From: Streptomyces griseus subsp. griseus
Lineage (GTDB): Bacteria > Actinomycetota > Actinomycetes > Streptomycetales > Streptomycetaceae
Reading direction: 5' to 3'
Length of the DNA: 64,000 bases
Assembly (NCBI RefSeq): GCF_003610995.1
Contig: NZ_CP032543.1
Span: forward strand, 1,364,001 to 1,428,000
The first letter of the stretch is position 1, and each line of letters begins with the position of its first letter. The notes under the pieces were generated by a model. That model had not been told where the DNA came from, searched no databases, and saw nothing but the letters and a program-made list of their open reading frames with translations. The position numbers were made by a program, and so were the translations under genes. Of this stretch, positions 1 to 64,000 are shown in pieces.

Positions 1-535
1 CGCGCACCACGCCCTGGACGACGCCCGGGTGCTGGCGGAGGCGTTCCGGCCGAGTCTGCACGCGGCGGCCCGGGGCGGGGTGCGGCTGCCGTTGCTGGAG
101 TGCCGGCCGCTCACCGAGTGGTCGGACTCCCCCGTCGCCCCGCGCGTCGGGTATCAGACCTTCCGGCAGCCGAACAGCTGGCGGCCCTCGCGCAAGCGGC
201 CGGCTTGCCCGTATCCCAACCCGGGGCGGTACGAGAAGGAGAAGCCGCTCAAGCAGGGGATGCGGGTGGCGTTCTCCGGGGACACCTCGGTCGACCGGGA
301 GCTGCTGGAGGACCGGGCGGTGGAGGCGGGGCTGCATGTGGCGACCAGCGTGTCGCGGCTGACCAGTCTGCTGGTGACCAACGATCCGGACGCGGCGACG
401 TCCAAGACGCAGAAGGCGAAGTCGTTCGGCACGCCGATCCTGGAGGAGAGCGCCTTCACCCATCTGCTGCGCGATGTGGCGCCCGCCGACGGGGCCGTCC
501 TTCCGCACCAGGCGCCGCCACCGTCATCGGAGTGA
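1..535 (+). CDS. DEDDh-type 3'-5' exonuclease with BRCT domain (C-terminal part)
   Basis: The gene enters from the left edge, with codons in phase from base 2. The first residues read HHALDDARVLAEAF, which is the Exo III motif of DnaQ-like exonucleases; its His and Asp help hold the two catalytic metals. A Pro/Arg-rich linker follows. A stretch beginning GMRVAFSGDTSVDRELL and ending near FTHLL reads as a BRCT domain. Proteins with this architecture are thought to act in DNA repair or proofreading rather than as the main replicative epsilon subunit. The N-terminal catalytic half (Exo I and II) is outside the window, so activity cannot be judged. Confidence 0.85.
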   Translation, partial: AHHALDDARVLAEAFRPSLHAAARGGVRLPLLECRPLTEWSDSPVAPRVGYQTFRQPNSWRPSRKRPACPYPNPGRYEKEKPLKQGMRVAFSGDTSVDRELLEDRAVEAGLHVATSVSRLTSLLVTNDPDAATSKTQKAKSFGTPILEESAFTHLLRDVAPADGAVLPHQAPPPSSE

Positions 536-598
536 ACCGGGCGCGACTCGCCCGGAGTCCGCTCGCCCGTCGCCACCGGGCGTCCCACCCTGTGGCGC

Positions 599-832
599 AT
601 GGCACGTTGTGAGGTTTGCGGAAACGACTACGGCATGTCCTTCGAGGTGCACGCGCAGGGCGCGGTGCACGTCTTCGACTGCTTCTCCTGCGCCATCCAC
701 CGCATGGCGCCGATCTGCGAGCACTGCCGGGTCCAGGTGATCGGCCAGGGCGTCGAGGCCGACGGGCGCTGGTACTGCGGCGCCCACTGCGCCCGCGCCG
801 AGGGGAAGGCGGGCATCGTGGACAAAGTGTGA
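599..832 (+). CDS. Small Cys-rich putative zinc-binding protein
   Basis: This is a 77-residue protein with paired cysteines: CEVC near the start, CFSC around residue 30, CEHC around residue 41 and CGAHC near residue 61. The spacing suggests two zinc knuckles or a zinc-ribbon pair. It has no membrane segment or signal peptide. Similar short proteins are conserved in Streptomyces without a defined role; some are labelled metallothionein-like, which I would not assert. It lies 63 bases downstream of the exonuclease gene on the same strand. The ATG start places the first Cys pair at residues 4 and 7. Confidence 0.7.
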   Translation: MARCEVCGNDYGMSFEVHAQGAVHVFDCFSCAIHRMAPICEHCRVQVIGQGVEADGRWYCGAHCARAEGKAGIVDKV

Positions 833-880
833 GGGAAACCCCCACTGCCGGGCAGGACCGGCGCCCACCCCTGAGTGCCG

Positions 881-914
881 CACCCCATGACCCCGGTTGT
901 ACGGTCATGGGGTG
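881..914 (+). promoter_or_regulatory. 12-bp perfect hairpin overlapping the SURF1 start codon
   Basis: CACCCCATGACC (881-892) is the exact reverse complement of GGTCATGGGGTG (903-914), with a 10-base loop. The second arm contains the likely GTG start (912). In RNA the start codon would be paired, so the hairpin could limit translation initiation, or it could end the upstream transcript. Function is inferred. Confidence 0.5.
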
Positions 915-1718
915 TACCGCTTCCTGTTGACCCGGCAGTGGGTGATCCTCACCCTGCTGGCTCTCGTGTTGATGCCGACGATGGTCGAGCTGGGGTTCTG
1001 GCAGTTCCACCGCCATCAGCACCGGGTCGCGCAGAACGAGCTGATCTCGCGGAACCTGAAGGCCGATCCGGCCCCGGTCGCCGATCTCACCTCCCCGGGG
1101 CACACCGTCCCGCGCGCCGACTACTGGCGGGCGGTGACCGCGACCGGCACGTTCGACAGCGAGCACGAGGTGGTGGTCCGTCGGCGTACGTCGGAGGACG
1201 ACAAGATCGGCGTACATGTGCTGACCCCGCTGGACCTGCGGGACGGCGGCACCGTCCTGGTCAACCGGGGCTGGGTCCCCGCCGCGCCGAACCAGACGTC
1301 GTACCCGGACGTGCCGCCCGCCCCCCGCGGCGAAGTGACCGTCACCGGACGGCTCAAGGCCGACGAGACGACCGGCAGCAGCGGCATCAAGGACCTGGCG
1401 GGGCTGCCGGACCGGCAGGTGATGCTGATCAACAGCGAGCAGCAGGCGCATCTGCTCTCCCGCGAGGTCCTCGGCGGATACATCGAACAGACCGCCCCCC
1501 AGCCCGCGGGCGGGCTGCCGGAGCAGATCGCCGACCCCGACGACAGCTCCATCGGCCCGCACATGGCGTACGCCGTCCAGTGGTGGCTGTTCGTCGCCGC
1601 CGTACCGGTCGGCTGGATCATCCTCGTACGGCGGGAGAAGCGCGATCGCGAGGAGGCCGCCGCACAGGGCGAACCGGCCGGTGACGTCTCCGGGCAGCCC
1701 GCACCCGCGAGCGCCTGA
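912..1718 (+). CDS. SURF1 family cytochrome oxidase assembly protein
   Basis: This is a 268-residue membrane protein of the SURF1/Shy1 family, which assists heme insertion and assembly of cytochrome c oxidase. It has the family layout: a transmembrane helix near residues 9-25, the motif GFWQFHRHQHR just after it, a periplasmic domain with VLVNRGWVP, and a second helix near residues 215-235 followed by a basic tail (RREKRDRE). I chose GTG 912 (VYRFLLTRQW) because family members begin just before this motif; a TTG at 897 is the in-frame alternative. A perfect hairpin covers the start. Confidence 0.88.
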   Translation: MYRFLLTRQWVILTLLALVLMPTMVELGFWQFHRHQHRVAQNELISRNLKADPAPVADLTSPGHTVPRADYWRAVTATGTFDSEHEVVVRRRTSEDDKIGVHVLTPLDLRDGGTVLVNRGWVPAAPNQTSYPDVPPAPRGEVTVTGRLKADETTGSSGIKDLAGLPDRQVMLINSEQQAHLLSREVLGGYIEQTAPQPAGGLPEQIADPDDSSIGPHMAYAVQWWLFVAAVPVGWIILVRREKRDREEAAAQGEPAGDVSGQPAPASA

Positions 1719-1801
1719 GCGCCCTCGGGCCTGGGGGTCTGAGAGCTCCGGCACACCGAAGGGCTGGTTGACGAGGGCCCGGTTCGGGAACACGCCAGAA
1801 C

Positions 1802-3595
1802 GTGACCCCACGCATCGAGGATTACGCCCTGATCGGCGATCTCCAGACCGCCGCGCTCGTCGGCAGGAACGGTTCGATCGACTGGCTCTGCCTGCCCCGC
1901 TTCGACTCCGGCGCCTGTTTCGCGGCCCTGCTCGGCGACGAGGAGAACGGCCACTGGCGCATCGCCCCGCAGGGCGCCGGGCCGACGGACACCTGCACCC
2001 GGCGCGGCTACGCGGGTGATTCGCTGGTGCTGGAGACGTTCTGGGAGACCCGGACCGGCACGGTCAAGGTCATCGACTTCATGCCGCAGCGCGACAAGGC
2101 CCCCGATGTGATGCGGATCGTCGAGGGCGTCAGCGGCACCGTCGACATGAGCTCCGTGCTGCGACTGCGCTTCGACTTCGGATCGGTGGTGCCCTGGGTG
2201 CGCCGGTCGCACGGCCACCGGGTCGCGGTCGCCGGGCCCGACTCCGTCTGGCTGCGCAGCGAACCGCCGGTCAAGACCTGGGGCCAGCAGTTCAGCACCT
2301 GCTCCTCGTTCACCGTCACCGAGGGCGAGAGCGTGGCCTTCGTCCTGACCTGGCACCCCTCGCACTCACCGCGGCCCCAGCTGATCGACCCGCACAAGGC
2401 GCTGAAGCACACGCTGCACGACTGGGCGAAGTGGACCGAACGGTGTACGTACGAGGGGCCGTACCGCGAGGCGGTGCTGCGCTCGCTGATCGTCCTCAAA
2501 GCGCTGACGTACGCCCCGACCGGCGGCATCGTGGCGGCCCCGACCACCTCGTTGCCGGAGGAGATCGGCGGCGTACGGAACTGGGACTACCGCTTCTGCT
2601 GGCTGCGGGACGCCACGCTCACCCTCGGGGCGATGGTGTCGGCCGGCTATCTGGAGGAGGCGGCGGCCTGGCGCGACTGGCTGCTGCGGGCCGTGGCCGG
2701 GGACCCGGCGGACCTCCAGATCATGTACGGGCTCGCGGGCGAGCGCCGGCTCCCGGAGATGGAGCTGCCCTGGCTCGCCGGATACGAGAACTCCCGCCCG
2801 GTGCGCACCGGTAACGCGGCCGTCCGCCAGCGCCAGCTGGATGTGTACGGGGAGGTGATCGACGCGCTCCGGCTCGCCCGGGTGGCCGGTCTGGACGACA
2901 AGCCGCACGCCTGGAACCTCCAGCTCAGCCTGCTCGGCTTCCTGGAGTCGACCTGGCGGGAGCCGGACGAGGGGCTGTGGGAGATCCGCGGCGCCCGGCG
3001 CCACTTCGTGCACTCCAAGGTGATGGCGTGGGTCGCCGCCGACCGGGCGGTGTGCTCGCTGGAGGAGAACCCCGAACTCCCCGGTGACGCGGACCGCTGG
3101 CGGGCGATGCGGGACGCCGTCCACGCCGAGGTCTGCGAGAAGGGGTACGACCCCGTCCGGAACACCTTCACCCAGTCCTACGGGTCCAAGGAGCTGGACG
3201 CCTCGACGCTGCTGATCGTCCGGACCGGGTTCCTGCCGCCGGACGACCCCCGGGTCATCGGCACGGTCGACGCGGTCCGCGACGAGCTGGGCAGCGACGG
3301 GCTGGTCCGCCGCTACAGCACCGAGGGCGTCTCCGTCGACGGGCTGCCCGGCGACGAAGGGGCGTTCCTGGCCTGCTCGTTCTGGCTGGTGGACGCGTTG
3401 CAGCGGATCGGCCGCCACGACGAGGCACGGGAGCTGTTCGAGCATGTGCTGGAGCTCCGCAGCGACGTGGGGCTGCTGGCCGAGGAGTACGACGTCGCGG
3501 CCGGCCGGCAGCTGGGCAACTTCCCCCAGGCGTTCAGCCATATCGGACTGGTCAACTCCGCTGTCGACCTCGCCGGGGTGGACCCGGCAGGATAG
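1802..3595 (+). CDS. Glycoside hydrolase family 15 protein
   Basis: This is a 597-residue cytoplasmic enzyme of the GH15 glucoamylase/trehalase-like family. The N-terminal beta domain starts PRIEDYALIGDLQTAALVG and GSIDWLCLPRFDS. The (alpha/alpha)6 barrel carries the hallmark GVRNWDYRFCWLRDA near residue 260, an LWEIRG segment, and GDEGAFLACSFW, where catalytic acidic residues of the family reside. The C-terminal LGNFPQAFSHIGLVN is also typical. Actinobacterial members include trehalases and other alpha-glucosidases; the substrate cannot be told from sequence. Start is GTG 1802. The SDR gene follows after 5 bases, so the two are probably cotranscribed. Confidence 0.9.
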   Translation: MTPRIEDYALIGDLQTAALVGRNGSIDWLCLPRFDSGACFAALLGDEENGHWRIAPQGAGPTDTCTRRGYAGDSLVLETFWETRTGTVKVIDFMPQRDKAPDVMRIVEGVSGTVDMSSVLRLRFDFGSVVPWVRRSHGHRVAVAGPDSVWLRSEPPVKTWGQQFSTCSSFTVTEGESVAFVLTWHPSHSPRPQLIDPHKALKHTLHDWAKWTERCTYEGPYREAVLRSLIVLKALTYAPTGGIVAAPTTSLPEEIGGVRNWDYRFCWLRDATLTLGAMVSAGYLEEAAAWRDWLLRAVAGDPADLQIMYGLAGERRLPEMELPWLAGYENSRPVRTGNAAVRQRQLDVYGEVIDALRLARVAGLDDKPHAWNLQLSLLGFLESTWREPDEGLWEIRGARRHFVHSKVMAWVAADRAVCSLEENPELPGDADRWRAMRDAVHAEVCEKGYDPVRNTFTQSYGSKELDASTLLIVRTGFLPPDDPRVIGTVDAVRDELGSDGLVRRYSTEGVSVDGLPGDEGAFLACSFWLVDALQRIGRHDEARELFEHVLELRSDVGLLAEEYDVAAGRQLGNFPQAFSHIGLVNSAVDLAGVDPAG

Positions 3596-3600
3596 GGCCA

Positions 3601-4355
3601 TGGATCTTGGACTGAAGGACCGCGTGTACATCGTCACCGGCGCGACCCGGGGCCTCGGCAACGCCACGGCCCGCGCCCTGGCCGCCGACGGGGCGAAGGT
3701 GATCATCACCGGCCGGGACGAGAAGAGCGTCGAGGAGGCCGCCGCCGAGCTGGGGCCGGACGCCGCCGGCATCGCCGCCGACAACGCCGACCCGACCGCC
3801 GCCCAGCGGCTGGTGGACACGGCCAAGGAGCGGTTCGGGCGACTCGACGGCGTACTCATCAGCGTCGGCGGGCCCGCGCCCGGCCTCGCCGCCGACAACA
3901 CCGACGACCAGTGGCAGACGGCGTTCGAAACGGTGTTCCTCGGAGCGGTCCGGCTCGCCCGGACGGCCGCCGCCGCACTGGGCGAGGGCGGTGTCATCGG
4001 CCTCGTGCTCTCCGGTTCGGTGCACGAGCCGATCGGCGGACTGACCATCTCCAACGGGCTGCGCCCGGGTCTCGCCGGTTTCGCCAAGTCGCTCGCGGAC
4101 GAGCTGGGGCCGCGCGGCATCCGGGTCGTCGGGGTGCTGCCCGCCCGGATCGACACCGACCGGGTCCGCGAGCTGGACGCGCTCTCGGGCGATGCCGAGG
4201 CGGCCCGTACGGCCAACGAGGCACGGATCCCGCTGGGGCGTTACGGGACGCCGGAGGAGTTCGGGAAGACCGCTGCCTTCCTGCTCTCCCCCGCCGCCTC
4301 GTACCTGACGGGGATCATGGTGCCGGTGGACGGCGGGTCGCGGCGCGGGTTCTGA
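3601..4355 (+). CDS. SDR family oxidoreductase with atypical active site
   Basis: This is a 251-residue short-chain dehydrogenase/reductase. The N-terminal Rossmann motif TGATRGLGNATA (TGxxxGxG) is intact, and the C-terminus TGIMVPVDGGSRRGF is classical. The catalytic YxxxK element is not: after the expected Ser (LSGSVHE) the region reads TISNGLRPGLAGFAKSLA, with no Tyr or Lys at the usual places. A FabG-like subgroup of SDRs is known to lack the full tetrad, so this may be a divergent reductase or a non-catalytic NAD(P)-binding protein. It sits 5 bases behind the GH15 gene; ATG 3601 is the obvious start. Confidence 0.85.
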
Positions 4356-4370
4356 GCGCCCGGGGTCACT

Positions 4371-4460
4371 CCCGTACGCCCACGGGCAGATCATTCCCCT
4401 ACGTCCACTACGTCTGCCTTCCCGTACGTCCACGGGCAGGTCGTTCCCGTAGGTCCACGG
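4371..4460. repeat. 50-bp-spaced imperfect direct repeat between convergent genes
   Basis: A 28-base block starting CCCGTACGCCCACGGG at 4371 recurs at 4421 with three or four changes; partial versions (CTACGTCCA, CCGTAGGTCCACGGG) lie between and after. The blocks hold GTACG/CCACGGG inverted elements. It fills the gap between the SDR and the convergent AmaP gene and may help end transcription. Confidence 0.55.
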
Positions 4461-4464
4461 GCCG

Positions 4465-5052
4465 TCAGGACACCCGTTCCGCACGGTGCTTGACGGCCCG
4501 CAGCCGTACCTCGGCCGGGAGCTCGTCCAGGCCCGCCGACTCGCGGGCGTGGGCCAGCGCTCCGTCGGCCACCGCGTTCAGCGCCTGCCCGGGGGCTGCG
4601 TGCGGCTCCATCAGCAGCCGGATCCGGGCCTGCGGCGCGGTCCGGCGGCCGGTCAGGGCCGCCTGGGCGCGGGCCACCCCGTCGACCTCGCCCGCCTCGT
4701 CGGCGAGCACGCCCTCCAGCGCCTTGCCCCGTACCCGCGCGCCTTCACCGTCGCCACTGTCGACCAGGACGTCGGAGAGACGGCCACGCCGGAGCTGGGC
4801 CAGGAGCCACCACAGGGCGAGGACGACCAGGACGGCGAGGACCGCGATCACGGTCGGCCACCACCAGCCCTCGTCGCGCCAGCGGCCCCGGTCGGCGGTG
4901 CTGAGCAGCACATCGTTCTTGCCGTCCCAGGGCCACCAGGACGGCAGGGAGGCCCCGAGGCCGACGGCGAGCACCGCGCCGCCGACGACGATCAGCACGA
5001 GCCCGGCAAGGGCCAGCAGGACCCGGTTGACGGTGGAGCGCATACCGCTCAT
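4465..5052 (-). CDS. amaP: Alkaline shock response membrane anchor-like protein (AmaP)
   Basis: This is a 195-residue protein. Two N-terminal transmembrane helices (about residues 8-30 and 66-85, VIAVLAVLVVLALWWLLAQL) precede a soluble domain of about 100 residues that starts KALEGVLADEAGEVDGV. This is the AmaP layout; in Staphylococcus AmaP tethers Asp23 to the membrane. The start ATG (5052) overlaps the stop of the upstream DUF6286 gene by four bases, so translation is coupled. It is the last gene of a five-gene Asp23 operon on the minus strand. Confidence 0.75.
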   Translation of the reverse strand: MSGMRSTVNRVLLALAGLVLIVVGGAVLAVGLGASLPSWWPWDGKNDVLLSTADRGRWRDEGWWWPTVIAVLAVLVVLALWWLLAQLRRGRLSDVLVDSGDGEGARVRGKALEGVLADEAGEVDGVARAQAALTGRRTAPQARIRLLMEPHAAPGQALNAVADGALAHARESAGLDELPAEVRLRAVKHRAERVS

Positions 5053-5732
5053 CCCTTCTTCGCCGGTCGGTGCACCCGGACGGAGACGCCGGGCGGCTTG
5101 GCCAGGCCCAGCTCCCCGACGGCCCTGGCCAGCACGGTGTCCAGGTCTTCGCGTACGTCGTCGAGTGCCCGGAAGTGCGAGAGGGCCCGCACCTTGGCCT
5201 TGCGCCGACCCATCCGGACCCGGACGGACTGCACCCCGGGCACCTCCACGGCCCGGTCCCGCAGGACCAGTGCGGCGGCGGTGCGGTCGAGTCCCGCGCG
5301 TACGTCGGCGCGGTCGCGGCGCATCGGCAGCAGATCGCGCAGCCCGGGGGTGAGGGCGAGCAGAAGCAGCCAGAGGCCGATCAGCGCGGCGACCCCCGAC
5401 CCGATGAGCACCGCGACATCGTCGAGGTGCCGTTCGGCGAGGCCGTCTGCGAGGGAGCGCCGCCACTGCATGGCCGGGTGCCCGGCCCGGACGGCGGCGA
5501 TGTCGTAGAGGAACAGCCCGGCGGCGCCCAGGAGCACCAGGGCCAGCAGGGCGGCCGGTACGCGGCGTGCGGACCAGAAGCGGCCGGCCCGGCCGCCGCC
5601 GCCCTGCTCCAGGGTGGGGACCCGGTCGGGGGTGGAGGGTGTGCCGGGTTCGGGCGGGCGCGGCCCGCCGTCGGCCTGGTCCACCGTCGGCATCCGCCGG
5701 GTGGAGCCGGTGGGGTCGCCGGGTTCGGTCAT
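5049..5732 (-). CDS. DUF6286 membrane protein of the Asp23 operon
   Basis: This is a 227-residue protein. It starts with a disordered Pro/Gly-rich tail of about 55 residues, followed by a helix (PAALLALVLLGAAGLFLYDI), a second helix (VAVLIGSGVAALIGLWLLLLA) and a C-terminal soluble domain of about 90 residues (GLDRTAAALVLRDRAVEVPGV). That domain resembles the AmaP/Asp23 fold in length and pattern. ATG 5732 overlaps the end of the upstream Asp23 gene, and its own stop overlaps the AmaP start, so it is inside a tightly coupled operon. The likely role is membrane anchoring or partnering of Asp23 proteins. Confidence 0.75.
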   Translation of the reverse strand: MTEPGDPTGSTRRMPTVDQADGGPRPPEPGTPSTPDRVPTLEQGGGGRAGRFWSARRVPAALLALVLLGAAGLFLYDIAAVRAGHPAMQWRRSLADGLAERHLDDVAVLIGSGVAALIGLWLLLLALTPGLRDLLPMRRDRADVRAGLDRTAAALVLRDRAVEVPGVQSVRVRMGRRKAKVRALSHFRALDDVREDLDTVLARAVGELGLAKPPGVSVRVHRPAKKG

Positions 5733-6076
5733 CGGACCCTCCCCTGTGCTCCGCTCGCGGCCGGGTGCAGCCGCTCGACCTGGACGGCCACTTCGGGCAC
5801 CTCCATGCCCGCCAGCGCCCGCACCCGCTGGGCGACCCTGCTCCGTACGGCGCCGCACTGGCGGCCGATGTCGCCCGGGTAGCCGAGCTCCAGGGTGATC
5901 CGCACGCGGGCGGCGTCCCGGTGGACGGTGACCGTGGCGCGCGGGGAGGCGCCGTCCGGGGGCCGATCGTCGACGGCTTCCTTCGCCGCCTGTGCGGCGA
6001 TCTTGGCGACGACCCGGTCGGCGATCCGGGTCTCGCCCCGCTCGGCGGCGGTGACTCGCCCGGTCACCGCCGTCAC
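5729..6076 (-). CDS. Asp23/Gls24 family envelope stress response protein (second copy)
   Basis: This is a 115-residue soluble protein with the Asp23 pattern: RIADRVVAKIAAQAAKEAV, then a beta segment (ATVTVHRDAARVRITLELG), then YPGDIGRQCGAVRSRVAQRVRALAG and VPEVAVQVERL. It is shorter and more divergent than the copy at 6303-6779. Asp23 proteins form abundant membrane-associated layers linked to cell-envelope stress. GTG 6076 overlaps the stop of the DUF2273 gene by four bases and its own stop overlaps the next ATG, so translation is coupled on both sides. Confidence 0.8.
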   Translation of the reverse strand: MTAVTGRVTAAERGETRIADRVVAKIAAQAAKEAVDDRPPDGASPRATVTVHRDAARVRITLELGYPGDIGRQCGAVRSRVAQRVRALAGMEVPEVAVQVERLHPAASGAQGRVR

Positions 6077-6264
6077 CGTCGCCGGTCGCCGCGCTCGCGA
6101 CTCCGGAAGAAGTCGCCGGGTTCCAGGTCACCGTCCAGGAAACGGCCGGCGATGAAGCCGACCGCGCCCAGCGCGGCCACCAGTACGAAGGCTCCGAACC
6201 CGCCGAAATATCCGGCGAAGGCCAGTGCCATGCCGGTCAACAGACCGGCGACAGCCATGCTCAT
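6073..6264 (-). CDS. DUF2273 small membrane protein
   Basis: This is a 63-residue protein made of two closely spaced transmembrane helices (about residues 3-20 and 24-42, rich in Gly/Ala) followed by a charged tail GDFFRSRERGDRRR. DUF2273 proteins occur beside asp23/amaP genes in Gram-positive bacteria and probably belong to the same membrane complex. It lies 38 bases after the first asp23 gene and overlaps the second. Confidence 0.8.
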   Translation of the reverse strand: MSMAVAGLLTGMALAFAGYFGGFGAFVLVAALGAVGFIAGRFLDGDLEPGDFFRSRERGDRRR

Positions 6265-6302
6265 CGTCTCTCCTCAACTGCCTTTCGGCGGGAACCCGGA
6301 AC

Positions 6303-6779
6303 CTACTGGACGCGCTGCTGCTGATCGCCGTCGTCCTCGTCGTCGTCCTCGTCGGGCAGCTTGACGTCGCTGACCGCGATGTTGACCTCGACCACTTCGA
6401 GGCCGGTCATGCGCTCCACCGCCGCGACGACGTTCTGGCGCACGTCGCGGGCCACGTCGGAGATGGCCACGCCGTAGTCGACGACGATCTCCAGGTCGAG
6501 GGCGGCCTGGGACTCGCCGACCTCGGCCTTCACACCGCGGGTGACGGACTTGCCGCCGCCGGGCACCCGGTCGCGGACCGCGCCGAAGGTCCGGGACAGG
6601 CCGCTGCCCATGGCGTGGACGCCGACCACGTCGCGTGCGGCCATTCCGGCGATCTTCTCGACGACGCCGTCGGCGATGGTGGTGCGGCCACGGGTGCCGG
6701 GATCGCCTCCGCCGCGCTTGCTCAGGGGGGACTTGCCCGAACCGCTGTCGGGACTGTTGCGCTGGGGTGTCTCAGTCAT
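6303..6779 (-). CDS. Asp23/Gls24 family envelope stress response protein
   Basis: This is a 158-residue protein and the first gene of the minus-strand Asp23 operon. A polar N-terminal tail of about 35 residues precedes a full Asp23 domain: TTIADGVVEKIAGMAARDV, then ALDLEIVVDYGVAISDVARD, then VERMTGLEVVEVNIAVSDV. The acidic C-terminus (DEDDDEDDGDQQQ) is unusual for the family. By analogy with Staphylococcus Asp23 it probably gathers at the membrane through AmaP-like partners under envelope stress. A divergent Asp23-like gene starts 95 bases upstream, so both share the 6780-6874 promoter region. Confidence 0.88.
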   Translation of the reverse strand: MTETPQRNSPDSGSGKSPLSKRGGGDPGTRGRTTIADGVVEKIAGMAARDVVGVHAMGSGLSRTFGAVRDRVPGGGKSVTRGVKAEVGESQAALDLEIVVDYGVAISDVARDVRQNVVAAVERMTGLEVVEVNIAVSDVKLPDEDDDEDDGDQQQRVQ

Positions 6780-6874
6780 CGCCGCTCTTCCCTTCGGGGC
6801 GGGGTGGGGACTTCCTTTGCCCACGTTAAGTGCGCTTGCCCGGTCCCGCGCCGTGGATGGGGCAGGCTGGGGCA

Positions 6875-7630
6875 ATGACGACGGAGCGGAGCCCGCAGAG
6901 GGCCGACGGATGGACAGCTGCGGTACGGCAACGCCTGGGCCTCGGCAGACTGCTCCCCCTGGGTGGTGCCGTGGACGGTGCCTGGATCGCGGAGACGGCC
7001 GCGGCCTCGGTACTGCGCGGGGCGGCCGTGGAGGGCGCGGTGCTGGGGAGCCTGCGGATCGGGCCGGCCCGGGCGGCCCTCGGCACGGATACCCGGGCGG
7101 AGCCGGGCGGCGCCGCCGAGGCGGGCCCGGCCGTGCCGCCGGCGCCGCCGAGCGCGCTGCCGCCCGGGCCGGTGAGCATCGAGGCGGAGTTCCGCGCGGC
7201 GGGCGACCGCCCGCTGCCCGACGTGGCGGCCGACCTGCGCGCGGCGCTCGTCTCGGCGGCCGTGACCCGGCTCGGGCTGGAGGTCGCGGAGGTGGACCTG
7301 CGGGTGACGGCATTGCTTGAGGACGATGCACCCGATCAGGTGACGGAGCCCGACGCGCCCTCCCCGTCGGTCCCGGTCGCGGAGGCCGCGGGGCCGGTGG
7401 CGGAGGCCGCCGCCGCGGTGCCGGGTGTCGTCTCGCTGACCCGGGTCATGGGCCCGGCGGTGCACACCGCCGAGGACCACATCCGGGTCGAGGTGGCGAC
7501 GGCCGGCGACCGCCGGGCCCTGGACGTGGCCCGGTCGGTGCGCTCGGCGGTGTCGGCTGCCGCGGCGGACGGCCTGCCGGTGTCGGTGCTGGTCACCGAC
7601 GTGGTGGAGGTGCCGGCCGGCACCCCTTAG
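6875..7630 (+). CDS. Tandem degenerate Asp23-like protein (often annotated 'P10 family')
   Basis: This is a 251-residue protein divergent from the Asp23 operon. Streptomyces homologues often carry the label nucleopolyhedrovirus P10 family, which I think is misleading. Residues about 45-150 follow the Asp23 order: WIAETAAASVLRGAAVEGA, VSIEAEFRAAGDRPLPDVA and VTRLGLEVAEVDLRVTALL, which parallel VVEKIAGMAARDVVGV, ALDLEIVVDYGVAISDVARD and TGLEVVEVNIAVSDV in the neighbour. Residues about 180-250 repeat the scheme (IRVEVATAGDRRALDVARSV). It has no membrane helix. Start ATG 6875. Its stop overlaps the convergent enoyl-CoA hydratase gene by four bases. Confidence 0.75.
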   Translation: MTTERSPQRADGWTAAVRQRLGLGRLLPLGGAVDGAWIAETAAASVLRGAAVEGAVLGSLRIGPARAALGTDTRAEPGGAAEAGPAVPPAPPSALPPGPVSIEAEFRAAGDRPLPDVAADLRAALVSAAVTRLGLEVAEVDLRVTALLEDDAPDQVTEPDAPSPSVPVAEAAGPVAEAAAAVPGVVSLTRVMGPAVHTAEDHIRVEVATAGDRRALDVARSVRSAVSAAAADGLPVSVLVTDVVEVPAGTP

Positions 7631-8418
7631 TCGGTGATGCCCGCCAGGTCGCGCAGCCTGCGGCCCTGGGCGGCGCGCTCGGCGGTGCGCTGTTCCTCGT
7701 ACGTCCGCGAGAGAGCGCCGCCCAGCAGGGCCTTGGTCTCCACGACGGCGTCGCGGGGGGCGGAGAGCAGTGCGGCGGCCAGGTCGCGGGCGGCCGCGTC
7801 CAGCTGGTCGGCGGGGACCACGAGGTTGGCGAGGCCGGTGCGCCCGGCCTCCTCGGCGTGGACGAACCGGCCGGTGGCGCAGATCTCGAGGGCGCGGGCG
7901 TACCCCACGAGGTTCACCAGGGGGTGGGTGCCCGTGAGGTCGGGGACGAGGCCCAGGCTGGTCTCGCGCATGGCGAACTGCACGTCCTCGGCGACGATCC
8001 GCAGATCACAGGCGAGGGCGAGCTGGAAGCCGGCGCCGATGGCGTGGCCCTGGACGGTCGCGATCGACACGAGGTCGTTACGGCGCCACCAGGTGAACGC
8101 TTCCTGGTACTCGGCGATGGTCGCGTCGAGTTCGGCCGCCGGGCCGCGCGCCATGTCGAGGAACGACGGCTCGCCGTCGAACCCCTCGGGGGTGAACGCC
8201 TGCCGGTCGAGGCCCGCGGAGAAGGACTTACCCTCGCCGCGGAGCACCACGACGCGGACATCGCCGGGCAGCACCCGCCCGACCTCGGTCAACGCCCGCC
8301 ACAGAGCGGGAGACTGGGCGTTGCGCTTGGCCGGGTTGGTGAGCGTCACCGTGGCGACCGCGTCTTCGACGGTGAGCCGTACGCCGTCCTTGTCGAGAAC
8401 AGGGTCGAGCGAGGTCAT
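7627..8418 (-). CDS. Enoyl-CoA hydratase/isomerase family protein
   Basis: This is a 263-residue crotonase-fold enzyme. The oxyanion-hole segments are visible: GEGKSFSAGLDRQAF near residue 60 and GHAIGAGFQLALACDLRI near residue 125, followed by FAMRETSLGLVPDLTGTH. The position of the second catalytic Glu in hydratases is occupied by LVPDLTGT, so isomerase or other crotonase chemistry is as likely as hydration. ATG 8418 has a Pro/Asp-rich start typical of cytosolic proteins. It converges with the Asp23-like gene and overlaps its stop. Confidence 0.85.
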   Translation of the reverse strand: MTSLDPVLDKDGVRLTVEDAVATVTLTNPAKRNAQSPALWRALTEVGRVLPGDVRVVVLRGEGKSFSAGLDRQAFTPEGFDGEPSFLDMARGPAAELDATIAEYQEAFTWWRRNDLVSIATVQGHAIGAGFQLALACDLRIVAEDVQFAMRETSLGLVPDLTGTHPLVNLVGYARALEICATGRFVHAEEAGRTGLANLVVPADQLDAAARDLAAALLSAPRDAVVETKALLGGALSRTYEEQRTAERAAQGRRLRDLAGITD

Positions 8419-8548
8419 GGGGCGCCTCCGGATCGGGTGCGGTCAGCACTCAGAAACTAAGTGACTGAACAGTAACCACCCGGACGACCTCATGGTCAGC
8501 CGGGTGGCCACCCCGAATTCCGATGAGCCCTCGACGCCTCAGGGGCAC

Positions 8549-8770
8549 TCAGGCCGAAGCGGCCTTCTTGCCTCGTGTGGCTCCGCCGCGACCTCGCAGC
8601 GTCACTCCGGACTCACTGAGCATCCGGTGGACGAACCCGTAGGAGCGACCGGTTTCCTCGGCCAGCGCCCTGATGCTCGCACCGGAGTCGTACTTCTTCT
8701 TCAGGTCTGCCGCGAGCTTGTCACGCGCGGCGCCGGTCACCCGGCTGCCCTTCTTCAGAGTCTCGGCCAC
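8549..8770 (-). CDS. gbn: GATC-binding nucleoid-associated protein Gbn
   Basis: This is a 73-residue basic protein beginning (V)AETLKKGSRVTGAARDK with a helix-turn-helix at residues about 27-55 (SGASIRALAEETGRSYGFVHR) and a basic tail RGRGGATRGKK. It matches Gbn (SCO1839 in S. coelicolor), a small Streptomyces nucleoid-associated protein that binds GATC-centred sites and affects development and antibiotic production. GTG 8770 is chosen because AGAGGAGG (8777-8784 on the minus strand) sits at good ribosome-binding distance; an ATG at 8809 lacks such a site. A convergent-free upstream region of about 380 bases likely holds its promoter. Confidence 0.88.
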   Translation of the reverse strand: MAETLKKGSRVTGAARDKLAADLKKKYDSGASIRALAEETGRSYGFVHRMLSESGVTLRGRGGATRGKKAASA

Positions 8771-9147
8771 CCGTGCCTCCTCTATGGGAAGTGCGCTCTG
8801 GACTCTCATGATCACCCCTCCCGCGCTTCCTGGCCACCCATTCGGCAAGGTCGGTGCGACCGGATTCCGGACCGGAGAACGTCCGGACACGAACGGAATG
8901 CCGCATTCCGGCAGGTCATGAGGGCATACGGGGTCTACCGGCGGGAGAACCGGCAGGTCAGGGCCGTACGGGGAACAAGGCCCCGGAAAGGGGCGCGCGG
9001 CGGGTGAGTGCCAGGCGCACCACCGAGGTACGAGACGCCCTCACGCAGATGGTGGATCACGCGTAGGCCGAATGATCTATCCGGAGGGGATCGGGGACCC
9101 GGCCGGAAGGGGCGCCGCCCCCTGCCGGGTCTGCCTGCGGAGAAGGG
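8771..9147. other. Intergenic region upstream of gbn
   Basis: 377 bases without a convincing gene. Short open frames lack ribosome-binding sites and family features. Visible elements are the gbn ribosome-binding site (8777-8784), a palindrome GGAATGCCGCATTCC (8896-8910), and a GC-rich hairpin-prone stretch (about 9095-9135, GGGGCGCCGCCCC) just past the ABC-F stop that may be its terminator. Confidence 0.5.
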
Positions 9148-10746
9148 TCAGGCGAGGGCGACGAGGTCCCGGTAGTCGGCACCCCAGAGGTCCTCGACGC
9201 CGTCCGGGAGCAGGATGATGCGCTCCGGCTGGAGCGCCTCGACCGCGCCCTCGTCGTGGGTGACGAGGACGACGGCGCCCTTGTACGTACGGAGCGCGCC
9301 GAGGATCTCCTCGCGGCTGGCGGGGTCGAGGTTGTTCGTCGGCTCGTCGAGGAGGAGCACGTTGGCGGAGGAGACGACCAGGGTCGCCAGCGCGAGCCGT
9401 GTCTTCTCGCCGCCGGAGAGCACCCCGGCGGGCTTGTCGACGTCGTCGCCGGAGAAGAGGAACGAGCCGAGCGTCTTGCGGACCGCGACGAGGTCGAGGT
9501 CGGGGGCGGCGGAGCGCATGTTCTCCAGGACCGTGCGCTCCGGGTCGAGGGTCTCGTGCTCCTGGGCGTAGTAGCCGAGCTTGAGGCCGTGGCCCTCGAT
9601 GATCTGGCCAGTGTCGGGCTTCTCGGCGCCGCCGAGCAGGCGCAGCAGCGTCGTCTTGCCGGCGCCGTTGAGGCCGAGGATGACGACGCGGGAGCCCTTG
9701 TCGATGGCGAGGTCGACGTCGGTGAAGATCTCCAGCGATCCGTAGGACTTGGAGAGGCCCTCCGCCATCAGCGGGGTCTTGCCGCACGGCGAGGGGTCGG
9801 GGAAGCGGAGCTTGGCGACCTTGTCGGAGACCCGTACGGCCTCCAGGCCCGAGAGCAGCCGGTCGGCACGCTTGGCCATGTTCTGGGCGGCGACGGTCTT
9901 GGTGGCCTTGGCGCGCATCTTGTCGGCCTGCGCGTTGAGGGTCGCGGCCTTCTTCTCGGCGTTCTGGCGCTCGCGCTTGCGGCGCTTCTCGTCGGCCTCG
10001 CGCTGCTGCTGGTAGAGCTTCCACCCCATGTTGTAGACGTCGATCTGGGAGCGGTTGGCGTCGAGGTAGAAGACCTTGTTGACGACGGTCTCGACGAGGT
10101 CGACGTCGTGGGAGATCACGACGAAGCCGCCGCGGTAGGACTTCAGGTACTCGCGCAGCCAGACGATCGAGTCGGCGTCCAAGTGGTTGGTGGGCTCGTC
10201 CAGGAGCAGGGTGTCGGCGTCCGAGAAGAGGATCCGGGCCAGCTCGACACGGCGGCGCTGACCGCCGGAGAGCGTGTGCAGGGGCTGGCCGAGCACCCGG
10301 TCGGGCAGGCTGAGCGCGGCGGCGATGGTGGCGGCCTCGGCCTCGGCGGCGTACCCGCCCTTGGTGAGGAACTCCGTCTCCAGGCGCTCGTACTTCTTCA
10401 TCGCCTTCTCGCGGGTGGCGCCCTTGCCGTTGGACATCCGCTCCTCGTTCTCGCGCATCTTCCGCAGGATCTCGTCGAGACCCCGGGCGGAGAGGATGCG
10501 GTCGCGGGCGAGGATGTCGAGGTCGCCGGTGCGCGGGTCCTGCGGGAGGTAGCCGACCTCGCCGGAGCGGGTGATGGTGCCGCCGGCGGGGGTGCCCTCG
10601 CCCGCCAGGCACTTGGTGAGGGTGGTCTTGCCCGCTCCGTTGCGGCCGACCAGGCCGATGCGGTCGCCCTTGGCGATACGGAAGGAGGCGGACTCGATGA
10701 GGATGCGGGCGCCGGCGCGCAGCTCGATGCCGGAGGCGGTGATCAC
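9148..10746 (-). CDS. ABC-F family ATP-binding protein
   Basis: This is a 532-residue cytosolic protein with two ABC domains and no membrane helices, the ABC-F layout. Domain 1 has Walker [10 protein letters not shown] near residue 34, signature [12 protein letters not shown] and Walker [13 protein letters not shown] charged linker (about residues 235-320, rich in Lys/Arg and Gln) corresponds to the P-site tRNA interaction motif region. Domain 2 has [21 protein letters not shown] and [15 protein letters not shown] proteins act on the ribosome as translation factors or antibiotic-protection proteins; which applies here is not evident. ATG 10746 starts directly with the first strand ([11 protein letters not shown]). 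Confidence 0.92.
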
Positions 10747-10947
10747 GGAAAAACTCCAGGGCAGGTTGGACGGCGGAGGGACGAGGGCGGAGGTCTCTCG
10801 ACGCCGCTAATGCACAAGGAGAAGGGCCATAGCCCCCATTCTACGGGCGGTGTGCAACTGCTTTTCCGCATGCCCGCCGGGGGTAACCGTCCGATACTCG
10901 GCGCAGGGTGCCGCCCCGGTCCCCGCCCAAGCGATGGAGGTACACCT

Positions 10948-11838
10948 GTGCAGTTCGACGACGACGCCGATCTGGACACATCCGAGGTCCAGGACGTGCG
11001 GGGCAGCCGTATCCCGGGCGGCCGGGCCACCGTGGGCGGTGGCATCGTGGGCGTGATCGCCCTGCTCCTGGGACTGTTCTTCGGCGTCGGCCCCGACCAG
11101 CTGGGCCTCTCCTCCGGCGATACGGAGCCCGGTGCGGCCTCCTCGTCGGCGGCGCAGGTGCAGGAGAGCTGCCGGAAGGGCCAGGACGCCAACAGCCGGG
11201 ACGACTGCCGGACGGTGGCGGTGGTCAACAGCGTGCAGGACTTCTGGCGCCAGGAGTTCCAGCGGCGGGGCGGCAGTTACGGGGCCGCTCCGACGGTCCT
11301 GTTCAGCGAACGGGTCGGCACGGCGTGCGGGTCGGCGACCTCGGCGGTGGGGCCCTTCTACTGCCCCGGCGACCGGAAGGTCTATCTCGACCTGGGCTTC
11401 TTCGACGAGCTGCGGACGAAGTTCGGCTCCAGCGGCGGCCCGTTCGCCCAGGCGTATGTGGTGGCGCACGAGTACGGCCACCATGTGCAGAACCAGATGG
11501 GAACCCTGAGCCGGTCGCAGGACGGGCGGCAGGGCGCGGACAGCAACGCGGTGAAGGTGGAGCTCCAGGCCGACTGCTACGCCGGCGTCTGGGCGCACCA
11601 CGCGACGACGACACCGGACGGGTCGACGGGCCGGCCCCTGATCACGGAGCTGACCCGGGCGGACATCCGGGACGGCCTGGACGCGGCGGCGGCGGTCGGT
11701 GACGACCGGATCCAGGAGCGGTTCCAGGGCCGGGTGACCCCGGAGTCCTGGACGCACGGTTCGTCCGCGCAGCGCCAGCAGTGGTTCTCCACCGGGTTCC
11801 GCAGCGGCGACATGGGGCAGTGCGACACCTTCGCCTGA
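10948..11838 (+). CDS. Neutral zinc metallopeptidase (YpfJ/KPN_02809 family)
   Basis: This is a 296-residue membrane-anchored protein. The N-terminus ([18 protein letters not shown]) is typical of the family and is followed by one transmembrane helix near residues 33-52. The catalytic motif HEYGHH (His174, Glu175, His178) is followed by a zinc-ligand region with [15 protein letters not shown]. The function of the family is unknown; the active site suggests an extracytoplasmic zinc peptidase. GTG 10948 is preceded by GATGGAGG at 10933-10940. It is divergent from the ABC-F gene, with about 200 bases between them. Confidence 0.88.
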
Positions 11839-11933
11839 GCCGCACCCCTCCCGACCGGCGCGAACGCCTTCGGGAGGGCATGGTCGGCGCCCGGTGGAAG
11901 ACTGAGACGCAGATCACAGGAGAGGTGAGTGCG

Positions 11934-12347
11934 ATGGCGGGTGCGGCGCAGGGTGTCCCGACGATGTATCCGACGGTTCTGTACGACGACGCGAAGGCCG
12001 CGATCAGGACGTTGACGCAGGGCTTCGGCTTCACCGAGGAAGCGGTACACGAGGACGAGGACGGCAGCGTGGTGCACGCCGAGCTCTCCTGCGGCAACGG
12101 CAGGGTGATGCTCGGCTCCAAGGGCAGGGACGGGGTCTTCGCCCGGGCGATGGCGGGTGCGGGTCCGGCGGGGGTGTACGTGGTGGTGGACGAGGTGGAC
12201 GAGCGCTGCGCCCGGGCCCGGGCGTTCGGCGTGGAGATCCTGATGGAGCCGACCGACCAGGACCACGGCTCGCGGGACTACATGGCGCGGGATGCCGAGG
12301 GCAATGTGTGGAGCTTCGGTACGTACGCGCCGGGGGCAGCCGGGTAG
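11934..12347 (+). CDS. VOC family (glyoxalase-like) protein
   Basis: This is a 137-residue single-domain VOC protein of the YP_3788/PhnB-like type, with a split beta-alpha-beta-beta-beta fold: TMYPTVLYDDAKAAIRTL, then VHAELSCGNGRVMLGS, then VYVVVDEVDERCARARAFG, and ends DYMARDAEGNVWSFGTY. Such proteins bind small molecules or metals; the substrate is unknown. ATG 11934 has AGGAGAGG upstream (11918-11925). A GC-rich hairpin terminator follows. Confidence 0.8.
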   Translation: MAGAAQGVPTMYPTVLYDDAKAAIRTLTQGFGFTEEAVHEDEDGSVVHAELSCGNGRVMLGSKGRDGVFARAMAGAGPAGVYVVVDEVDERCARARAFGVEILMEPTDQDHGSRDYMARDAEGNVWSFGTYAPGAAG

Positions 12348-12361
12348 GGGTGTTCGGCCTT

Positions 12362-12393
12362 GGCCCGCCGGGCGCCCCCGGGTCCGGCGGGCC
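12362..12393 (+). terminator. Hairpin between the VOC gene and the convergent repeat-protein gene
   Basis: GGCCCGCCGG (12362-12371) pairs perfectly with CCGGCGGGCC (12384-12393) across a 12-base loop. It lies 15 bases past the VOC stop and serves both converging genes. Confidence 0.6.
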
Positions 12394-12411
12394 CCGGCGG
12401 CGGCGCGGGGT

Positions 12412-13817
12412 TCAAACTCCGCCGGTGTGGACCTGGAACGCGGCCCGGCGGACGGCCTTGGCCAGGGCGGGGTCGGGGTGGGCGGCGGCCAGGGCGACCA
12501 GGACCTGGACCGTGCGCGGGTGGCCGACGGCTCTGACCTCGTCGAGGAGGGCCGGCACGGTGCCCTGGACGGCGGAGTCGAGGTGGCGCACCAGCAGGCC
12601 GGTCTCGCCGTGGTCGGCGACGGCGGCGGCGGTGTCGACCCAGAGCCAGGTGGCTTCCTCACGGCTGAGGATCTCCTGCGCGTCGTCCGGGTCGGCCCCT
12701 TCGTACTCGGCGAGCCAGAGCAGTGCGTAGGGCCGCAGCGACGGGTTGGTGACCACGGCGCGGACCTCGGGCTCGGCGGGGGCGCCGACGACCCGCAGCG
12801 CCTCGAAGGCCAGGCCGCGCAGCAGCGCGTCCTCCCCCGGGCGACGGCGAGCAGTTCGGCGACGGCGCTGCCGACCGTACGGGCGGCGAGCCAGGCGCGG
12901 TATTCGTCGCGGGCCGGTCCGGGGGTGAGCCGTGCGCAGCCGAGGAGCATGTCGGCGGCGGACTGTTCGATGTTCCCGGCCGGGCTCTGGGCGGCGACGC
13001 AGATCTGTTCCAGCTTGACCCAGACCGCCCAGTTGCCGAGCGGGGTGAGGGTGGCGTGGCCGTTGCCGAGGGTCAGCGCGCCGACGGCGGCGAGGCCTTC
13101 CAGGGCCCAGTCGAGGAGCAGGGCGTCGAGGTCGGCGCCGCGGTCCCGGGCGGACGCGGGGCGGCGGGCGGTGGGAGCGCTCTCGGCGGGTGCGCGGCCC
13201 GCCCCGTACGGCACTTCGCAGCGCTCCTCCTGGAGCTCGGCGATGCGCTGGGCGAGGAGGTCCAGGAGGGCGGGTACGGCGACGGGGCCCGCGGAGAGCT
13301 GGAGGAGGGAGAGCACCTGGGGCACGGCCTCGACGGCCTCGGCGACCGCTCCGGCCTCGATGCCCTCGGGTGCGGCGTGGACGAGCGACCAGGCGTCGAA
13401 GAGCGCGACCCAGCCGCGCAGCACGGCGGAGTCGTCCCGGTCCCAGGCGCGCAGCCGCCAGCCGGGGCGGGCGGTGTCGCCGTGCAGTTCGATGAGGCCG
13501 GCCAGCCGGGCCCGGTCCCAGCCCGCACGGACCTGGGCCGGGGAGAGCTCCAGGGCCGTCGCGGCCCGTTCGAGGGCCTGGGTGGCGAGCGGTGCGGCGC
13601 TACCGGGGGCGGGGGCGCCGGCGGCCCAGTGGGCGATGCGCACGGAGTCGGCGAGCACCGCCCGGGCCTGGCGGGCCAGTTCGGTGCGGGGCGGGGTGCC
13701 CTCGGGGGGCCGGGGGGCCGGCCGGGTGCGCCGGGTGGACACCGCCTTGCGGGCGGTGGCGAGGGGTCGCGGGCGGACAAGTCGCAGCCTGGAGTCGCGC
13801 GGGGTACGGGACGTCAC
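12412..13817 (-). pseudogene. Helical-repeat protein gene interrupted by a frameshift
   Basis: Two adjoining minus-strand frames together encode one protein of about 468 residues. The 5' frame runs from GTG 13817 (VTSRTPRDSRLRL) to about 12840; reading then continues in another frame (EDALLRG onward, then VTNPSLRPYALLWLAEYEG) to 12412. The switch falls at a C5 run (12834-12838); one extra base there would restore the full frame. The restored protein is a clear paralogue of the intact 501-residue protein at 48800-50305: both share LTPLG, a WLAAR/WLAGR element, AVAELLA.ARG and C-terminal HEAT-like helices. The function is unknown. It may be a real mutation or a homopolymer sequencing error. Confidence 0.75.
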
Positions 13818-13927
13818 AGGAGCAGTCTTGCCTCTGTCGGCCCGAAAGCCCAAACGGAAGGCGTTTCCCCGGTCTCCGCGCGTAGTCCGGGGCGCGGGGA
13901 ACAAAAGGGGCCGATCCCCGCATCGCC

Positions 13928-15055
13928 TCACATCAGAGGCGTGAGGAAGCGCCTGAGCGTCTCTTCGTAGCGGGCGGGATCGGCGTTCCACATCGACGCA
14001 TGCGGAGCCTGCGGTACGGCGTGGAGGCTGACGAGGTCCGGGCGGCGGGCGGCCAGCTCCCGGGAGGGGCCCCAGGGGGCGAGCGTGTCGTCCGGCCCGT
14101 GCAGGATCAGCGTCGGGGCGGGCAGCGCGTCGGCCAGGGAGGCGTCCAGGAGCGGGGCCGAGGTCATCCCGGTCCGGCCCTGGGCCGCGCGGACGGCCAG
14201 CGGCAGCAGCGCTGCGGGGACTCCGCGGGCGGCGGCCAGGGCGCGCAGGGTGGCCGTCCAGTCCAGGACCGGGGAATCCAGGACGAGGCCGCCGACGCGC
14301 TCGCGGAGCGGGGAGTTCACGGCGGCGTGCAGGGCCATGGAGGCGCCGGTGGACCAGCCGTACAGGATCACGTTCCGGGCGCCGTAGCGGACGGCGAAGC
14401 GCATCGCGGCGTCCAGGTCGCGCCACTCGGAGGCGCCGAGGTGGCCGAGGCCGTCGGCGGGGCGCGGGGCTCCGGCGTCGCCCCGGTAGGCGAGGTCCAG
14501 CACGGGGAGCTGCAGGCCGCTCAGGAAGCCCATCACGTTCATGGGGTGCGCGCGGGTGGTGCCGAGGCCGTGCGCGGTGATGACCCAGGTGTCGCGGTCG
14601 CCGGGGACCCACCAGGCGGGCAGTCCGCCGAGCTCGCCGGGGATCTCGACCTCCCGGTACTCCAGGCCGAGGGCGCTGCCCGGGTCCCCGCGGTACAGCT
14701 CGGGGGTGAGGCGGACCTTGTCACCCGGCTCCAGGATGCCGTGGGTGACCCGCTCCAGGGTGCGGACCACGGTGTCGGCGGTGGTCTCGGCCCCTTCGAC
14801 GACGGGGCCGACCACGGCATGGACGCCGGGGCCCTCGATCCCGTACGTACCGGGGCGCAGCGCGGTGAGGGAGCGGGTCAGGGTGACCTGCCGGATCGCC
14901 GTGGCGTGCACGGTGAGTCTGCGGTCGGTGGGCAGGGGTCGGCCGGGCGCCGCCTTGAGGGCGGCGTCGCTGGCGTACCGGCCGGCCGCGACCGCTGCCG
15001 CACCGGCGCCGAGGATCGTGGTGACGGCCGTTGCCGTCGCAGTTGCCGGGCGCAC
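13928..15055 (-). CDS. Alpha/beta hydrolase with N-terminal membrane segment
   Basis: This is a protein of about 375 residues. An Ala/Gly-rich hydrophobic segment near residues 8-25 suggests a membrane anchor or signal. The hydrolase core shows WVITAHGLGTTRAHPMN, the nucleophile elbow GWSTGAS and a terminal His in APHASMW, consistent with a Ser-Asp-His triad; LILHGPDDTLAPWG carries the acid. The natural substrate is not evident. GTG 15055 is the start that places the hydrophobic segment at the N-terminus. It ends just upstream of the repeat-protein gene on the same strand. Confidence 0.82.
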   Translation of the reverse strand: MRPATATATAVTTILGAGAAAVAAGRYASDAALKAAPGRPLPTDRRLTVHATAIRQVTLTRSLTALRPGTYGIEGPGVHAVVGPVVEGAETTADTVVRTLERVTHGILEPGDKVRLTPELYRGDPGSALGLEYREVEIPGELGGLPAWWVPGDRDTWVITAHGLGTTRAHPMNVMGFLSGLQLPVLDLAYRGDAGAPRPADGLGHLGASEWRDLDAAMRFAVRYGARNVILYGWSTGASMALHAAVNSPLRERVGGLVLDSPVLDWTATLRALAAARGVPAALLPLAVRAAQGRTGMTSAPLLDASLADALPAPTLILHGPDDTLAPWGPSRELAARRPDLVSLHAVPQAPHASMWNADPARYEETLRRFLTPLM

Positions 15056-15135
15056 CGCTTCAGTGTCGTGGCGCGGGGGGCGCGGTGCCAGTGGACGGGG
15101 GCCGTCCGGTGCGGCGGGGCGGGCGGCGGACCGGG

Positions 15136-15795
15136 TCAGCCGGGCTGCCCGTACCCCTTGAGCGCCTCGGTCACCTCGGCCAGCTGGGCTTCGCTGAGCA
15201 GGGCCGGGGTGCGGCCCGGCAGCGCGCTGGCGGTGAGCCAGAGGCGGCAGAGCCACTCCAGTTGGGCGGTGCGCTCATAGGCCTGGTCGAGGGTGGAGCC
15301 GTAGGTGACGGTGCCGTGGTTGGCCAGCAGACAGCCGGTGCGGCCCTGGAGGGCGGTGAGCATGGATTCGGCCAGTTCCGGGGTGCCGTAGCGGGCGTAG
15401 GCGGCGGTGCGGACGGGGCCGCCGAGGATGGCGGCCGCGTAGTGCACGAGCGGCACCTCGGTGACGAGGGTGGAGACGGCGGTGGCGTGCACGGCGTGGG
15501 TGTGGACCACGGCGGCGGCGTCGGTCTCCGCGTAGACGGCGAGGTGGAGGGGGAGTTCGCTGGTCGGCTCCAGCTCGCCGAGGACCTGGCGGCCGTCCAG
15601 GCCGACGCCGACGGCGTCCCCGGGTCCCAGCCGGTCGTAGGGCACCCCGCTGGGGGTCACCAGGACGAGGTCTCCGACGCGGGCCGACACATTGCCGGAG
15701 GTGCCGACGACCAGGCCGTCGGCGGCGCTCCGGCGGGCGGTCGCGACCACGTCCCGCCAGGCCAGGGCGACCGGTTCCGGCTGCTGCTCGCTCAT
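15136..15795 (-). CDS. Class II aldolase/adducin family protein
   Basis: This is a 219-residue protein of the class II aldolase family, related to fuculose- and ribulose-phosphate aldolases and methylthioribulose-phosphate dehydratases. Phosphate and metal elements are visible: GTSGNVSARVGD near residue 31, the zinc ligand pair in VVHTHAVHATAVS and the later His in LLANHGTVTYG. The substrate is a small phosphorylated sugar or similar, not determined. ATG 15795 is clear. It lies immediately upstream of the alpha/beta hydrolase gene on the same strand (80 bases). Confidence 0.85.
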   Translation of the reverse strand: MSEQQPEPVALAWRDVVATARRSAADGLVVGTSGNVSARVGDLVLVTPSGVPYDRLGPGDAVGVGLDGRQVLGELEPTSELPLHLAVYAETDAAAVVHTHAVHATAVSTLVTEVPLVHYAAAILGGPVRTAAYARYGTPELAESMLTALQGRTGCLLANHGTVTYGSTLDQAYERTAQLEWLCRLWLTASALPGRTPALLSEAQLAEVTEALKGYGQPG

Positions 15796-16072
15796 GGGGC
15801 GAGCGTAGGGGCGGTGGCCGGAAACCGGAACGTCATCCCGCACGTGACGGGGATCTCTTCCGGGGCCGGATGTGACCGTCGAAGACTTCGCCAACGAGGA
15901 GCAAAGGGCAGACCAGCCCGTGCCCCACCCGCGTCCCGCAACCTCACGCGCACACAAGCGGAATCACCGCACTCCGATTCGGGTCACCACAGCGCCCCGC
16001 CCAGTTCATCTTCCGTTCACCCAGGTTGCCTACGGTCCACGAGCCACTGACGTCGAACGATTGCCTGGGTAA

Positions 16073-17338
16073 ATGGAACACATCACGCTGCTGCTCGCGA
16101 TTGTGGTCGTGACAGCTCTCGTGTTCGATTTCACGAACGGTTTCCACGACACCGCCAACGCGATGGCAACGACCATCTCGACCGGCGCCCTGAAGCCCAA
16201 GACAGCGGTGGCCATGTCCGCCGTTCTCAACCTCATCGGCGCGTTCCTGTCAGTGGAGGTCGCCAAGACGATCTCCGGCGGGATCGTCAACGAGAACGGC
16301 CTCAGAACCGAGGTCATCTTCGCGGCGCTCGTCGGCGCCATCCTGTGGAACCTGCTGACCTGGCTGGTCGGCCTGCCCTCCAGCTCCTCCCACGCCCTGT
16401 TCGGCGGTCTGATCGGTGCGGCCGTGATGTCGGCCGGCTGGTCCTCGATCAACGGGGGCACCGTCGTCACCAAGGTGCTGCTCCCCGCGATCGCCGCCCC
16501 GCTGGTCGCCGGTGTCGCCGCGATGCTGGCCACGAAGCTGACGTACCGGATCAACCGGAACGTCACCGACGAGAACCAGCTCAAGTCGACGGCCAAGGGC
16601 TACCGGGCCGGACAGATCGCCTCGGCCGGTCTCGTCTCGCTGGCCCACGGCACCAACGACGCCCAGAAGACGATGGGCATCATCACCCTGGCCCTGGTCA
16701 CCGGCGGCGTCCTCGCCCCCGGCTCCAACCCGCCGATGTGGGTCATCGTCTCTGCCGGTGTCGCCATCGCGCTCGGCACCTACCTCGGCGGCTGGCGCAT
16801 CATCCGCACCATGGGCAAGGGCCTCACCGATCTCCGGCCGCCGCAGGGCTTCGCCGCCCAGACCAGCGCGGCCACGGTCATCCTGGCCTCCTCGCACCTC
16901 GGCTTCTCGCTCTCCACCACCCAGTCCTGCTCGGGTGCGGTGATGGGCGCGGGCCTCGGCCGCAAGGGCGGCGTGGTCCGCTGGTCCACCGCCACCCGGA
17001 TGTTCGTCGCCTGGGGCCTGACGCTCCCGGCCGCGGGCCTGGTCGGCGCGGGCGCCGAGTTCCTCACCAAGCAGGGCCCGTGGGGCATCACCACCACCGC
17101 GATCCTGCTGGTCGGCGGCTCCTTCGCGATCTGGGTGGCCTCACGCCGCCAGCCGGTTGACCACACCAACGTCAACGACACCGAGGTCGCGGCGGACGAG
17201 CCCCAGGGTGTCGTCACCACCGCCATGGCCGCGGTCGCGCCGCCGCCCATCGGCGGTCCGGCCTCCGACCTCTCGACCACCATCCCGGCCCCGGCCTCGA
17301 AGCCCGACGACACGGCCCGCCCCGCGGCGACGGTGTAA
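16073..17338 (+). CDS. pit: Low-affinity inorganic phosphate transporter Pit
   Basis: This is a 421-residue polytopic membrane protein of the PiT family. The duplicated signature is present: FDFTNGFHDTANAMATTIST near residue 18 and SLAHGTNDAQKTMGIITLA near residue 188. About ten hydrophobic helices are visible, and a polar Ala/Pro-rich C-terminal tail of about 60 residues faces the cytoplasm. The family imports phosphate as metal-phosphate driven by protons. The small membrane protein gene follows after 12 bases and is probably cotranscribed. The 277 bases upstream hold the promoter. Confidence 0.93.
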   Translation: MEHITLLLAIVVVTALVFDFTNGFHDTANAMATTISTGALKPKTAVAMSAVLNLIGAFLSVEVAKTISGGIVNENGLRTEVIFAALVGAILWNLLTWLVGLPSSSSHALFGGLIGAAVMSAGWSSINGGTVVTKVLLPAIAAPLVAGVAAMLATKLTYRINRNVTDENQLKSTAKGYRAGQIASAGLVSLAHGTNDAQKTMGIITLALVTGGVLAPGSNPPMWVIVSAGVAIALGTYLGGWRIIRTMGKGLTDLRPPQGFAAQTSAATVILASSHLGFSLSTTQSCSGAVMGAGLGRKGGVVRWSTATRMFVAWGLTLPAAGLVGAGAEFLTKQGPWGITTTAILLVGGSFAIWVASRRQPVDHTNVNDTEVAADEPQGVVTTAMAAVAPPPIGGPASDLSTTIPAPASKPDDTARPAATV

Positions 17339-17350
17339 GGACAGATCCGT

Positions 17351-17581
17351 ATGAAAATCGACTGGGCAGCTCTCGCCTCCGTCTTCGGTGTCAGTCTCGT
17401 GGTCACCGTCGCGCTGGTCGGCGTCTTCACCCTGGGCATCGTCGCCCTCTCCAAGCTGTCGGCCCCGGCCGCCGGTGGCGCCTCCGGCGGTTCGGCCGCA
17501 CTGGCGCGCACCGGCGCGTACGCCTGCTTCGCGGCGTGCGTGGCGGCGGTCGCGTACGGGATCTATCTGATCGTCGCCTGA
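17351..17581 (+). CDS. Small membrane protein linked to Pit
   Basis: This is a 76-residue protein with two transmembrane helices (about residues 10-34 and 52-74) joined by a Gly/Ala-rich loop (APAAGGASGGSAA). Its gene follows pit by 12 bases with AGGACAGATCC before the ATG, and this pairing is common in Streptomyces. A role as a Pit accessory subunit is inferred from position only. Confidence 0.75.
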   Translation: MKIDWAALASVFGVSLVVTVALVGVFTLGIVALSKLSAPAAGGASGGSAALARTGAYACFAACVAAVAYGIYLIVA

Positions 17582-17601
17582 CGCGCCCCACCGCACTCCT
17601 T

Positions 17602-17633
17602 CGGGCCGGACACACCACCGTGTGTCCGGCCCG
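17602..17633 (+). terminator. Terminator of the pit operon
   Basis: A 14-bp perfect stem, CGGGCCGGACACAC pairing with GTGTGTCCGGCCCG, with loop CACC, lies 20 bases past the stop of the small membrane protein gene. It has no U-tract, as is usual in Streptomyces. Confidence 0.75.
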
Positions 17634-17689
17634 ATGTGCGTCTGCGCACACTGGAGCTCCGCAGGTCAACAGCAAGTTGACGGCCGTTC

Positions 17690-17880
17690 TCGCAGCGTGG
17701 TGGACTGCCGGAGCCATTTACGGCGACAGAAGAGGAAGCCGGTGCGAATCCGGCGCGGTCCCGCCACTGTCACCGGGGAGCACTCCCCCACACCGGATGT
17801 CACGGCCCTCGCAACGCGGGCTGGAAGGCCGGGGGAACTGCGGATCCGGGAAGCCAGGAGACTCTTGTCGCCGGTCACGT
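17690..17880 (+). promoter_or_regulatory. Cobalamin (B12) riboswitch
   Basis: The conserved core is clear: GAGGAAGCCGGTGCGAATC at about 17733 followed by CGGCGCGGTCCCGCCACTGT to 17770, and the B12 box AAGCCAGGAGACTC at 17851-17864. It is on the plus strand directly upstream of the cobDQ-chelatase-cobOB genes. By family knowledge, adenosylcobalamin binding reduces expression of the genes downstream. The outer limits are approximate. Confidence 0.93.
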
Positions 17881-17917
17881 CGAACCAGGGCGCGGACCCT
17901 GAGTGAGGACATAAGCC

Positions 17918-17998
17918 ATGCCCGGCCGCCGTGCGCCGCATCCGCTGCCTCGTCCCGTACCTCTTCGTGCCGGAACGCCCCTGCCCCCGGCGGCCTGA
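17918..17998 (+). CDS. Possible 26-codon leader ORF between riboswitch and cobD
   Basis: ATG 17918 opens a frame for MPGRRAPHPLPRPVPLRAG and so on, ending with TGA at 17996-17998, three bases before the cobD GTG. GAGTGAGG (17901-17908) sits at ribosome-binding distance. The peptide is Pro/Arg-rich and resembles nothing known. It could couple cobD translation to the riboswitch region, or be chance. Confidence 0.35.
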   Translation: MPGRRAPHPLPRPVPLRAGTPLPPAA

Positions 17999-18001
17999 CG
18001 C

Positions 18002-18952
18002 GTGCGTGCCGATCGTGTCTTCGCGTACGGCGCCACCGCCGGGCTGATCGCCGACGCGGCTCTCGGCGACCCCCGGCGGGGCCACCCCGTCGCCGGTTTC
18101 GGCCGGGCCGCCGCGCGGGTGGAGTCCCTGCTGTGGGGTGACGACCGGGGCCGGGGCGCGCTGCACACCCTGCTGTGCGCCGGAGGCGCCGTGGGGGCCG
18201 CCGCGCTCGCCGCCCGTGCCGTCCGGGGACGCCCCGCGCTCGCCGTCGCGCTGACCGCCGCCACCACCTGGTCGGTCGTCGGCGGTACGTCGCTGGGCCG
18301 GGAGGCCCGTGCCATCGGGGGCGCGCTGGCCGCCGGGGACCTGGAGGTGGCCCGGGAGCGGCTGCCGCACCTGTGCGGGCGTGATCCGCACTCCCTGGAC
18401 GGGCCGCAGATCGCCCGCGCCGTGGTGGAGTCGGTCGCGGAGAACACCTCGGACGCCGTCGTCGGCGCGCTGGTGTGGGGCGCGATCGGCGGGGTGCCGG
18501 GGCTCGTCGGCTTCCGGGCCGTGAACACCCTGGACGCGATGGTCGGCCACAAGTCGCCCCGCCACCGGCGTTACGGCTGGGCCTCGGCCCGACTGGACGA
18601 TCTCGCGGGGTGGCCCGGGGCGCGGCTGACGGCCGCGCTGGCGGTCGTGGCGGGCGGGCGGCCCTCGGAGGCCGTACGCGCCTGGCGGGCGGACGCGGGG
18701 CGCCATCCGAGCCCGAACGCGGGTCCGGTGGAGGCCGCGTTCGCGGGGGCGCTCGGCGTACGGCTCGGCGGGACGCTGGCGTACGCGGGGCGCGTCGAAC
18801 ACCGGCCGGTCCTGAACGGCGCGTCCGGGCGGGACGTGCGGAGCACCGACATCGAACGCGCGGTGCGGCTGTCGCGCCGGGTGAGTGCGCTGGCCCTCGG
18901 CGTGTGCGTGGCGGGCCGGACAGTCGTGGGACGGAAGCGGGGACGGGCATGA
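18002..18952 (+). CDS. cobD: Adenosylcobinamide-phosphate synthase CobD/CbiB
   Basis: This is a 316-residue membrane enzyme that joins aminopropanol phosphate to adenosylcobyric acid. Family features include [21 protein letters not shown] at the N-terminus, [19 protein letters not shown] near residue 145 and [19 protein letters not shown] near residue 240. It is the first large gene downstream of the B12 riboswitch, starting with GTG 18002. The cobQ ATG overlaps its stop by four bases (ATGA), so translation is coupled. Confidence 0.92.
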
Positions 18953-20670
18953 GTGGCGGGCTGCTGGTCGCGGGGACCACATCGGACGCGGGCAAGAGCG
19001 TCGTCACGGCGGGCATCTGCCGCTGGCTGGTTCGCCGGGGCGTGAAGGTCGCGCCGTTCAAGGCGCAGAACATGTCCCTCAACTCCTTCGTCACCCGCGA
19101 GGGCGCCGAGATCGGCCGCGCCCAGGCCATGCAGGCGCAGGCCGCCCGGGTGGAGCCGACCGCGCTGATGAACCCGGTCCTGCTGAAGCCCGGCAGCGAC
19201 CGGTCCAGCCAGGTCGTCCTGATGGGCAGGCCGGTCGGCGAGATGAGCGCCCGGGGCTACCACGGGGGCCGGCAGGAGGCGCTGCTCGGGACGGTCACCG
19301 ACTGTCTGGAGCAGCTGCGGTCGGCGTACGACGCGGTGATCTGCGAGGGGGCGGGGTCCCCTGCGGAGATCAACCTGCGGCGCACCGACATCGTGAACAT
19401 GGGGATCGCTCGGGCGGCCCGCTTCCCCGTGCTGGTGGTCGGGGACATCGACCGGGGCGGGGTCTTCGCCTCCTTCTTCGGGACGACGGCGCTGCTGAGC
19501 TCGGAGGACCAGGCGCTGGTCGCGGGGTACCTGGTGAACAAGTTCCGGGGTGATGTCTCACTGCTGGAGCCCGGGTTGGACATGCTGTACGGGCTGACCG
19601 GACGGCGGACGTACGGGGTGCTGCCGTTCACCCACGGGCTCGGTATCGACGAGGAGGACGGCCTGCGGGTCTCCTTGCGGGGTGCGGTACGGGAGTCGGT
19701 CGTGGCTCCCCCGCACGGCGAGGACGTGCTGCGGGTCGCGGTCTGCGCGGTGCCGTTGATGTCGAACTTCACGGACGTGGACGCGCTGGCCGCCGAACCG
19801 GGCGTCGTGGTGCGGTTCGTGGACCGTCCCGACGAGCTGGCCGACGCGGACCTGGTCGTCGTGCCGGGGACGCGCGGCACGGTGAAGGCCCTGGCCTGGC
19901 TGCGGGAGCGGGGTCTCGCGGACGCACTGGTGCGGCGGGCGGCGGAGGGGCGGCCGGTGCTGGGGATCTGCGGCGGGTTCCAGGTGCTCGGTGAGCGGAT
20001 CGAGGACGAGGTGGAGTCGCGGGCCGGGGTCGTGGACGGGCTCGGTCTGCTGCCCGTACGTATCCGCTTCGACCGGGCCAAGACGCTGGCGCGGCCGGTG
20101 GGTTCGGCTCTCGGCGAGCCGGTGGAGGGGTACGAGATCCACCACGGGGTCGCCGATGTGCGGGGCGGGGAACCGTTCCTGGACGGGTGCCGGGTGGGGT
20201 CGGTCTGGGGGACGCACTGGCACGGGTCGCTGGAGAGCGACGGGTTCCGGCGGCGGTTCCTGGAGGAGGTGGCCCGGGGGGCCGGGCGGCGGTTCGTTCC
20301 CGCGCCCGACACGAGTTTCGGGGTGTTGCGGGAGGAGCAGCTGGACCGGCTGGGCGATCTGGTGGAGGAGCACGCGGATACGGACGCGCTGTGGCGGTTG
20401 ATCGAGGGCGGGGCGCCGCCCGGGTTGCCGTTCGTGCCGCCGGGGGCGCCGCCGTCGGGGGCGGGTGCGCCGCCGGAGAGCCGGGGCGCTGCCCCGGCCC
20501 CCGCTCCTCAACCGCCGGAGGGGCTGGACATGGGTCGCCCGGAGACGCAGAGGGAAGCGGGCGAGTCCCAGGGGCGGGAATGTGCCGGGTCCGCTGAGCC
20601 GAGGGACGAGGGGCTTGTGGTGACCGGGCGCGTAAGAGCTGAAGAGCATGCCAACGAGGAGGACAAGTGA
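18949..20670 (+). CDS. cobQ: Cobyric acid synthase CobQ with extended C-terminus
   Basis: The enzyme amidates adenosylcobyrinic acid a,c-diamide at four carboxylates using glutamine and ATP. The N-terminal P-loop-like [14 protein letters not shown] and [12 protein letters not shown], and the class I amidotransferase domain with nucleophile Cys in [11 protein letters not shown] and a His in [10 protein letters not shown], are intact. At 573 residues it is about 70 longer than usual: after [10 protein letters not shown] the tail is Pro/Gly/Ala-rich and ends EEHANEEDK. Part of that tail is encoded by a dispersed Streptomyces repeat (20480-20527). ATG 18949 overlaps cobD; the stop overlaps the chelatase start. 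Confidence 0.93.
20480..20527 (+). repeat. Dispersed Streptomyces intergenic-type repeat inside the cobQ tail
   Basis: The block GGGGCGCTGCCCCGG, then CCGCTCCTCA, then CCGCCGGAGGGGCTGG matches the pattern (CTCCTCAAACGCCGGAGGGGCTG) that I know as a common extragenic repeat in Streptomyces genomes. It has an internal stem, GGGGC/GCCCC. Here it is read through as coding sequence. Confidence 0.6.
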
Positions 20671-22703
20671 GTACGCCGTATCCCTTCACCGCGATCGTCG
20701 GGCAGGACGACCTGCGGCTCGGGCTGTTGCTGAACGCGGTCAGTCCGGCCGTCGGTGGTGTGCTCGTGCGGGGCGAGAAGGGGACCGCCAAGTCCACCGC
20801 CGTCCGCGCCCTGGCCGCCCTCATGCCCGAGGTCTCCGTCGTACCGGGGTGCCGGTTCTCCTGTGATCCGGTCTCCCCCGATCCCGCGTGTCCTGATGGG
20901 CCGCACGCGGAGGCCCCCGGTGTGTCGCGGCCCGCGCGGACCGTGGAGCTGCCCGTCGGCGCGTCCGAGGACCGGCTCGTGGGGGCGCTGGACATCGAAC
21001 GGGCGCTCTCGGAGGGCGTGAAGGCCTTCGAGCCGGGGCTGCTGGCCGATGCCCACCGGGGAATCCTGTACGTCGACGAGGTCAACCTCCTCCACGACCA
21101 CCTGGTGGACCTGCTGCTGGACGCGGCCGCCATGGGTGCCTCGTACGTGGAGCGCGAAGGCGTCTCCGTACGGCATGCGGCACGGTTCCTGCTGGTCGGG
21201 ACGATGAATCCGGAAGAGGGCGAGCTGCGGCCGCAGTTGCTGGACCGGTTCGGGCTGACCGTGGAGGTGGCCGCGTCCCGGGACACCGACGAGCGGGTGG
21301 AGGTCGTGCGGCGCCGGCTCGCGTACGACGACGATCCCGAGGGGTTCGCCGCGCGCTGGGCCGAGGAGGAGGCGGCGCTCCGGGAGCGCATCGCCGCCGC
21401 GCGTGCCCTGCTGCCCCGGGTCGTGCTCGGTGACGGCGTGCTGCGCCAGACCGCCGCGACCTGCGCCGCGTTCGAGGTCGACGGGATGCGGGCCGACATC
21501 GTGATGGCCCGTACCGCGACCGCGCTCGCCGCCTGGGCCGGGCGCGAGGAGGTCACCGCCGACGACGTACGGCAGGCCGCCCTCCTGGCGCTCCCCCACC
21601 GGCGGCGCCGCAATCCGTTCGACGCGCCGGGTCTGGACGAGGACAAGCTGGACCAGACCCTGGACGAGGCCGGCCCGCAGGAGAACAACGAAGGTGACGA
21701 CCGGCCCGATCCCGACGGGGGTGGGGACGGCGGCGGTGGAGGCGGTGGCGTACCGCCGCAGGCCGATGGCGACCGCACCCCGCCGCCGGGCTCCGAGGGC
21801 GCCGACGACACGCCGTCCGAGGCCCCCGGGGAGGCCCCCGACGCGCCCGGGCGGTCCGCCGGGGCCGAGCAGCGGCCGGTGGCCGCCGCCGAGCCGTTCC
21901 GTACGAAGATGCTCAGCGTGCCGGGGCTGGGTGAGGGGGCTGCCGGGCGGCGTTCCCGGGCCCGTACAGCGCATGGCCGGACCACAGGAGCGGTCCGGCC
22001 GCAAGGCGCCCTCACCAAGCTGCATCTGGCCGCCACCGTGCAGGCAGCCGCCCCCCACCAGCGGGCGCGCGGGCGTTCCGGGCGCGGGCTCGTGGTGCGG
22101 CGCGACGATCTGCGGCAGGCGACCCGGGAGGGGCGTGAGGGCAACCTCGTGCTGTTCGTCGTGGACGCCTCCGGGTCGATGGCGGCCCGGCAGCGGATGA
22201 GCGCGGTCAAGGGGGCCGTGCTGTCGCTGCTGCTGGACGCCTACCAGCGGCGGGACAAGGTCGGTCTGGTCACCTTCCGGGGCAAGGAGGCCGACGTGGC
22301 GCTGCCGCCGACCTCGTCCGTGGACGCGGCCGCCGCCCGGCTGGAGTCGCTGCCGACCGGTGGCCGCACCCCGCTGGCCGCCGGGCTGCTGAAGGCCCAC
22401 GAGGTGCTGCGGGTGGAGCGGCTGCGCGATCCGTCGCGGCGGCCGCTGCTCGTCGTCGTCACGGACGGCCGGGCGACCGGCGGGCCGGAGCCGGTGGCGC
22501 TCGCGGGGCGGGCGGCGCGGCTGCACCAGGCCGAGGGGACGGCCTCGGTCGTCGTGGACTGCGAGTCGGGGTACGTACGCCTCGGTCTCGCCGGGGAGCT
22601 CGCCCGGGAGCTGGGAGGCACCGCCGTCACACTCGACGAGCTGCGGGCCGACTCGATCGCCGGGCTCGTCAAGGACGTCACCGCAGCCGGGAGGGCCGCT
22701 TGA
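20667..22703 (+). CDS. Cobaltochelatase/magnesium-chelatase-type AAA+ VWA subunit
   Basis: This 678-residue protein fuses the two motor subunits of class I chelatases. Residues about 1-330 are a ChlI/BchI-like AAA+ domain ([19 protein letters not shown], Walker [11 protein letters not shown], Walker [12 protein letters not shown]). A long acidic Gly/Pro-rich linker (about 335-430) follows. The C-terminal ChlD/BchD-like VWA domain has the MIDAS motif [19 protein letters not shown]. With CobN it would insert cobalt into hydrogenobyrinic acid diamide, but no cobN is next to it. GTG 20667 overlaps the end of cobQ. Confidence 0.88.
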
Positions 22704-23302
22704 TGCCGCAGGGACAGCCAACATCGGTGCCGGACGACGGGCTCACCACCCGCCAGCGGCGCAACCGCCCGCTCCTGTTCGTCCACACGGGCATGGGCAA
22801 GGGCAAGTCGACCGCCGCCTTCGGGCTCGCGCTGCGGGCCTGGAACCAGGGGTGGCCGATCGGGGTGTTCCAGTTCGTGAAGTCGGCGAAGTGGAAGGTC
22901 GGCGAGGAGAACGCGCTGAAGGTGCTGGGCGCGAGCGGCGAGGGCGGCACGGTCGACTGGCACAAGATGGGCGAGGGCTGGTCCTGGGTCCAGCGGGACG
23001 GTCAGCTGGACAACGAGGAGAAGGCCCGCGAGGGCTGGGAGCAGGTCAAGCGCGACCTGGCGGCGGAGACGTACAAGCTGTATGTGCTGGACGAGTTCGC
23101 CTACCCGCTGCACTGGGGGTGGATCGACACCGACGAGGTCGTCGAGGTGATGCGGAACCGGCCCGGCACCCAGCATGTGGTGATCACCGGCCGCAACGCG
23201 CCGGACGCGCTCATCGAGGCCGCCGACCTGGTGACCGACATGTCGAAGGTCAAGCACCCGATGGACGCGGGGCAGAAGGGCCAGAGGGGCATCGAGTGGT
23301 GA
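22703..23302 (+). CDS. cobO: Cob(I)yrinic acid a,c-diamide adenosyltransferase CobO
   Basis: This is a 199-residue CobA/CobO-type enzyme that transfers the adenosyl group from ATP to cob(I)yrinic acid diamide. It shows the P-loop HTGMGKGKSTAAFG near residue 32, the conserved VFQFVKSAKWKVGEE, VLDEFAYPLHWGW and the terminal TDMSKVKHPMDAGQKGQRG. ATG 22703 shares its A with the TGA of the chelatase gene (TGATG). The TTG one codon earlier is less likely. Confidence 0.94.
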   Translation: MPQGQPTSVPDDGLTTRQRRNRPLLFVHTGMGKGKSTAAFGLALRAWNQGWPIGVFQFVKSAKWKVGEENALKVLGASGEGGTVDWHKMGEGWSWVQRDGQLDNEEKAREGWEQVKRDLAAETYKLYVLDEFAYPLHWGWIDTDEVVEVMRNRPGTQHVVITGRNAPDALIEAADLVTDMSKVKHPMDAGQKGQRGIEW

Positions 23303-24645
23303 GTACGCCCCGTCTGGTCATCGCCGCACCTGCTTCCAACAGCGGCAAGACCACCGTCGCCACCGGCCTGATGGCCGCCTTCGCCGCGCGCGGGCTGGCC
23401 GTCTCGCCGCACAAGGTGGGCCCGGACTACATCGATCCGGGCTACCACGCGCTGGCGACGGGGCGCCCCGGCCGCAATCTCGACGCGTACATGTGCGGGA
23501 CGGACCTCATCGCCCCCCTCTTCGCGCACGGGTCGGCGGGGTGCGACCTCGCCGTGGTCGAGGGCGTGATGGGGCTGTACGACGGCGCCTCCGGCCAGGG
23601 GGAGCTGGCGTCCACCGCGCAGGTGGCGAAGCTGCTCAAGGCGCCGGTGGTGCTGGTGGTCGACGCCTCCTCGCAGTCCCGGTCGGTGGCGGCCCTCGTG
23701 CACGGGTTCGCCTCCTGGGACCCTCAGGTGCGGATCGGCGGGGTGATCCTGAACAAGGTGGCCTCGGACCGGCACGAGGCGCTGTTGCGGGACGCGTTGG
23801 ACGAGTCGGGGCTGCCGGTGCTCGGTGTGCTGCGCCGGGCGCCTCAGGTGGCCACGCCCTCGCGCCACCTGGGTCTGGTGCCGGTGGCCGAGCGGCAGGG
23901 CGATGCGGTGGATGCCGTACGGGCCATGGGTGAACGGGTGCTCGCCGGGTGCGACCTGGACGCGCTGATGGCGCTGGCGCGGACGGCGCCCGCGCTGCCG
24001 GACGAGGCGTGGGCACCGGCGTACGCCCCTGTGGAAGGCCCGCGGCCCGTCGTCGCCGTGGCCGGCGGGGCGGCGTTCACCTTCGCGTACGCGGAACACG
24101 CCGAGTTGCTGACGGCGGCCGGTGCGGAGGTCGTGGTCGTCGACCCGCTGCGGGACGAGAAGCTGCCGGCGGGGACGGCGGGGCTGGTGATCGGCGGCGG
24201 GTTCCCGGAGATGTACGCCCCCGAGCTGTCGGCCAACGAGCCGTTGCGCCGGGCGGTGACCGAACTGGCCCTGAGCGGCGCCCCGGTGGCGGCCGAGTGC
24301 GCGGGGCTGCTCTATCTGGCGCGGGAGCTGGACGGGAAGCCGATGTGCGGGGTGCTGGACGCGGAGGCCCGGATGTCGGAGCGGCTCACCCTCGGGTACC
24401 GGCAGGCGGTCGCGGTCTCCGACAGCCCGCTGGCGGTCGCGGGGGCCCGGATGCGGGGCCATGAGTTCCACCGGACGGTGCTGGAGCCGGGGGCGGGGGC
24501 CACACCCGCCTGGGGCATGCACCAGCCGGAGCGGCGGGTGGAGGGGTACGTCCAGCGGGGCGTGCACGCCAGCTATCTGCACACCCACTGGGCGGCCTCC
24601 CCCGAGGTGGCCCGGCGTTTCGTGGCGCACTGCCGGGCGCGGTGA
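23299..24645 (+). CDS. cobB: Cobyrinate a,c-diamide synthase CobB
   Basis: This is a 448-residue amidotransferase making the a,c-diamide of (hydrogeno)cobyrinic acid with glutamine and ATP. The N-terminal domain has IAAPASNSGKTTVATGLMAAF and VGPDYIDPGYH; the glutaminase domain has VIGGGFPEMYAPEL and the nucleophile Cys in AAECAGLLYLA. The end GVHASYLHTHWAASPEVARRF is characteristic. GTG 23299 overlaps the cobO stop by four bases. It is the last gene of the run from cobD, all read in the same direction without gaps. Confidence 0.94.
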   Translation: MSTPRLVIAAPASNSGKTTVATGLMAAFAARGLAVSPHKVGPDYIDPGYHALATGRPGRNLDAYMCGTDLIAPLFAHGSAGCDLAVVEGVMGLYDGASGQGELASTAQVAKLLKAPVVLVVDASSQSRSVAALVHGFASWDPQVRIGGVILNKVASDRHEALLRDALDESGLPVLGVLRRAPQVATPSRHLGLVPVAERQGDAVDAVRAMGERVLAGCDLDALMALARTAPALPDEAWAPAYAPVEGPRPVVAVAGGAAFTFAYAEHAELLTAAGAEVVVVDPLRDEKLPAGTAGLVIGGGFPEMYAPELSANEPLRRAVTELALSGAPVAAECAGLLYLARELDGKPMCGVLDAEARMSERLTLGYRQAVAVSDSPLAVAGARMRGHEFHRTVLEPGAGATPAWGMHQPERRVEGYVQRGVHASYLHTHWAASPEVARRFVAHCRAR

Positions 24646-24692
24646 ACGCCCCCGCGCGTTCGTCGTGACGAAGCGTGCGGGCGTACGCGGGC

Positions 24693-25415
24693 TCACTCGG
24701 CGATGCCCACGACCAGCCAGATGAAGCCCACGCCCCCGATGGTGCAGAGAAGAGTGGAGCGGGCGGGATGGGTGTGGTGCGCCTCGGGAAGAATCTCCGC
24801 AGCGGCCAGGTAGAGCAGGGCTCCGCCGAAGAATCCGAGATAGCCGCCGAGCAGTTCCTCCGGAAGGGTGAACAGCAGCGTCGTCGCGGCGCCCACGACC
24901 GGTGCCACGGCGGCCGCGAACAGCATCAGGAGCGCCTTGCGGCGGGCGTTCCCGTAGAGACTGGTGAGGGTGTACGTGTTGAATCCGTCGGCGAAGTCAT
25001 GACTGATCACCGCCAGCGCGACGGCCAGGCCCATGGCTCCGCCGACCTGGAAGGCCGCGCCGAGCGCGATGCCGTCCATCAGGCTGTGGCCGACCATCGC
25101 GGCGGCCGCCGTGAGCCCCACCTGCGGTACGCGCTCACCGCTCGCCCCGTGTGCCACCTGGCGTACGGCGAGCAGCCCCTCGACCAGATGGGCCACCAGG
25201 AAGCCGCCGACGAAGAGCAGCAGGGCGGCGGGCACCCCGAACACCGGGGTGCCCGCGGCCTCCATCGCCTCCGGCAGGAGGTCCAGGCCGACCACGCCGA
25301 GCATCAGCCCGCCCGCGAAGCCGAGCACCAGATGGCGGCGGTCCGTGACGCGTTGTGCGACCCAGCCGCCGGCCAGAGTCATCAGGAACGCGCCGAGCGC
25401 GACGAACACCGCCAT
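24693..25415 (-). CDS. ZIP family metal transporter
   Basis: This is a 240-residue membrane protein with about eight hydrophobic helices. The metal-site signatures of ZIP transporters are visible: MVGHSLMDGIALGAAF near residue 128 and ISHDFADGFNTYTL near residue 157. ZIP proteins import divalent metals such as zinc. Its position, facing the cob operon on one side and divergent from the CobC fusion gene on the other, invites the idea of cobalt uptake, but nothing in the sequence proves metal preference. Confidence 0.85.
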   Translation of the reverse strand: MAVFVALGAFLMTLAGGWVAQRVTDRRHLVLGFAGGLMLGVVGLDLLPEAMEAAGTPVFGVPAALLLFVGGFLVAHLVEGLLAVRQVAHGASGERVPQVGLTAAAAMVGHSLMDGIALGAAFQVGGAMGLAVALAVISHDFADGFNTYTLTSLYGNARRKALLMLFAAAVAPVVGAATTLLFTLPEELLGGYLGFFGGALLYLAAAEILPEAHHTHPARSTLLCTIGGVGFIWLVVGIAE

Positions 25416-25621
25416 GGGCTCTTGCTAGTCGATCGACCGGGCCGGCCGCATCTCAGGGTGTCCTTACCCATGCCCTCACCCGCACCCCTCCCCCTGGCGG
25501 CCCCGTCCGCCCCTACGACGCACCGTGCGGCGGACTGCGCGGCGAACCGTGCGACCGCCGGATCCGTGACCGTATACGGAACGGCTCCCCCCACCGCTTG
25601 ATCGGAAAGGCAGGCTCCGCC

Positions 25622-27190
25622 ATGACGACCCCCACATCCGAGCCCGGCGCGCGGAACCTGGTCGTCGGGGTCGGTGCCCGCCGGGGAGCGCCGCTCGGCG
25701 AGGTGTACGGCCTGATCGAGGAGACCCTGCGCGGGGCGGGGCTGCGGACCGTCGATGTGGCGGAGGTGGCGACCGTCGACGCGAAGGCGGACGAGCCGGG
25801 GATCGTGGGGGCGGCCGCCCGGCTCGGGGTGCCGGTGCGGACGTATCCGGCGGCGGCGCTGGCGGCGGTGCGCGTGCCGCATCCGTCGGGTGCGGCGGCC
25901 GGGGCGGTGGGCACGCCGTCGGTCGCGGAGGCGGCGGCGCTGATCGAGGCGGACGAGCTGGTGGTGGGGAAGCGCGTCGGCAAGGGGGTGGCGACCTGCG
26001 CGGTGGCACGCCGGATTCCGGCCGTCCTGGCGCCGTTCCCCGTTTCCGGCGAGAAAACTTCCACCCCACTCGTGACGGAAGGCCCCCGCCCGTTCACCAT
26101 GGCAGCCATGACACCCCCCACACAGAACATCGAGAGCGCCGGGCCCGACCTGCGGCACCACGGCGACGCGGAGGTGCGCGGCGAGAATCTGACCGATCTC
26201 GCCGTGAACGTCCGCACCCACACACCACCGGAGTGGCTGCGCCAGCGCATAGCCGCGTCCCTGGTCTCACTCGCCGCCTACCCCGACGGCACACCGGCCC
26301 GGGAGGCGGTCGCCGAGCGGCACGGACTGCCGGTGGAACGCGTGCTGTTGACGGCCGGTGCCGCTGAGGCGTTCGTCCTGATCGCCCGGGCGCTCCCGGC
26401 CCGTCGTCCGGTGGTCGTGCATCCGCAGTTCACCGAGCCGGAGGCGGCCCTGCGGGCGGCCGGGCACGGGGTGGGGCGGGTGCTGCTGCGGGAGGAGGAC
26501 GGCTTCCGGCTGGATCCGGCGGCGGTCCCCGACGAGGCGGATCTGGTGGTGGTCGGCAATCCGACCAACCCGACGTCGGTGCTGCACCCGGCGGCCCTGC
26601 TGGAGCGGCTGGCCAGACCGGGGCGGACGCTGGTGGTCGACGAGGCGTTCATGGACGTGGTGCCGGGCGAGCGCGAGGCGCTGTGCGGCCGTACGGACAT
26701 CCCGGGTCTGGTCGTGCTGCGCAGCCTCACCAAGACGTGGGGGCTGGCCGGACTGCGGATCGGTTACGTCCTGGCCGACCCGGAGACGATCGCGCTGCTG
26801 GCCGAGGCGCAGCCGCTGTGGCCGGTGTCGTCCCCGGCGCTGGCGGCGGCCCAGGCGTGCATGGAGCCGAGGGCGCTGGTGGAGGCGGCCGAGGCGGCGG
26901 ACCGGATCACCGTGGACCGGGACCATCTGCTGGCCGGGCTCGCGGAGTTCAGCGAGGTGCGGGCGGTGGAGGCGGCCTGGGGCCCGTTCGTGCTGGTGCG
27001 GCTGGAGCGGGCGGCGGAGGTCCGGGAGCGGCTGCGGCTGCTGGGGTTCGCGGCCCGGCGCGGCGATACGTTCCCGGGGCTGGGGCCGCAGTGGCTGCGG
27101 CTGGCCGTCCGCGACCGGGCGACGACCAACCGCTTCCTCCAGGCCCTGGACCAGGCGGTCCAGGCGCTGCCCGCGCGTACGGGGCGCTGA
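25622..27190 (+). CDS. cobC: Fusion of CobE/CbiG C-terminal-like domain and CobC-like PLP enzyme
   Basis: This is a 522-residue protein in two parts. Residues about 10-150 (NLVVGVGARRGAPLGEVYG, VDAKADEPGIVGAAARLGV, GTPSVAEAAALIEADEL) resemble CobE and the C-terminal domain of CbiG, which opens the ring in precorrin-5A. After a linker, residues about 165-520 are a class I aminotransferase-fold domain of the Rv2231c/CobC group, with the PLP lysine in LRSLTKTWGLAGLRIGYV and NPTNPTSV. CobC/CobD-type enzymes make aminopropanol phosphate from threonine phosphate. ATG 25622 fits the first domain; an internal ATG (26109) would give the PLP part alone. Confidence 0.85.
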   Translation: MTTPTSEPGARNLVVGVGARRGAPLGEVYGLIEETLRGAGLRTVDVAEVATVDAKADEPGIVGAAARLGVPVRTYPAAALAAVRVPHPSGAAAGAVGTPSVAEAAALIEADELVVGKRVGKGVATCAVARRIPAVLAPFPVSGEKTSTPLVTEGPRPFTMAAMTPPTQNIESAGPDLRHHGDAEVRGENLTDLAVNVRTHTPPEWLRQRIAASLVSLAAYPDGTPAREAVAERHGLPVERVLLTAGAAEAFVLIARALPARRPVVVHPQFTEPEAALRAAGHGVGRVLLREEDGFRLDPAAVPDEADLVVVGNPTNPTSVLHPAALLERLARPGRTLVVDEAFMDVVPGEREALCGRTDIPGLVVLRSLTKTWGLAGLRIGYVLADPETIALLAEAQPLWPVSSPALAAAQACMEPRALVEAAEAADRITVDRDHLLAGLAEFSEVRAVEAAWGPFVLVRLERAAEVRERLRLLGFAARRGDTFPGLGPQWLRLAVRDRATTNRFLQALDQAVQALPARTGR

Positions 27191-27200
27191 GGGAGCCCCG

Positions 27201-27228
27201 GGGCCGTCCGCCGCGCGGCGGACGGCCC
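27201..27228. terminator. Bidirectional terminator palindrome
   Basis: A 28-base perfect palindrome (14-base arms, GGGCCGTCCGCCGC and its complement) lies 10 bases past the CobC-fusion stop and 60 bases past the end of the convergent LAETG gene. It probably ends transcription in both directions. Confidence 0.75.
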
Positions 27229-27287
27229 GTGGGGCGGCGTTCCGTCGTACGGACGCCGTTCCTGCGGTCCCTTCTGCCGCGCGCGGA

Positions 27288-28310
27288 TCAGCTCCGGCTG
27301 GCGCCGCTCCGCCTGCGGGCGGCCACCGTGGCGCCCGCGCCGATCGCCAGCAGCAGGGCCGCGCCGCCCGCGAGGTACGGGGTGGTGGAGCTGCCACCGG
27401 TCTCGGCGAGGTTGGCGGTGGTGGGGGCCTTGCCGGAGTCGGAGCCGGTCTGCGGCTTCACATCGGTGCCGCCGTCGCCCTGGTCGCCGCCGGTGGAGCC
27501 GCCGTCCGAACCGCCCGAGTCGCCACCGCTGGAGCCGCCCGTGGAGCCTCCGGTGTCACCGCCCGTGGAACCGCCCGGCTCCTCGGGCGTCTTGGGCTCC
27601 TTCGGGGTCTCGCAGGTCGCCTCGGCCAGGGTGACCTCGCCCTCCACCTCGGCCACGTTGAGCTTGAGCGGGTTGACCGAGACCTTCAGCTGGAGCGCCG
27701 TCGCGGCCGCCGTACGCGAGGTGGTCTCGGTCTTCGACAGGTCGAGGCTGACCTCGCCGACACCCGGCACCACCACCCGGGTCGGGCCGCCCGCGGAGAG
27801 CGTCACCTTCTTGCCGAGCACCGAGACATGGCCGAGGACGTTCGATTCGGCGACGGGCTGCTTGCCGACCTCGCAGAGCGCCTTGGAGGTCACCTTCTCG
27901 ACCTCGATCAGGGAGAGCAGGGGCAGCCCGGGCACATGGACCCGGGCCTTGGCCAGGTTGGTGTAGCCCTCGGCCTTCTTCTCGTCCACGGTGGCGTTCG
28001 CGGTGGCCACGTCGGCGCGCAGGACACTGACCGGCTGTCCGCCCTCCACGCCGTCCAGGTTGACGGTGAGCGCGGTCTTCTCGGCGCTGGCCGGCGCGTG
28101 CACCTCGTTGAGCGTGACCTTGAGGGGCACCTGGACGGACTTGTTGACGAGCGAGACGTCGAGTCCGGTACGGAGCACGACCGCGCTCGCCCTGCCCTCG
28201 CCGCCGGTGGCGGGCGTCGCCGGGGCTGCCTGCGCGGGGACGGCGGCAAACAGAGCGACGGGAGCGGCGGCGACCGCCAGGGCGGCGAGGCGGAAGGTGT
28301 TGCTGTTCAA
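27288..28310 (-). CDS. LAETG-motif sortase-dependent surface protein (SCO1860 family)
   Basis: This is a 340-residue secreted protein. The N-terminal signal peptide (FRLAALAVAAAPVALFAAVPAQA) is cut near APA. The middle has four or so repeated beta-rich segments with two Cys (ALCEVGK and ATCETPK). A flexible Ser/Gly/Asp linker (GGSTGGDTGGSTGG...) precedes a complete sorting signal: LAETG, a hydrophobic helix and RRRSGASRS. Sortase E substrates in Streptomyces use LAxTG, so it should be wall-anchored. TTG 28310 is preferred because it starts the signal peptide; a longer frame from ATG 28367 is possible. Confidence 0.85.
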   Translation of the reverse strand: MNSNTFRLAALAVAAAPVALFAAVPAQAAPATPATGGEGRASAVVLRTGLDVSLVNKSVQVPLKVTLNEVHAPASAEKTALTVNLDGVEGGQPVSVLRADVATANATVDEKKAEGYTNLAKARVHVPGLPLLSLIEVEKVTSKALCEVGKQPVAESNVLGHVSVLGKKVTLSAGGPTRVVVPGVGEVSLDLSKTETTSRTAAATALQLKVSVNPLKLNVAEVEGEVTLAEATCETPKEPKTPEEPGGSTGGDTGGSTGGSSGGDSGGSDGGSTGGDQGDGGTDVKPQTGSDSGKAPTTANLAETGGSSTTPYLAGGAALLLAIGAGATVAARRRSGASRS

Positions 28311-28612
28311 GATGGTGGAACCCCCACAAGAGACATGGAGCCACCGGCGCAGTCCAATGGGGGACATCGCCTGTGCCGGTGGCCTCGACTCCGTGAATCT
28401 TTACGCACTGTGGGTGAACTGGCGGACACCTGGCGTGAGTTCACCCCAAAGGGGGGTTTCCGCGCGCATATTCGAATCTTTCGGCACGCGCGTTCCCTCT
28501 CACCCCTCCACATCACCCGTTTCACATGTCAGGAGCCGGGCGCAGCGATGAGCCGGACCATCTCAACGAGCCGGGGGCGGCATCCGTCACTGCCTGTCAA
28601 CCCGGCACCACC
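28311..28612. other. Intergenic region upstream of the LAETG gene
   Basis: 302 bases with no convincing gene. The part near 28380-28500 is less GC-rich than its surroundings and probably holds the minus-strand promoter of the surface-protein gene. A CGCGCG pair flanks an AT-rich stretch around 28467-28497. I see no terminator for the upstream amidohydrolase. Confidence 0.4.
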
Positions 28613-29725
28613 TCAGCCGGTGACCCGCCCGTTCAGCACGATGTGGCGCGGGGCCGCCAGCACCCGGACATCCGCGCGCGGGTCCTCGTCGTACACGACC
28701 AGGTCCGCCGGAGCCCCTTCCTCGAGCCCCGGCCGCCCCAGCCAGCTCCTCGCCCCCCACGCGGTGGCGGAGAGCGCCTCCAGCGGCGGGATGCCCGCCT
28801 TCACCAGCTCGGCGACCTCGCCCGCGACCAGGCCGTGCGCCAGCGAGCCGCCCGCGTCGGTGCCGACGTAGACCGGGATGCCCGCGTCGTACGCGGCCCG
28901 CACGGTGTCGTAGCGGCGCTCGTACAGCTGCCGCATATGGGCCGACCAGCGGGGGAACTTGGCCTCGCCGCCCGCCGCGAGGTCCGGGAACGTGGCGATG
29001 TTGACCAGCGTCGGGACGATCGCGACACCGCGCTCGGCGAAGAGCGGGACGGTCTCCTCGGTGAGGCCGGTGGCGTGTTCGACGCAGTCGATGCCCGCCT
29101 CCACCAGATCGCGCAGCGCCGCCTCGGCGAAGCAGTGCGCGGTGACCCGGGCGCCCAGCCGGTGCGCCTCGGCGATGGCCGCCTCGACCTCGCCGCGCGG
29201 CCAGCAGGCGGTCAGGTCGCCCGCGTCCCGGTCGATCCAGTCCCCCACCAGCTTGACCCAGCCGTCGCCGCGCCGGGCCTCCCGGGCGACGTACGCGACG
29301 AGGTCGCCGGGCTCGATCTCATGGGCGTAGTTGCGGATGTAGCGGCGGGTCCTGGCGATGTGGCGGCCCGCCCTGATGATCTTCGGCAGGTCATCGCGAT
29401 CGTCGATCCAGCGGGTGTCGGAGGGCGATCCGGCGTCCCGGATGAGCAGGGTCCCGGCCTCCCGGTCGGTGAGCGCCTGCTTCTCGGCGGTCGCCGCGTC
29501 GACCGGGCCGTGCCGGTCCAGCCCCACATGGCAGTGCGCGTCGACGAGGCCGGGCAGCACCCAGCCGGTGACCGTCTCCGCGCGGTCCGCGCCCGGCGGC
29601 CGCTCGTAGGTGATCCGCCCGCCGACGGCCCACAGTTCGTCGCGTACCTCGTCCGGGCCGACGAGGACCCGTCCCCTCACCCGCAGCACCCGCTGCCCGT
29701 CCTGATCGCGCACCTGATCACTCAT
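28613..29725 (-). CDS. Amidohydrolase family protein
   Basis: This is a 370-residue metal-dependent hydrolase. The metal-binding HxH is in GLVDAHCHVGLD near residue 64, a later His in GARVTAHCFAEAAL near residue 197, another in IDCVEHATGL, and the metal Asp in VYVGTDAGGSLAHG near residue 290. The beta-sandwich ends typical of imidazolonepropionase/prolidase-like amidohydrolases flank the barrel. The substrate is unknown. ATG 29725 is divergent from the class V aminotransferase gene, with 76 bases between starts. Confidence 0.87.
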   Translation of the reverse strand: MSDQVRDQDGQRVLRVRGRVLVGPDEVRDELWAVGGRITYERPPGADRAETVTGWVLPGLVDAHCHVGLDRHGPVDAATAEKQALTDREAGTLLIRDAGSPSDTRWIDDRDDLPKIIRAGRHIARTRRYIRNYAHEIEPGDLVAYVAREARRGDGWVKLVGDWIDRDAGDLTACWPRGEVEAAIAEAHRLGARVTAHCFAEAALRDLVEAGIDCVEHATGLTEETVPLFAERGVAIVPTLVNIATFPDLAAGGEAKFPRWSAHMRQLYERRYDTVRAAYDAGIPVYVGTDAGGSLAHGLVAGEVAELVKAGIPPLEALSATAWGARSWLGRPGLEEGAPADLVVYDEDPRADVRVLAAPRHIVLNGRVTG

Positions 29726-29801
29726 AGGCGGCACTGTACGAGGCCCTCGGTAGGCTGCTGGAGCCTGTCGACCGCCGACCGAACCCGAAGAGAGCCCCAC
29801 C

Positions 29802-30908
29802 GTGACACACCCCTTCCTCGACCTCCCCCCGCTGACCGCCGCGCACTTCGCGGCCATCGAGAGGCGGGTGGCCGCGCTCCTCGCCACCGAGCAGGACGTC
29901 GTCATCACACAGGGCGAGGCGCTGCTGCCGCTGGAGGGCTGCATCCGTAGCGGCGCCCGGCCCGGTTCGACCGCGCTGAACGTGGTCACCGGACCGTACG
30001 GGCAGACCTTCGGCAACTGGCTGCGGGACTGCGGCGCCCGGGTCGTCGACCTCACCGTGCCCTTCCACACCGCCGTGAGTGCCGCCCAGATCGCCGAGGC
30101 GCTCGCCGAGCACCCGGAGATCGACTTCGTCTCCCTGGTGCACGCGGAGGCGGCGACCGGCAACACCAACCCGGTCGCGGAGATCGGCGAGGTGGTCCGG
30201 GCGCACGGGGCGCTGTTCATGCTGGACGCGGTCGCCTCGGTGGCCGCCGAGCCGCTGCTGCCGGACGCCTGGGGCGTCGACCTGTGCGTGATCGGAGCGC
30301 AGAAGGCGATGGGCGGTCCGGCCGGGGTGTCGGCGGTCTCGGTGAGCGAGCGGGCCTGGGAGCGGATCGCCGCCAACCCGGCCGCCCCGCGCCGCTCGTA
30401 CCTCTCGCTGCTGGACTGGAGGGAGCGCTGGATCGACGCGGGCCGCAAGGCCCTGCCGCACGCTCCGGCGCAGCTGGAGATGCTGGGTCTGGAGGCGTGC
30501 CTGGAGCGGATCGAGGAGGACGGCCTGGACGAGGTGATGGCCCGCCACGCCTCGGCCGCGGCGGCGACCCGGGTGGGTGCGGTGGCGCTGGGCGGCGGTC
30601 TGGAGCCGTACGTCCTTCAGGCGCGGGACGCCGCTCCGGTGGCCACCACGCTGCGCACCCCGGCGGGAACCGACGCGTCGGCGCTGGTCGCGCGGGCGCT
30701 GGAGCTGGAGCCCACGCTGCCGCTCGTCGCGGGCGGCGGGGCTCTCTCCAAGGAGATGATCCGGGTCAATCACTACGGTGCGGACGCGACGCGGAACGCG
30801 GTGCTGTCCTCGCTCGGGGCTCTGGGGGCGGCGCTGGCCGCCACGGGCCGGCAGGTCGACTTCGAGGCTGCCCGTCGTGCGGTGACGGAAACCTCCCCGG
30901 GCCTCTGA
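29802..30908 (+). CDS. Class V aminotransferase-like PLP enzyme
   Basis: This is a 368-residue fold-type I PLP enzyme of the alanine-glyoxylate/serine-pyruvate aminotransferase type. It shows ALNVVTGPYGQTFGNWL, SLVHAEAATGNTNPV, FMLDAVASVAAEPL with the ring-binding Asp, and the PLP Lys168 in IGAQKAMGGPAG. It lies just upstream of the ectoine genes, an arrangement also found in other Streptomyces, but a strong terminator separates them and no ectoine role is evident. GTG 29802 gives the family-typical N-terminus. Confidence 0.85.
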   Translation: MTHPFLDLPPLTAAHFAAIERRVAALLATEQDVVITQGEALLPLEGCIRSGARPGSTALNVVTGPYGQTFGNWLRDCGARVVDLTVPFHTAVSAAQIAEALAEHPEIDFVSLVHAEAATGNTNPVAEIGEVVRAHGALFMLDAVASVAAEPLLPDAWGVDLCVIGAQKAMGGPAGVSAVSVSERAWERIAANPAAPRRSYLSLLDWRERWIDAGRKALPHAPAQLEMLGLEACLERIEEDGLDEVMARHASAAAATRVGAVALGGGLEPYVLQARDAAPVATTLRTPAGTDASALVARALELEPTLPLVAGGGALSKEMIRVNHYGADATRNAVLSSLGALGAALAATGRQVDFEAARRAVTETSPGL

Positions 30909-30915
30909 TATTCAT

Positions 30916-30955
30916 AATGCGGGGAGCTACTTTATCGAAATTAGCTCCCCGCATT
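30916..30955. terminator. Terminator between the aminotransferase and ect genes
   Basis: AATGCGGGGAGCT (30916-30928) is the exact complement of AGCTCCCCGCATT (30943-30955), loop 14 bases, followed by CTTCT. It begins 8 bases past the stop codon. Confidence 0.85.
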
Positions 30956-31000
30956 CTTCTGCCCGCTTTCCATCCTGCTAAACGCGGAAGTTTTTCGGGG

Positions 31001-31125
31001 TCCGAACTTCATGATTCGGACACGTCTCAGAGGAGTTACAACCCTGTGACCGACTCCACAAGAGCGGCGTTATGCCCGAAAAATTCGGCACAAAGAGTGC
31101 GAAATCGTACCGGGGTTCGGTCGAA
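31001..31125 (+). promoter_or_regulatory. ectA leader with three TTCGG-type palindromes
   Basis: The 260 bases before ectA are clearly richer in A/T than the rest of the window. Three inverted repeats built on the same core are present: TCCGAA-N8-TTCGGA (31001-31020), CCGAAAAATTCGG (31076-31088) and TTCGGTCGAA (31116-31125). They could be operator sites for osmotic control of ectABCD. The regulator is unknown. Confidence 0.45.
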
Positions 31126-31141
31126 TCTCGCGCACGCCTGA
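31046..31141 (+). CDS. Possible 31-codon leader ORF upstream of ectA
   Basis: GTG 31046 opens a short frame (VTDSTRAALCPKNSAQRVRN and so on) ending at 31141. AGAGGAG (31029-31035) lies 10 bases before it. The peptide is basic and unlike anything I recognise. Codon choice is not strongly Streptomyces-like, so translation is uncertain. Confidence 0.25.
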   Translation: MTDSTRAALCPKNSAQRVRNRTGVRSNLAHA

Positions 31142-31215
31142 TAACACATGAAGGCGCCCTACCCAACCCTTTGCCTCGATGCAATTTAGAAATTTGCTGG
31201 GTAAATTCAATTCGC

Positions 31216-31746
31216 ATGACCGCCGCACCAGCAGATTTTGCCCGTGCCCGAAGTGAATTCCTGAGTATCGACACGCCACGAGTGGAGGACGGAGCCGCGA
31301 TCTGGCGCATCGCCCGCGACTCCCAGGTTCTGGACCTGAACTCCTCGTACAGCTACCTGCTGTGGTGTCGCGACTTCGCCGCGACGTCCGCCGTCGCCCG
31401 TGGCGAGGACGGTGAGCCGATCGCCTTCGTCACCGGCTACATCAGGCCCGACCGCCCCGAGGCCCTCGTCGTCTGGCAGGTGGCCGTCGACCAGGCGCAT
31501 CGCGGCAAGGGACTGGCCGCCACCCTGCTGGACGCGCTGACCGCCCGGGTCGCCGCCGACCAGGGGCTCTCCTGCGTCGAGACGACGATCACCCCGGACA
31601 ACACCGCGTCCGACCGGCTGTTCACGTCCTACGCCCAGCGGCACGACGTCGCCCTGGAGCAGGAGGTCCTCTTCGACGGGGGGCTGTTCCCCGAGGGGAC
31701 GCACCTGCCGGAGGTCCTCTACCGGATAGGCCCGTTCGCCGGCTGA
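31216..31746 (+). CDS. ectA: Diaminobutyrate acetyltransferase EctA
   Basis: This is a 176-residue GNAT enzyme that acetylates L-2,4-diaminobutyrate from acetyl-CoA, the second step of ectoine synthesis. DGAAIWRIARDSQVLDLNSSY near residue 24 is the hallmark start of EctA. The acetyl-CoA motif is WQVAVDQAHRGKGLAATLLD, and VETTITPDNTASDRLF follows. ATG 31216 is chosen because homologous proteins start shortly before this block; an in-frame ATG at 31072 would add 48 residues without similarity. First gene of ectABCD. Confidence 0.94.
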   Translation: MTAAPADFARARSEFLSIDTPRVEDGAAIWRIARDSQVLDLNSSYSYLLWCRDFAATSAVARGEDGEPIAFVTGYIRPDRPEALVVWQVAVDQAHRGKGLAATLLDALTARVAADQGLSCVETTITPDNTASDRLFTSYAQRHDVALEQEVLFDGGLFPEGTHLPEVLYRIGPFAG

Positions 31747-31919
31747 GGCAGCCGCGTCACCTGATCCGCCCGTTCACGGCCCGGCGTACCTGACCCGTAC
31801 GCCCGGTCCCCCACGACTTTTCGCGCCGGCCGACCATCCGGCGCGGTCCCGGCCGCCCTGGTGCGGCGGGGAGCACCGACCACATCGCCCGTCACACCCC
31901 CTCACGCAGGAGACCCGCT

Positions 31920-33182
31920 GTGACCATCACCCCGCCCGCACTGAGCGTCTTCGAGACCCTGGAGTCGGAGGTCCGCAGCTACTGCCGCGGCTGGCCGGCC
32001 GTCTTCGACCGCGCGCAGGGCGCCCGGCTGACCGACGAGGACGGCCACACCTACCTGGACTTCTTCGCCGGGGCCGGCTCGCTCAACTACGGCCACAACA
32101 ACCCGGTGCTGAAACGAGCGCTGATCGACTACATCGAGCGCGACGGCATCACCCACGGCCTGGACATGGCGACCACCGCCAAGCGCGCCTTCCTGGAGAC
32201 GTTCCAGAACGTCATCCTGCGCCCGCGCGACCTCCCGTACAAGGTCATGTTCCCCGGCCCGACGGGCACCAACGCCGTCGAGTCGGCGCTGAAGCTGGCC
32301 CGTAAGGTCAAGGGCCGCGAGTCGGTCGTCTCGTTCACCAACGCCTTCCACGGCATGTCGCTGGGCTCGCTCGCCGTCACCGGCAACGCGTTCAAGCGGG
32401 CCGGCGCCGGCATCCCGCTGGTGCACGGCACCCCGATGCCGTTCGACAACTACTTCGAGGGCACCGTCCCCGACTTCCTCTGGTTCGAGCGGCTCCTCGA
32501 TGACCAGGGCTCCGGGCTCAACAAGCCCGCCGCCGTGATCGTGGAGACGGTCCAGGGCGAGGGCGGTATCAACGTGGCCCGCGCCGAGTGGCTGCGCGCG
32601 CTCAAGGAGCTGTGCGAGCGCCAGGACATGCTGCTGATCGTGGACGACATCCAGATGGGCTGCGGCCGTACCGGCGGCTTCTTCTCCTTCGAGGAGGCCG
32701 GCATCGTCCCGGACATCGTCACGCTGTCGAAGTCCATCAGCGGTTACGGGCTGCCCATGTCGCTCTGCCTGTTCAAGCCTGAGCTGGACATCTGGGAGCC
32801 GGGCGAGCACAACGGCACCTTCCGCGGCAACAACCCGGCCTTCGTGACGGCCGCGGCCGCGCTGCAGGCGTACTGGGCCGACGGTCAGATGGAGAAGCAG
32901 ACCCTGGCCCGCGGCGAGCAGGTGGAGCAGGCGCTGCTGGCCATCTGCGCCGAGGAGCCGACCGCGCAGTTCCGCGGCCGCGGCCTGGTCTGGGGCATGG
33001 AGTTCGAGGACCCGGCCCGCGCCTCGGCGGTCTGCGCCCGCGCCTTCGAGCTGGGACTCCTGCTGGAGACCTCCGGCCCGCAGAGCGAGGTCGTCAAGCT
33101 GCTGCCGCCGCTGACCGTCACCACCGAGGAACTGGACGAGGGGCTGCGCACGCTGGCCCGCTGCGTCCGCGAGACGGCCTGA
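31920..33182 (+). CDS. ectB: Diaminobutyrate-2-oxoglutarate transaminase EctB
   Basis: This is a 420-residue class III aminotransferase making L-2,4-diaminobutyrate from aspartate semialdehyde and glutamate, the first step to ectoine. Visible features include SVFETLESEVRSYCRGWPAVF, DFFAGAGSLNYGHNNP, the cofactor Asp in LLIVDDIQMGCGRTG and the PLP Lys271 in TLSKSISGYGLPMS. GTG 31920 follows AGGAGACCCGCT. A gap of 173 bases separates it from ectA. Confidence 0.95.
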   Translation: MTITPPALSVFETLESEVRSYCRGWPAVFDRAQGARLTDEDGHTYLDFFAGAGSLNYGHNNPVLKRALIDYIERDGITHGLDMATTAKRAFLETFQNVILRPRDLPYKVMFPGPTGTNAVESALKLARKVKGRESVVSFTNAFHGMSLGSLAVTGNAFKRAGAGIPLVHGTPMPFDNYFEGTVPDFLWFERLLDDQGSGLNKPAAVIVETVQGEGGINVARAEWLRALKELCERQDMLLIVDDIQMGCGRTGGFFSFEEAGIVPDIVTLSKSISGYGLPMSLCLFKPELDIWEPGEHNGTFRGNNPAFVTAAAALQAYWADGQMEKQTLARGEQVEQALLAICAEEPTAQFRGRGLVWGMEFEDPARASAVCARAFELGLLLETSGPQSEVVKLLPPLTVTTEELDEGLRTLARCVRETA

Positions 33183-33213
33183 CCCGGCGAGTCCGGGGCA
33201 GGCGGAGAAAGAG

Positions 33214-33239
33214 CGCCCCGGGCCCGCGGGCCCGGGGCG
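33214..33239 (+). promoter_or_regulatory. Hairpin between ectB and ectC
   Basis: A near-continuous palindrome has 12-base arms (CGCCCCGGGCCC and complement) and a 2-base centre, 31 bases past the ectB stop and 27 before the ectC start. It may stabilise the upstream mRNA or reduce read-through so that ectB and ectC levels differ. Confidence 0.6.
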
Positions 33240-33266
33240 GAGTTCAAGAGAAAGGCACTGCTCACC

Positions 33267-33665
33267 GTGATCGTCCGATCGTTCAAGGACATCGAGAACA
33301 CCGACCGGCATGTGAAGTCCGCGTCCGGCACCTGGGAGAGCAAGCGCATCGTGCTCGCCAAGGAGAAGGTGGGCTTCTCGCTCCACGAGACCGTGCTCTA
33401 CGCGGGCACCGAGACCTCCATGTGGTACGCGAACCACATCGAGGCGGTCCTGTGCACCGAGGGCGAGGCCGAGCTCACCAACGACGAGACGGGCGAGACC
33501 CACTGGATCTCCCCGGGCACGATGTACCTGCTGGACGGCCATGAGCGGCACACCCTGCGGCCCAAGACCGACTTCCGCTGCGTGTGCGTCTTCAACCCGC
33601 CCGTCACCGGACGGGAGGACCATGACGAGAACGGTGTCTACCCACTGCTGACCGAGGAGGCCTGA
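33267..33665 (+). CDS. ectC: Ectoine synthase EctC
   Basis: This is a 132-residue cupin that closes gamma-acetyl-diaminobutyrate to ectoine. It shows [17 protein letters not shown] at the start, [19 protein letters not shown] with metal and substrate residues, [15 protein letters not shown] and [17 protein letters not shown], all characteristic. GTG 33267 is preceded by AGAGAAAGG. ectD starts five bases after the stop. Confidence 0.96.
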
Positions 33666-33670
33666 ACCGT

Positions 33671-34564
33671 ATGACCACCGAAGTACGCGCCGATCTGTAC
33701 CCCTCGCGCGGCGCCGCCGAGATGACCACTCCCCGCCAGGACCCGGTCATCTGGTCCGCGCCGGGCGCACCGGGCCCGATCGCCGCCAAGGACCTCCAGG
33801 GATACGAGCACGACGGCTTCCTCACCGTCGACCAGCTGATCACCCCCGACGAGGTCGCCGTCTACCGGGCGGAGCTGGACCGGCTGGTCGCCGACCCGCT
33901 GATCCGTGCCGACGAGCGCTCCATCGTGGAGAAGCAGTCGCAGAACGTGCGGTCCGTCTTCGAGGTCCACAAGATCAGCGAGGTCTTCGCCGGGCTGGTC
34001 CGCGACGAGCGGGTGGTGGGCCGCGCCCGCCAGATCCTGGGCACGGACGTATACGTCCACCAGTCCCGTATCAATGTGAAGCCGGGCTTCGGCGCCTCGG
34101 GCTTCTACTGGCACTCGGACTTCGAGACGTGGCACGCCGAGGACGGGCTGCCCAACATGCGGACCGTCTCCGTGTCGATCGCGCTCACCGAGAACTTCGA
34201 CACCAACGGCGGGCTGATGATCATGCCCGGTTCGCACAAGACGTTCCTCGGCTGTGCGGGCGAGACGCCGAAGGACAACTACAAGAAGTCGCTCCAGATG
34301 CAGGACGCCGGCACCCCGTCCGACGAGGCGCTGACGAAGATGGCCGACCGCCACGGCATCAGGCTCTTCACGGGCCAGGCCGGCTCGGCGACCTGGTTCG
34401 ACTGCAACGCGATGCACGGGTCGGGCGACAACATCACCCCGTACGCGCGCTCCAACGTCTTCATCGTCTTCAACAGCGTGGAGAACGAGGCGCAGGAGCC
34501 GTTCGCGGCGCCGATCCGCCGCCCCGACTTCATCGGGGCACGGGACTTCACCCCGGTGAAGTAG
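33671..34564 (+). CDS. ectD: Ectoine hydroxylase EctD
   Basis: This is a 297-residue Fe(II)/2-oxoglutarate dioxygenase that converts ectoine to 5-hydroxyectoine. The iron triad is visible: His148 and Asp150 in FYWHSDFETWHAEDG, and His249 in DCNAMHGSGDN. The ectoine-binding signature FYWHSDFETWH is complete, and the 2-oxoglutarate Arg is in YARSNVFIVFN. ATG 33671. It is the last gene of the ect operon and is followed by an exceptionally strong terminator. Confidence 0.96.
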   Translation: MTTEVRADLYPSRGAAEMTTPRQDPVIWSAPGAPGPIAAKDLQGYEHDGFLTVDQLITPDEVAVYRAELDRLVADPLIRADERSIVEKQSQNVRSVFEVHKISEVFAGLVRDERVVGRARQILGTDVYVHQSRINVKPGFGASGFYWHSDFETWHAEDGLPNMRTVSVSIALTENFDTNGGLMIMPGSHKTFLGCAGETPKDNYKKSLQMQDAGTPSDEALTKMADRHGIRLFTGQAGSATWFDCNAMHGSGDNITPYARSNVFIVFNSVENEAQEPFAAPIRRPDFIGARDFTPVK

Positions 34565-34573
34565 CGGCATCCG

Positions 34574-34621
34574 CCCGCGTGATGGGCCCGGGACGGTACG
34601 CCGTCCCGGGCCCATCACGCG
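34574..34621 (+). terminator. Strong terminator after ectD
   Basis: A perfect 22-bp stem (34574-34595 with 34600-34621) closed by the tetraloop TACG begins 9 bases past the ectD stop. The stem core is GATGGGCCCGGGACGG. It has no U-tract. Its length is unusual and should block nearly all read-through. Confidence 0.85.
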
Positions 34622-34666
34622 TAACCCACTGGACCCCGCCGCCGGCCGCGGGCCAGGGTGGCGGCC

Positions 34667-35701
34667 ATGACTTCTCACGTACGGCACATCACCGTCGACT
34701 GCGCCGACGCCTACGCGCTCGGCAGCTTCTGGTCCCAGGTGCTCGGCGCCCCGCTGGCCGCCGACGACTTCCCCGGCGATCCCGAGGCCCTGCTCGAGAC
34801 CCCGGGCGCGGCGATCCTCTTCGTGCAGGGCCCCGACACGAAGACCGCCAAGAACCGCGTCCACCTGGACGTCCAGCCGCAGGACCGCACTCGGGACGAG
34901 GAGGTGGAGCGGCTGCTCGCGCTCGGGGCCACGCTGGTGGGCGACCACCGGAGAGCGGACGGGCGGGGGTGGGCGACCCTGGCGGACCCCGAGGGCAACG
35001 AGTTCTGTGTGGAGCGTTCCGCCGCCGAGCGGGCCGCGCCGGGCGGGACCCGGCCGCCGGTGACCGCCGACGATGTGACGACCGCCGTGCGGCTCGCGGT
35101 GGACACGCTGGCCGGGGCTCCGGCGGACGGCTGGGACGGGGCTGCCGGGACGCTGGAGTGGACCTGCTGGGAGACGGTGGAGCACCTGAGTGACGACCTG
35201 TTCGCGTACGCCGTCCAGTTGGGCCCGCGCACGCCCCCGGTGGACGGTGAGGTGCCCTACCGGTGGGTCCCCGACCGGCGGGGCGGCCCGGCCAACGCGG
35301 TCTTCGCCGACCGCGCGGCCGGGCCCGCCGGGCTGCTGGCGACCCTGGAGGCGAGCGGTGCGCTGCTGGCGTCGATGGCGCGGACGACTCCGCCGGAGGT
35401 GCGCTCGTACCACGGGTACGGGATCTCCGACCCGGAGGGCTTCGCCGCGATGGGGGTGGTGGAGACGCTGGTGCACACGTATGACCTCGCGGAGGGGCTG
35501 GGCCTCACGTGGGCGCCGCCCGCCGCGCTCTGCGACCGGGCGCTGGCCCGGCTCTTCCCCGGCGCCCCGGCGGGCGGCGACCGGTGGACCGTCCTGCTCT
35601 GGGCCACCGGCCGCGCCGAACTGCCGGGCCGCCCGCGCCGCACGGAGTGGCGGTGGGACGGGCGGCCCCTGGAGGATCAGACGGCGTCGAGCGCCGGGTA
35701 G
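34667..35701 (+). CDS. Fusion of VOC domain and DinB/maleylpyruvate isomerase-like domain
   Basis: This is a 344-residue protein in two parts. Residues 1-120 are a glyoxalase-like VOC domain (HVRHITVDCADAYALGSFW, RVHLDVQPQDRT, WATLADPEGNEFCV). Residues about 130-340 resemble DinB/mycothiol-dependent isomerase folds (TCWETVEHLSDDLFAYAVQ, GVVETLVHTYDLAEGLGL, with conserved His). A role in thiol-linked detoxification is possible, but the substrate is unknown. ATG 34667 is preferred over GTG 34658. The 3' end overlaps the convergent old yellow enzyme gene by 25 bases. Confidence 0.78.
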   Translation: MTSHVRHITVDCADAYALGSFWSQVLGAPLAADDFPGDPEALLETPGAAILFVQGPDTKTAKNRVHLDVQPQDRTRDEEVERLLALGATLVGDHRRADGRGWATLADPEGNEFCVERSAAERAAPGGTRPPVTADDVTTAVRLAVDTLAGAPADGWDGAAGTLEWTCWETVEHLSDDLFAYAVQLGPRTPPVDGEVPYRWVPDRRGGPANAVFADRAAGPAGLLATLEASGALLASMARTTPPEVRSYHGYGISDPEGFAAMGVVETLVHTYDLAEGLGLTWAPPAALCDRALARLFPGAPAGGDRWTVLLWATGRAELPGRPRRTEWRWDGRPLEDQTASSAG

Positions 35702-36747
35702 TCGGTGTAGCCCTTGGCGTCGCCGCCGAAGAAGGACGCCGGGTCGGGGGTGTTGAAGGGGCCCCCGGCCTTGAGCCGGGCGGGCAGGTCCGGGTTGGCG
35801 AGGAAGAGCACGCCGTACGAGATGAGGTCGGCGATCCCGTCGTCGATCACGGTGTGGTCGTCCGGCCCGGTCGGCCCGTCGGAGTGCACGTTGATGAGGA
35901 GGGTGCCGGTGAACACCTTGCGCAGGGAGAGGGTCAGCTCGCGGATCGGGGCGCCCTCCAGGATGTGCAGGTAGGCGAGGCCGAGCGGTTCGATCTCCTG
36001 GACCAGCGCGGTGTAGACGGCGTCCGGGGCGGGCTCGTCGATGTCGTTGTAGACGTTCGACGGCGAGATGCGCAGCCCGGTACGTGCGGCGCCGATCTCG
36101 GCCGCGACCGCCTTGACGACCTCCACGGCGAACCGGATGCGGCCGGTCTCCGAGCCGCCCCACCCGTCGGTGCGCAGATTGGTGTTGGGCGCCAGGAACT
36201 GGTGGATGAGGTAGCCGTTGGCCCCGTGCAGCTCCACGCCGTCGAACCCGGCCTCGATGGCGTTGCGGGAGGCGGAGACGAAGTCGGCGATGGTCTGCCG
36301 GATCTCGGCGTCGGTCAGCTCGTGCGGCACCACGAAGTCCTTGGGGCCCTCGTGGGTGTAGACCTGCCCCTCGGCCTTGACCGGCGAGGGGCCGACCGGG
36401 GTCAGTCCTTCGGGGAGCAGGACCGGGTGGCCGATGCGGCCCGCGTGCATGATCTGGGCGAAGATCCGGCCGCCCTCGGCGTGCACCGCGTCGGTGACCT
36501 TGCGCCAGGAGGCGACCTGCTCGGCGCTGTGCAGTCCCGGTGTGAAGGGGTAGCCCTGGCCGACGACGGAGGGCTGGATGCCCTCGGTGATGACGAGGCC
36601 CGCCGAGGCGCGCTGGGCGTAGTAGGCGGCCGTGAGCTCGGTGGCCGTACCGCCCTCGCCCGCCCGGCTCCGGGTCATCGGGGCCATCACGATGCGGTTG
36701 GCCAGCGGGGTGCCGGACAGGTCGATCGGGTCGAAAGCGGTGGTCAT
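35677..36747 (-). CDS. Old yellow enzyme family alkene reductase
   Basis: This is a 356-residue FMN-dependent NAD(P)H oxidoreductase. Features include NRIVMAPMTRSRAG, the active-site HGANGYLIHQFLAPNTN with substrate-binding His and Asn, and RISPSNVYNDIDEP. The enzyme reduces activated C=C bonds of enones or nitro-esters. ATG 36747 is divergent from a MarR gene, and the shared region holds three copies of a palindrome, so it is probably induced by electrophiles through that regulator. Confidence 0.92.
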   Translation of the reverse strand: MTTAFDPIDLSGTPLANRIVMAPMTRSRAGEGGTATELTAAYYAQRASAGLVITEGIQPSVVGQGYPFTPGLHSAEQVASWRKVTDAVHAEGGRIFAQIMHAGRIGHPVLLPEGLTPVGPSPVKAEGQVYTHEGPKDFVVPHELTDAEIRQTIADFVSASRNAIEAGFDGVELHGANGYLIHQFLAPNTNLRTDGWGGSETGRIRFAVEVVKAVAAEIGAARTGLRISPSNVYNDIDEPAPDAVYTALVQEIEPLGLAYLHILEGAPIRELTLSLRKVFTGTLLINVHSDGPTGPDDHTVIDDGIADLISYGVLFLANPDLPARLKAGGPFNTPDPASFFGGDAKGYTDYPALDAV

Positions 36748-36764
36748 AAGGGCTCCCAAAAGTA

Positions 36765-36847
36765 TGTGGTCGACCAATCGAAGGGGTATGTGGTCGGCCA
36801 ACCATTGACACCGACCGCCACTGTAGCTCATTACTTGGCCGACCAAG
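36765..36847. promoter_or_regulatory. Three MarR-type operator palindromes in the divergent promoter
   Basis: TGTGGTCGACCAAT (36765-36778), TGTGGTCGGCCAAC (36789-36802) and CTTGGCCGACCAAG (36834-36847) share the core TTGGYCGRCCAA. The first two are 24 bases apart, next to the reductase start; the third, the most symmetric, lies nearer the regulator gene. Spacing and symmetry suit a MarR dimer controlling both genes. Confidence 0.75.
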
Positions 36848-36915
36848 GTAAAGTGGGGGAAAGGACTGCCGGGCATGATCGAAGCCCTACCGGAGCAGCA
36901 CCGAGGAGCCCCGAC

Positions 36916-37422
36916 ATGAACACCGCCCCCGCCGGCACCGCGGAAGCCGCCTGTACCGACGCGCTGCCCGGAGCAGCGCTCAGCGGCCCTGTGAGCCATG
37001 CCGTATCCCGGGTCGCCCGACTGCACCGGATCGCGGCGGGGAAGCTGCTGAAGGGCCTGGGGCTCTACCCGGGCCAGGAGCTGCTGATGATGCAGCTGTG
37101 GGACTCGGGGCCGGTCCGCCAGGCCGAGCTGATCAAGACCCTGGACCTGGACCCGTCCACGGTCACCAAGATGCTCCAGCGCCTCGAACAGACCGGCCAT
37201 GTGCGCCGCCGCCCCGACCCGGACGACCGGCGGGCCGTGCTGGTCGAGGCGACGGACGAGAGCTGCGCGCTGCACACGGCGGTGCGGGACGCGTGGGGCA
37301 GCCTGGAGGAGCACACGCTCGCGGGACTGGCGAGCGATGAGCGTACGGAGCTGACGCGGCTGCTGGCGAAGGTGGAGGCGAACCTCTGCCACGAGACGGA
37401 GGGCTGCCCGGAACGGGGCTGA
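36916..37422 (+). CDS. MarR family transcriptional regulator
   Basis: This is a 168-residue winged-helix regulator. Residues about 60-115 form the DNA-binding domain (QAELIKTLDLDPSTVTKMLQ, then the wing RRRPDPDDRRAVLVEAT). The N-terminus has an Ala-rich tail. A Cys pair near the C-terminus (NLCHETEGCPERG) could sense thiol stress, which is inference. It is divergent from the alkene reductase gene with palindromic sites between them, indicating local autoregulation. Confidence 0.9.
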   Translation: MNTAPAGTAEAACTDALPGAALSGPVSHAVSRVARLHRIAAGKLLKGLGLYPGQELLMMQLWDSGPVRQAELIKTLDLDPSTVTKMLQRLEQTGHVRRRPDPDDRRAVLVEATDESCALHTAVRDAWGSLEEHTLAGLASDERTELTRLLAKVEANLCHETEGCPERG

Positions 37423-37452
37423 ACCCCCGCCCGCCCCCGGCTTCCGGCCCCC

Positions 37453-38511
37453 TCAGCCCAGCACGTCCAGGACTCGGTCGACGTCCGCCCCGGTGTTGTA
37501 GAGGTGGCAGGAGATCCGCAGGTTCCCGGCCGGGGCCGAGACCGCGATCCCGGCCCGGGTGAGCTCGTCGTGGCGGCCGTCCAGCCCCGGCACGGAGACG
37601 ATCGCCGACTCCCCCGGCACCACCTCGTGACCCAGCTCCACCAGCCCCGAGCGCAGCCGGGCGGCGAGCGAGGTGGCGTGCGCGTACAGCGCGTCGATGC
37701 CGACCTCCGCGAGCAGGGCCAGGGAGTGCTCCGCCCCGTGGTACGAGAGGAACGCGGGCGGCTCGTCGAACCCGCGCGCACCGGGGGCGACGCGCTCCAG
37801 CGGGCCGTAGTTGCCGGTCCAGGGCGCTCCGGCGGCGACCCATCCGGCGAAGAGGTGGGGCAGGGTGGCCTGCGCCTCCTCGGTCACGGTGAGGAACGAC
37901 GTACCCCTGGGGCAGAGCAGGTACTTGAAGCCGCCGGTGACGGTGTAGTCGTAGGCCCCGGCGTCCAGCGGGAACCAGCCCGCCGACTGGGTGGCGTCCA
38001 GCAGGGTCCGGGCCCCGTGGGCGGCGGCGGCCGCGCGGACGGCGGCGAGGTCGGCGACCCGGCCGTCGGCCGACTGGACCGAGGAGAAGGCGACGAGCGC
38101 GGTGGTGGGCCGTACGGCGTCGGCGAGGTCCGCGAGCGGGACGTACCGCATACGCAGATCCCCGCGGAGCGCGAACGGGCTGACCACCGAGCTGAACTCA
38201 CCCTCGGGCGCGAGGACTTCGGCACCCGCCGGGAGCGATGCGGCGATCAGCCCGACATGGACGGTGACCGAGCTGCCGGTGGCGACCCGCTCCGGCCGGA
38301 CCCCGGCGAGCCGGGCGAAGCCGGCCCGGGCCGCCTCCACCACGTCGAAGCTGCCCGCGCCGATCCGGCGGCCTGCGGCGTTCTCGTCGGCGAGGGCCTT
38401 GACGGCGGCGATGGTGCGGCGGGGCAGCAGCCCCCAGCTGGAGGTGTTGAGGTACGTGACCTCCGGGGCGAACTCGGCGGCGGCCACCTGGCGGAGCGGA
38501 GAGAGCGTCAT
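37453..38511 (-). CDS. Class V aminotransferase-fold PLP enzyme
   Basis: This is a 352-residue enzyme of the cysteine desulfurase/isopenicillin epimerase-like group. VTYLNTSSWGLLPRRTI at the start, TLLDATQSAGWFPLDAG with the PLP ring Asp, and the PLP lysine in TVTGGFKYLLCPRGTSF are present. It lacks the mobile-loop active-site Cys of SufS. The substrate is unknown. The region upstream (38512-38599) is AT-richer and probably has its promoter. It converges with the MarR gene. Confidence 0.85.
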   Translation of the reverse strand: MTLSPLRQVAAAEFAPEVTYLNTSSWGLLPRRTIAAVKALADENAAGRRIGAGSFDVVEAARAGFARLAGVRPERVATGSSVTVHVGLIAASLPAGAEVLAPEGEFSSVVSPFALRGDLRMRYVPLADLADAVRPTTALVAFSSVQSADGRVADLAAVRAAAAAHGARTLLDATQSAGWFPLDAGAYDYTVTGGFKYLLCPRGTSFLTVTEEAQATLPHLFAGWVAAGAPWTGNYGPLERVAPGARGFDEPPAFLSYHGAEHSLALLAEVGIDALYAHATSLAARLRSGLVELGHEVVPGESAIVSVPGLDGRHDELTRAGIAVSAPAGNLRISCHLYNTGADVDRVLDVLG

Positions 38512-38599
38512 GCGCCCAGCCTGGAGCCCCCGCGACCCATAGTCAATTGCCGGAATCTGTGCGGAGCACCCAAGAAATGCTTATAGTCGGCGCCGTTGC

Positions 38600-39316
38600 T
38601 CAGCCCTTCGGAACCTCACAGGCGCCGTCCGTGTCGCAGGCCGCCGCGTCGCCGCCGACGGTGGTCAGCGCGGTGGCCGGGCGGTCCTTCCACGCCTGCT
38701 CCAGCGCCTGGACGAAGACCTCCGAGGGCTGACCGCCGGAGATCCCGTACCGCCGGTCGAGGACGAAGAAGGGCACCGCGTTGGCGCCCAGCTCGGACGC
38801 CTCGCGCTCGTCGGCCCGGACCTCGTCGGCGTACGCCTCAGGGTCGGCGAGCACCGTACGCGCCTCGTCGGCGTCGAGTCCGGCCTCCACGGCGAGGCCG
38901 AGCAGCACGTCGTCGTCGAAAACGGACCGCTCCTCGGCGAAGTTGGCCCGGTAGGCGAGGGTCAGCAGCTCGTCCTGGCGTCCGCGGGCCTTCGCCAGGT
39001 GCAGCAGCCGGTGGATGTCGAAGGTGGAGCCGTGGTCCCGCCCCTCGGTGCGGTAACCGAGCCCCTCGGCCTGCGCGTTGGCCGCGACGTTGGCCTCCAT
39101 GGCGGCGGCCTCCTCACGGGTCCGCCCGTACTTGGCGGCCAGCATGTCGACGACCTTCTCGGTCTCGCCCTTGGCCCGCCCGGGATCGAGTTCGAAGGAG
39201 CGGTGCACGACCTCGACCTCGTCCCGGTGGGCGAACTCGGCGAGCCCCTTCTCGAAGCGGGCCTTGCCGATGTAGCACCAGGGACAAGCGATATCGGACC
39301 AGATCTCGACGCGCAT
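38600..39316 (-). CDS. DsbA/FrnE-like thioredoxin-fold oxidoreductase
   Basis: This is a 238-residue cytoplasmic DsbA-like protein of the FrnE group. It starts MRVEIWSDIACPWCYIGKAR with the redox CPWC motif, then has a helical insertion typical of 2-hydroxychromene isomerase/FrnE proteins, and ends with the cis-Pro region NAVPFFVLDRRYGISGGQP. A C-terminal Cys pair (ACDTDGACEVP) recalls the second metal-binding motif of some FrnE proteins. ATG 39316 is chosen because it starts at the first beta-strand; the open frame runs on upstream to 39586 without similarity. Confidence 0.88.
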   Translation of the reverse strand: MRVEIWSDIACPWCYIGKARFEKGLAEFAHRDEVEVVHRSFELDPGRAKGETEKVVDMLAAKYGRTREEAAAMEANVAANAQAEGLGYRTEGRDHGSTFDIHRLLHLAKARGRQDELLTLAYRANFAEERSVFDDDVLLGLAVEAGLDADEARTVLADPEAYADEVRADEREASELGANAVPFFVLDRRYGISGGQPSEVFVQALEQAWKDRPATALTTVGGDAAACDTDGACEVPKG

Positions 39317-39619
39317 GACTCTTCTTCTCTCCAGGGGTCGCGGACGGTTCGGGAAGGCCGCCCCGCAGGACGGGCCCCTCGTTCGAACACCGAAGCTGAC
39401 CTGGTGATTCCCCGGACCGAACCGCGCTCCGGTAGCAGCCCGCGCCGTTGCGCGAGCCCCCTCCTTCTGCGGGATCGGCCAGCCCCTCCTCGCCGGGGCC
39501 TGCTCGAACTCGCCGCGGTCGGCAGCCGTTCCCAGCAGCTCCACCACGGCTATCGCCCGCCGGTCGAACTTCGGCGTCTCCGGCACAGGCAGGCTCCCGT
39601 TCTCTCTTCGCGTTGTCCG
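39317..39619. other. Gap with a possible degenerate small ORF
   Basis: 303 bases between the DsbA-like and DUF1349 genes. On the minus strand GTG 39586 opens a frame with good codon usage for about 30 codons (PETPKFDRRAIAVVELLGT), preceded by a weak GGGAG; beyond residue 31 codon quality drops and the frame fuses into the DsbA gene. It may be a small gene that lost its own stop. I recognise no family. Confidence 0.35.
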
Positions 39620-40231
39620 TCACCGCCCGTCGCGCAGGTTCTCCACTCCCCCGGCCAGGAACGTGATCCGGTCGAAGACCGCGCCGCAGCCCTCCCCCGT
39701 GGGCGACTGCACCAGGAAGCCGATCCGGGCGGCCGCGCGTTCCTCGTCCGTGCCGAGGGTGAAGACGCGGACGAAGGTCCAGGTCCCGCCGTCGGCGGAG
39801 GCGTGGAAGGCGTAGGCGCCGCCGGTGCGGCTGAGGCGGAGCCAGCAGGCGCCCTCCTCCACCACGAAGGCGTTGGCGTCGTCGGAGTGGCCCCGGGTGA
39901 CGACGCTGCACACGGTCGCCAGGCCTGCGGAGTGCTCCAGGCAGAGCTTGGCCCAGTCGCGGTCGCCGACCTGGAGATACAGCGCCCCGGCGTCGCCCGC
40001 GGCGGCCAGACCGGGGCGGACGCGGGTGAGCAGCCGGAAGTCGCCGTCCCCTGCCGGGCCGAGCAGGCGCGGCGCGTCGGTCGCCGAGTCCAGCGCCGCA
40101 CCGGACGGCGGTACGAAAAGATCCTGGCCGGGGCCCGCGCGGCCGGTCAGGGTGCCGTCTGCGTGGGTCCAGCGACCGTCGGGGCCCGAGGGGGCCAGAG
40201 GGAAGGGGAGTTCGTCCAGGTGGAGGGTCAT
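39620..40231 (-). CDS. DUF1349 domain-containing protein
   Basis: This is a 203-residue beta-rich concanavalin-like protein. Features include LHLDELPFPLAPSGPDGRW, LYLQVGDRDWAKLCLEHSAG, WLRLSRTGGAYAFHAS and the acid/aromatic pattern of DUF1349. Relatives are thought to bind carbohydrates. It has no signal peptide. It lies downstream of the sugar-acid-type aldehyde dehydrogenase gene, separated by tandem repeats. Confidence 0.85.
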   Translation of the reverse strand: MTLHLDELPFPLAPSGPDGRWTHADGTLTGRAGPGQDLFVPPSGAALDSATDAPRLLGPAGDGDFRLLTRVRPGLAAAGDAGALYLQVGDRDWAKLCLEHSAGLATVCSVVTRGHSDDANAFVVEEGACWLRLSRTGGAYAFHASADGGTWTFVRVFTLGTDEERAAARIGFLVQSPTGEGCGAVFDRITFLAGGVENLRDGR

Positions 40232-40240
40232 GGTCGGAGT

Positions 40241-40390
40241 CCGTCCGGGTGCGGGGTCATGCGGGTCATCCGTTCGGGTGCGGGGGCATGCGGGTCGTGC
40301 GTTCGGGTGCGGGGGCATGCGGGTCGTGCGTTCAAGCGCAGGGGCTCATGCGGGGCGGCCGTCCACGCGCGGGCTCACGCGGGGCGGTCG
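40241..40390. repeat. Tandem 29-31-bp repeats between aldehyde dehydrogenase and DUF1349 genes
   Basis: Five units in a row start at about 40241, 40270, 40300, 40329 and 40361. The best-conserved unit reads CGTTCGGGTGCGGG then GGCATGCGGGTCGTG; units two and three are nearly identical. The array runs into the last codons of the aldehyde dehydrogenase gene. It is a minisatellite likely to vary in copy number. Confidence 0.85.
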
Positions 40391-41895
40391 TCCACGCGGC
40401 GGGGCAGGCTCAGCGGGTTGGCCTCGCGGAGTTCCGGTGGGAGGAGCGGTTCGGGGGTGTTCTGGTACGTCACCGGGCGCAGCCAGCGTTCGATGGCCGT
40501 CGTCCCGACCGAGGTGGAGGGGGAGGTGGTGGCCGGGTACGGGCCGCCATGGTGCTGGGCCGGGGCGACGGCGACGCCGGTCGGCCAGCCGTTGACCAGG
40601 ACGCGCCCGGCGAGCGGGGTGAGGGCGGTGAGGAGCCCGGCCGCCGCCGGGTCGTCGCCCTCCGTCGTGGTCTGGAGGGTGGCGGTGAGGTTGCCGGGGA
40701 GCCGGGCGAGTACGGCGGCGACCTCGTCCTCGGAGCCGTAGCGCGCGATCACGGTGACCGGGCCGAAGCACTCCTCCAGGAGCGTGTCGTGCGGGCCTTC
40801 GGCGGTGAGACGGGCGGCCGGGACGGTCAGGAATCCGGCGGAGACGGTGTGCTCCCCGGCGGCGCCGGGGGTGACGGGGGTCTCGACGTCGGGGAGTTGG
40901 GCCCGTTCGCGTACGCCTGCGAGGAACGCGTCCCGCATCCGGCGGTCCAGCATCACGCCGGAGCCGGTGGAGCTGACCGTCTCGGTAAGGGCTTTGACCA
41001 GCTGATCCCCCGTGTCGCCGGCCGGGGCGAGGACGAAGCCGGGCTTGGTGCAGAACTGGCCGACGCCCAGGGCCATGGAGCCGCCGAGACCCGCGCCGAT
41101 CTCCGCCGCACGCTCGGCGGCGGCCGCCTCGGTGACCACGACCGGGTTGAGCGAGCCGAGTTCGCCGTGGAAGGGGATGGGCGTGGGGCGGGCGGCCGCC
41201 GCGTCGAACAGGGCGCGGCCGCCGCGTACCGAACCGGTGAAGCCCGCCGCGCTCACCAGCGGGTGGCGGATCAGTTCGACGCCCGCGTCGAAACCGTGGA
41301 CCAGGGTCACCACGTCCTCCGGCAACCCGGTGCGGGCTGCGGCGCGGCGGAGCACCGAGGCGCAGAGCTCGGAGGTGGCCGGGTGGCCGGGGTGTGCCTT
41401 GACGACGACCGGGCAGCCCGCCGCCAGGGCACTGGCGGTGTCGCCGCCGGGGACGGAGAAGGCGAGCGGGAAGTTGCTCGCCGCGTAGACGGCGACGACC
41501 CCGAGCGGGATCTTCCAGCGGCGCAGGTCGGGCCAGGGCGGGGTGCGGGAGTCGTCCTCGTGGTCGATGCGGATGCCGAGGTAGGCGCCCTCGTCGACGA
41601 CCTCCGCGAAGGCCCTCAACTGAGCTGCGGTACGCGCGAGTTCACCGGTGAGCCGGGCCGGGCCGAGCGCGGTCTCCGCGTCGGCGGCCTCGATGATGTG
41701 CGCGCCCGACCCCTCCAGCAGCTCGGCCGCCGTACGCAGGAACGCGGCGCGTGGCGTGCGGTCGGCCAGGGCGCCGCGTACGGCGTGGGCCGCCCGGACC
41801 GTACGGTCGACCTCCTCGGTGGTGGCCTCCACCGCGACCTGTTCGCGCGGGTTCCCGCTTCGGGGGTCGACACTCCAGACTGGTGCTGCGCTCAC
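40375..41895 (-). CDS. Aldehyde dehydrogenase (2-oxoglutarate semialdehyde type)
   Basis: This is a 506-residue NAD(P)+-dependent aldehyde dehydrogenase most like alpha-ketoglutaric semialdehyde dehydrogenases. Visible features are the Glu of FHGELGSLNPVVV, the nucleophile Cys in GVGQFCTKPGFVLAP, and GFTGSVRGGRALFDAA. That enzyme ends the catabolism of glucarate, arabinose or hydroxyproline. GTG 41895 has GAGGGG at the right distance. It is divergent from an IclR gene; a decayed keto-deoxyglucarate dehydratase lies 3 kb away, which supports a former sugar-acid locus. Confidence 0.88.
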   Translation of the reverse strand: MSAAPVWSVDPRSGNPREQVAVEATTEEVDRTVRAAHAVRGALADRTPRAAFLRTAAELLEGSGAHIIEAADAETALGPARLTGELARTAAQLRAFAEVVDEGAYLGIRIDHEDDSRTPPWPDLRRWKIPLGVVAVYAASNFPLAFSVPGGDTASALAAGCPVVVKAHPGHPATSELCASVLRRAAARTGLPEDVVTLVHGFDAGVELIRHPLVSAAGFTGSVRGGRALFDAAAARPTPIPFHGELGSLNPVVVTEAAAAERAAEIGAGLGGSMALGVGQFCTKPGFVLAPAGDTGDQLVKALTETVSSTGSGVMLDRRMRDAFLAGVRERAQLPDVETPVTPGAAGEHTVSAGFLTVPAARLTAEGPHDTLLEECFGPVTVIARYGSEDEVAAVLARLPGNLTATLQTTTEGDDPAAAGLLTALTPLAGRVLVNGWPTGVAVAPAQHHGGPYPATTSPSTSVGTTAIERWLRPVTYQNTPEPLLPPELREANPLSLPRRVDDRPA

Positions 41896-41945
41896 CGTGA
41901 TTCCCCTCAGCTCCCGGAACACCGCCCAGAAGCGTTCGGTATTCT

Positions 41946-41956
41946 GAACAGAGTTC
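41946..41956. promoter_or_regulatory. Possible IclR operator
   Basis: GAACAGAGTTC (GAAC-N3-GTTC) lies in the 176-base region between the divergent aldehyde dehydrogenase and IclR genes. Symmetry is short, so this is only a candidate. Confidence 0.35.
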
Positions 41957-42071
41957 TCGATCGTGAATGTGCTCGGACTCTATTTCCGGGTGTTCCGTGT
42001 TGGCAATCCATGGTGGCGGGCCTTCCGGGCGGAGCCCGAGGCCGAAGCAGCCGAAGAAGGAGCGTGGGGCG

Positions 42072-42842
42072 ATGTCGGTCGCCGAGTCCGGTGGGGCACA
42101 GGTCAAGTCCGCGGTACGCACGGTGGAGCTGCTCGAATACTTCGCCGGCCGCCCCGGTATGCACTCGCTCGCCGCGGTCCAGGAGGCCGTGGGCTATCCC
42201 AAGTCCAGCCTCTACATGCTGCTGCGGACGCTGGTGGAGCTCGGCTGGGTGGAGACGGACGCGACGGGCACGCGGTACGGAATCGGGGTGCGCGCCCTGC
42301 TGGTGGGCACCTCCTACATCGACGGCGACGAGGTCGTGGCCGCCGCCCGGCCCACCCTGGACCGGCTCTCCGACGACACCACGGAGACCATCCACCTGGC
42401 CCGCCTCGACGGCACGAACGTGGTCTACCTCGCGACCCGCCAGTCCCAGCACTATTTGCGCCCCTTCACCCGGGTCGGCCGTCGGCTGCCCGCCCACTCC
42501 ACCTCGCTCGGCAAGGCACTGCTGGCCACCCACAGCGACGAGCAGGTCCGCAAGCTGCTCCCCGAGACGCTGCCCGCGCTGACCGAACACACCATCACCG
42601 ACCGGGAGAAGCTCATCGAGGAGCTGCACGTGGTCCGCGAGCAGGGCTACGCGGTGGACCGCGAGGAGAACACCCTCGGCCTGCGCTGCTTCGGCGTGGC
42701 GATCCCCTACCGCACACCCGCGCGCGACGCGATCAGCTGCTCGGTACCGGCCGCCCGCCTCACCCCCGGCCACGAACAGACGGTGAGGGACGCCCTGCTG
42801 GACGCCCGCGACCGCCTCACCCTGGCCACGCGGAGACTCTGA
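42072..42842 (+). CDS. IclR family transcriptional regulator
   Basis: This is a 256-residue regulator. The winged helix (residues about 12-70: VKSAVRTVELLEYFAGRPG, PKSSLYMLLRTLVELGW) is followed by the IclR effector domain (LARLDGTNVVYLATRQS, RRLPAHSTSLGKALLA, REQGYAVDREENTLGLRCF). ATG 42072 follows GAAGGAGCG. It is divergent from the aldehyde dehydrogenase and likely controls it in response to a sugar acid or its breakdown product. Confidence 0.92.
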   Translation: MSVAESGGAQVKSAVRTVELLEYFAGRPGMHSLAAVQEAVGYPKSSLYMLLRTLVELGWVETDATGTRYGIGVRALLVGTSYIDGDEVVAAARPTLDRLSDDTTETIHLARLDGTNVVYLATRQSQHYLRPFTRVGRRLPAHSTSLGKALLATHSDEQVRKLLPETLPALTEHTITDREKLIEELHVVREQGYAVDREENTLGLRCFGVAIPYRTPARDAISCSVPAARLTPGHEQTVRDALLDARDRLTLATRRL

Positions 42843-42922
42843 GCCCGCCTCCCCCGTACGGCGGAGGCGGATCGTCGGCGGGCAGGAGGTGCGGACGGCG
42901 GCTCCACGGAAGCGTGGGCACC

Positions 42923-43186
42923 ATGACGACACCGGCGAAGCGGCTGCGGGAGCTGCCCGCGACTCCGGCCCTCCCCGTGCTGCGGGTCACCGCCGTGGCC
43001 GGGGCCCGGGCCCTGTGCGGGGTGCCGCCCGCGTTGCCGGCCGACGGGCCCGCCCGGACCCGGCAGGCCAAGGTGCGCACCGCCGCCTGGCTCACGCTGC
43101 GTCGGGGGCTCGCGAGGACCGGTGCCAGGGACCGTACACAGGCCGTCATCGCGGCGTCCGAATCCGGGTTCATCACCCCGGGCTGA
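42923..43186 (+). CDS. Small hypothetical protein
   Basis: This is an 87-residue, strongly basic, Ala/Arg-rich protein (VRTAAWLTLRRGLARTGARD). I recognise no domain. Codon usage is consistent with a real gene, but the ribosome-binding site is weak (GGAAGCGTGG). It lies between the IclR gene and the PBP gene on the same strand. Confidence 0.45.
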   Translation: MTTPAKRLRELPATPALPVLRVTAVAGARALCGVPPALPADGPARTRQAKVRTAAWLTLRRGLARTGARDRTQAVIAASESGFITPG

Positions 43187-43276
43187 GCGTCACGGCCGGA
43201 TGGGCCGCGTGAGAAATCGGTGAGAAGCGGCACAACCGGGAACGGGCGGAGCACCCCCGCTCGTCCCTCCAGCGGG

Positions 43277-44728
43277 ATGAACAAGACAATCAGGCGCGCT
43301 TCGGTCTTCTGCCTGCTCATGGTGCTCGCCCTGCTGGTGCGGGCGACGTGGGTGCAGGGCTACCAGGCCAAGGCGCTCGCAGACGACGAGCACAACCGGC
43401 GGAACACCATCGCGCAGTACGCGCAGCCGCTCGGGGACATCATCGTGGCCGGTTCGCCGGTCACCGGATCGAAGGGGACCAGTGGCGGCGACCTCCGGTA
43501 CAAGAGGACCTACACGCAGGGCGAGCTCTACGCGGCCGTGACGGGCTACAGCTCGCAGGCGTACGGGGCGACCCAGCTCGAAGGCATCTACAGCGACGTC
43601 CTGGACGGCACGGACGACCGCCTGAAGAACCCGGCCGACCTGATCACCGGCGAGCAGGCCGCCCCGGGCAACGTCCTCACCACGATCGACCCGGGCGTCC
43701 AGAAGGCGGCGTACGAGGCGCTCGGCGACGACAAGGGCGCGGCCGTGGCCATCGACCCGAAGACCGGCCGCATCCTGGGCATGGTCTCCACGCCCTCGTA
43801 CGACCCCTCCGCCATCAGCGGCACGGACGACGGCGACGCCTGGAAGAAGCTGCTGGACGACAAGGAGAAGCCGCTGGTCAACCGGGCACTGCGGCAGCCG
43901 CTGGCACCCGGTTCCACGTTCAAGCTGGTGGTCGCGGCGGCGGCGCTGGAGAACGGGCTCTACGGCTCCGTCGACGAGGCGACCGACAGCCCCGACCCGT
44001 ACACCCTCCCCGGCACCCGCACGGTCCTGCGCAACGAGAACGCCTCCGCCCCCTGCCAGAACGCGACCCTGCGCACCGCCCTCCGCTACTCCTGCAACAA
44101 CGTCTTCGCCAAGGTGGCCGCCGACCTCGGCCAGGACAAGGTCAAGGAGATGGCCGACGCGTTCGGCTTCGACACCAAGAAGCTGGACGTCCCGGTGCGG
44201 GCCGCCGAGAGCGTCTACCCGACCGGCATGGACAAGGCGCAGACGGCGCTGACGGGCATCGGCCAGTTCGAGGTCACCGCGACCCCGCTCCAGATGGCGA
44301 TGGTCACCGCGGCCCTCGCCAACGGCGGTGAGCTGGCCGCCCCGCGCATGGTCTCGTCGGTGACGGACGGGGACGGCTCCACGCTGGAGGAGACCGAGGA
44401 CGGGAAGACGGAGCGGGTGGTGAAGGAGTCCACCGCCGAGCAGCTGCGCAGCGCGATGGTGACCGTCGTCGAGGAGGGCACCGGCACCAACGCGAAGATC
44501 GCCGGGGCCGAGGTCGGCGGAAAGACGGGAACCGCGCAGAACGGCGTGGACAACAGCAACACCCCGTACGCCTGGTTCACCTCGTACGCGAAGGACGGCA
44601 GCAGCGGCAAGGAGGTCGCCGTCGCGGTGATCGTCGAGGACTCCGGCTCGGCGCGCTCCGAGGTCAGCGGCAACGGCCTGGCGGCGCCGATCGCACAGAA
44701 GATGATGCGGGCGGCGCTGGAGCGGTGA
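43277..44728 (+). CDS. Penicillin-binding transpeptidase (PbpA-like)
   Basis: This is a 483-residue class B penicillin-binding protein with a single N-terminal transmembrane helix (residues about 8-25). The non-catalytic domain includes RRNTIAQYAQPLGDIIVAGSP. The transpeptidase motifs are complete: SxxK at Ser213 in LAPGSTFKLV, SxN in YSCNNVFAK, and KTG at Lys416 in VGGKTGTAQNG. It cross-links peptidoglycan outside the membrane. It is one of the smaller PbpA-type paralogues found in Streptomyces. ATG 43277. Confidence 0.92.
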   Translation: MNKTIRRASVFCLLMVLALLVRATWVQGYQAKALADDEHNRRNTIAQYAQPLGDIIVAGSPVTGSKGTSGGDLRYKRTYTQGELYAAVTGYSSQAYGATQLEGIYSDVLDGTDDRLKNPADLITGEQAAPGNVLTTIDPGVQKAAYEALGDDKGAAVAIDPKTGRILGMVSTPSYDPSAISGTDDGDAWKKLLDDKEKPLVNRALRQPLAPGSTFKLVVAAAALENGLYGSVDEATDSPDPYTLPGTRTVLRNENASAPCQNATLRTALRYSCNNVFAKVAADLGQDKVKEMADAFGFDTKKLDVPVRAAESVYPTGMDKAQTALTGIGQFEVTATPLQMAMVTAALANGGELAAPRMVSSVTDGDGSTLEETEDGKTERVVKESTAEQLRSAMVTVVEEGTGTNAKIAGAEVGGKTGTAQNGVDNSNTPYAWFTSYAKDGSSGKEVAVAVIVEDSGSARSEVSGNGLAAPIAQKMMRAALER

Positions 44729-44861
44729 GCCCGGCGGGGGCCGGTGGCCGGGCGCACACCGGCCCCCGTACGGCGTCCCGCTCCCTCACCCCGGGCCGCC
44801 GCTCGATCGGGTCGATCGCGAAGGAGGGCGCGAACAGCGCCGAGGAACCCCGGAGCAGCCA

Positions 44862-45000
44862 GTGCATCTGCCGGGCCGTGCCGGAGGGGAGACAGGACCC
44901 ACGGTGGTCTTCGAGGGCGGGCTCACCGCCGGACGCCCGTACTGGGCCCCCGTGCAGGCCGCGCTCGCCGACGTCGCGCCGACCGCAGCGGTCTCGGCCG
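44862..45000 (+). pseudogene. Remnant of an alpha/beta hydrolase gene
   Basis: A short frame carries GPTVVFEGGLTAGRPYWAPV followed by QAALADV, which reads like the first strands of a small alpha/beta hydrolase (oxyanion loop region). After about 45000 the similarity stops and no catalytic elbow follows. It abuts a remnant on the other strand, so it looks like the broken end of a deletion. Confidence 0.5.
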
Positions 45001-45027
45001 CGGCCCCGCCGCCGCCCGGCCCGGCCG

Positions 45028-45335
45028 GGCCCGCCGGGTGGGTCCACCGGTGGCCGCCGTGAGCGCCGCGTAGTGGTTCAGCAGCCCTCCTGGCCGGCGA
45101 CGACGAGGTGCGGGGGCAGGGCGAGGAGCCCGTCGGCGCCGGCCTCCTCGGCGGTCCGCGCGCACTCGATCGCGAGGGCCGTGCCGTATCCCGTACCCGC
45201 GACGACGGGGCCTGTCCGGCCCTCTCCTCGACGGCGGCGGTGACCACGAGGCGGAAACTCCTCCCGCGCCAGCGCGTGGAACTCGCCCGTGCCGCAGCAG
45301 GCGAAGTCCGCCGCCGCACCCGCGTCGTTATTCAT
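45028..45335 (-). pseudogene. Decayed 5-dehydro-4-deoxyglucarate dehydratase remnant
   Basis: Reading the minus strand from ATG 45335, pieces in three frames match the N-terminal third of this DapA-family enzyme: DAGAAADFACCGTGEFHAL, then FRLVVTAAVEERAG in a second frame, then PVVAGTGYGTALAIECART and ADGLLALPPHLVVAGQEG back in the first, then GLLNHYAALTAATG in another. At least three frameshifts and loss of the C-terminal two thirds make it non-functional. The intact enzyme feeds 2-oxoglutarate semialdehyde to the type of dehydrogenase encoded at 40375-41895. Confidence 0.75.
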
Positions 45336-45509
45336 GGACAGCGTCACGCTGGAGCAGCCCTGGGGGCGGGTCAAGGCGCCCACCGCCCGCTCGGCGCGAC
45401 CGCCGCCGAGGGCGCCGGAAACGGCCCGCCTGAGGCTCTGCGGCAGGGAACTGCCGGACAGCCGCGAAGGTAAGGGAACGGCAAAGCGGGGTCGTTCGTT
45501 ACCCCGTGC

Positions 45510-46712
45510 ATGACCGCAATGACCCCCGGCTCGAACATCCCTCTCTCCGCCGTCCGTGTGGCGGTGGACGTCGCCGCTCCGGTGCGGCTCGACGTCTCGG
45601 GCCTGCTGCTCACCGCCGACGGCAAGGTGCGCTCCGACGACGACTTCATCTTCTACAACCAGCCCTCGGGTCCCGGCGTGACCTACCGCGCCGGCGGCGG
45701 CTCCGCACCCGACGCCATCGTGGTGGACACCACCGCCGTCCCGCCCGGCATCGAGAAGATCGTGGTCACCGCGAGCCCCGACGCCGCGGGACAGACCTTC
45801 CAGGGCGTCGAGCCCACCGCCACCGTGCGCAACGCCGACGACGGCACCGCGCTGGCCACGTTCACCCCGCCCCAGCTGGGCAGTGAGACGGCGCTCGTGG
45901 TCATCGAGGTCTACCGGCGCAACGGTGCCTGGAAGGCCCGCGCGGTCGGCCAGGGTTACGCCGACGGGCTGGCCGGCATCGCCACGGACTTCGGCGTCTC
46001 GGTCGAGGAGCCGGCCGCCCCGGCGGCTCCGGCAGCCCCGGCGGCTCCGGCAGCCGCTCCGGTCGACCCGCGGATCGCCCCGCCGGCCCCCGCCGCTCCC
46101 CCGGCACAGCCCGTCGCCCCGGCCATGGGCGCCGGGAAGATCAACCTCGACAAGGGCCGGGTCAGCCTTCAGAAGCACCAGACGGTCTCCCTGGTCAAGG
46201 GCGGTGCCCCGCTCCTCTCCCAGGTCAAGATGGGGCTCGGCTGGGAGCCCGCGTTCCGCGGCAAGGACATCGACCTGGACGCCTCGGTCATCGCCTACGG
46301 CCCCAACCGCAACCACCTGGACAGCTGCTACTTCGGCAAGCTCTCCATCCTCAACGGGGCGATCAAGCACTCCGGCGACAACCTCACGGGTGAGGGCGCG
46401 GGCGACGACGAGACGATCGTCGTTGACCTGGGCCGTATCCCGGCCGAGGCGACGGGCCTGGTCTTCACGGTGAACTCGTTCACCGGCCAGAAGTTCAACG
46501 AGGTGGCCAAGGCCTACTGCCGGCTGATCGACGCGCGCACCGACGAGGAACTGGTCCGGTTCGACCTGACCGGCGCGGAGCCGCAGACCGGCGTCATCAT
46601 GGCCAAGCTCATCAAGCAGTTCAGCGGTGAGTGGGAGATGACGGCCATGGGCGAGTTCGTGAAGTCACGCACCGTGCGCGGCATGGTGAAGCCCGCCGCC
46701 CAGTCCCTGTAG
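45510..46712 (+). CDS. Two-domain TerD family protein
   Basis: This is a 400-residue protein with two TerD-like domains. The first (residues about 8-165: NIPLSAVRVAVDVAAPVRLD, DDDFIFYNQPSGPGVTY) and second (about 215-395: VSLVKGGAPLLSQVKMGLGWEPA, DIDLDASVIAYG, FTGQKFNEVAKAYCRLID) are joined by an Ala/Pro repeat linker (AAPAAPAAPAAPAAAP). TerD proteins bind calcium and are linked to tellurite and other stress responses. The ATG 45510 frame has a second ATG at 45519. A strong terminator follows. Confidence 0.9.
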   Translation: MTAMTPGSNIPLSAVRVAVDVAAPVRLDVSGLLLTADGKVRSDDDFIFYNQPSGPGVTYRAGGGSAPDAIVVDTTAVPPGIEKIVVTASPDAAGQTFQGVEPTATVRNADDGTALATFTPPQLGSETALVVIEVYRRNGAWKARAVGQGYADGLAGIATDFGVSVEEPAAPAAPAAPAAPAAAPVDPRIAPPAPAAPPAQPVAPAMGAGKINLDKGRVSLQKHQTVSLVKGGAPLLSQVKMGLGWEPAFRGKDIDLDASVIAYGPNRNHLDSCYFGKLSILNGAIKHSGDNLTGEGAGDDETIVVDLGRIPAEATGLVFTVNSFTGQKFNEVAKAYCRLIDARTDEELVRFDLTGAEPQTGVIMAKLIKQFSGEWEMTAMGEFVKSRTVRGMVKPAAQSL

Positions 46713-46739
46713 CTCCCGGGCCGGACGGCCGCCAACGGC

Positions 46740-46775
46740 ATCCGGGGCACCTGAGGTGATTCAGGTGCCCCGGAT
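46740..46775. terminator. Terminator after the TerD-family gene
   Basis: ATCCGGGGCACCTGA (46740-46754) pairs exactly with 46761-46775 across a 6-base loop. It lies between convergent genes and can serve both. Confidence 0.8.
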
Positions 46776-46813
46776 CCGGAGAAGGCGGACGCTGCTCGTG
46801 CTCGTGCGGTGTC

Positions 46814-47044
46814 TCAGAGCTTGGTCAGCTTGGAGTACGGGCTCAGGATCCTCCCCTGTCGCCCCGAGAAGTCGATGAGGACTGCGTCGTTGTCGCCCTC
46901 GACAGCAAGGATCCTGCCGAGCCCGAACTGGTCGTGCGACACCCTGTCGCCCACATCGAAGCATTCGACCGGTGGGGCCTCCTGGGCCGGGCGGTTGAAG
47001 GGACTGGAAGGCAGGTGACGCCGGGATCCGGCTGACTGTTTCAT
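46814..47044 (-). CDS. Small protein with UvrD/CarD-like Tudor fold
   Basis: This is a 76-residue protein. After a polar N-terminus, residues about 30-75 (VGDRVSHDQFGLGRILAVEG, then DNDAVLIDFSGRQGRILSP) match the small Tudor-like domain found at the C-terminus of UvrD/PcrA helicases and in CarD-like proteins, with the GxxVxHxxFGxG signature. A role in contacting RNA polymerase or nucleic acid is possible. It is conserved in Streptomyces. ATG 47044. Confidence 0.75.
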   Translation of the reverse strand: MKQSAGSRRHLPSSPFNRPAQEAPPVECFDVGDRVSHDQFGLGRILAVEGDNDAVLIDFSGRQGRILSPYSKLTKL

Positions 47045-47129
47045 TAAGTCGAGTATGCGCCCTGTGAAGGCCCGACGCCATGCCCGTTTGCCGCCCGGGC
47101 CCCAGAAGTGCCGGATTCGTGACCCGCGC

Positions 47130-48385
47130 TCACCAGGGCCAGTCAGCGCTTACCCCGGCCTCCAGCAGCGGAACCATGCGGAACGCGGCGTCGGAAAGCC
47201 CCCCGAACGTGTGGCGGTTTCCGTCGCCGGACGGGGCGTGGCCGAGGCGGTATCCGGCCAGGTTCCAGGTGTAGACGGGCACCGTGTCCGGAACGCTCCG
47301 GGTGGCGTCGCCGCGGAAGGTGGACGAGGCCTGCTCATCGGTGACGATCAGCACCCGGTCATGGCCACGGTAGTGGCGCTCCACCGCCCGTACGGTGTCG
47401 GTGCCGCCCAGGTTGCCGAAGCGCTCCAGGACCTTGAGCACCGATTCACCCGTGCGGTACGCCACCGGCGCGCTGGTCGTGCCGAACTCCACCAGGTCCG
47501 CGTCGGCGGCGCGCAGCGCGAGGGCGGCACCGAAGACGGCGGCGGCGTCGGCCCGGTTCAGCTGGGAGCGCCCGGAGAGCGGCGACCACATGGACCCGGA
47601 GCGGTCGACCAGGACCAGGGTGCGCCCCGGCAGCGCCGGTACCTGGTTCAGCGGGTGGCCGAGCGCCCGCTCCAGCGGGTACGCCCAGCGCAGCGAGGGC
47701 GCGTGCCGGTAGGCGGCGAGGGAGCGGAAGGGGAACTGCCGGGAGGCGGCGACGGCCTCCGGGTCGCAGATCCGCGCCGCCGCCCGGGCCGCGACCGCGT
47801 CACTCACCCCGGCCTCGTCGAAGTTCCGCAGGTTACGCACGAGCGCCATCGTCCCCATGGACGCAATCACCGCCTCCCACGCCTCCGCGTCCATCGGCCC
47901 CTGCAACCAGCCCGCCAGCGCCTCCCAGGTCATCCCGGCCCCGGCCAGCCGCTCGGCGCCGCCGGGCCCGGTGACGACCGCGCGACGCTCGGCGACCGGC
48001 AGCTCCATGAGGGCCCGGTGCGCGGTCAGGGTGCGGTCGCCGGCGGGCGGCACGGCGCTCTCCGGCCGGTGCCTGCGGTCCGGCGCGTACCGGAACAGCT
48101 GGCCCTGCCACGGCTTGGCCGGGTCCGGCGCGGCATGCACCAGGTTGAGGACGTCACCGAAGCGGAAGCCCTTGGACGCGGTGTCGTACTTCTCGCCACT
48201 CTCGTAGAAGGTCTCCTGCGCCACGAAGTCGGCGACGGCGAGCAGGAAGAGCTCGGACCGGCCATCCCGTACCCGCCCGGTGCCCCCTGGTGGTTGGCCG
48301 CGAGCCCACCGGTGGTGGTGACGGGCGAGGCGGGCCCCGGAAAGGCGGAACGGAGCTGGGTGACGCGCTGGTTGAACCGAGCCAT
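47130..48385 (-). pseudogene. rsr: Ro60-like TROVE/VWA protein gene, frameshifted and shortened
   Basis: The restored product would have about 418 residues. ATG 48385 opens MARFNQRVTQLRSAFPGPAS then TGGLAANHQGAPGG; reading then shifts frame near 48271-48279 (a CCCGCCC run) to RDGRSELFLLAVADFVAQET and continues to the stop. The TROVE part has TWEALAGWLQGPMDAEAWEA and ALVRNLRNFDEAGVSD; the VWA domain has the MIDAS motif LVLVDRSGSMWSPL. Actinobacterial Ro60 proteins are about 100 residues longer; here TFYESGE is joined directly to KYDTASKGFRFGDVLNL, suggesting an internal in-frame deletion. Ro60 binds Y RNAs, and one lies just upstream. Confidence 0.72.
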
Positions 48386-48456
48386 GAGAATCCCCGAATT
48401 CCTGGTTCCTGGTTCCCGGGGGAGGGCGCGGCGGCGGAACGGGGTGCCCGAGATCA

Positions 48457-48473
48457 GGGCCGTGTGACGGCCC
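48457..48473 (-). terminator. Hairpin following the Y RNA
   Basis: GGGCCGT and ACGGCCC form a 7-bp stem with a 3-base loop, 7 bases past the 3' strand of the Y RNA closing stem. It is a plausible 3' end signal between the RNA and the Ro60 gene. Confidence 0.55.
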
Positions 48474-48479
48474 GGGGTC

Positions 48480-48580
48480 GACGACGGAGAACATTCTGGT
48501 GCTCTGCCCATGTGAGCTACCGGCCGGAGCCGGACGGGACTCGAACCCGCAGCCGCCAGATCAAGGAAGTATCCGTCGTC
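48480..48580 (-). ncRNA. Y RNA (YrlA-like) with permuted tRNA-like module
   Basis: On the minus strand a 9-bp closing stem pairs GACGACGGA (48572-48580) with TCCGTCGTC (48480-48488). Inside it, past an asymmetric internal loop, TCTGG (48556-48560) pairs with CCAGA (48495-48499) as an anticodon-stem equivalent. Then come, in order, a T-arm GCGGGTTCGAGTCCCGT (48534-48550), an acceptor-like hairpin CCGGCTCCGGCCGG (48520-48533) and a D-arm GCTCACATGGGCAGAGC (48501-48517). T-arm before D-arm, with the acceptor closed by a loop, is a circularly permuted tRNA, as known for bacterial Y RNAs bound by Ro60. The Ro60 gene begins about 95 bases downstream. Confidence 0.82.
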
Positions 48581-48713
48581 TGCGCACCGGACACCCCGGC
48601 GCTCGCGCCTCCCGAGATCAACTGTGGCCGCGGCGTGGTTCGTTGCAGGAAGGAGCCGCGGCCTTCGCACCGGGAGGTGCATGTCCATGACCCTAGGGAC
48701 CGGTGTCCGCGCA
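48581..48713. other. Potentially structured segment upstream of the Y RNA
   Basis: TGCGCACCGGACACC (48581-48595) pairs with GGTGTCCGCGCA (48702-48713) with a 3-base bulge, and inside it GGCCGCGGC (48626-48634) pairs with GCCGCGGCC (48655-48663). The segment has no gene and contains the presumed promoter of the Y RNA. It could be a second structured RNA. Confidence 0.35.
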
Positions 48714-48749
48714 CGCGAGGAGATTTCGGAGGAGCCGGGCAACGGGAAG

Positions 48750-48784
48750 CGTGGGCATCTGCTCTGTCCGAGCAGATGCCCACG
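48750..48784 (-). terminator. Terminator of the 501-residue protein gene
   Basis: A 15-bp perfect stem (CGTGGGCATCTGCTC with GAGCAGATGCCCACG) and 5-base loop begins 15 bases past the stop of the minus-strand gene ending at 48800. Confidence 0.8.
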
Positions 48785-48799
48785 TCTGCGCTACGCTCC

Positions 48800-50305
48800 T
48801 CAGCTGCCGGCCCGCGACCGGGCCTTGAACGCGGCCTTTCGGGCGTCCTTCGCCGCCTTCTTGTCGCTGTGCAGGCGGCCCATGGCCTCCAGTACGTCGG
48901 CGGTGGCCGGGTGGTCGACGCGCCAGACCTCGTCGAAGAAGCCGCTGTGCTGGGCGGAGAGGCCCTCGACGAGGCCCTGGAGCTCGTCGAGTTCGCCGTC
49001 GGCGTCCAGTTGGGCGGCGATCGTGTCGATGGCCAGCCAGAAGATCATCGCCTCCGCCGGGGGCGGGACGTCGGACGCGCCGTGCTCCGCGAGCCAGACG
49101 CGGGCCAGGCCACCGAGTTCCCGGTCGCCGAGGACCGCGCGTACGGCGGGTTCGGCCGCCTCGCCGGCGAGGGCGAGCGCCTGCTGGCAGTGGAGGCGGC
49201 GCAGCGGGGCGCCCTCGTCCGTGCCGCGTGAGGCCGCGAGCAGCTCGGCGGCGGCCGGGACCGTGCCCTCGGTGCCGCGCCCGGCGAGCCAGAGCTGGAT
49301 CTCGGCCCGGGCGGCTGCCTCCGGGTAGTACGCGATGCCGTCGAGGAGGGTGTCGGCGCCCTTGTCGGCGAGGTCGCCGACGGCGGGGGCGTCGACCCCG
49401 GCCTCCAGCATCCGGGCCCGGACCCCGTACAGGCCGAGGGGGGTGAGCTTGACCATCCCGTACCGGGTGACGTCCTCCTCGTCGGCCCCGGCCGCCGGGT
49501 CCGCCGCGTCGCCCTCCTCGACCATCAACGCCTCGTCGACCGGCTGGTATTCGACGATCCCGATGGGTTCGAGGAGGCGGAACTGGTCGTCGAGGCGCAT
49601 CATCGCCTCCGACACCTGCTCCAGGATGTCGTCGGTGGGCTCGCCCATGTCGTCAGGGACGATAATCGACGCGGCGAGGGCGGGCAGCGGCACCGGGCCC
49701 TCGCCCGCGCCGTTCTCGGCGAGGGTGAGCAGGTAGAGGTTGCCGAGGACCCCGTCGAGGAACTCGGCCTCCGCCTCCGGGTCCCAGTCGAGGGCGTCGA
49801 AGTCGATGGAGCCGTCCTCACCGACGAGGTCCGCGACGTCGTCCAGGACGGGCGCGGTGGCGTCGGCGTGCACGGCGTCGAGGCCGTCGAGCCAGATGCC
49901 GAGGATGTCCTGCGGGGAGCCGGTGGTGAGCAGCGCCAGGTTCTCGCCCGCGGTGACGGTGCCTTCGGCTTCCGAGGCCTCCGAGGAGTCCGGGGCGCCC
50001 GAGCCGTCCGGGAGCTCCCCCTCCTCGGGGTCCGTGACGTCGAGGAGCCCGGTGTCCACGGCGAGCCGCCAGGCCTCGCTGGCGTACGCGGCACCGTCCT
50101 CGTCGGCGGTCAGGCCCAGGTGCTCGGCGGCCGCGGGCAGTTGCGCCTCCACCAGCTCACCGCCGGCGCCGACCCGTGCGTCGGGCCCCGCCCAGCGGGC
50201 GAGCCGGACGGCGCGGACGAAGAGCGGTGCGGCGAGCGCGTCCCGCGCCAGTTCGGCCTCGGAGTGCAGCCGGACCGGCGGCAGGATGGGGCGCTCTGCG
50301 GACAT
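48800..50305 (-). CDS. Conserved helical-repeat protein, paralogue of the 12.4-13.8 kb gene
   Basis: This is a 501-residue soluble protein of unknown function. The N-terminal half has LHSEAELARDALAAPLFVRAV and an acidic Ser/Glu insertion (SSEASEAEGTVTAGE); the C-terminal half is a run of helical HEAT-like units (WLAGRGTEGTVPAAAELLAA, AALRRLH-like helices, VEGLSAQHSGFFDEVWRVDH, then HPATADVLEAMGRLHSDKKA). It shares order and motifs with the frameshifted protein at 12412-13817. ATG 50305. It is unlike any enzyme I recognise; repeats of this kind often serve protein binding. Confidence 0.75.
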   Translation of the reverse strand: MSAERPILPPVRLHSEAELARDALAAPLFVRAVRLARWAGPDARVGAGGELVEAQLPAAAEHLGLTADEDGAAYASEAWRLAVDTGLLDVTDPEEGELPDGSGAPDSSEASEAEGTVTAGENLALLTTGSPQDILGIWLDGLDAVHADATAPVLDDVADLVGEDGSIDFDALDWDPEAEAEFLDGVLGNLYLLTLAENGAGEGPVPLPALAASIIVPDDMGEPTDDILEQVSEAMMRLDDQFRLLEPIGIVEYQPVDEALMVEEGDAADPAAGADEEDVTRYGMVKLTPLGLYGVRARMLEAGVDAPAVGDLADKGADTLLDGIAYYPEAAARAEIQLWLAGRGTEGTVPAAAELLAASRGTDEGAPLRRLHCQQALALAGEAAEPAVRAVLGDRELGGLARVWLAEHGASDVPPPAEAMIFWLAIDTIAAQLDADGELDELQGLVEGLSAQHSGFFDEVWRVDHPATADVLEAMGRLHSDKKAAKDARKAAFKARSRAGS

Positions 50306-50464
50306 CGGGGGTTCTCCTCGGTGCGTGCTCGGGGGCGTACGGAGTGCGTACGCGGTTCAGCCGCTCAAGCCTAGACGCAATTCGCCGCCTGCCACCCGGT
50401 CCGGGCCACCGACCGCCCCCGTTCACCGGGGGTTCGCCGGCAGCTCCGCCGCAGCGCCGGGGCG

Positions 50465-50824
50465 TCACCCGGCCCGCATGCTGAGGGCGGGCGTGTAGCG
50501 CTTCACGCCGCCGCCGGTCATGCCTGGGTGGTTCTGGACGCGTTCCCACAGCGGCGACGGGGAGCCGGTCCCCTCACCGGGTGCGGCGAGTGCCGCGATG
50601 TGGTGTTCGGCGCTCTCCCATTCCGCGTAGTTGAGGACCCGGGTGCCGTCGGTGCTGACGTGGACGTGCCCGGCGATGCCTCCCTCGGACGTCCGGATGT
50701 CGTTGCCGAACGCCTCGAACACGGCGTCGATCCAGTCGCGTTGCCGGGCCGGGTGGGGGCGGTCGGTGAACCGCCCGGTCACGGCACCCTTCGCGGGCAG
50801 CACGGTGGGCGTGGCGCCGAGCAC
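50465..50824 (-). pseudogene. Truncated antibiotic-biosynthesis-monooxygenase-domain protein
   Basis: The readable part (GAVTGRFTDRPHPARQRDWI, then DAVFEAFGNDIRTSEGGIAG, HVHVSTDGTRVLNYAEWESA, and YTPALSMRAG at the end) matches the C-terminal ABM domain of a two-domain Streptomyces ABM protein of about 230 residues. The N-terminal half is missing: upstream of about 50825 the sequence is a plus-strand gene fragment. The open frame of 119 codons may still be expressed, but it looks like a deletion product. Confidence 0.6.
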
Positions 50825-50826
50825 GT

Positions 50827-50966
50827 ACCGGCAGAGCGGGCTGGTGCGGCGGGAGGGTCTGCCCGGCTACACCGGTGAGCCCGCGTCCTTCCTGCTGCAC
50901 ACGGCGCCGGAAGGGCCGCCCGGCACGGCCTGGGTCACCCACACCGTGCCGGTGGGCGACGCGTGA
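50827..50966 (+). pseudogene. 3' remnant of an unidentified gene
   Basis: A plus-strand frame ending in TGA at 50964-50966 (SGLVRREGLPGYTGEPASFL then LHTAPEGPPGTAWVTHTVPV) has textbook Streptomyces codon bias over about 45 codons but no start. It lies head-on to the truncated ABM gene. I do not recognise the family. Confidence 0.45.
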
Positions 50967-50978
50967 GAGGAGAGCCGG

Positions 50979-51626
50979 TCACTCGGGCAGCTCCGCCCGC
51001 CAGGCCGTGATGTTCAGCTCGTCCATGTACCGGATGTCGTGGCCCTCCAGCGGCTGGACCCGCGCCCCGGCGTCGGGGGCGGCGGCCAGTTCCAGGGCGT
51101 CGGCCATGACGAGTTCGCCGCCTTCCTGGGTGGAGACCCAGGCGAGCATCGACTTCACGGTGCCGCCGGGCTTCAGGGTGAGCTCCTCGGGGCCCTGGTC
51201 GCGGCCGAACTGCGAGCCCGCCGGGTTGACCTTCACCGGGAGGCGTTCGCCGTCCTCGCCGAGCGCCTGGACCGAGGGGTAGCCCTCGACCCGGTAGGGC
51301 TTCGAGCCGCAGTTGGTCAGGGTGAGGACGGCCGCGCGGCTCATCATCACGGTCAGTATCTCCCCCATGGTCACCACCGCCCCGGAGGCGGGGCAGTCCC
51401 CGGTGGACGTGGGCGTGGGGGTGGGGGTGGGCGACGGGTCCGGGCCCTGAGCCGGTACGTCCGCGGAGGGCGCGGGTGGCCGCGGTGCGCGGGCGGACGG
51501 GGTGGGGTCGGGTTCGCCCTCACCGGCCGGTACGAGGAAGCCCGAACAGCCGGTCAGTACCGTCAGCAGGACCGCCGCCGAGACCGCTCGCCGTGTCCGC
51601 GTCCGGCCCCGCACCCGCTCACCCAT
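50979..51626 (-). CDS. DUF4232 lipoprotein
   Basis: This is a 215-residue secreted lipoprotein. The signal peptide (RTRRAVSAAVLLTVLTGC) ends in the lipobox LTGC. A Pro/Thr-rich spacer (residues about 25-75, including PTPTPTPTSTG) leads to a DUF4232 beta-sandwich (AAVLTLTNCGSKPYRVEGYP, LPVKVNPAGSQFG, GGTVKSMLAWVS). The function is unknown. ATG 51626 is preferred because GAGGGG sits about 9 bases before it; GTG 51635 is the alternative. It is divergent from dapA. Confidence 0.85.
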   Translation of the reverse strand: MGERVRGRTRTRRAVSAAVLLTVLTGCSGFLVPAGEGEPDPTPSARAPRPPAPSADVPAQGPDPSPTPTPTPTSTGDCPASGAVVTMGEILTVMMSRAAVLTLTNCGSKPYRVEGYPSVQALGEDGERLPVKVNPAGSQFGRDQGPEELTLKPGGTVKSMLAWVSTQEGGELVMADALELAAAPDAGARVQPLEGHDIRYMDELNITAWRAELPE

Positions 51627-51793
51627 CTCTTCCACCCCTCGCCCGCCCTCGTCACGGCCCCCCGCCGCGCACCGCCCACGTGTTCGATCATGTCAGGAGG
51701 CGGGTATCCCAGGGCACTGTTCAGCATCTCTTCCCGGTCCGCACAAGCAGATCTAAGTAGACCTTCACGGTCACGGCGGCCGACACTTCGGGC

Positions 51794-52675
51794 ATGACTG
51801 CCACCGCGCCCCGCCCCTTCGGCCGCGCCCTCTGCGCCATGATCACGCCGTTCACCGCCACCGGGGCGCTGGACCTCGACGCCGCCCGCGCCCATGCCGC
51901 GCAGCTGGTGGCCGATGGTTGCGACGGGCTGGTGCTCAGCGGCACCACCGGGGAGTCGCCCACCACGTCGGACGCGGAGAAGTCGGACCTGCTGCGGGCG
52001 GTCCGGGCGGAGGTCGGTGCCGGGGTGCCGCTGCTCTCCGGCGTCGGCAGCGCGGACACCGCGCACGCGGTGCGGCTGGCGCGGGAGGCCGAAGAGGCGG
52101 GCGCGGACGGGCTGTTGGTGGTGCCGCCGTACTACAGCCGGCCGCCGCAGGCCGCCGTGGAGACGTACTTCCTGCGGATCGCCGAGGCCACCGGCGTACC
52201 GCTGATGCTGTACGACATCCCCGGCCGTACCGGCGTCCGGATCGCGCCGGAGACCCTGCTGCGGCTCGCGGACCACCCGCGGATCGTCGCGGTCAAGGAC
52301 TGCGCGTACGACCTGCTCGGCTCCACGAAGGTGCTGGCGCGGACCTCGCTGGCGTACTACTCGGGGTGCGAGGAGCTGAACCTCCCGCTGTACGCGCTGG
52401 GCGGCGCGGGCTATGTCAGCACCGTCGCCAACGTGGCCCCGCGTCAGATGCGGGCGCCGCTGGACGCGTTCGACCTGGGGCGCACCGACGAGGCGGCCCG
52501 GCTCAACGGGCTGACGGTCCGGCTCGCTGAGCTGATGATGGCGGGTGGGCTGCCCGGCGCCGTCACCGTGAAGGCCCTGCTGGACGCGGGCCCGGTCCGG
52601 GAACCGCTGCAGCCCGCCGGCCGCGAGGCGGTCGACGGGCTGCGGGCGGCGTACGAGGAGCTCCTCGCGGCCTGA
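51794..52675 (+). CDS. dapA: 4-Hydroxy-tetrahydrodipicolinate synthase DapA
   Basis: This is a 293-residue (beta/alpha)8 aldolase that condenses pyruvate with aspartate semialdehyde in lysine/diaminopimelate synthesis. Visible features are DGLVLSGTTGESPTTSDAE, the Tyr in PLMLYDIPGRTGVRIAP and the Schiff-base Lys in RIVAVKDCAYDL. It faces the convergent dapD gene, the next-but-two step of the succinylase route, across a short repeat. ATG 51794 follows a leader with an AT-rich stretch (TCTAAGTAGACC). Confidence 0.93.
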   Translation: MTATAPRPFGRALCAMITPFTATGALDLDAARAHAAQLVADGCDGLVLSGTTGESPTTSDAEKSDLLRAVRAEVGAGVPLLSGVGSADTAHAVRLAREAEEAGADGLLVVPPYYSRPPQAAVETYFLRIAEATGVPLMLYDIPGRTGVRIAPETLLRLADHPRIVAVKDCAYDLLGSTKVLARTSLAYYSGCEELNLPLYALGGAGYVSTVANVAPRQMRAPLDAFDLGRTDEAARLNGLTVRLAELMMAGGLPGAVTVKALLDAGPVREPLQPAGREAVDGLRAAYEELLAA

Positions 52676-52738
52676 TCCGCGGAGAACAGCTGTGGATCGG
52701 CAGAAGATCCGTTGTGGATCCGCGGAAGATCAGTTGTG
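52674..52738. repeat. Triple 22-bp tandem repeat joining dapA and dapD ends
   Basis: Three units start at 52674, 52695 and 52717 (21, 22 and 22 bases), consensus GATCCGCGGAAGATCAGTTGTG. The first overlaps the dapA stop and the third the dapD stop. It fills the entire gap between the convergent genes. Confidence 0.8.
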
Positions 52739-53728
52739 GGCGTGCAGGACCTCGTTCAGTCCGCCCCACACCGCGTTGTTCGGGCGGGCCTCGACCGTGC
52801 CGGTGACCGAGTTGCGGCGGAAGAGGATGTTGGAGGCGCCGGAGAGCTCACGGGCCTTGACGACCTGGCCGTCCGGCAGCGTGACGCGGGTGCCGGCGGT
52901 GACGTACAGCCCGGCCTCCACCACGCACTCGTCGCCGAGCGCGATGCCGACGCCCGCCTCGGCGCCGACCAGGCACCGCTCGCCGATGACGATGCGGACG
53001 TTGCCGCCGCCGGAGAGGGTGCCCATGGTGGAGGCGCCGCCGCCGATGTCCGAACCGTCGCCGACGACGACGCCCGCGGAGATGCGGCCCTCGACCATGG
53101 AGGTGCCGAGCGTGCCCGCGTTGAAGTTGACGAAGCCCTCGTGCATGACGGTGGTCCCGGCGGCGAGGTGCGCGCCGAGCCGGACCCGGTCGGCGTCCGC
53201 GATGCGTACGCCCTTGGGGGCCACGTAGTCCGTCATGCGCGGGAACTTGTCGACCGAGGTCACCTGGAGGTGCAGCCCCTCGGCGCGGGCGTTGAGGCGG
53301 ACCCGCTCCAGGTCGTCGACGGCGACCGGGCCGAGCGAGGTCCAGGCGACGTTGGCCAGCAGGCCGAAGAGGCCGTCGAGGTTCTGGCCGTGCGGCTGGA
53401 CGAGCCGGTGCGAGAGCAGGTGCAGGCGCAGGTACGCGTCGTGCGCGTCCAGCGGCTTGTCCTCCAGCGAGGAGATGACCGTGGAGACGGCGACGACCTC
53501 GACCCCGCGCCGGGCGTCCACGCCGATGGCCTTGGCGGCCCCCTCACCGAGGCGGTTGACGGCCTCGTCCGGGGTGAGCCGCTGCGTACCGGCCGGGCCG
53601 GGCTCGGGCTTGAGCTCGGGGGCGGGGAACCAGGTGTCGAGGACGGTGCCGTCACCGGCGACGGTGGCGAGGCCGGCGGCGACGGCGCCGGTGGTACGGG
53701 AAGTGGCCTGGGAAGTCGTGTCGGTCAT
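52730..53728 (-). CDS. dapD: Tetrahydrodipicolinate N-succinyltransferase DapD
   Basis: This is a 332-residue enzyme of the actinobacterial long DapD type, making N-succinyl-2-amino-6-ketopimelate for lysine and peptidoglycan. The C-terminal left-handed beta-helix is clear from hexapeptide repeats ([60 protein letters not shown]). The N-terminal domain has [23 protein letters not shown] 53728. It converges with dapA. Confidence 0.93.
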
Positions 53729-53845
53729 GGACAGAAACCTAACCGGCCGGGGCCCGCTCCGGCGAACCGGTCTCAGCTTCCGGCCCGTCCTCCGCGGTGC
53801 GCGTCCGCTCCCCGGCCCCGGCAGCCACCGGCACCGCCCCTGGCG

Positions 53846-53954
53846 GTCGCCGCGAGCAGGGCGCGCCCCCTCTCAGCCCCGCCCCTCCGCTGCCGCCGAC
53901 ATCGCCCCCCAGCGTCGCCGCGAGCAGGGCACACACCCTCAGCCCCGCCCCTCC
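53846..53954. repeat. Imperfect direct repeat at the end of the tetR gene
   Basis: GTCGCCGCGAGCAGGGC followed within 10 bases by CAGCCCCGCCCCTCC occurs at 53846-53888 and again at 53914-53954; the second copy contains the tetR stop codon. The 210-base gap between dapD and tetR holds nothing else I can name. Confidence 0.6.
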
Positions 53955-54502
53955 ACCACCCGGGCCAGCATCTCCCGGGTGTAGGGCGCGTCGAAGGCGG
54001 AGCCGGTCAGCATCACCTGGAGGCAGACGCCGTCCATCAGCGCGACGAGGGCGCGCGCGGTGGCCGGGTCGGTGCGGGCGGACAGCACCTCGACCGCCGA
54101 CTCGGTCCACTCGGCGGCGACGGGGCGCAGGGCCGGGCGGCGCAGGGCCGCGAGGTACAGCTCGTACTCCAGCTCGATCGCGCCCCGCTCCCCCGCGAAG
54201 CACTCCCCCAGCACCCTGGTCAGGTCATCGGCGAGTCCGGTGTCGGCGTCCTGGGCGGAGGGTTCCCCGGTGAAGGCGGCACTGTCGCGCAGCGCCTGGG
54301 CGAAGTTCTCGTTGGACCGGCGCAGGGCGGCCGTCAGCAGCTCGTCCAGCGATCCGAAGTGGTACGTGGTGGAGCCGAGCGGCACGTCCGCCTCGGCGGC
54401 CACCGTGCGGTGGCTGAGTCCCGCCAGGCCGTCGGCCGCTATCACCCGCAGCGCGGCGTCGATGATCCGCGTCCGCCGCTCGGGGTCGTACCGGCGGGCC
54501 AT
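53939..54502 (-). CDS. TetR family transcriptional regulator
   Basis: This is a 187-residue regulator. The N-terminal helix-turn-helix is RTRIIDAALRVIAADGLAGL, then HRTVAAEADVPLGSTTYHFG. The C-terminal ligand domain has TRVLGECFAGERGAIELEYE. Its ATG (54502) shares a base with the stop of the SMR transporter gene (TGATG), so transporter and regulator are coupled. It probably represses the pair through the TGTAC palindromes upstream. Confidence 0.9.
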   Translation of the reverse strand: MARRYDPERRTRIIDAALRVIAADGLAGLSHRTVAAEADVPLGSTTYHFGSLDELLTAALRRSNENFAQALRDSAAFTGEPSAQDADTGLADDLTRVLGECFAGERGAIELEYELYLAALRRPALRPVAAEWTESAVEVLSARTDPATARALVALMDGVCLQVMLTGSAFDAPYTREMLARVVEGRG

Positions 54503-54828
54503 CAGTGCGCCCCTCCCAGGTTGAGCACGACGACCCCGGCGACGATCAGGGCCACCCCCGCGATCTTGACCAGGCTGCTGGACTCCCCCAGGAACAGGAT
54601 GCCGATGAGGGCCACGGCTGCCGTGCCCACACCGGCCCAGATCGCGTACGCGGTGCCCACGGAGAGCGTCTTGAGGGTCTGGGCGAGCAGGGTGAAGGCG
54701 ATGAGATAGCCCACCGCCGTGCCGATCGAGGGCCAGAGCCGGGTGAAGCCCTCGCTGTACTTCATGGCCGTCGTCCCGGCCACCTCCGCCGTGATCGCCG
54801 CGGCCAGCAGTCCGTATGCGTATCCCAT
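54502..54828 (-). CDS. SMR family multidrug efflux transporter
   Basis: This is a 108-residue protein with four transmembrane helices. The essential membrane Glu is in LLAAAITAEVAGTTAMKYSE near residue 14, and WPSIGTAVGYLIAFTLLAQTL and VGTAYAIWAGVGTA are classical. EmrE/QacE-type proteins export cationic compounds by proton exchange as dimers. ATG 54828 is preferred; a GTG-proximal extension to 54846 would add six residues. First gene of the SMR-tetR operon. Confidence 0.92.
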   Translation of the reverse strand: MGYAYGLLAAAITAEVAGTTAMKYSEGFTRLWPSIGTAVGYLIAFTLLAQTLKTLSVGTAYAIWAGVGTAAVALIGILFLGESSSLVKIAGVALIVAGVVVLNLGGAH

Positions 54829-54837
54829 GTGGACGAC

Positions 54838-54864
54838 TGTACACATCGTTGCGTACAGCTGTAC
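54838..54864. promoter_or_regulatory. TetR-type operator in front of the SMR gene
   Basis: TGTAC (54838-54842) and GTACA (54853-54857) form an inverted repeat spaced by 10 bases, and GTACAGCTGTAC (54853-54864) is a perfect overlapping 12-base palindrome. Both lie 10-36 bases upstream of the SMR ATG, where the divergent promoter region begins. Confidence 0.6.
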
Positions 54865-54957
54865 ATATCATCGGTGCACGTCGGAGGCGCTACGGTGTGC
54901 CGACCGACGGAACGGCCCCGGCGGTACGGGCCGACAGCTTTGAGCGGAGAGACAACA

Positions 54958-56103
54958 GTGGCGCAGGATGCGGGGTGGGGCGGTGGCCCGTACGGGGGCG
55001 CGCCCCACGGCGGGGGGCCCTTCCACGGGGGAGCGCAGGGACCGGGTGGCTGGAACGGCGGATGGGCGGCGCCGCCCAAGCCGGGGGTGATACCCCTGGC
55101 GCCGCTGAGGGTCTCGGACATGCTCAGCGGCGCCTTCGCGACGATCGGCGGCTACTGGAAGCCGCTGGTCGGAACAGCCCTGGCACTCTTCGGCGCGGCC
55201 ACGGCCGTCATGGGCGTCGGGCTGGCCACCGCCTTCTCGACCGTGGCGGCCAACTGGGACGGCCTGACGGGGCCCGGCGAACCGGACACGGCACAACTGG
55301 TCCCGCTGGGCATCGCGTTCGGCGTCCTGATGGTCCTCGGCCTCGTCGCCTACCTGCTGGCGTCGGCCGTCGTACAGGCGGCGGTCCCGGTGGTCCTGCA
55401 AGAGGCGGTCCTGGGGCGTCCGATCACCTTCGGCACCGTCTGGAAGCGCGCCTGGTCACGGGTCTGGGCCATGATCGGCACGGTGTTCCTGCTGGCGCTG
55501 GCCGTGGCCATCCCCTTCCTGGTCATCATGTTCACCATGGTCGCCACCATCGTCTACGCCGTCTCGCTCGGCGACTCGGACACGGCTTGGGCGCTGTTCG
55601 CGTTCGGTCTCCTCGGCTGGCTGCTGCTCGGCCCGGTCGCGATCTGGCTCTGGGTGAAGTTCTCCCTGGCCCCGACGATCGTGGTCTTCGAGGCACAGCG
55701 GCCGGTCGCGGCGCTGCGCCGCTCGGCGCAGCTGGTCCGGGGCAGCTGGTGGCGGGTCCTCGGCATCGGGCTGCTCGCCTTCGGGCTGGCGACCATGGTC
55801 GGCTACATGATCCAGATGCCGTTCCAGGCGTTCGGCATGATCCCCGGCTCCCTGGACGGCACGGACACGCTGGGCGAACCGAGCGGCGGCCAGATCCTCG
55901 CCCTGTTCGGCGGCTTCGTGGTGCTGTCCATGCTCAGCGGGCTGGTGAGCCAGCTCTTCTCGTCGATCTTCCCGCCGCTGGTGACCGGACTGCTGTACGT
56001 GGACCTGCGGATGCGCAACGAGAACCTGGGCCCGGTCCTGGCGGAGGCGGCGGCCCGGACCCTGCCGGAGCAGTACGGCCCGCCGCCGACCGCCCCGGCG
56101 TAG
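54958..56103 (+). CDS. Multi-pass membrane protein (GPDPase membrane-domain-like)
   Basis: This is a 381-residue protein with a Gly/Pro-rich cytoplasmic N-terminus of about 45 residues (GPYGGAPHGGGPFHGGAQ), then six strongly hydrophobic helices. The order and the segments VSDMLSGAFATIGGYWKPLV, APTIVVFEAQRPVAALRRSA and VTGLLYVDLRMRNENL match the membrane domain associated with glycerophosphoryl diester phosphodiesterases, here without the catalytic domain. The function is unknown. GTG 54958 follows GAGCGGAGAG. Confidence 0.8.
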   Translation: MAQDAGWGGGPYGGAPHGGGPFHGGAQGPGGWNGGWAAPPKPGVIPLAPLRVSDMLSGAFATIGGYWKPLVGTALALFGAATAVMGVGLATAFSTVAANWDGLTGPGEPDTAQLVPLGIAFGVLMVLGLVAYLLASAVVQAAVPVVLQEAVLGRPITFGTVWKRAWSRVWAMIGTVFLLALAVAIPFLVIMFTMVATIVYAVSLGDSDTAWALFAFGLLGWLLLGPVAIWLWVKFSLAPTIVVFEAQRPVAALRRSAQLVRGSWWRVLGIGLLAFGLATMVGYMIQMPFQAFGMIPGSLDGTDTLGEPSGGQILALFGGFVVLSMLSGLVSQLFSSIFPPLVTGLLYVDLRMRNENLGPVLAEAAARTLPEQYGPPPTAPA

Positions 56104-56121
56104 CGCTCACCGACGCGGGGC

Positions 56122-56487
56122 TCAGTCGATCAGCGTCCGCTTCGGGCGCAGCACGCAGAACTCGTTGCCCTCGGGATCGGCCAGTACCACCCAGGTGGCC
56201 TCCGGCCCCTGCCCGACGTCCAGCCGCCGTGCGCCGAGCGCGATGATGCGCTCCACCTCGGCGTCCTGGTCGTCGGGGGTCAGATCGATGTGCAGCCGGT
56301 TCTTGACGGTCTTCCCCTCCGGCACGGGGAGGAAGCACATGCCCGGCAGCGCGGTCTCGTGGGCGCCGATGACGATCTCCTCCTCGTCCTCGAAGAGCAC
56401 CTTCCAGTCCAGCACCGCGCTCCAGAAGCGGGCCAGGAGGGGCAGGTCGTGGGCGTCGACGGCGAGGTGGTAAAGGGATACGGCCAT
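56122..56487 (-). CDS. VOC family protein
   Basis: This is a 121-residue single VOC domain: VSLYHLAVDAHDLPLLARFW, ETALPGMCFLPVPEGKTVKN, RLHIDLTPDDQDAEVERIIA and WVVLADPEGNEFCVLRPKR. It resembles the N-terminal domain of the protein at 34667. The substrate is unknown. ATG 56487 is embedded in a perfect 22-bp inverted repeat, so initiation may be controlled by RNA structure. It lies downstream of the suf operon on the same strand. Confidence 0.85.
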   Translation of the reverse strand: MAVSLYHLAVDAHDLPLLARFWSAVLDWKVLFEDEEEIVIGAHETALPGMCFLPVPEGKTVKNRLHIDLTPDDQDAEVERIIALGARRLDVGQGPEATWVVLADPEGNEFCVLRPKRTLID

Positions 56488-56522
56488 GCCCGCCAGTATG
56501 ACTGGCGGGCATGGCCGTATCC
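56476..56522 (-). terminator. 22-bp perfect hairpin at the end of the suf operon, covering the VOC start codon
   Basis: 56476-56497 and 56501-56522 are exact reverse complements with a 3-base loop. The arms contain GGCCATGCCCGCCAGT, including the VOC ATG. It lies 17 bases past the last suf gene, so it could be the operon terminator and also shut off or regulate VOC translation. Confidence 0.7.
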
Positions 56523-56539
56523 GTGATGCTCGGGGTGCG

Positions 56540-56878
56540 TCAGACGTTGAACCCCAGCGCGCGCAGCTGCTCGCGCCCGTCGTCCGTGATCTTGTCCGGG
56601 CCCCACGGCGGCATCCAGACCCAGTTGATCCGGAGCTCGTTGACGATGCCGTCCGTGGCGGACTTCGCCTGGTCCTCGATGACATCGGTCAGCGGGCAGG
56701 CCGCGGACGTCAGGGTCATGTCGAGGGTGGCGATGTTGGCGTCGTCGACGTGGATGCCGTAGATCAGGCCCAGGTTGACGACGTCGATGCCCAGCTCGGG
56801 GTCGACGACGTCGTACAGCGCCTCGCGGACCTCCTCCTCGGAGGCCGGCTTCATGGTCGCGGTCTCGTTCTCGCTCAT
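56540..56878 (-). CDS. Metal-sulfur cluster assembly factor (SufT/PaaD-like)
   Basis: This is a 112-residue MIP18/PaaD-like protein: VREALYDVVDPELGIDVVNL, then LTSAACPLTDVIEDQAKSAT with the conserved Cys, and VWMPPWGPDKITDDGREQL. Such proteins help deliver Fe-S clusters to target enzymes. The ATG (56878) overlaps the sufU stop by four bases. Last gene of the suf operon. Confidence 0.9.
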   Translation of the reverse strand: MSENETATMKPASEEEVREALYDVVDPELGIDVVNLGLIYGIHVDDANIATLDMTLTSAACPLTDVIEDQAKSATDGIVNELRINWVWMPPWGPDKITDDGREQLRALGFNV

Positions 56879-57330
56879 GCGGTCTTCCCTTCGGACAGCG
56901 CCTTGGCCGTCGCGTCCTTCCACGCCATCCAGCTCAGCAGCGCGCACTTGACCCGGGCGGGGTACTTGGAGACCCCGGCGAACGCGACCGCGTCCTCCAG
57001 GATCTCCTCCATCGCGTCGTCCGGCTCCAGCTGGCCCTTGGACTGCATCAGCTCCAGGAAGGTGACCTGGATCTTCTGCGCCTGGGACAGCTCCTTGCCG
57101 ACCAGCAGCTCGTTCAGTACGGAGGCGGAGGCCTGGCTGATGGAGCAGCCCTGGCCCTCGTAGCTGACGTCGGCGACGGTCTCGCCGTCGTACTTCACCC
57201 GGAGCGTGATCTCGTCACCGCACGTCGGATTCACGTGGTGCACCTCGGCGTCGCCGTCCCGCAGGCCGCGCCCATGGGGGTGCTTGTAGTGGTCCAGGAT
57301 CACTTCCTGGTACATGGAATCAAGCTTCAC
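56875..57330 (-). CDS. sufU: Fe-S cluster assembly protein SufU
   Basis: This is a 151-residue IscU-like protein. Gram-positive SufU acts as a zinc-dependent sulfur acceptor for SufS. The ligands are visible: Cys in HVNPTCGDEITL, Cys in YEGQGCSISQASASVLNELL and Cys in ARVKCALLSWMA. GTG 57330 is 10 bases after the sufS stop. Confidence 0.93.
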   Translation of the reverse strand: MKLDSMYQEVILDHYKHPHGRGLRDGDAEVHHVNPTCGDEITLRVKYDGETVADVSYEGQGCSISQASASVLNELLVGKELSQAQKIQVTFLELMQSKGQLEPDDAMEEILEDAVAFAGVSKYPARVKCALLSWMAWKDATAKALSEGKTA

Positions 57331-57340
57331 CAGTCAACCC

Positions 57341-58609
57341 TCAGCCGAAGAAGTTCCGGACGTGCTCCAGCCCGTCCACCAGTGCGTCGACCTCGGCGGG
57401 CGTGGAGTACAGATAGAACGACGCTCGCGTCGTCGCGGGAATTCCGTACCGCAGGCAGACCGGGCGGGCGCAGTGGTGGCCGACCCGGACACAGATACCC
57501 AGCTCGTCGAGGACCTGGCCCACGTCGTGCGGGTGGATGTCGCCGAGCGTGAAGGAGATCGCCGCGCCCCGGTCCTCGGCCGTCGCCGGGCCGATGATCC
57601 GCAGATCCGGAACCTCCAGGAGGCGCTTCACCGCGTACTCGGTGATCGCCTTCTCGTGGTTGTGGATGTTCTCCATGCCGATCGAGGAGAGGTAGTCCAC
57701 GGCCGCGCCGAGGCCGACGGCCTGGGCGATCGGGGGCGTACCGGCCTCGAACTTGTGCGGCGCCGGGGCGTAGGTGGACGAGTGCATCGACACGGTCTCG
57801 ATCATCTCGCCACCGCCGAGGAACGGCGGCAGGTCCTCCAGGAGCTCCTGCCGTCCCCAGAGCACGCCGATACCGGTCGGGCCGACCATCTTGTGGCCGG
57901 TGAAGGCCACGAAGTCGGCCTGGAGCGCCTGCACGTCCAGCACCATGTGCGGGGCGGCCTGCGAGGCGTCGATGCAGACCAGCGCGCCGACCTGCTGGGC
58001 GCGGCGGACGATCGCCTCGACCGGGTTGACGGTGCCCAGGATGTTGGAGACCAGCGTGAAGGAGACGATCTTCGTCTTCTCGGTGATGATCTCGTCGATG
58101 TTCGACAGGTCGAGCCGGCCGTCGTCGGTGATGCCGAACCACTTCAGCTTCGCGCCGGTGCGCTGCGCGAGCAGCTGCCACGGCACGATGTTGGAGTGGT
58201 GCTCCATCTCCGTGGTGACGATCTCGGTCTCGCGGTCCACCCGGTAGGGCTCGTCCGCCCAGCCCAGCATGTTGGCCACGAGGTTCAGCGACTCCGAGGC
58301 GTTCTTGGTGAAGATCACCTCGTCGCGGCTGGGTGCGTTGATGAAGGCCGCGACCTTGTCACGGGCGCCTTCGTACAGCGCGGTGGCCTCCTCGGCGACC
58401 GTGTAGACGCCTCGGTGCACGTTCGCGTTGTGGCGCTCGTAGTACGTGTTGAGCGCGTCGAGGACCTGGCGCGGCTTCTGCGAGGTCGCCGCGGAGTCCA
58501 GGTAAACGATCTTCTTGCCGTCGTGGACCGTGCGGTCCAGGATCGGGAAGTCCTTGCGGATCGCCTCGGTGTCGAGGAGGCCGGTGAGCCCCTGTCGGGC
58601 GTCAGTCAC
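57341..58609 (-). CDS. sufS: Cysteine desulfurase SufS
   Basis: This is a 422-residue PLP enzyme that takes sulfur from cysteine for cluster assembly. Features are VYLDSAATSQKPRQVLDALN, TTEMEHHSNIVPWQLLAQRT, the PLP Lys in FVAFTGHKMVGPTGIGVLWG and the persulfide Cys in CVRVGHHCARPVCLRYG. GTG 58609 overlaps the sufC stop by four bases. Confidence 0.95.
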   Translation of the reverse strand: MTDARQGLTGLLDTEAIRKDFPILDRTVHDGKKIVYLDSAATSQKPRQVLDALNTYYERHNANVHRGVYTVAEEATALYEGARDKVAAFINAPSRDEVIFTKNASESLNLVANMLGWADEPYRVDRETEIVTTEMEHHSNIVPWQLLAQRTGAKLKWFGITDDGRLDLSNIDEIITEKTKIVSFTLVSNILGTVNPVEAIVRRAQQVGALVCIDASQAAPHMVLDVQALQADFVAFTGHKMVGPTGIGVLWGRQELLEDLPPFLGGGEMIETVSMHSSTYAPAPHKFEAGTPPIAQAVGLGAAVDYLSSIGMENIHNHEKAITEYAVKRLLEVPDLRIIGPATAEDRGAAISFTLGDIHPHDVGQVLDELGICVRVGHHCARPVCLRYGIPATTRASFYLYSTPAEVDALVDGLEHVRNFFG

Positions 58610-59370
58610 GCGGAAGCGCCACCCTTCGTGTATGCCTCGTAGCCCTCGTTCTCCAGCTGGTCGGCCAGCTCGGCGCCGCCGGAGGCCGCGATCCGGCCGT
58701 TGGCGAAGACGTGCACGAAGTCGGGCTGGATGTACTTCAGGATCCGGGTGTAGTGCGTGATCAGCAGCGTGCCGACCTCGCCGGTCGCGCGGACCCGGTT
58801 GACACCCTCGGAGACGGTCTTGAGCGCGTCGACGTCCAGGCCGGAGTCGGTTTCGTCCAGGACGGCGATCTTCGGCTTGAGCAGCTCCAGCTGGAGGATC
58901 TCGTGGCGCTTCTTCTCACCGCCGGAGAAGCCCTCGTTGACGTTGCGCTCGGCGAAGGCCGGGTCCATCTGGAGCCCGGCCATCGTCTCCTTGACCTCCT
59001 TGACCCACGTGCGCAGCTTGGGGGCCTCGCCGCGCACGGCGGTGGCGGAGGTGCGCAGGAAGTTGGAGACCGAGACACCGGGGATCTCGACCGGGTACTG
59101 CATGGCCAGGAAGAGGCCGGCGCGGGCGCGCTCGTCGACGGACATCTCCAGGACGTCCTCGCCGTCCAGCGTGACCGAACCGCCGGTGATCGTGTACTTG
59201 GGGTGACCCGCGAGCGAGTACGCGAGGGTGGACTTGCCGGACCCGTTGGGGCCCATGATGGCGTGGGTCTCGCCCTGCTTCACGGTCAGGTCGACGCCCT
59301 TGAGGATCTCCTTCGTGGCGTTGTCGGCCTCGACGGAGACGTGCAGGTCGCGGATTTCAAGCGTTGCCAT
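58606..59370 (-). CDS. sufC: Suf complex ATPase SufC
   Basis: This is a 254-residue ABC-type ATPase of the SufBCD scaffold. Walker A is HAIMGPNGSGKSTLAYSLAG near residue 38, the signature is NEGFSGGEKKRHEILQLELL, Walker B IAVLDETDSGLDVDAL, and the H-loop THYTRILKYIQPDFV. ATG 59370 is chosen because it begins MATLEIRDLHVSVE; the frame runs to 59409 without similarity. It is 7 bases after the ferredoxin-like gene. Confidence 0.95.
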   Translation of the reverse strand: MATLEIRDLHVSVEADNATKEILKGVDLTVKQGETHAIMGPNGSGKSTLAYSLAGHPKYTITGGSVTLDGEDVLEMSVDERARAGLFLAMQYPVEIPGVSVSNFLRTSATAVRGEAPKLRTWVKEVKETMAGLQMDPAFAERNVNEGFSGGEKKRHEILQLELLKPKIAVLDETDSGLDVDALKTVSEGVNRVRATGEVGTLLITHYTRILKYIQPDFVHVFANGRIAASGGAELADQLENEGYEAYTKGGASA

Positions 59371-59377
59371 GGGTGAC

Positions 59378-59695
59378 TCAGGACTCCTGGGTGACGGAGA
59401 CGAGCACATCGTCCCCTTCGATCTTTACGGGGTATACGGGGACGGGGCGCGTCGCGGGAAGGCCGGACGGCTTGCCGGTGCGGAGGTCGAACGACGAGCC
59501 GTGCAGCCAGCACTCGATCGCGCAGTCCTCCACCTCGCCCTCCGAGAGCGACACGTTCGCGTGCGAGCAGATGTCGTTGATCGCGAACACCTCGCCCTCG
59601 GTGCGGACGACGGAGACCGGTGTGCCGTCGAGTTCCACCCGCTTCGGGGTGTCGTCCTCCAGCTCACTCAGCGCACAGGCTTTGACGAAGGCCAT
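59378..59695 (-). CDS. Rieske-type ferredoxin of the suf operon
   Basis: This is a 105-residue Rieske protein. The [2Fe-2S] ligands are in INDICSHANVSLSEGEVEDC and AIECWLHGSSFDLRTGKPSG (Cys-x-His and Cys-x2-His). It is annotated in relatives as a non-heme iron oxygenase ferredoxin subunit; within the suf operon it may supply electrons for assembly. Its ATG shares a base with the sufD stop (TGATG). Confidence 0.92.
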   Translation of the reverse strand: MAFVKACALSELEDDTPKRVELDGTPVSVVRTEGEVFAINDICSHANVSLSEGEVEDCAIECWLHGSSFDLRTGKPSGLPATRPVPVYPVKIEGDDVLVSVTQES

Positions 59696-60876
59696 CAGAC
59701 GGACGCCTTCAGCTCGGCCTCGATCTTCTCGATCAGCCGCTCCTCGACGTCCGGCAGGCCGATCTGCTGGACCAGCTCGGCGAAGAAGCCGCGCACGACC
59801 AGGCGGCGGGCCTCCTCGGCCGGGATACCGCGGGACTGGAGGTAGAAGAGCTGCTCGTCGTCGAAGCGGCCGGTCGCCGAGGCGTGGCCGGCCCCGGCGA
59901 TCTCGCCGGTCTCGATCTCCAGGTTGGGTACGGAGTCGACCCGGGCGCCGTCGGTGAGGACGAGGTTCCGGTTCATCTCGTAGGTGTCGGTGCCCTCGGC
60001 CGCGGCCTGGATGAGGACGTCCCCGATCCAGACGGCGTGGGCACCGTCGCCCTGGAGCGCGCCCTTGTACACCGCGTTGGACTTGCAGTGCGGGGTGTTG
60101 TGGTCGACCAGGAGACGGTGCTCCTGGTGCTGGCCCTTGTCGGTGAAGTACAGGCCGAACAGCTCCGCCTCGCCGCCGGTGGCCGCGTAGGCGACGCGCG
60201 GGTGCAGGCGGACGACGTCGCCGCCGAAGGTGACGACGATCGACTTGAAGGAGGCGTCCCGGCCCACCAGCGCGTTGTGCTGGCCGACGTGGACCGCCGT
60301 GTCGTCCCAGTCCTGGACGGAGACGACGGTCAGCTTGGCGCCGTCGCCCAGCACGTAGTCGACGTTGGCGGCGATGACCGCGTCACCGGTGTGGTCGATG
60401 ACGACGACGGCCTCGGCGAAGGGCTTCAGCTCGATGAGCTGGTGGCCGTAGGCGGTGCCGCCCTCGCCGTGCACGGCGATCCGGATGGGCTCGGTGAGCA
60501 CGACCTCCTTGGCGACGGTGACGACCGAGGCCTGCTCGAAGGAGCTGTACGCCTGGGCGGCGACCCGGTCCACCGGCGTACCGGCCTTGCCGAGCCGCGC
60601 GTCGTCGCGGCCGACGGTCTCGACGGTGACGCCGTCGGGCGCCTCGATCGCGACCTTCACGCCGCCGCCGTTCGCGACCGCCGTGCCGTCGTGCAGCCCG
60701 CGCAGCCGCTCCAGCGGGGTGAAGCGCCACTCCTCCTCGCGACCGTGCGGAACGGGGAAGTCCGCGACGTCGAAGGACGGGGGTGCGCTCATGCGCGTGG
60801 CGACGGTCGACTCGGCGGCCACCGCGATGGAGCCGGCGGTGGTGGAGCCCACCGGAGTGTTCTGAGCCTCAGCCAT
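59695..60876 (-). CDS. sufD: Fe-S cluster scaffold protein SufD
   Basis: This is a 393-residue scaffold partner of SufB and SufC. The N-terminus FDVADFPVPHGREEEWRFTP and the C-terminal beta-helix region (HCKSNAVYKGALQGDGAHAV, GHASATGRFDDEQLFYLQSR, GIPAEEARRLVVRGFFAELV) are characteristic. ATG 60876 (MAEAQNTPVGSTTAG) is preferred over the TTG at 60906. Confidence 0.93.
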   Translation of the reverse strand: MAEAQNTPVGSTTAGSIAVAAESTVATRMSAPPSFDVADFPVPHGREEEWRFTPLERLRGLHDGTAVANGGGVKVAIEAPDGVTVETVGRDDARLGKAGTPVDRVAAQAYSSFEQASVVTVAKEVVLTEPIRIAVHGEGGTAYGHQLIELKPFAEAVVVIDHTGDAVIAANVDYVLGDGAKLTVVSVQDWDDTAVHVGQHNALVGRDASFKSIVVTFGGDVVRLHPRVAYAATGGEAELFGLYFTDKGQHQEHRLLVDHNTPHCKSNAVYKGALQGDGAHAVWIGDVLIQAAAEGTDTYEMNRNLVLTDGARVDSVPNLEIETGEIAGAGHASATGRFDDEQLFYLQSRGIPAEEARRLVVRGFFAELVQQIGLPDVEERLIEKIEAELKASV

Positions 60877-60977
60877 GGCTGTCGTAGTGCTCGCTTTCTC
60901 AGTCAAGAAGGGGGGTGGTTCGGTGGGGGCTGGGGCGGCCGCGTACGACCGCCCCTGGTCGTCCTCGGAAGCGAGGA

Positions 60978-62399
60978 CTAGCCGACCGAACCCTCCATCT
61001 GCAGCTCGATCAGCCGGTTCAGCTCCAGGGCGTACTCCATGGGCAGCTCCTTCGCGATCGGCTCGACGAAGCCGCGCACGATCATCGCCATGGCCTCGAA
61101 CTCGGTGAGTCCGCGGCTCATGAGGTAGAAGAGCTGGTCCTCGGAGACCTTGGAGACGGTCGCCTCGTGGCCCATCGACACGTCGTCCTCACGGACGTCG
61201 ACGTAGGGGTAGGTGTCCGAGCGGGAGATCGTGTCGACGAGGAGAGCGTCGCAGAGGACGTTGGACTTCGCGCCCGGCGCGCCCTCGCCGATCTCGATCA
61301 GTCCGCGGTAGGACGTACGGCCGCCGCCTCGCGCCACCGACTTGGAGACGATGTTCGAGGAGGTGTTCGGCGCCATGTGGACCATCTTGGCGCCGGCGTC
61401 CTGGTGCTGGCCCTCGCCCGCGAAGGCGATGGAGAGCGTCTCGCCCTTGGCGTGCTCGCCCATCAGGTAGACGGCCGGGTACTTCATGGTCACCTTGGAG
61501 CCGATGTTGCCGTCGACCCACTCCATGGTCGCGCCCTCGTAGGCCACGGCCCGCTTGGTGACCAGGTTGTAGACGTTGTTCGACCAGTTCTGGATCGTCG
61601 TGTAGCGGCAGCGGCCGCCCTTCTTCACGATGATCTCGACCACGGCGCTGTGCAGCGAGTCCGAGGAGTAGATCGGGGCGGTGCAGCCCTCGACGTAGTG
61701 GACGTAGGCGTCCTCGTCGACGATGATCAGCGTCCGCTCGAACTGACCCATGTTCTCCGTGTTGATACGGAAGTAGGCCTGGAGCGGGATCTCGACGTGG
61801 ACGCCCTTGGGCACGTAGATGAACGAGCCACCGGACCACACGGCCGAGTTCAGCGAGGCGAACTTGTTGTCGCCGACCGGGATGACGGTGCCGAAGTACT
61901 CCTTGAAGAGCTCCGGGTGCTCCTTCAGCGCGGTGTCGGTGTCCATGAAGATGACACCCTGCGCCTCCAGCTCCTCGTTGATCTGGTGGTAGACGACCTC
62001 GGACTCGTACTGCGCGGCGACACCGGCGACGAGGCGCTGCTTCTCCGCCTCCGGGATGCCGAGCTTGTCGTACGTGTTCTTGATGTCCTCGGGCAGCTCC
62101 TCCCAGGAGGCCGCCTGCTTCTCCGTGGACCGCACGAAGTACTTGATGTTGTCGAAGTCGATGCCCGACAGGTCCGAGCCCCAGTTCGGCATGGGCTTCT
62201 TGCCGAAGAGCTTGAGGCCCTTGAGCCGCAGCTTCAGCATCCACTCGGGCTCGTTCTTCTTCTCCGAGATGTCGCGGACGACAGCCTCGGAGAGGCCGCG
62301 CTTCGCCGCCGCGCCTGCCGCGTCGGAGTCGGCCCAGCCGAATTCGTACGTACCCAGACCCTCGAGCTCAGGGTGGGCAGTCTCCGTGGGGAGCGTCAT
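60978..62399 (-). CDS. sufB: Fe-S cluster scaffold protein SufB
   Basis: This is a 473-residue core scaffold on which the cluster is built. Features include [79 protein letters not shown] and [23 protein letters not shown] 62399 overlaps the sufR stop by four bases (ATGA), so the regulator is cotranscribed. A 101-base gap precedes sufD. Confidence 0.96.
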
Positions 62400-63139
62400 G
62401 CGGGGTTCCTCCCGGCCGTGCTTGCAGATGCTGAATGGGTGGTCTGTGGGGGTGCTGTCTGACCGCTGCGCGGCACATAGGTCGTGCACACGCCGTCGCC
62501 GTGGGCGAGGGTGGCCAGACGCTGCACATGGGTCCCGAGGAGGCTGGAGAAGAATTCCGTCTCCGCCTCGCACAGCTGTGGGAACTGCTCGGCGACATGC
62601 GCCACCGGGCAGTGGTGCTGGCACAGCTGCTCGCCCTGCTGGGGGCCCGGCGCGCTGCGCGCCGTAGCAGCGTACCCGTCGGCGCTCAGGGCCCTGGCGA
62701 GGGCCTCCGTGCGCTCGGAGGGCTCCGCGGCCTCGACCGCGGCGCGGTACGCCTCACCCATCGCCGCCATCCGGGCACGGGCGAAGGCGGCGACCGCCTC
62801 GTCCCCGCCGGACTCGGCGATGAAGCGCAGAGCGTCCGCGGCCAGCTTGTCGTAGGACTGGTCGAAGGCGTCCCGGCCGCAGTCCGTCAGGGCGAACACC
62901 TTGGCGGGCCTGCCGCGGGTCCGCGCCCCGTAGACCCGCTGTTCACGGGCCTCGACGACATCGTCGGAGACGAGGGCGTCCAGGTGGCGGCGGACGGCGG
63001 CCTGGGTGAGGCCGACGCGCTGGGCGAGGTCGGCGGCGGTGGACGGGCCGTGGTCCAGGATGGAGCGCGCGACCCGGTTGCGCGTCGAGCGCTCACCGGT
63101 CGCGAGTTCCTCCTGAGGAGCCCCACCGTCGTATTTCAC
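62396..63139 (-). CDS. sufR: SufR, Fe-S-sensing repressor of the suf operon
   Basis: This is a protein of about 247 residues. The winged helix is near residues 18-75 ([40 protein letters not shown]). The C-terminus has the cluster-binding pattern C-x3-C-x12-C ([20 protein letters not shown]), as in cyanobacterial and Streptomyces SufR, which hold a [4Fe-4S] cluster and repress suf when it is intact. GTG 63139 ([12 protein letters not shown]) is chosen by family comparison; an ATG at 63211 is possible. First gene of the suf operon. Confidence 0.9.
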
Positions 63140-63152
63140 AACACCATTGTTG
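63139..63152. promoter_or_regulatory. SufR operator (CAAC-N6-GTTG)
   Basis: CAACACCATTGTTG fits exactly the CAAC-N6-GTTG motif I know as the SufR binding site. Its first base touches the presumed sufR GTG start, which would fit a transcript that begins at or next to the start codon. Confidence 0.82.
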
Positions 63153-63211
63153 CGTAATTCATTCGGCCATGACAACCACGGTCCGGAACGATCTACGGTG
63201 TGGTTCGTCAC

Positions 63212-63225
63212 TTAGGGTTACCTAA
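63212..63225. promoter_or_regulatory. TTAGG-N4-CCTAA palindrome in the sufR/ABC divergent region
   Basis: TTAGGGTTACCTAA is a perfect 5-base inverted repeat with a 4-base centre, 50 bases before the ABC gene start. The half-sites resemble iron boxes of DmdR/IdeR, but the spacing is shorter than the 19-base consensus. Confidence 0.45.
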
Positions 63226-63275
63226 TCTGGCCCCGGGACCAGGCCCCCGGCGGGCCCTGCCTAGACTTCCCTGCC

Positions 63276-64000
63276 ATGGAGAACGAGCCCGTCGTACAGG
63301 TCACCGGCCTGGTGAAGCGGTACGGCACGAAGACCGCGGTGGACGGCCTCGATCTGGTCGTGGCGCCGGGCGCGGTGACCGCCGTCCTGGGCCCGAACGG
63401 CGCCGGGAAGACCACCACGATCGAGACCTGCGAGGGCTACCACCGCCCAGACGCCGGCACCGTACGCGTCCTCGGACTCGACCCGGTCGCCGACGCCGGG
63501 CGGCTGCGCCCCCGGATCGGGGTCATGCTCCAGTCCGGCGGCGTCTACTCCGGCGCCCGCGCGGAGGAGATGCTCCGCCACATGGCCAGGCTCCACGCCC
63601 ACCCGCTGGACGTGGACGCCCTGATCGAACGCCTCGGCCTAGGCTCCTGCGGCCGCACCACCTACCGGCGGCTCTCCGGCGGCCAGCAGCAGCGCCTCGC
63701 CCTGGCCCTCGCGGTCGTCGGCCGGCCCGAGCTGGTCTTCCTGGACGAGCCGACCGCCGGGCTGGACCCGCAGGCCCGCCGCTCCACCTGGGAGCTGGTG
63801 CGCGAACTGCGCGGAGACGGCGTCTCCGTGGTGCTCACCACCCACTTCATGGACGAGGCCGAGGCGCTCGCCGACGACGTGGCGATCATCGACGCGGGCC
63901 GGGTCATCGCCCAGGGCTCCCCCGAGCGGCTCTGCCGGGGCGGCGCGGAGAACACCCTGCGCTTCACCGGCCGTACGGGACTCGACCTCGGCTCCCTGGT
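63276..64000 (+). CDS. ABC transporter ATP-binding protein (partial, runs off the right edge)
   Basis: The first 241 residues of a drug/daunorubicin-type ABC ATPase. Walker A is LGPNGAGKTTTIETCEGYHR near residue 40, the signature YRRLSGGQQQRLALALAVVG, Walker B LVFLDEPTAGLDPQARRST, and the H-loop His in VVLTTHFMDEAEALADDV. ATG 63276 is 16 bases past a CCTAG-containing leader. It is divergent from sufR; its permease should follow beyond 64000. Confidence 0.93.
   Translation, partial: MENEPVVQVTGLVKRYGTKTAVDGLDLVVAPGAVTAVLGPNGAGKTTTIETCEGYHRPDAGTVRVLGLDPVADAGRLRPRIGVMLQSGGVYSGARAEEMLRHMARLHAHPLDVDALIERLGLGSCGRTTYRRLSGGQQQRLALALAVVGRPELVFLDEPTAGLDPQARRSTWELVRELRGDGVSVVLTTHFMDEAEALADDVAIIDAGRVIAQGSPERLCRGGAENTLRFTGRTGLDLGSL

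What the first reader, a model, noticed from the sequence alone, without database searches (positions are those of the whole stretch)
48457..48580. Tree-like Y RNA: a circularly permuted tRNA mimic next to a Ro60 gene
The minus strand has a 9-bp closing stem, an internal loop, a 5-bp anticodon-stem equivalent, then a T-arm with loop TTCGAGT, an acceptor-like stem closed on itself, and a D-arm with a GG-containing loop. T-arm before D-arm is the reverse of tRNA order. This is the architecture reported for bacterial Y RNAs that bind Ro60, and the Ro60 gene is immediately downstream on the same strand, with a small hairpin between. Such RNAs escape gene finders and tRNA scanners.
Basis: partly seen in the sequence, partly recalled or inferred. 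Interest (0 to 1): 0.93.

Follow-up and report, generated by a model that had tools for sequence, protein, structure and literature searches.

The report
Streptomyces Y RNA pair, broken Ro60
This stretch of a Streptomyces genome encodes a small RNA that copies part of a transfer RNA in rearranged order, plus a second, simpler sister RNA; relatives carry the same RNAs beside an intact Ro60 gene, but here the Ro60 partner gene is broken.

Summary
The minus strand folds into a YrlA-class bacterial Y RNA with a permuted tRNA-like module (T-arm, self-closed acceptor-like stem, D-arm). It matches Rfam RF02553 at 53.4 bits, E 2.5e-11, below the curated 69 bits, and covaries strongly over 33 Streptomyces sequences. 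Corrections: (1) the RNA is longer, about 48441-48598, and the 'small hairpin' is an insertion inside its basal stem; (2) a 76-nt sister RNA at 48605-48680 has the same basal-stem motif but no tRNA module; (3) the window's Ro60 is broken, with an early frameshift and a 333-bp deletion relative to the closest relative found. The sister RNA model matches 64 of 67 Streptomyces genomes with Ro60 and 1 of 54 without. Many loci add a third, distal RNA with an anticodon-arm-like hairpin (loop mostly CUNNUAA); some proximal RNAs have a tRNA-Leu-like module. The window RNA is a new member of a known kind; the set with differing tRNA modules looks like a new variant. Transcription, Ro60 binding and effector are inferred.

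The parts
48441..48598 (-). Proximal Y RNA (YrlA class, class I tRNA-like module), whole predicted unit
   Evidence: RF02553 48478-48579, 53.4 bits; model R2 48442-48598, 124.1 bits (the window is in R2's training set); covariation in 33 sequences, window included; fold z -3.18
48588..48597 (-). Outer basal (Ro60-side) stem, 5' strand
   Evidence: pairs with 48441-48450; 4 of 9 pairs of this helix show two-sided changes
48441..48450 (-). Outer basal stem, 3' strand
48581..48587 (-). Conserved 5' internal-loop motif (GTGCGCA), putative Ro60 contact
   Evidence: near-invariant in A1, A2 and A3; the contact itself is inferred
48451..48456 (-). Conserved 3' internal-loop motif (TGATCT), putative Ro60 contact
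   Evidence: largely conserved in A1, A2 and A3; contact inferred
48572..48580 (-). Inner 9-bp stem, 5' strand (pairs with 48480-48488)
   Evidence: fold; 8 pairs counted, 90.5% of cells paired; one of the 8 is unpaired in 22 of 33 sequences
48480..48488 (-). Inner 9-bp stem, 3' strand
48457..48473 (-).
   Evidence: absent from the other 31 rows of A3, present in L107 and readable in L216
48495..48560 (-). tRNA-like module closed by the 5-bp anticodon-stem equivalent 48556-48560 / 48495-48499
   Evidence: all 5 pairs of this helix show two-sided changes
48534..48550 (-). T-arm, loop TTCGAGT
48520..48533 (-). Acceptor-like stem closed on itself by a 4-nt loop
48501..48517 (-). D-arm (stem pairs invariant in A3, so covariation neither supports nor opposes it)
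48605..48680 (-). Second Y RNA: same basal-stem motif, no tRNA-like module
   Evidence: alignment A1 of 52 loci; two-sided changes; fold z -3.65, 0 of 200 shuffles; only R3 match in the own genome, 81.5 bits (the window is in R3's training set)
47130..48385 (-). Broken Ro60 (TROVE/vWA) gene: early frameshift and 333-bp deletion
   Evidence: TROVE 47.4 bits, frames, comparison with relatives; only TROVE match in the genome
48180..48192 (-). Junction of the 333-bp deletion in Ro60 relative to L107
   Evidence: blastn pieces overlap here
48690..48695 (-). Promoter -10-like hexamer TAGGGT upstream of the second Y RNA
   Evidence: read directly; inferred only, no promoter search was run
48751..48783 (-). 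Hairpin between the upstream 501-aa ORF and the Y RNAs, possibly a terminator
   Evidence: read directly; no terminator search was run

Best explanation
The element is a bacterial Y RNA of the YrlA class. Its 5' and 3' ends form a basal stem with a conserved internal loop (GGTGCG... / GATCTCGG) that in relatives would dock on the Ro60 ring. Its head is a permuted tRNA-like module that would be bound, and probably modified, by tRNA-recognising proteins, so the RNA tethers or gates Ro60 to an effector such as PNPase. It is encoded 6 nt from a second Y RNA that keeps only the Ro60-side stem, which may serve as a gate without an effector module. In this strain the Ro60 gene is broken, so the RNAs are most likely recently orphaned: structurally intact, with their partner lost. 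Shown: sequence, structure, covariation, linkage to Ro60 in the sampled genomes of the genus, and the broken gene. Inferred: transcription, Ro60 binding, effector binding, base modification, and loss of function in this strain.
For: RF02553 match, E 2.5e-11 and 8.4e-11 genome-wide. Covariation: YC, 33 sequences, 82 two-sided cells vs 18.4 shuffled, 0/500; YM, 52 sequences, 14 vs 2.1, 0/500. Sister RNA model R3 in 64 of 67 TROVE-positive and 1 of 54 TROVE-negative Streptomyces genomes (Fisher p 1.9e-29, inflated because R3 was built from 52 of the positive loci; the informative side is 1 of 54). The single exception, G065, keeps the last 70 residues of Ro60 beside its Y RNAs. In 80 named Streptomyces Ro60 loci, 77 carry at least one tRNA-like Y RNA by motif and 70 the sister RNA at 70 bits or more. 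Of 29 RF02553 loci fetched, 24 lie at Ro60 loci and 5 are tandem tRNA-Asn pairs. Window vs L107: 13 substitutions in 158 positions, 4 in paired columns, none breaking a window pair. Published YrlA: basal stem binds Rsr, tRNA-like domain is a substrate of DusA and TruB, complex with PNPase (PMC8394870, passages; PMC4726728, passages).
Against: No transcript evidence. The RF02553 score is below the curated 69 bits, as in all 121 genomes. The Ro60 gene of this strain is broken and no other TROVE match exists in the genome, so Ro60 tethering cannot be taken for granted here. The basal stem carries a 17-nt hairpin insertion absent from the other 31 of 33 aligned sequences apart from L107. One inner-stem pair is not kept in 22 of 33 sequences. 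For the sister RNA one of five measures (further pair types) is not above the shuffles (439 of 500 as high) and another is reached by 9 of 500. Ro60 deletion lowers Y RNA levels elsewhere (PMC4726728, passage), so the RNA may be unstable in this strain.
Confidence: 0.85

Rival explanations
1. The Y RNAs still act in this strain without Ro60: the tRNA-like head works alone as a decoy or regulator of tRNA-binding enzymes, or the truncated Ro60 remnant is still made and bound.
For: All 35 counted pairs are standard although Ro60 is broken. The Ro60 frame after the early frameshift, across the deletion, is open to its end. A competitive-inhibitor role of YrlA against an anticodon nuclease has been proposed (PMC7790460, passage).
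Against: The Ro60 lesions look recent (93.8-95% DNA identity of the remaining gene to relatives with an intact gene), so intact pairing needs no present function. The sister RNA model matches only 1 of 54 TROVE-negative genomes.
Confidence: 0.25
2. The structures are a cis-acting leader of the Ro60 mRNA (autoregulation by Ro60 binding) rather than separate small RNAs.
For: Upstream of Ro60 on the same strand in the loci where I found them. The sister and proximal RNA are only 4-9 nt apart in the 48 loci measured, 6 in the window, so these two very probably share a transcript.
Against: A Y-like RNA of the same stem motif lies between metK and priA, far from Ro60, in 8 genomes. The modules vary between loci while the stem stays. 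Known bacterial Y RNAs are separate small RNAs (PMC8394870, passage). A shared transcript could also be cut into separate RNAs.
Confidence: 0.15
3. A decayed tandem pair of tRNA genes. Tandem tRNAs naturally give the order T-arm, acceptor, acceptor, D-arm.
For: The Rfam YrlA model does hit tandem tRNA-Asn genes: in this genome (38.4 bits) and in 5 of 29 fetched loci. It fires in 7 of 14 control genomes.
Against: No tRNA is found in the window, and there is a conserved non-tRNA basal stem with covariation upstream of Ro60. As an ancient origin of the module it remains open.
Confidence: 0.02

Closest known systems
YrlA, Rfam RF02553 (Salmonella, Mycobacterium and others)
   Same: Order T-arm, self-closed acceptor-like stem, D-arm; a stem joining the 5' and 3' ends; neighbourhood of Ro60/Rsr.
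   Different: Below the Rfam curated score in 121 of 121 Streptomyces genomes. The window copy has a 17-nt hairpin in the stem. It is accompanied by a tRNA-free sister and, in many relatives, a third RNA with an anticodon-arm-like hairpin. I did not compare the outer stem with YrlA sequences other than through the Rfam model.
Salmonella YrlA/YrlB pair in the rsr-yrlBA-rtcBA operon
   Same: Two Y RNAs beside one Ro60 gene (PMC7790460, passage).
   Different: No rtcBA was looked for here. In Streptomyces the RNAs are upstream of Ro60, up to three per locus. I could not compare YrlB's structure.
Deinococcus radiodurans Y RNA (RYPER complex with Rsr and PNPase)
   Same: Modular: basal stem for Ro60, head for an effector (PMC4726728, passages).
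   Different: No sequence comparison was made here.
Permuted tRNA genes (algae, archaea)
   Same: tRNA parts in circularly permuted gene order (search listing only).
   Different: Those are processed to real tRNAs (recalled). Here the acceptor end is closed by a loop and the other end is a long stem.

Membership tests
YrlA (Rfam RF02553) | Curated gathering score, 69 bits | tested here: not met
   53.4 bits in the window; 0 of 121 Streptomyces genomes over the cut-off
YrlA (Rfam RF02553) | Significant match over the full model | tested here: met
   model positions 1-114 of 114, E 2.5e-11 in 501 nt
Bacterial Y RNA of YrlA class | tRNA-like domain with T, acceptor and D arms in permuted order | tested here: met
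Bacterial Y RNA of YrlA class | Basal stem formed by the two ends | tested here: met
   outer stem 99.2% of cells paired with 4 of 9 pairs changed on both sides
Bacterial Y RNA of YrlA class | Gene lies beside a Ro60 (rsr) gene | tested here: met
   sampled genus; in the window the Ro60 gene is broken
Bacterial Y RNA of YrlA class | Length 90-150 nt as reviewed (PMC8394870, passage) | tested here: inconclusive
   about 157 nt with the 17-nt insertion; the other proximal rows run 135-158 nt as cut by my pattern; ends are predicted, not mapped; the sister RNA is 76 nt
Bacterial Y RNA of YrlA class | Bound by Ro60/Rsr | not testable with these tools
   needs pull-down
Bacterial Y RNA of YrlA class | Modified by DusA and TruB | not testable with these tools
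   needs RNA; T-loop and D-arm are conserved
Bacterial Y RNA of YrlA class | Made as a discrete small RNA | not testable with these tools
   no expression data held
tRNA gene | Recognised as a cloverleaf by a tRNA finder | tested here: not met
   ARAGORN: 0 genes in the window
Functional Ro60 (TROVE) gene | Uninterrupted frame over the TROVE and vWA regions | tested here: not met
   frameshift in the first 40 codons and 333-bp deletion relative to L107

The most novel reading that the evidence does not exclude
Streptomyces Ro60 loci hold a set of Y RNAs whose heads are different captured tRNAs sharing one Ro60-side handle. One has no tRNA head. One has a head like tRNA-Arg (class I) or, in other species at the same place, like tRNA-Leu with a long variable arm (class II). 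One is a nearly complete permuted tRNA with its own anticodon arm, loop mostly C-U-N-N-U-A-A, the signature of tRNAs carrying t6A at position 37 (recalled). The heads would be swapped in evolution, the permuted order arising from tandem tRNA genes, and the distal RNA would act as an anticodon-loop decoy or as a substrate of tRNA-modifying enzymes. A further Y-like RNA with another head sits between metK and priA.
Probability: 0.35. Interest if true: 0.8.

Novelty: new variant of a known kind. Interest (0 to 1): 0.58.

Why it matters
How Y RNAs choose the effector that Ro60 serves is, to my knowledge, open. A genus with up to three Y RNAs per Ro60 gene, sharing the Ro60 handle but differing in the head, lets the question be tested by swapping or deleting heads in easily handled soil bacteria. 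The two standard routes tried here miss the window RNA: no tRNA call in the window, and none over the Rfam cut-off in 121 genomes. The window strain and G065 are natural Ro60 losses in which one can ask whether the RNAs keep a job.

Tried and rejected
Rejected: 'chance fold'; 'tRNA or tandem tRNA' as a present-day description; the second RF02553 hit of the genome (C1:2027563) as another Y RNA, because it is a tandem tRNA-Asn pair; a distal Y RNA elsewhere in this genome, because of the 8 matches of model R1 one is the window RNA itself, six overlap or resemble tRNA genes listed, and the last, L201 (32.9 bits), was read by eye only and not taken for a Y RNA. A Ro60 motif pattern of mine was no better than chance in the window (8 matches, 7.3 expected) and missed the two Y RNAs. 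The ABC-type annotation that I wrote in a note for the 501-aa upstream ORF is withdrawn: Pfam and NCBIfam find no family.

Against my wider reading: the tRNA kinship of the window's own head cannot be assigned (ties at 28; background mean 27.2). Only 3 of 76 distinct class I heads (L093 47; L105 and L238 45) exceed the best score seen between own-genome tRNAs of different amino acids (41). tRNA-Arg(acg) is best in 33 of 76, so 43 of 76 point elsewhere; class II heads score best against tRNA-Leu in at least 19 of 25. Position 37 of the distal loop is not A in 10 of 58 named and 5 of 42 A2 sequences, and 3 of 61 named distal RNAs have no such hairpin by my pattern. The phylum scan found the tRNA-free RNA in 8 of 396 genomes, all of this genus; a DNA search of 61 relatives shows pieces of it upstream of Ro60-like matches in another family of the order. 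The R3-Ro60 association is partly by construction, since R3 was built from 52 Ro60 loci. Models R1 and R2 were likewise built from loci that overlap the sets they were run on.

Rows dropped before counts: A2 left out L076 (hairpin deleted) and took in two proximal RNAs, L071 and L137. A3 used 33 of the 63 proximal rows, leaving out class II, aberrant rows and rows whose 3' end my pattern missed. A1 used the 52 rows found by motif in 74 loci. The motif script misassigned a few rows (L082, L094, L098, L104, L116, L134). Reference tRNAs were a fetched part of the genome's 66 places: 54 distinct sequences under 40 names used. Several named loci are the same genomes as G genomes (equal contig lengths), so the two sets are not independent; one search kept the best 80 of 536 confirmed stretches, so its loci are biased to close relatives.

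Print: among the titles listed (20 of 36 listed), 88 and 101 I saw no paper on Streptomyces Y RNAs. The library lacks most subscription papers; the key survey (Chen et al. 2014, RNA 20:1715) is not held and, from recollection of its abstract, reports likely Y RNAs near Ro60 in over 250 species, perhaps including Streptomyces. Passages only were read in PMC8394870, PMC7790460, PMC8628891, PMC9569102, PMC8190616 and PMC4726728.

Full report
What is there. On the minus strand, about 48441-48598, lies an RNA gene of about 157 nt. Its tRNA-like head and inner stem match the Rfam YrlA model over its full length (53.4 bits, E 2.5e-11; 8.4e-11 against the whole 7.24-Mb genome). The score is below Rfam's curated 69 bits, and the gathering-level scan of the window shows only a cobalamin riboswitch. 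ARAGORN finds no tRNA. A warning about the Rfam model: its other hit in this genome (38.4 bits) is a tandem pair of tRNA-Asn genes, and it fires in 7 of 14 control genomes. Of 29 loci fetched for it across the genus, 5 are tandem tRNA-Asn pairs, at 42-45 bits, and 24 lie at Ro60 loci. So the score alone would not prove a Y RNA; covariation and context do.

Comparison. 67 of 121 Streptomyces genomes, this one included, have a TROVE match. I fetched 73 neighbourhoods around the matches of the other 66. A motif scan found at least one Y-type RNA upstream of Ro60 in 65 of 74 loci, window included. Three positions recur: distal (about 540 nt before the conserved Ro60 block, 41 of 74 loci), middle (about 390, 52 of 74) and proximal (about 300; 61 of 74 loci have such a row, a few of them misassigned). 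The window has the middle and proximal ones. Middle and proximal RNA are 4-9 nt apart in the 48 loci measured. For the proximal RNA, 33 aligned sequences keep 96.4% of pair cells, with 14 pairs changed on both sides and 82 two-sided cells against 18.4 expected (0 of 500 shuffles), and sliding the partners destroys the signal. The anticodon-stem equivalent is the most telling: all five of its pairs show two-sided changes. The D-arm stem never varies and so says nothing, and one inner-stem pair fails in 22 of 33.

The middle RNA. At 48605-48680 the window has a 76-nt RNA with the same GGTGCG / GATCTCGG stem and no tRNA-like head (fold z -3.65). Over 52 loci its stem keeps 99.1% of pair cells, with 14 two-sided cells against 2.1 expected; one of the five measures, further pair types, was not above the shuffles. 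A model of it, R3, matches 65 of 121 genomes. 64 of these are among the 67 TROVE genomes; G043, G058 and G080 have TROVE without a match, and G065 has a match without TROVE. The Fisher p of 1.9e-29 overstates the case, since R3 was built from 52 of these loci, but its near absence from the 54 TROVE-negative genomes is a fair result. G065 keeps the last 70 residues of Ro60 beside its Y RNAs, so even the exception shows a former Ro60.

Named species. A scan of named genomes gave 80 Streptomyces Ro60 loci, kept as the best of 536, the nearest being Streptomyces sp. CB00316, S. anulatus and S. fimicarius. 77 of 80 have at least one tRNA-like Y RNA by motif; the other three have the middle RNA. 70 of 80 have a middle RNA at 70 bits or more and 7 more a shortened 34-39-nt form. 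61 of 80 have a distal RNA scoring at least 120 bits. Some of these genomes are also among the G genomes.

The distal RNA. It holds, before the T-arm, a hairpin of 5 bp with a 7-nt loop. The stem covaries: TTCCA/TGGGG 34, TTCGA/TCGGG 6, TTCCG/CGGGG 1, TTCCA/TGGAG 1 of 42. Over the whole structure 13 pairs have two-sided changes. In the named set 58 of 61 have the hairpin by a pattern that leaves the loop free: loop position 32 is C in 58, 33 is T in 58, 36 is T in 56, 37 is A in 48 and 38 is A in 58 of 58, while 34 and 35 vary. That is the pattern of anticodon loops of tRNAs reading ANN codons, which carry t6A37 (recalled). With T-arm, acceptor-like stem of 6 counted pairs and D-arm it makes a nearly whole tRNA opened between D-arm and anticodon arm. 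I found no such RNA in the window genome. One locus, L076, has lost the hairpin.

Kinds of proximal head. 25 of 101 distinct proximal heads have a D-arm of tRNA-Leu type (GGCGGAA). At least 19 of these 25 score best against tRNA-Leu of the own genome. Of 76 class I heads 33 score best against tRNA-Arg(acg). In L093 the two halves match tRNA-Arg(acg) nearly throughout, as if the tRNA had been opened in its anticodon loop and the basal stem inserted there. Most others, the window's included, are too diverged to assign.

The broken Ro60. The window's Ro60 is the genome's only TROVE match. Its first about 37 codons are in a different frame from the rest, owing to a one-base difference from the eight relatives compared. 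Relative to L107, 333 bp are missing (blastn offsets), so that about 111 codons between residues 63 and 175 of the 529-residue relative are gone; by analogy this is part of the RNA-binding ring (recalled). The remaining DNA is 95% identical to L107 over 1084 bp, so the damage looks recent, and intact copies exist in relatives. Against the same relative the proximal Y RNA differs at 13 of 158 positions; 4 lie in paired columns and none breaks a window pair. A sequencing fault could explain the one-base difference but hardly the deletion.

How it works, as inferred. The conserved basal stem is the Ro60 handle; [quoted passage not shown] passages). The tRNA-free RNA would occupy Ro60 without bringing an effector. 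In this strain the RNAs have probably lost Ro60. A possible role as a competitor for a tRNA-cutting nuclease has been raised for YrlA (PMC7790460, passage) and would suit the distal RNA best.

Elsewhere. Eight of the 121 genomes, all TROVE-positive (chance 0.007), have a Y-like RNA of about 100 nt in a shared neighbourhood with the same basal stem and another head. A coaBC-type and a PriA-type ORF flank it in all eight and a metK ORF was found in seven by sequence clustering, Pfam being run on three PriA, two metK and two coaBC ORFs. A pattern for its main form hits 6 of 121 genomes, all among those eight, and pairs with two-sided changes exist among the eight sequences.

Verdict. It needs three corrections: the RNA is longer, it is one of a pair, and its Ro60 gene is broken. 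The window RNA alone is a new member of a known kind; the wider set is what I rate as a new variant.

Noticed in passing
17700-17881 (+): Cobalamin riboswitch, 73.7 bits.
   Followed up: no
L189-L195 and L197 near 5000 (G genomes, coaBC-metK-priA neighbourhood): Y-like RNA of about 100 nt with the Ro60-side stem and a non-tRNA head, upstream of a PriA-type ORF in 8 Ro60-positive Streptomyces genomes, far from Ro60.
   Followed up: partly
L188:5017-5122 (+) (G064): A second Y RNA site away from the Ro60 locus. The head holds a hairpin reading like a T-arm on the opposite strand (GCGGGGATCGAACCCCGC), with what looks like another Y RNA starting right after it.
   Followed up: no
L198:4760-5090 (-) (G065): Y RNA pair beside a Ro60 reduced to its last 70 residues: a second case of Ro60 loss with the RNAs kept.
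   Followed up: partly
L065, L066, L067, L068, L070, L073, L075: Ro60 paralogues without the usual RNAs by motif whose loci hold weaker R3 matches (40-54 bits), perhaps their own tRNA-free Y RNA.
   Followed up: no
L248, L259, L275, L284, L289, L291, L292 near 2750: The middle RNA is shortened to 34-39 nt, little more than the Ro60-side stem.
   Followed up: no
L050:1311-1383 (+), L058:1398-1471 (+), L060:1718-1786 (+): ARAGORN calls tRNA-Met(cat), tRNA-Arg(ccg) and tRNA-Glu(ctc) inside or near the Y RNA arrays of these loci; the first lies where the distal Y RNA of the same genome was found (L103), so some Y RNAs may be annotated as tRNAs.
   Followed up: partly
48800-50305 (-): 501-aa ORF upstream of the Y RNAs without a Pfam or NCBIfam match; a similar 3' end is readable upstream of the RNAs in L101.
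   Followed up: no
G000:C1:2027563-2027675 and L054, L055, L057, L063, L064: The Rfam YrlA model fires on head-to-tail tRNA-Asn pairs, a trap for annotators and a hint to how the permuted order could arise.
   Followed up: partly
PDB 9l5y, 9kop: Two solved TROVE-domain proteins are the only sequence-level PDB relatives of the Streptomyces Ro60 at E up to 0.001.
   Followed up: no
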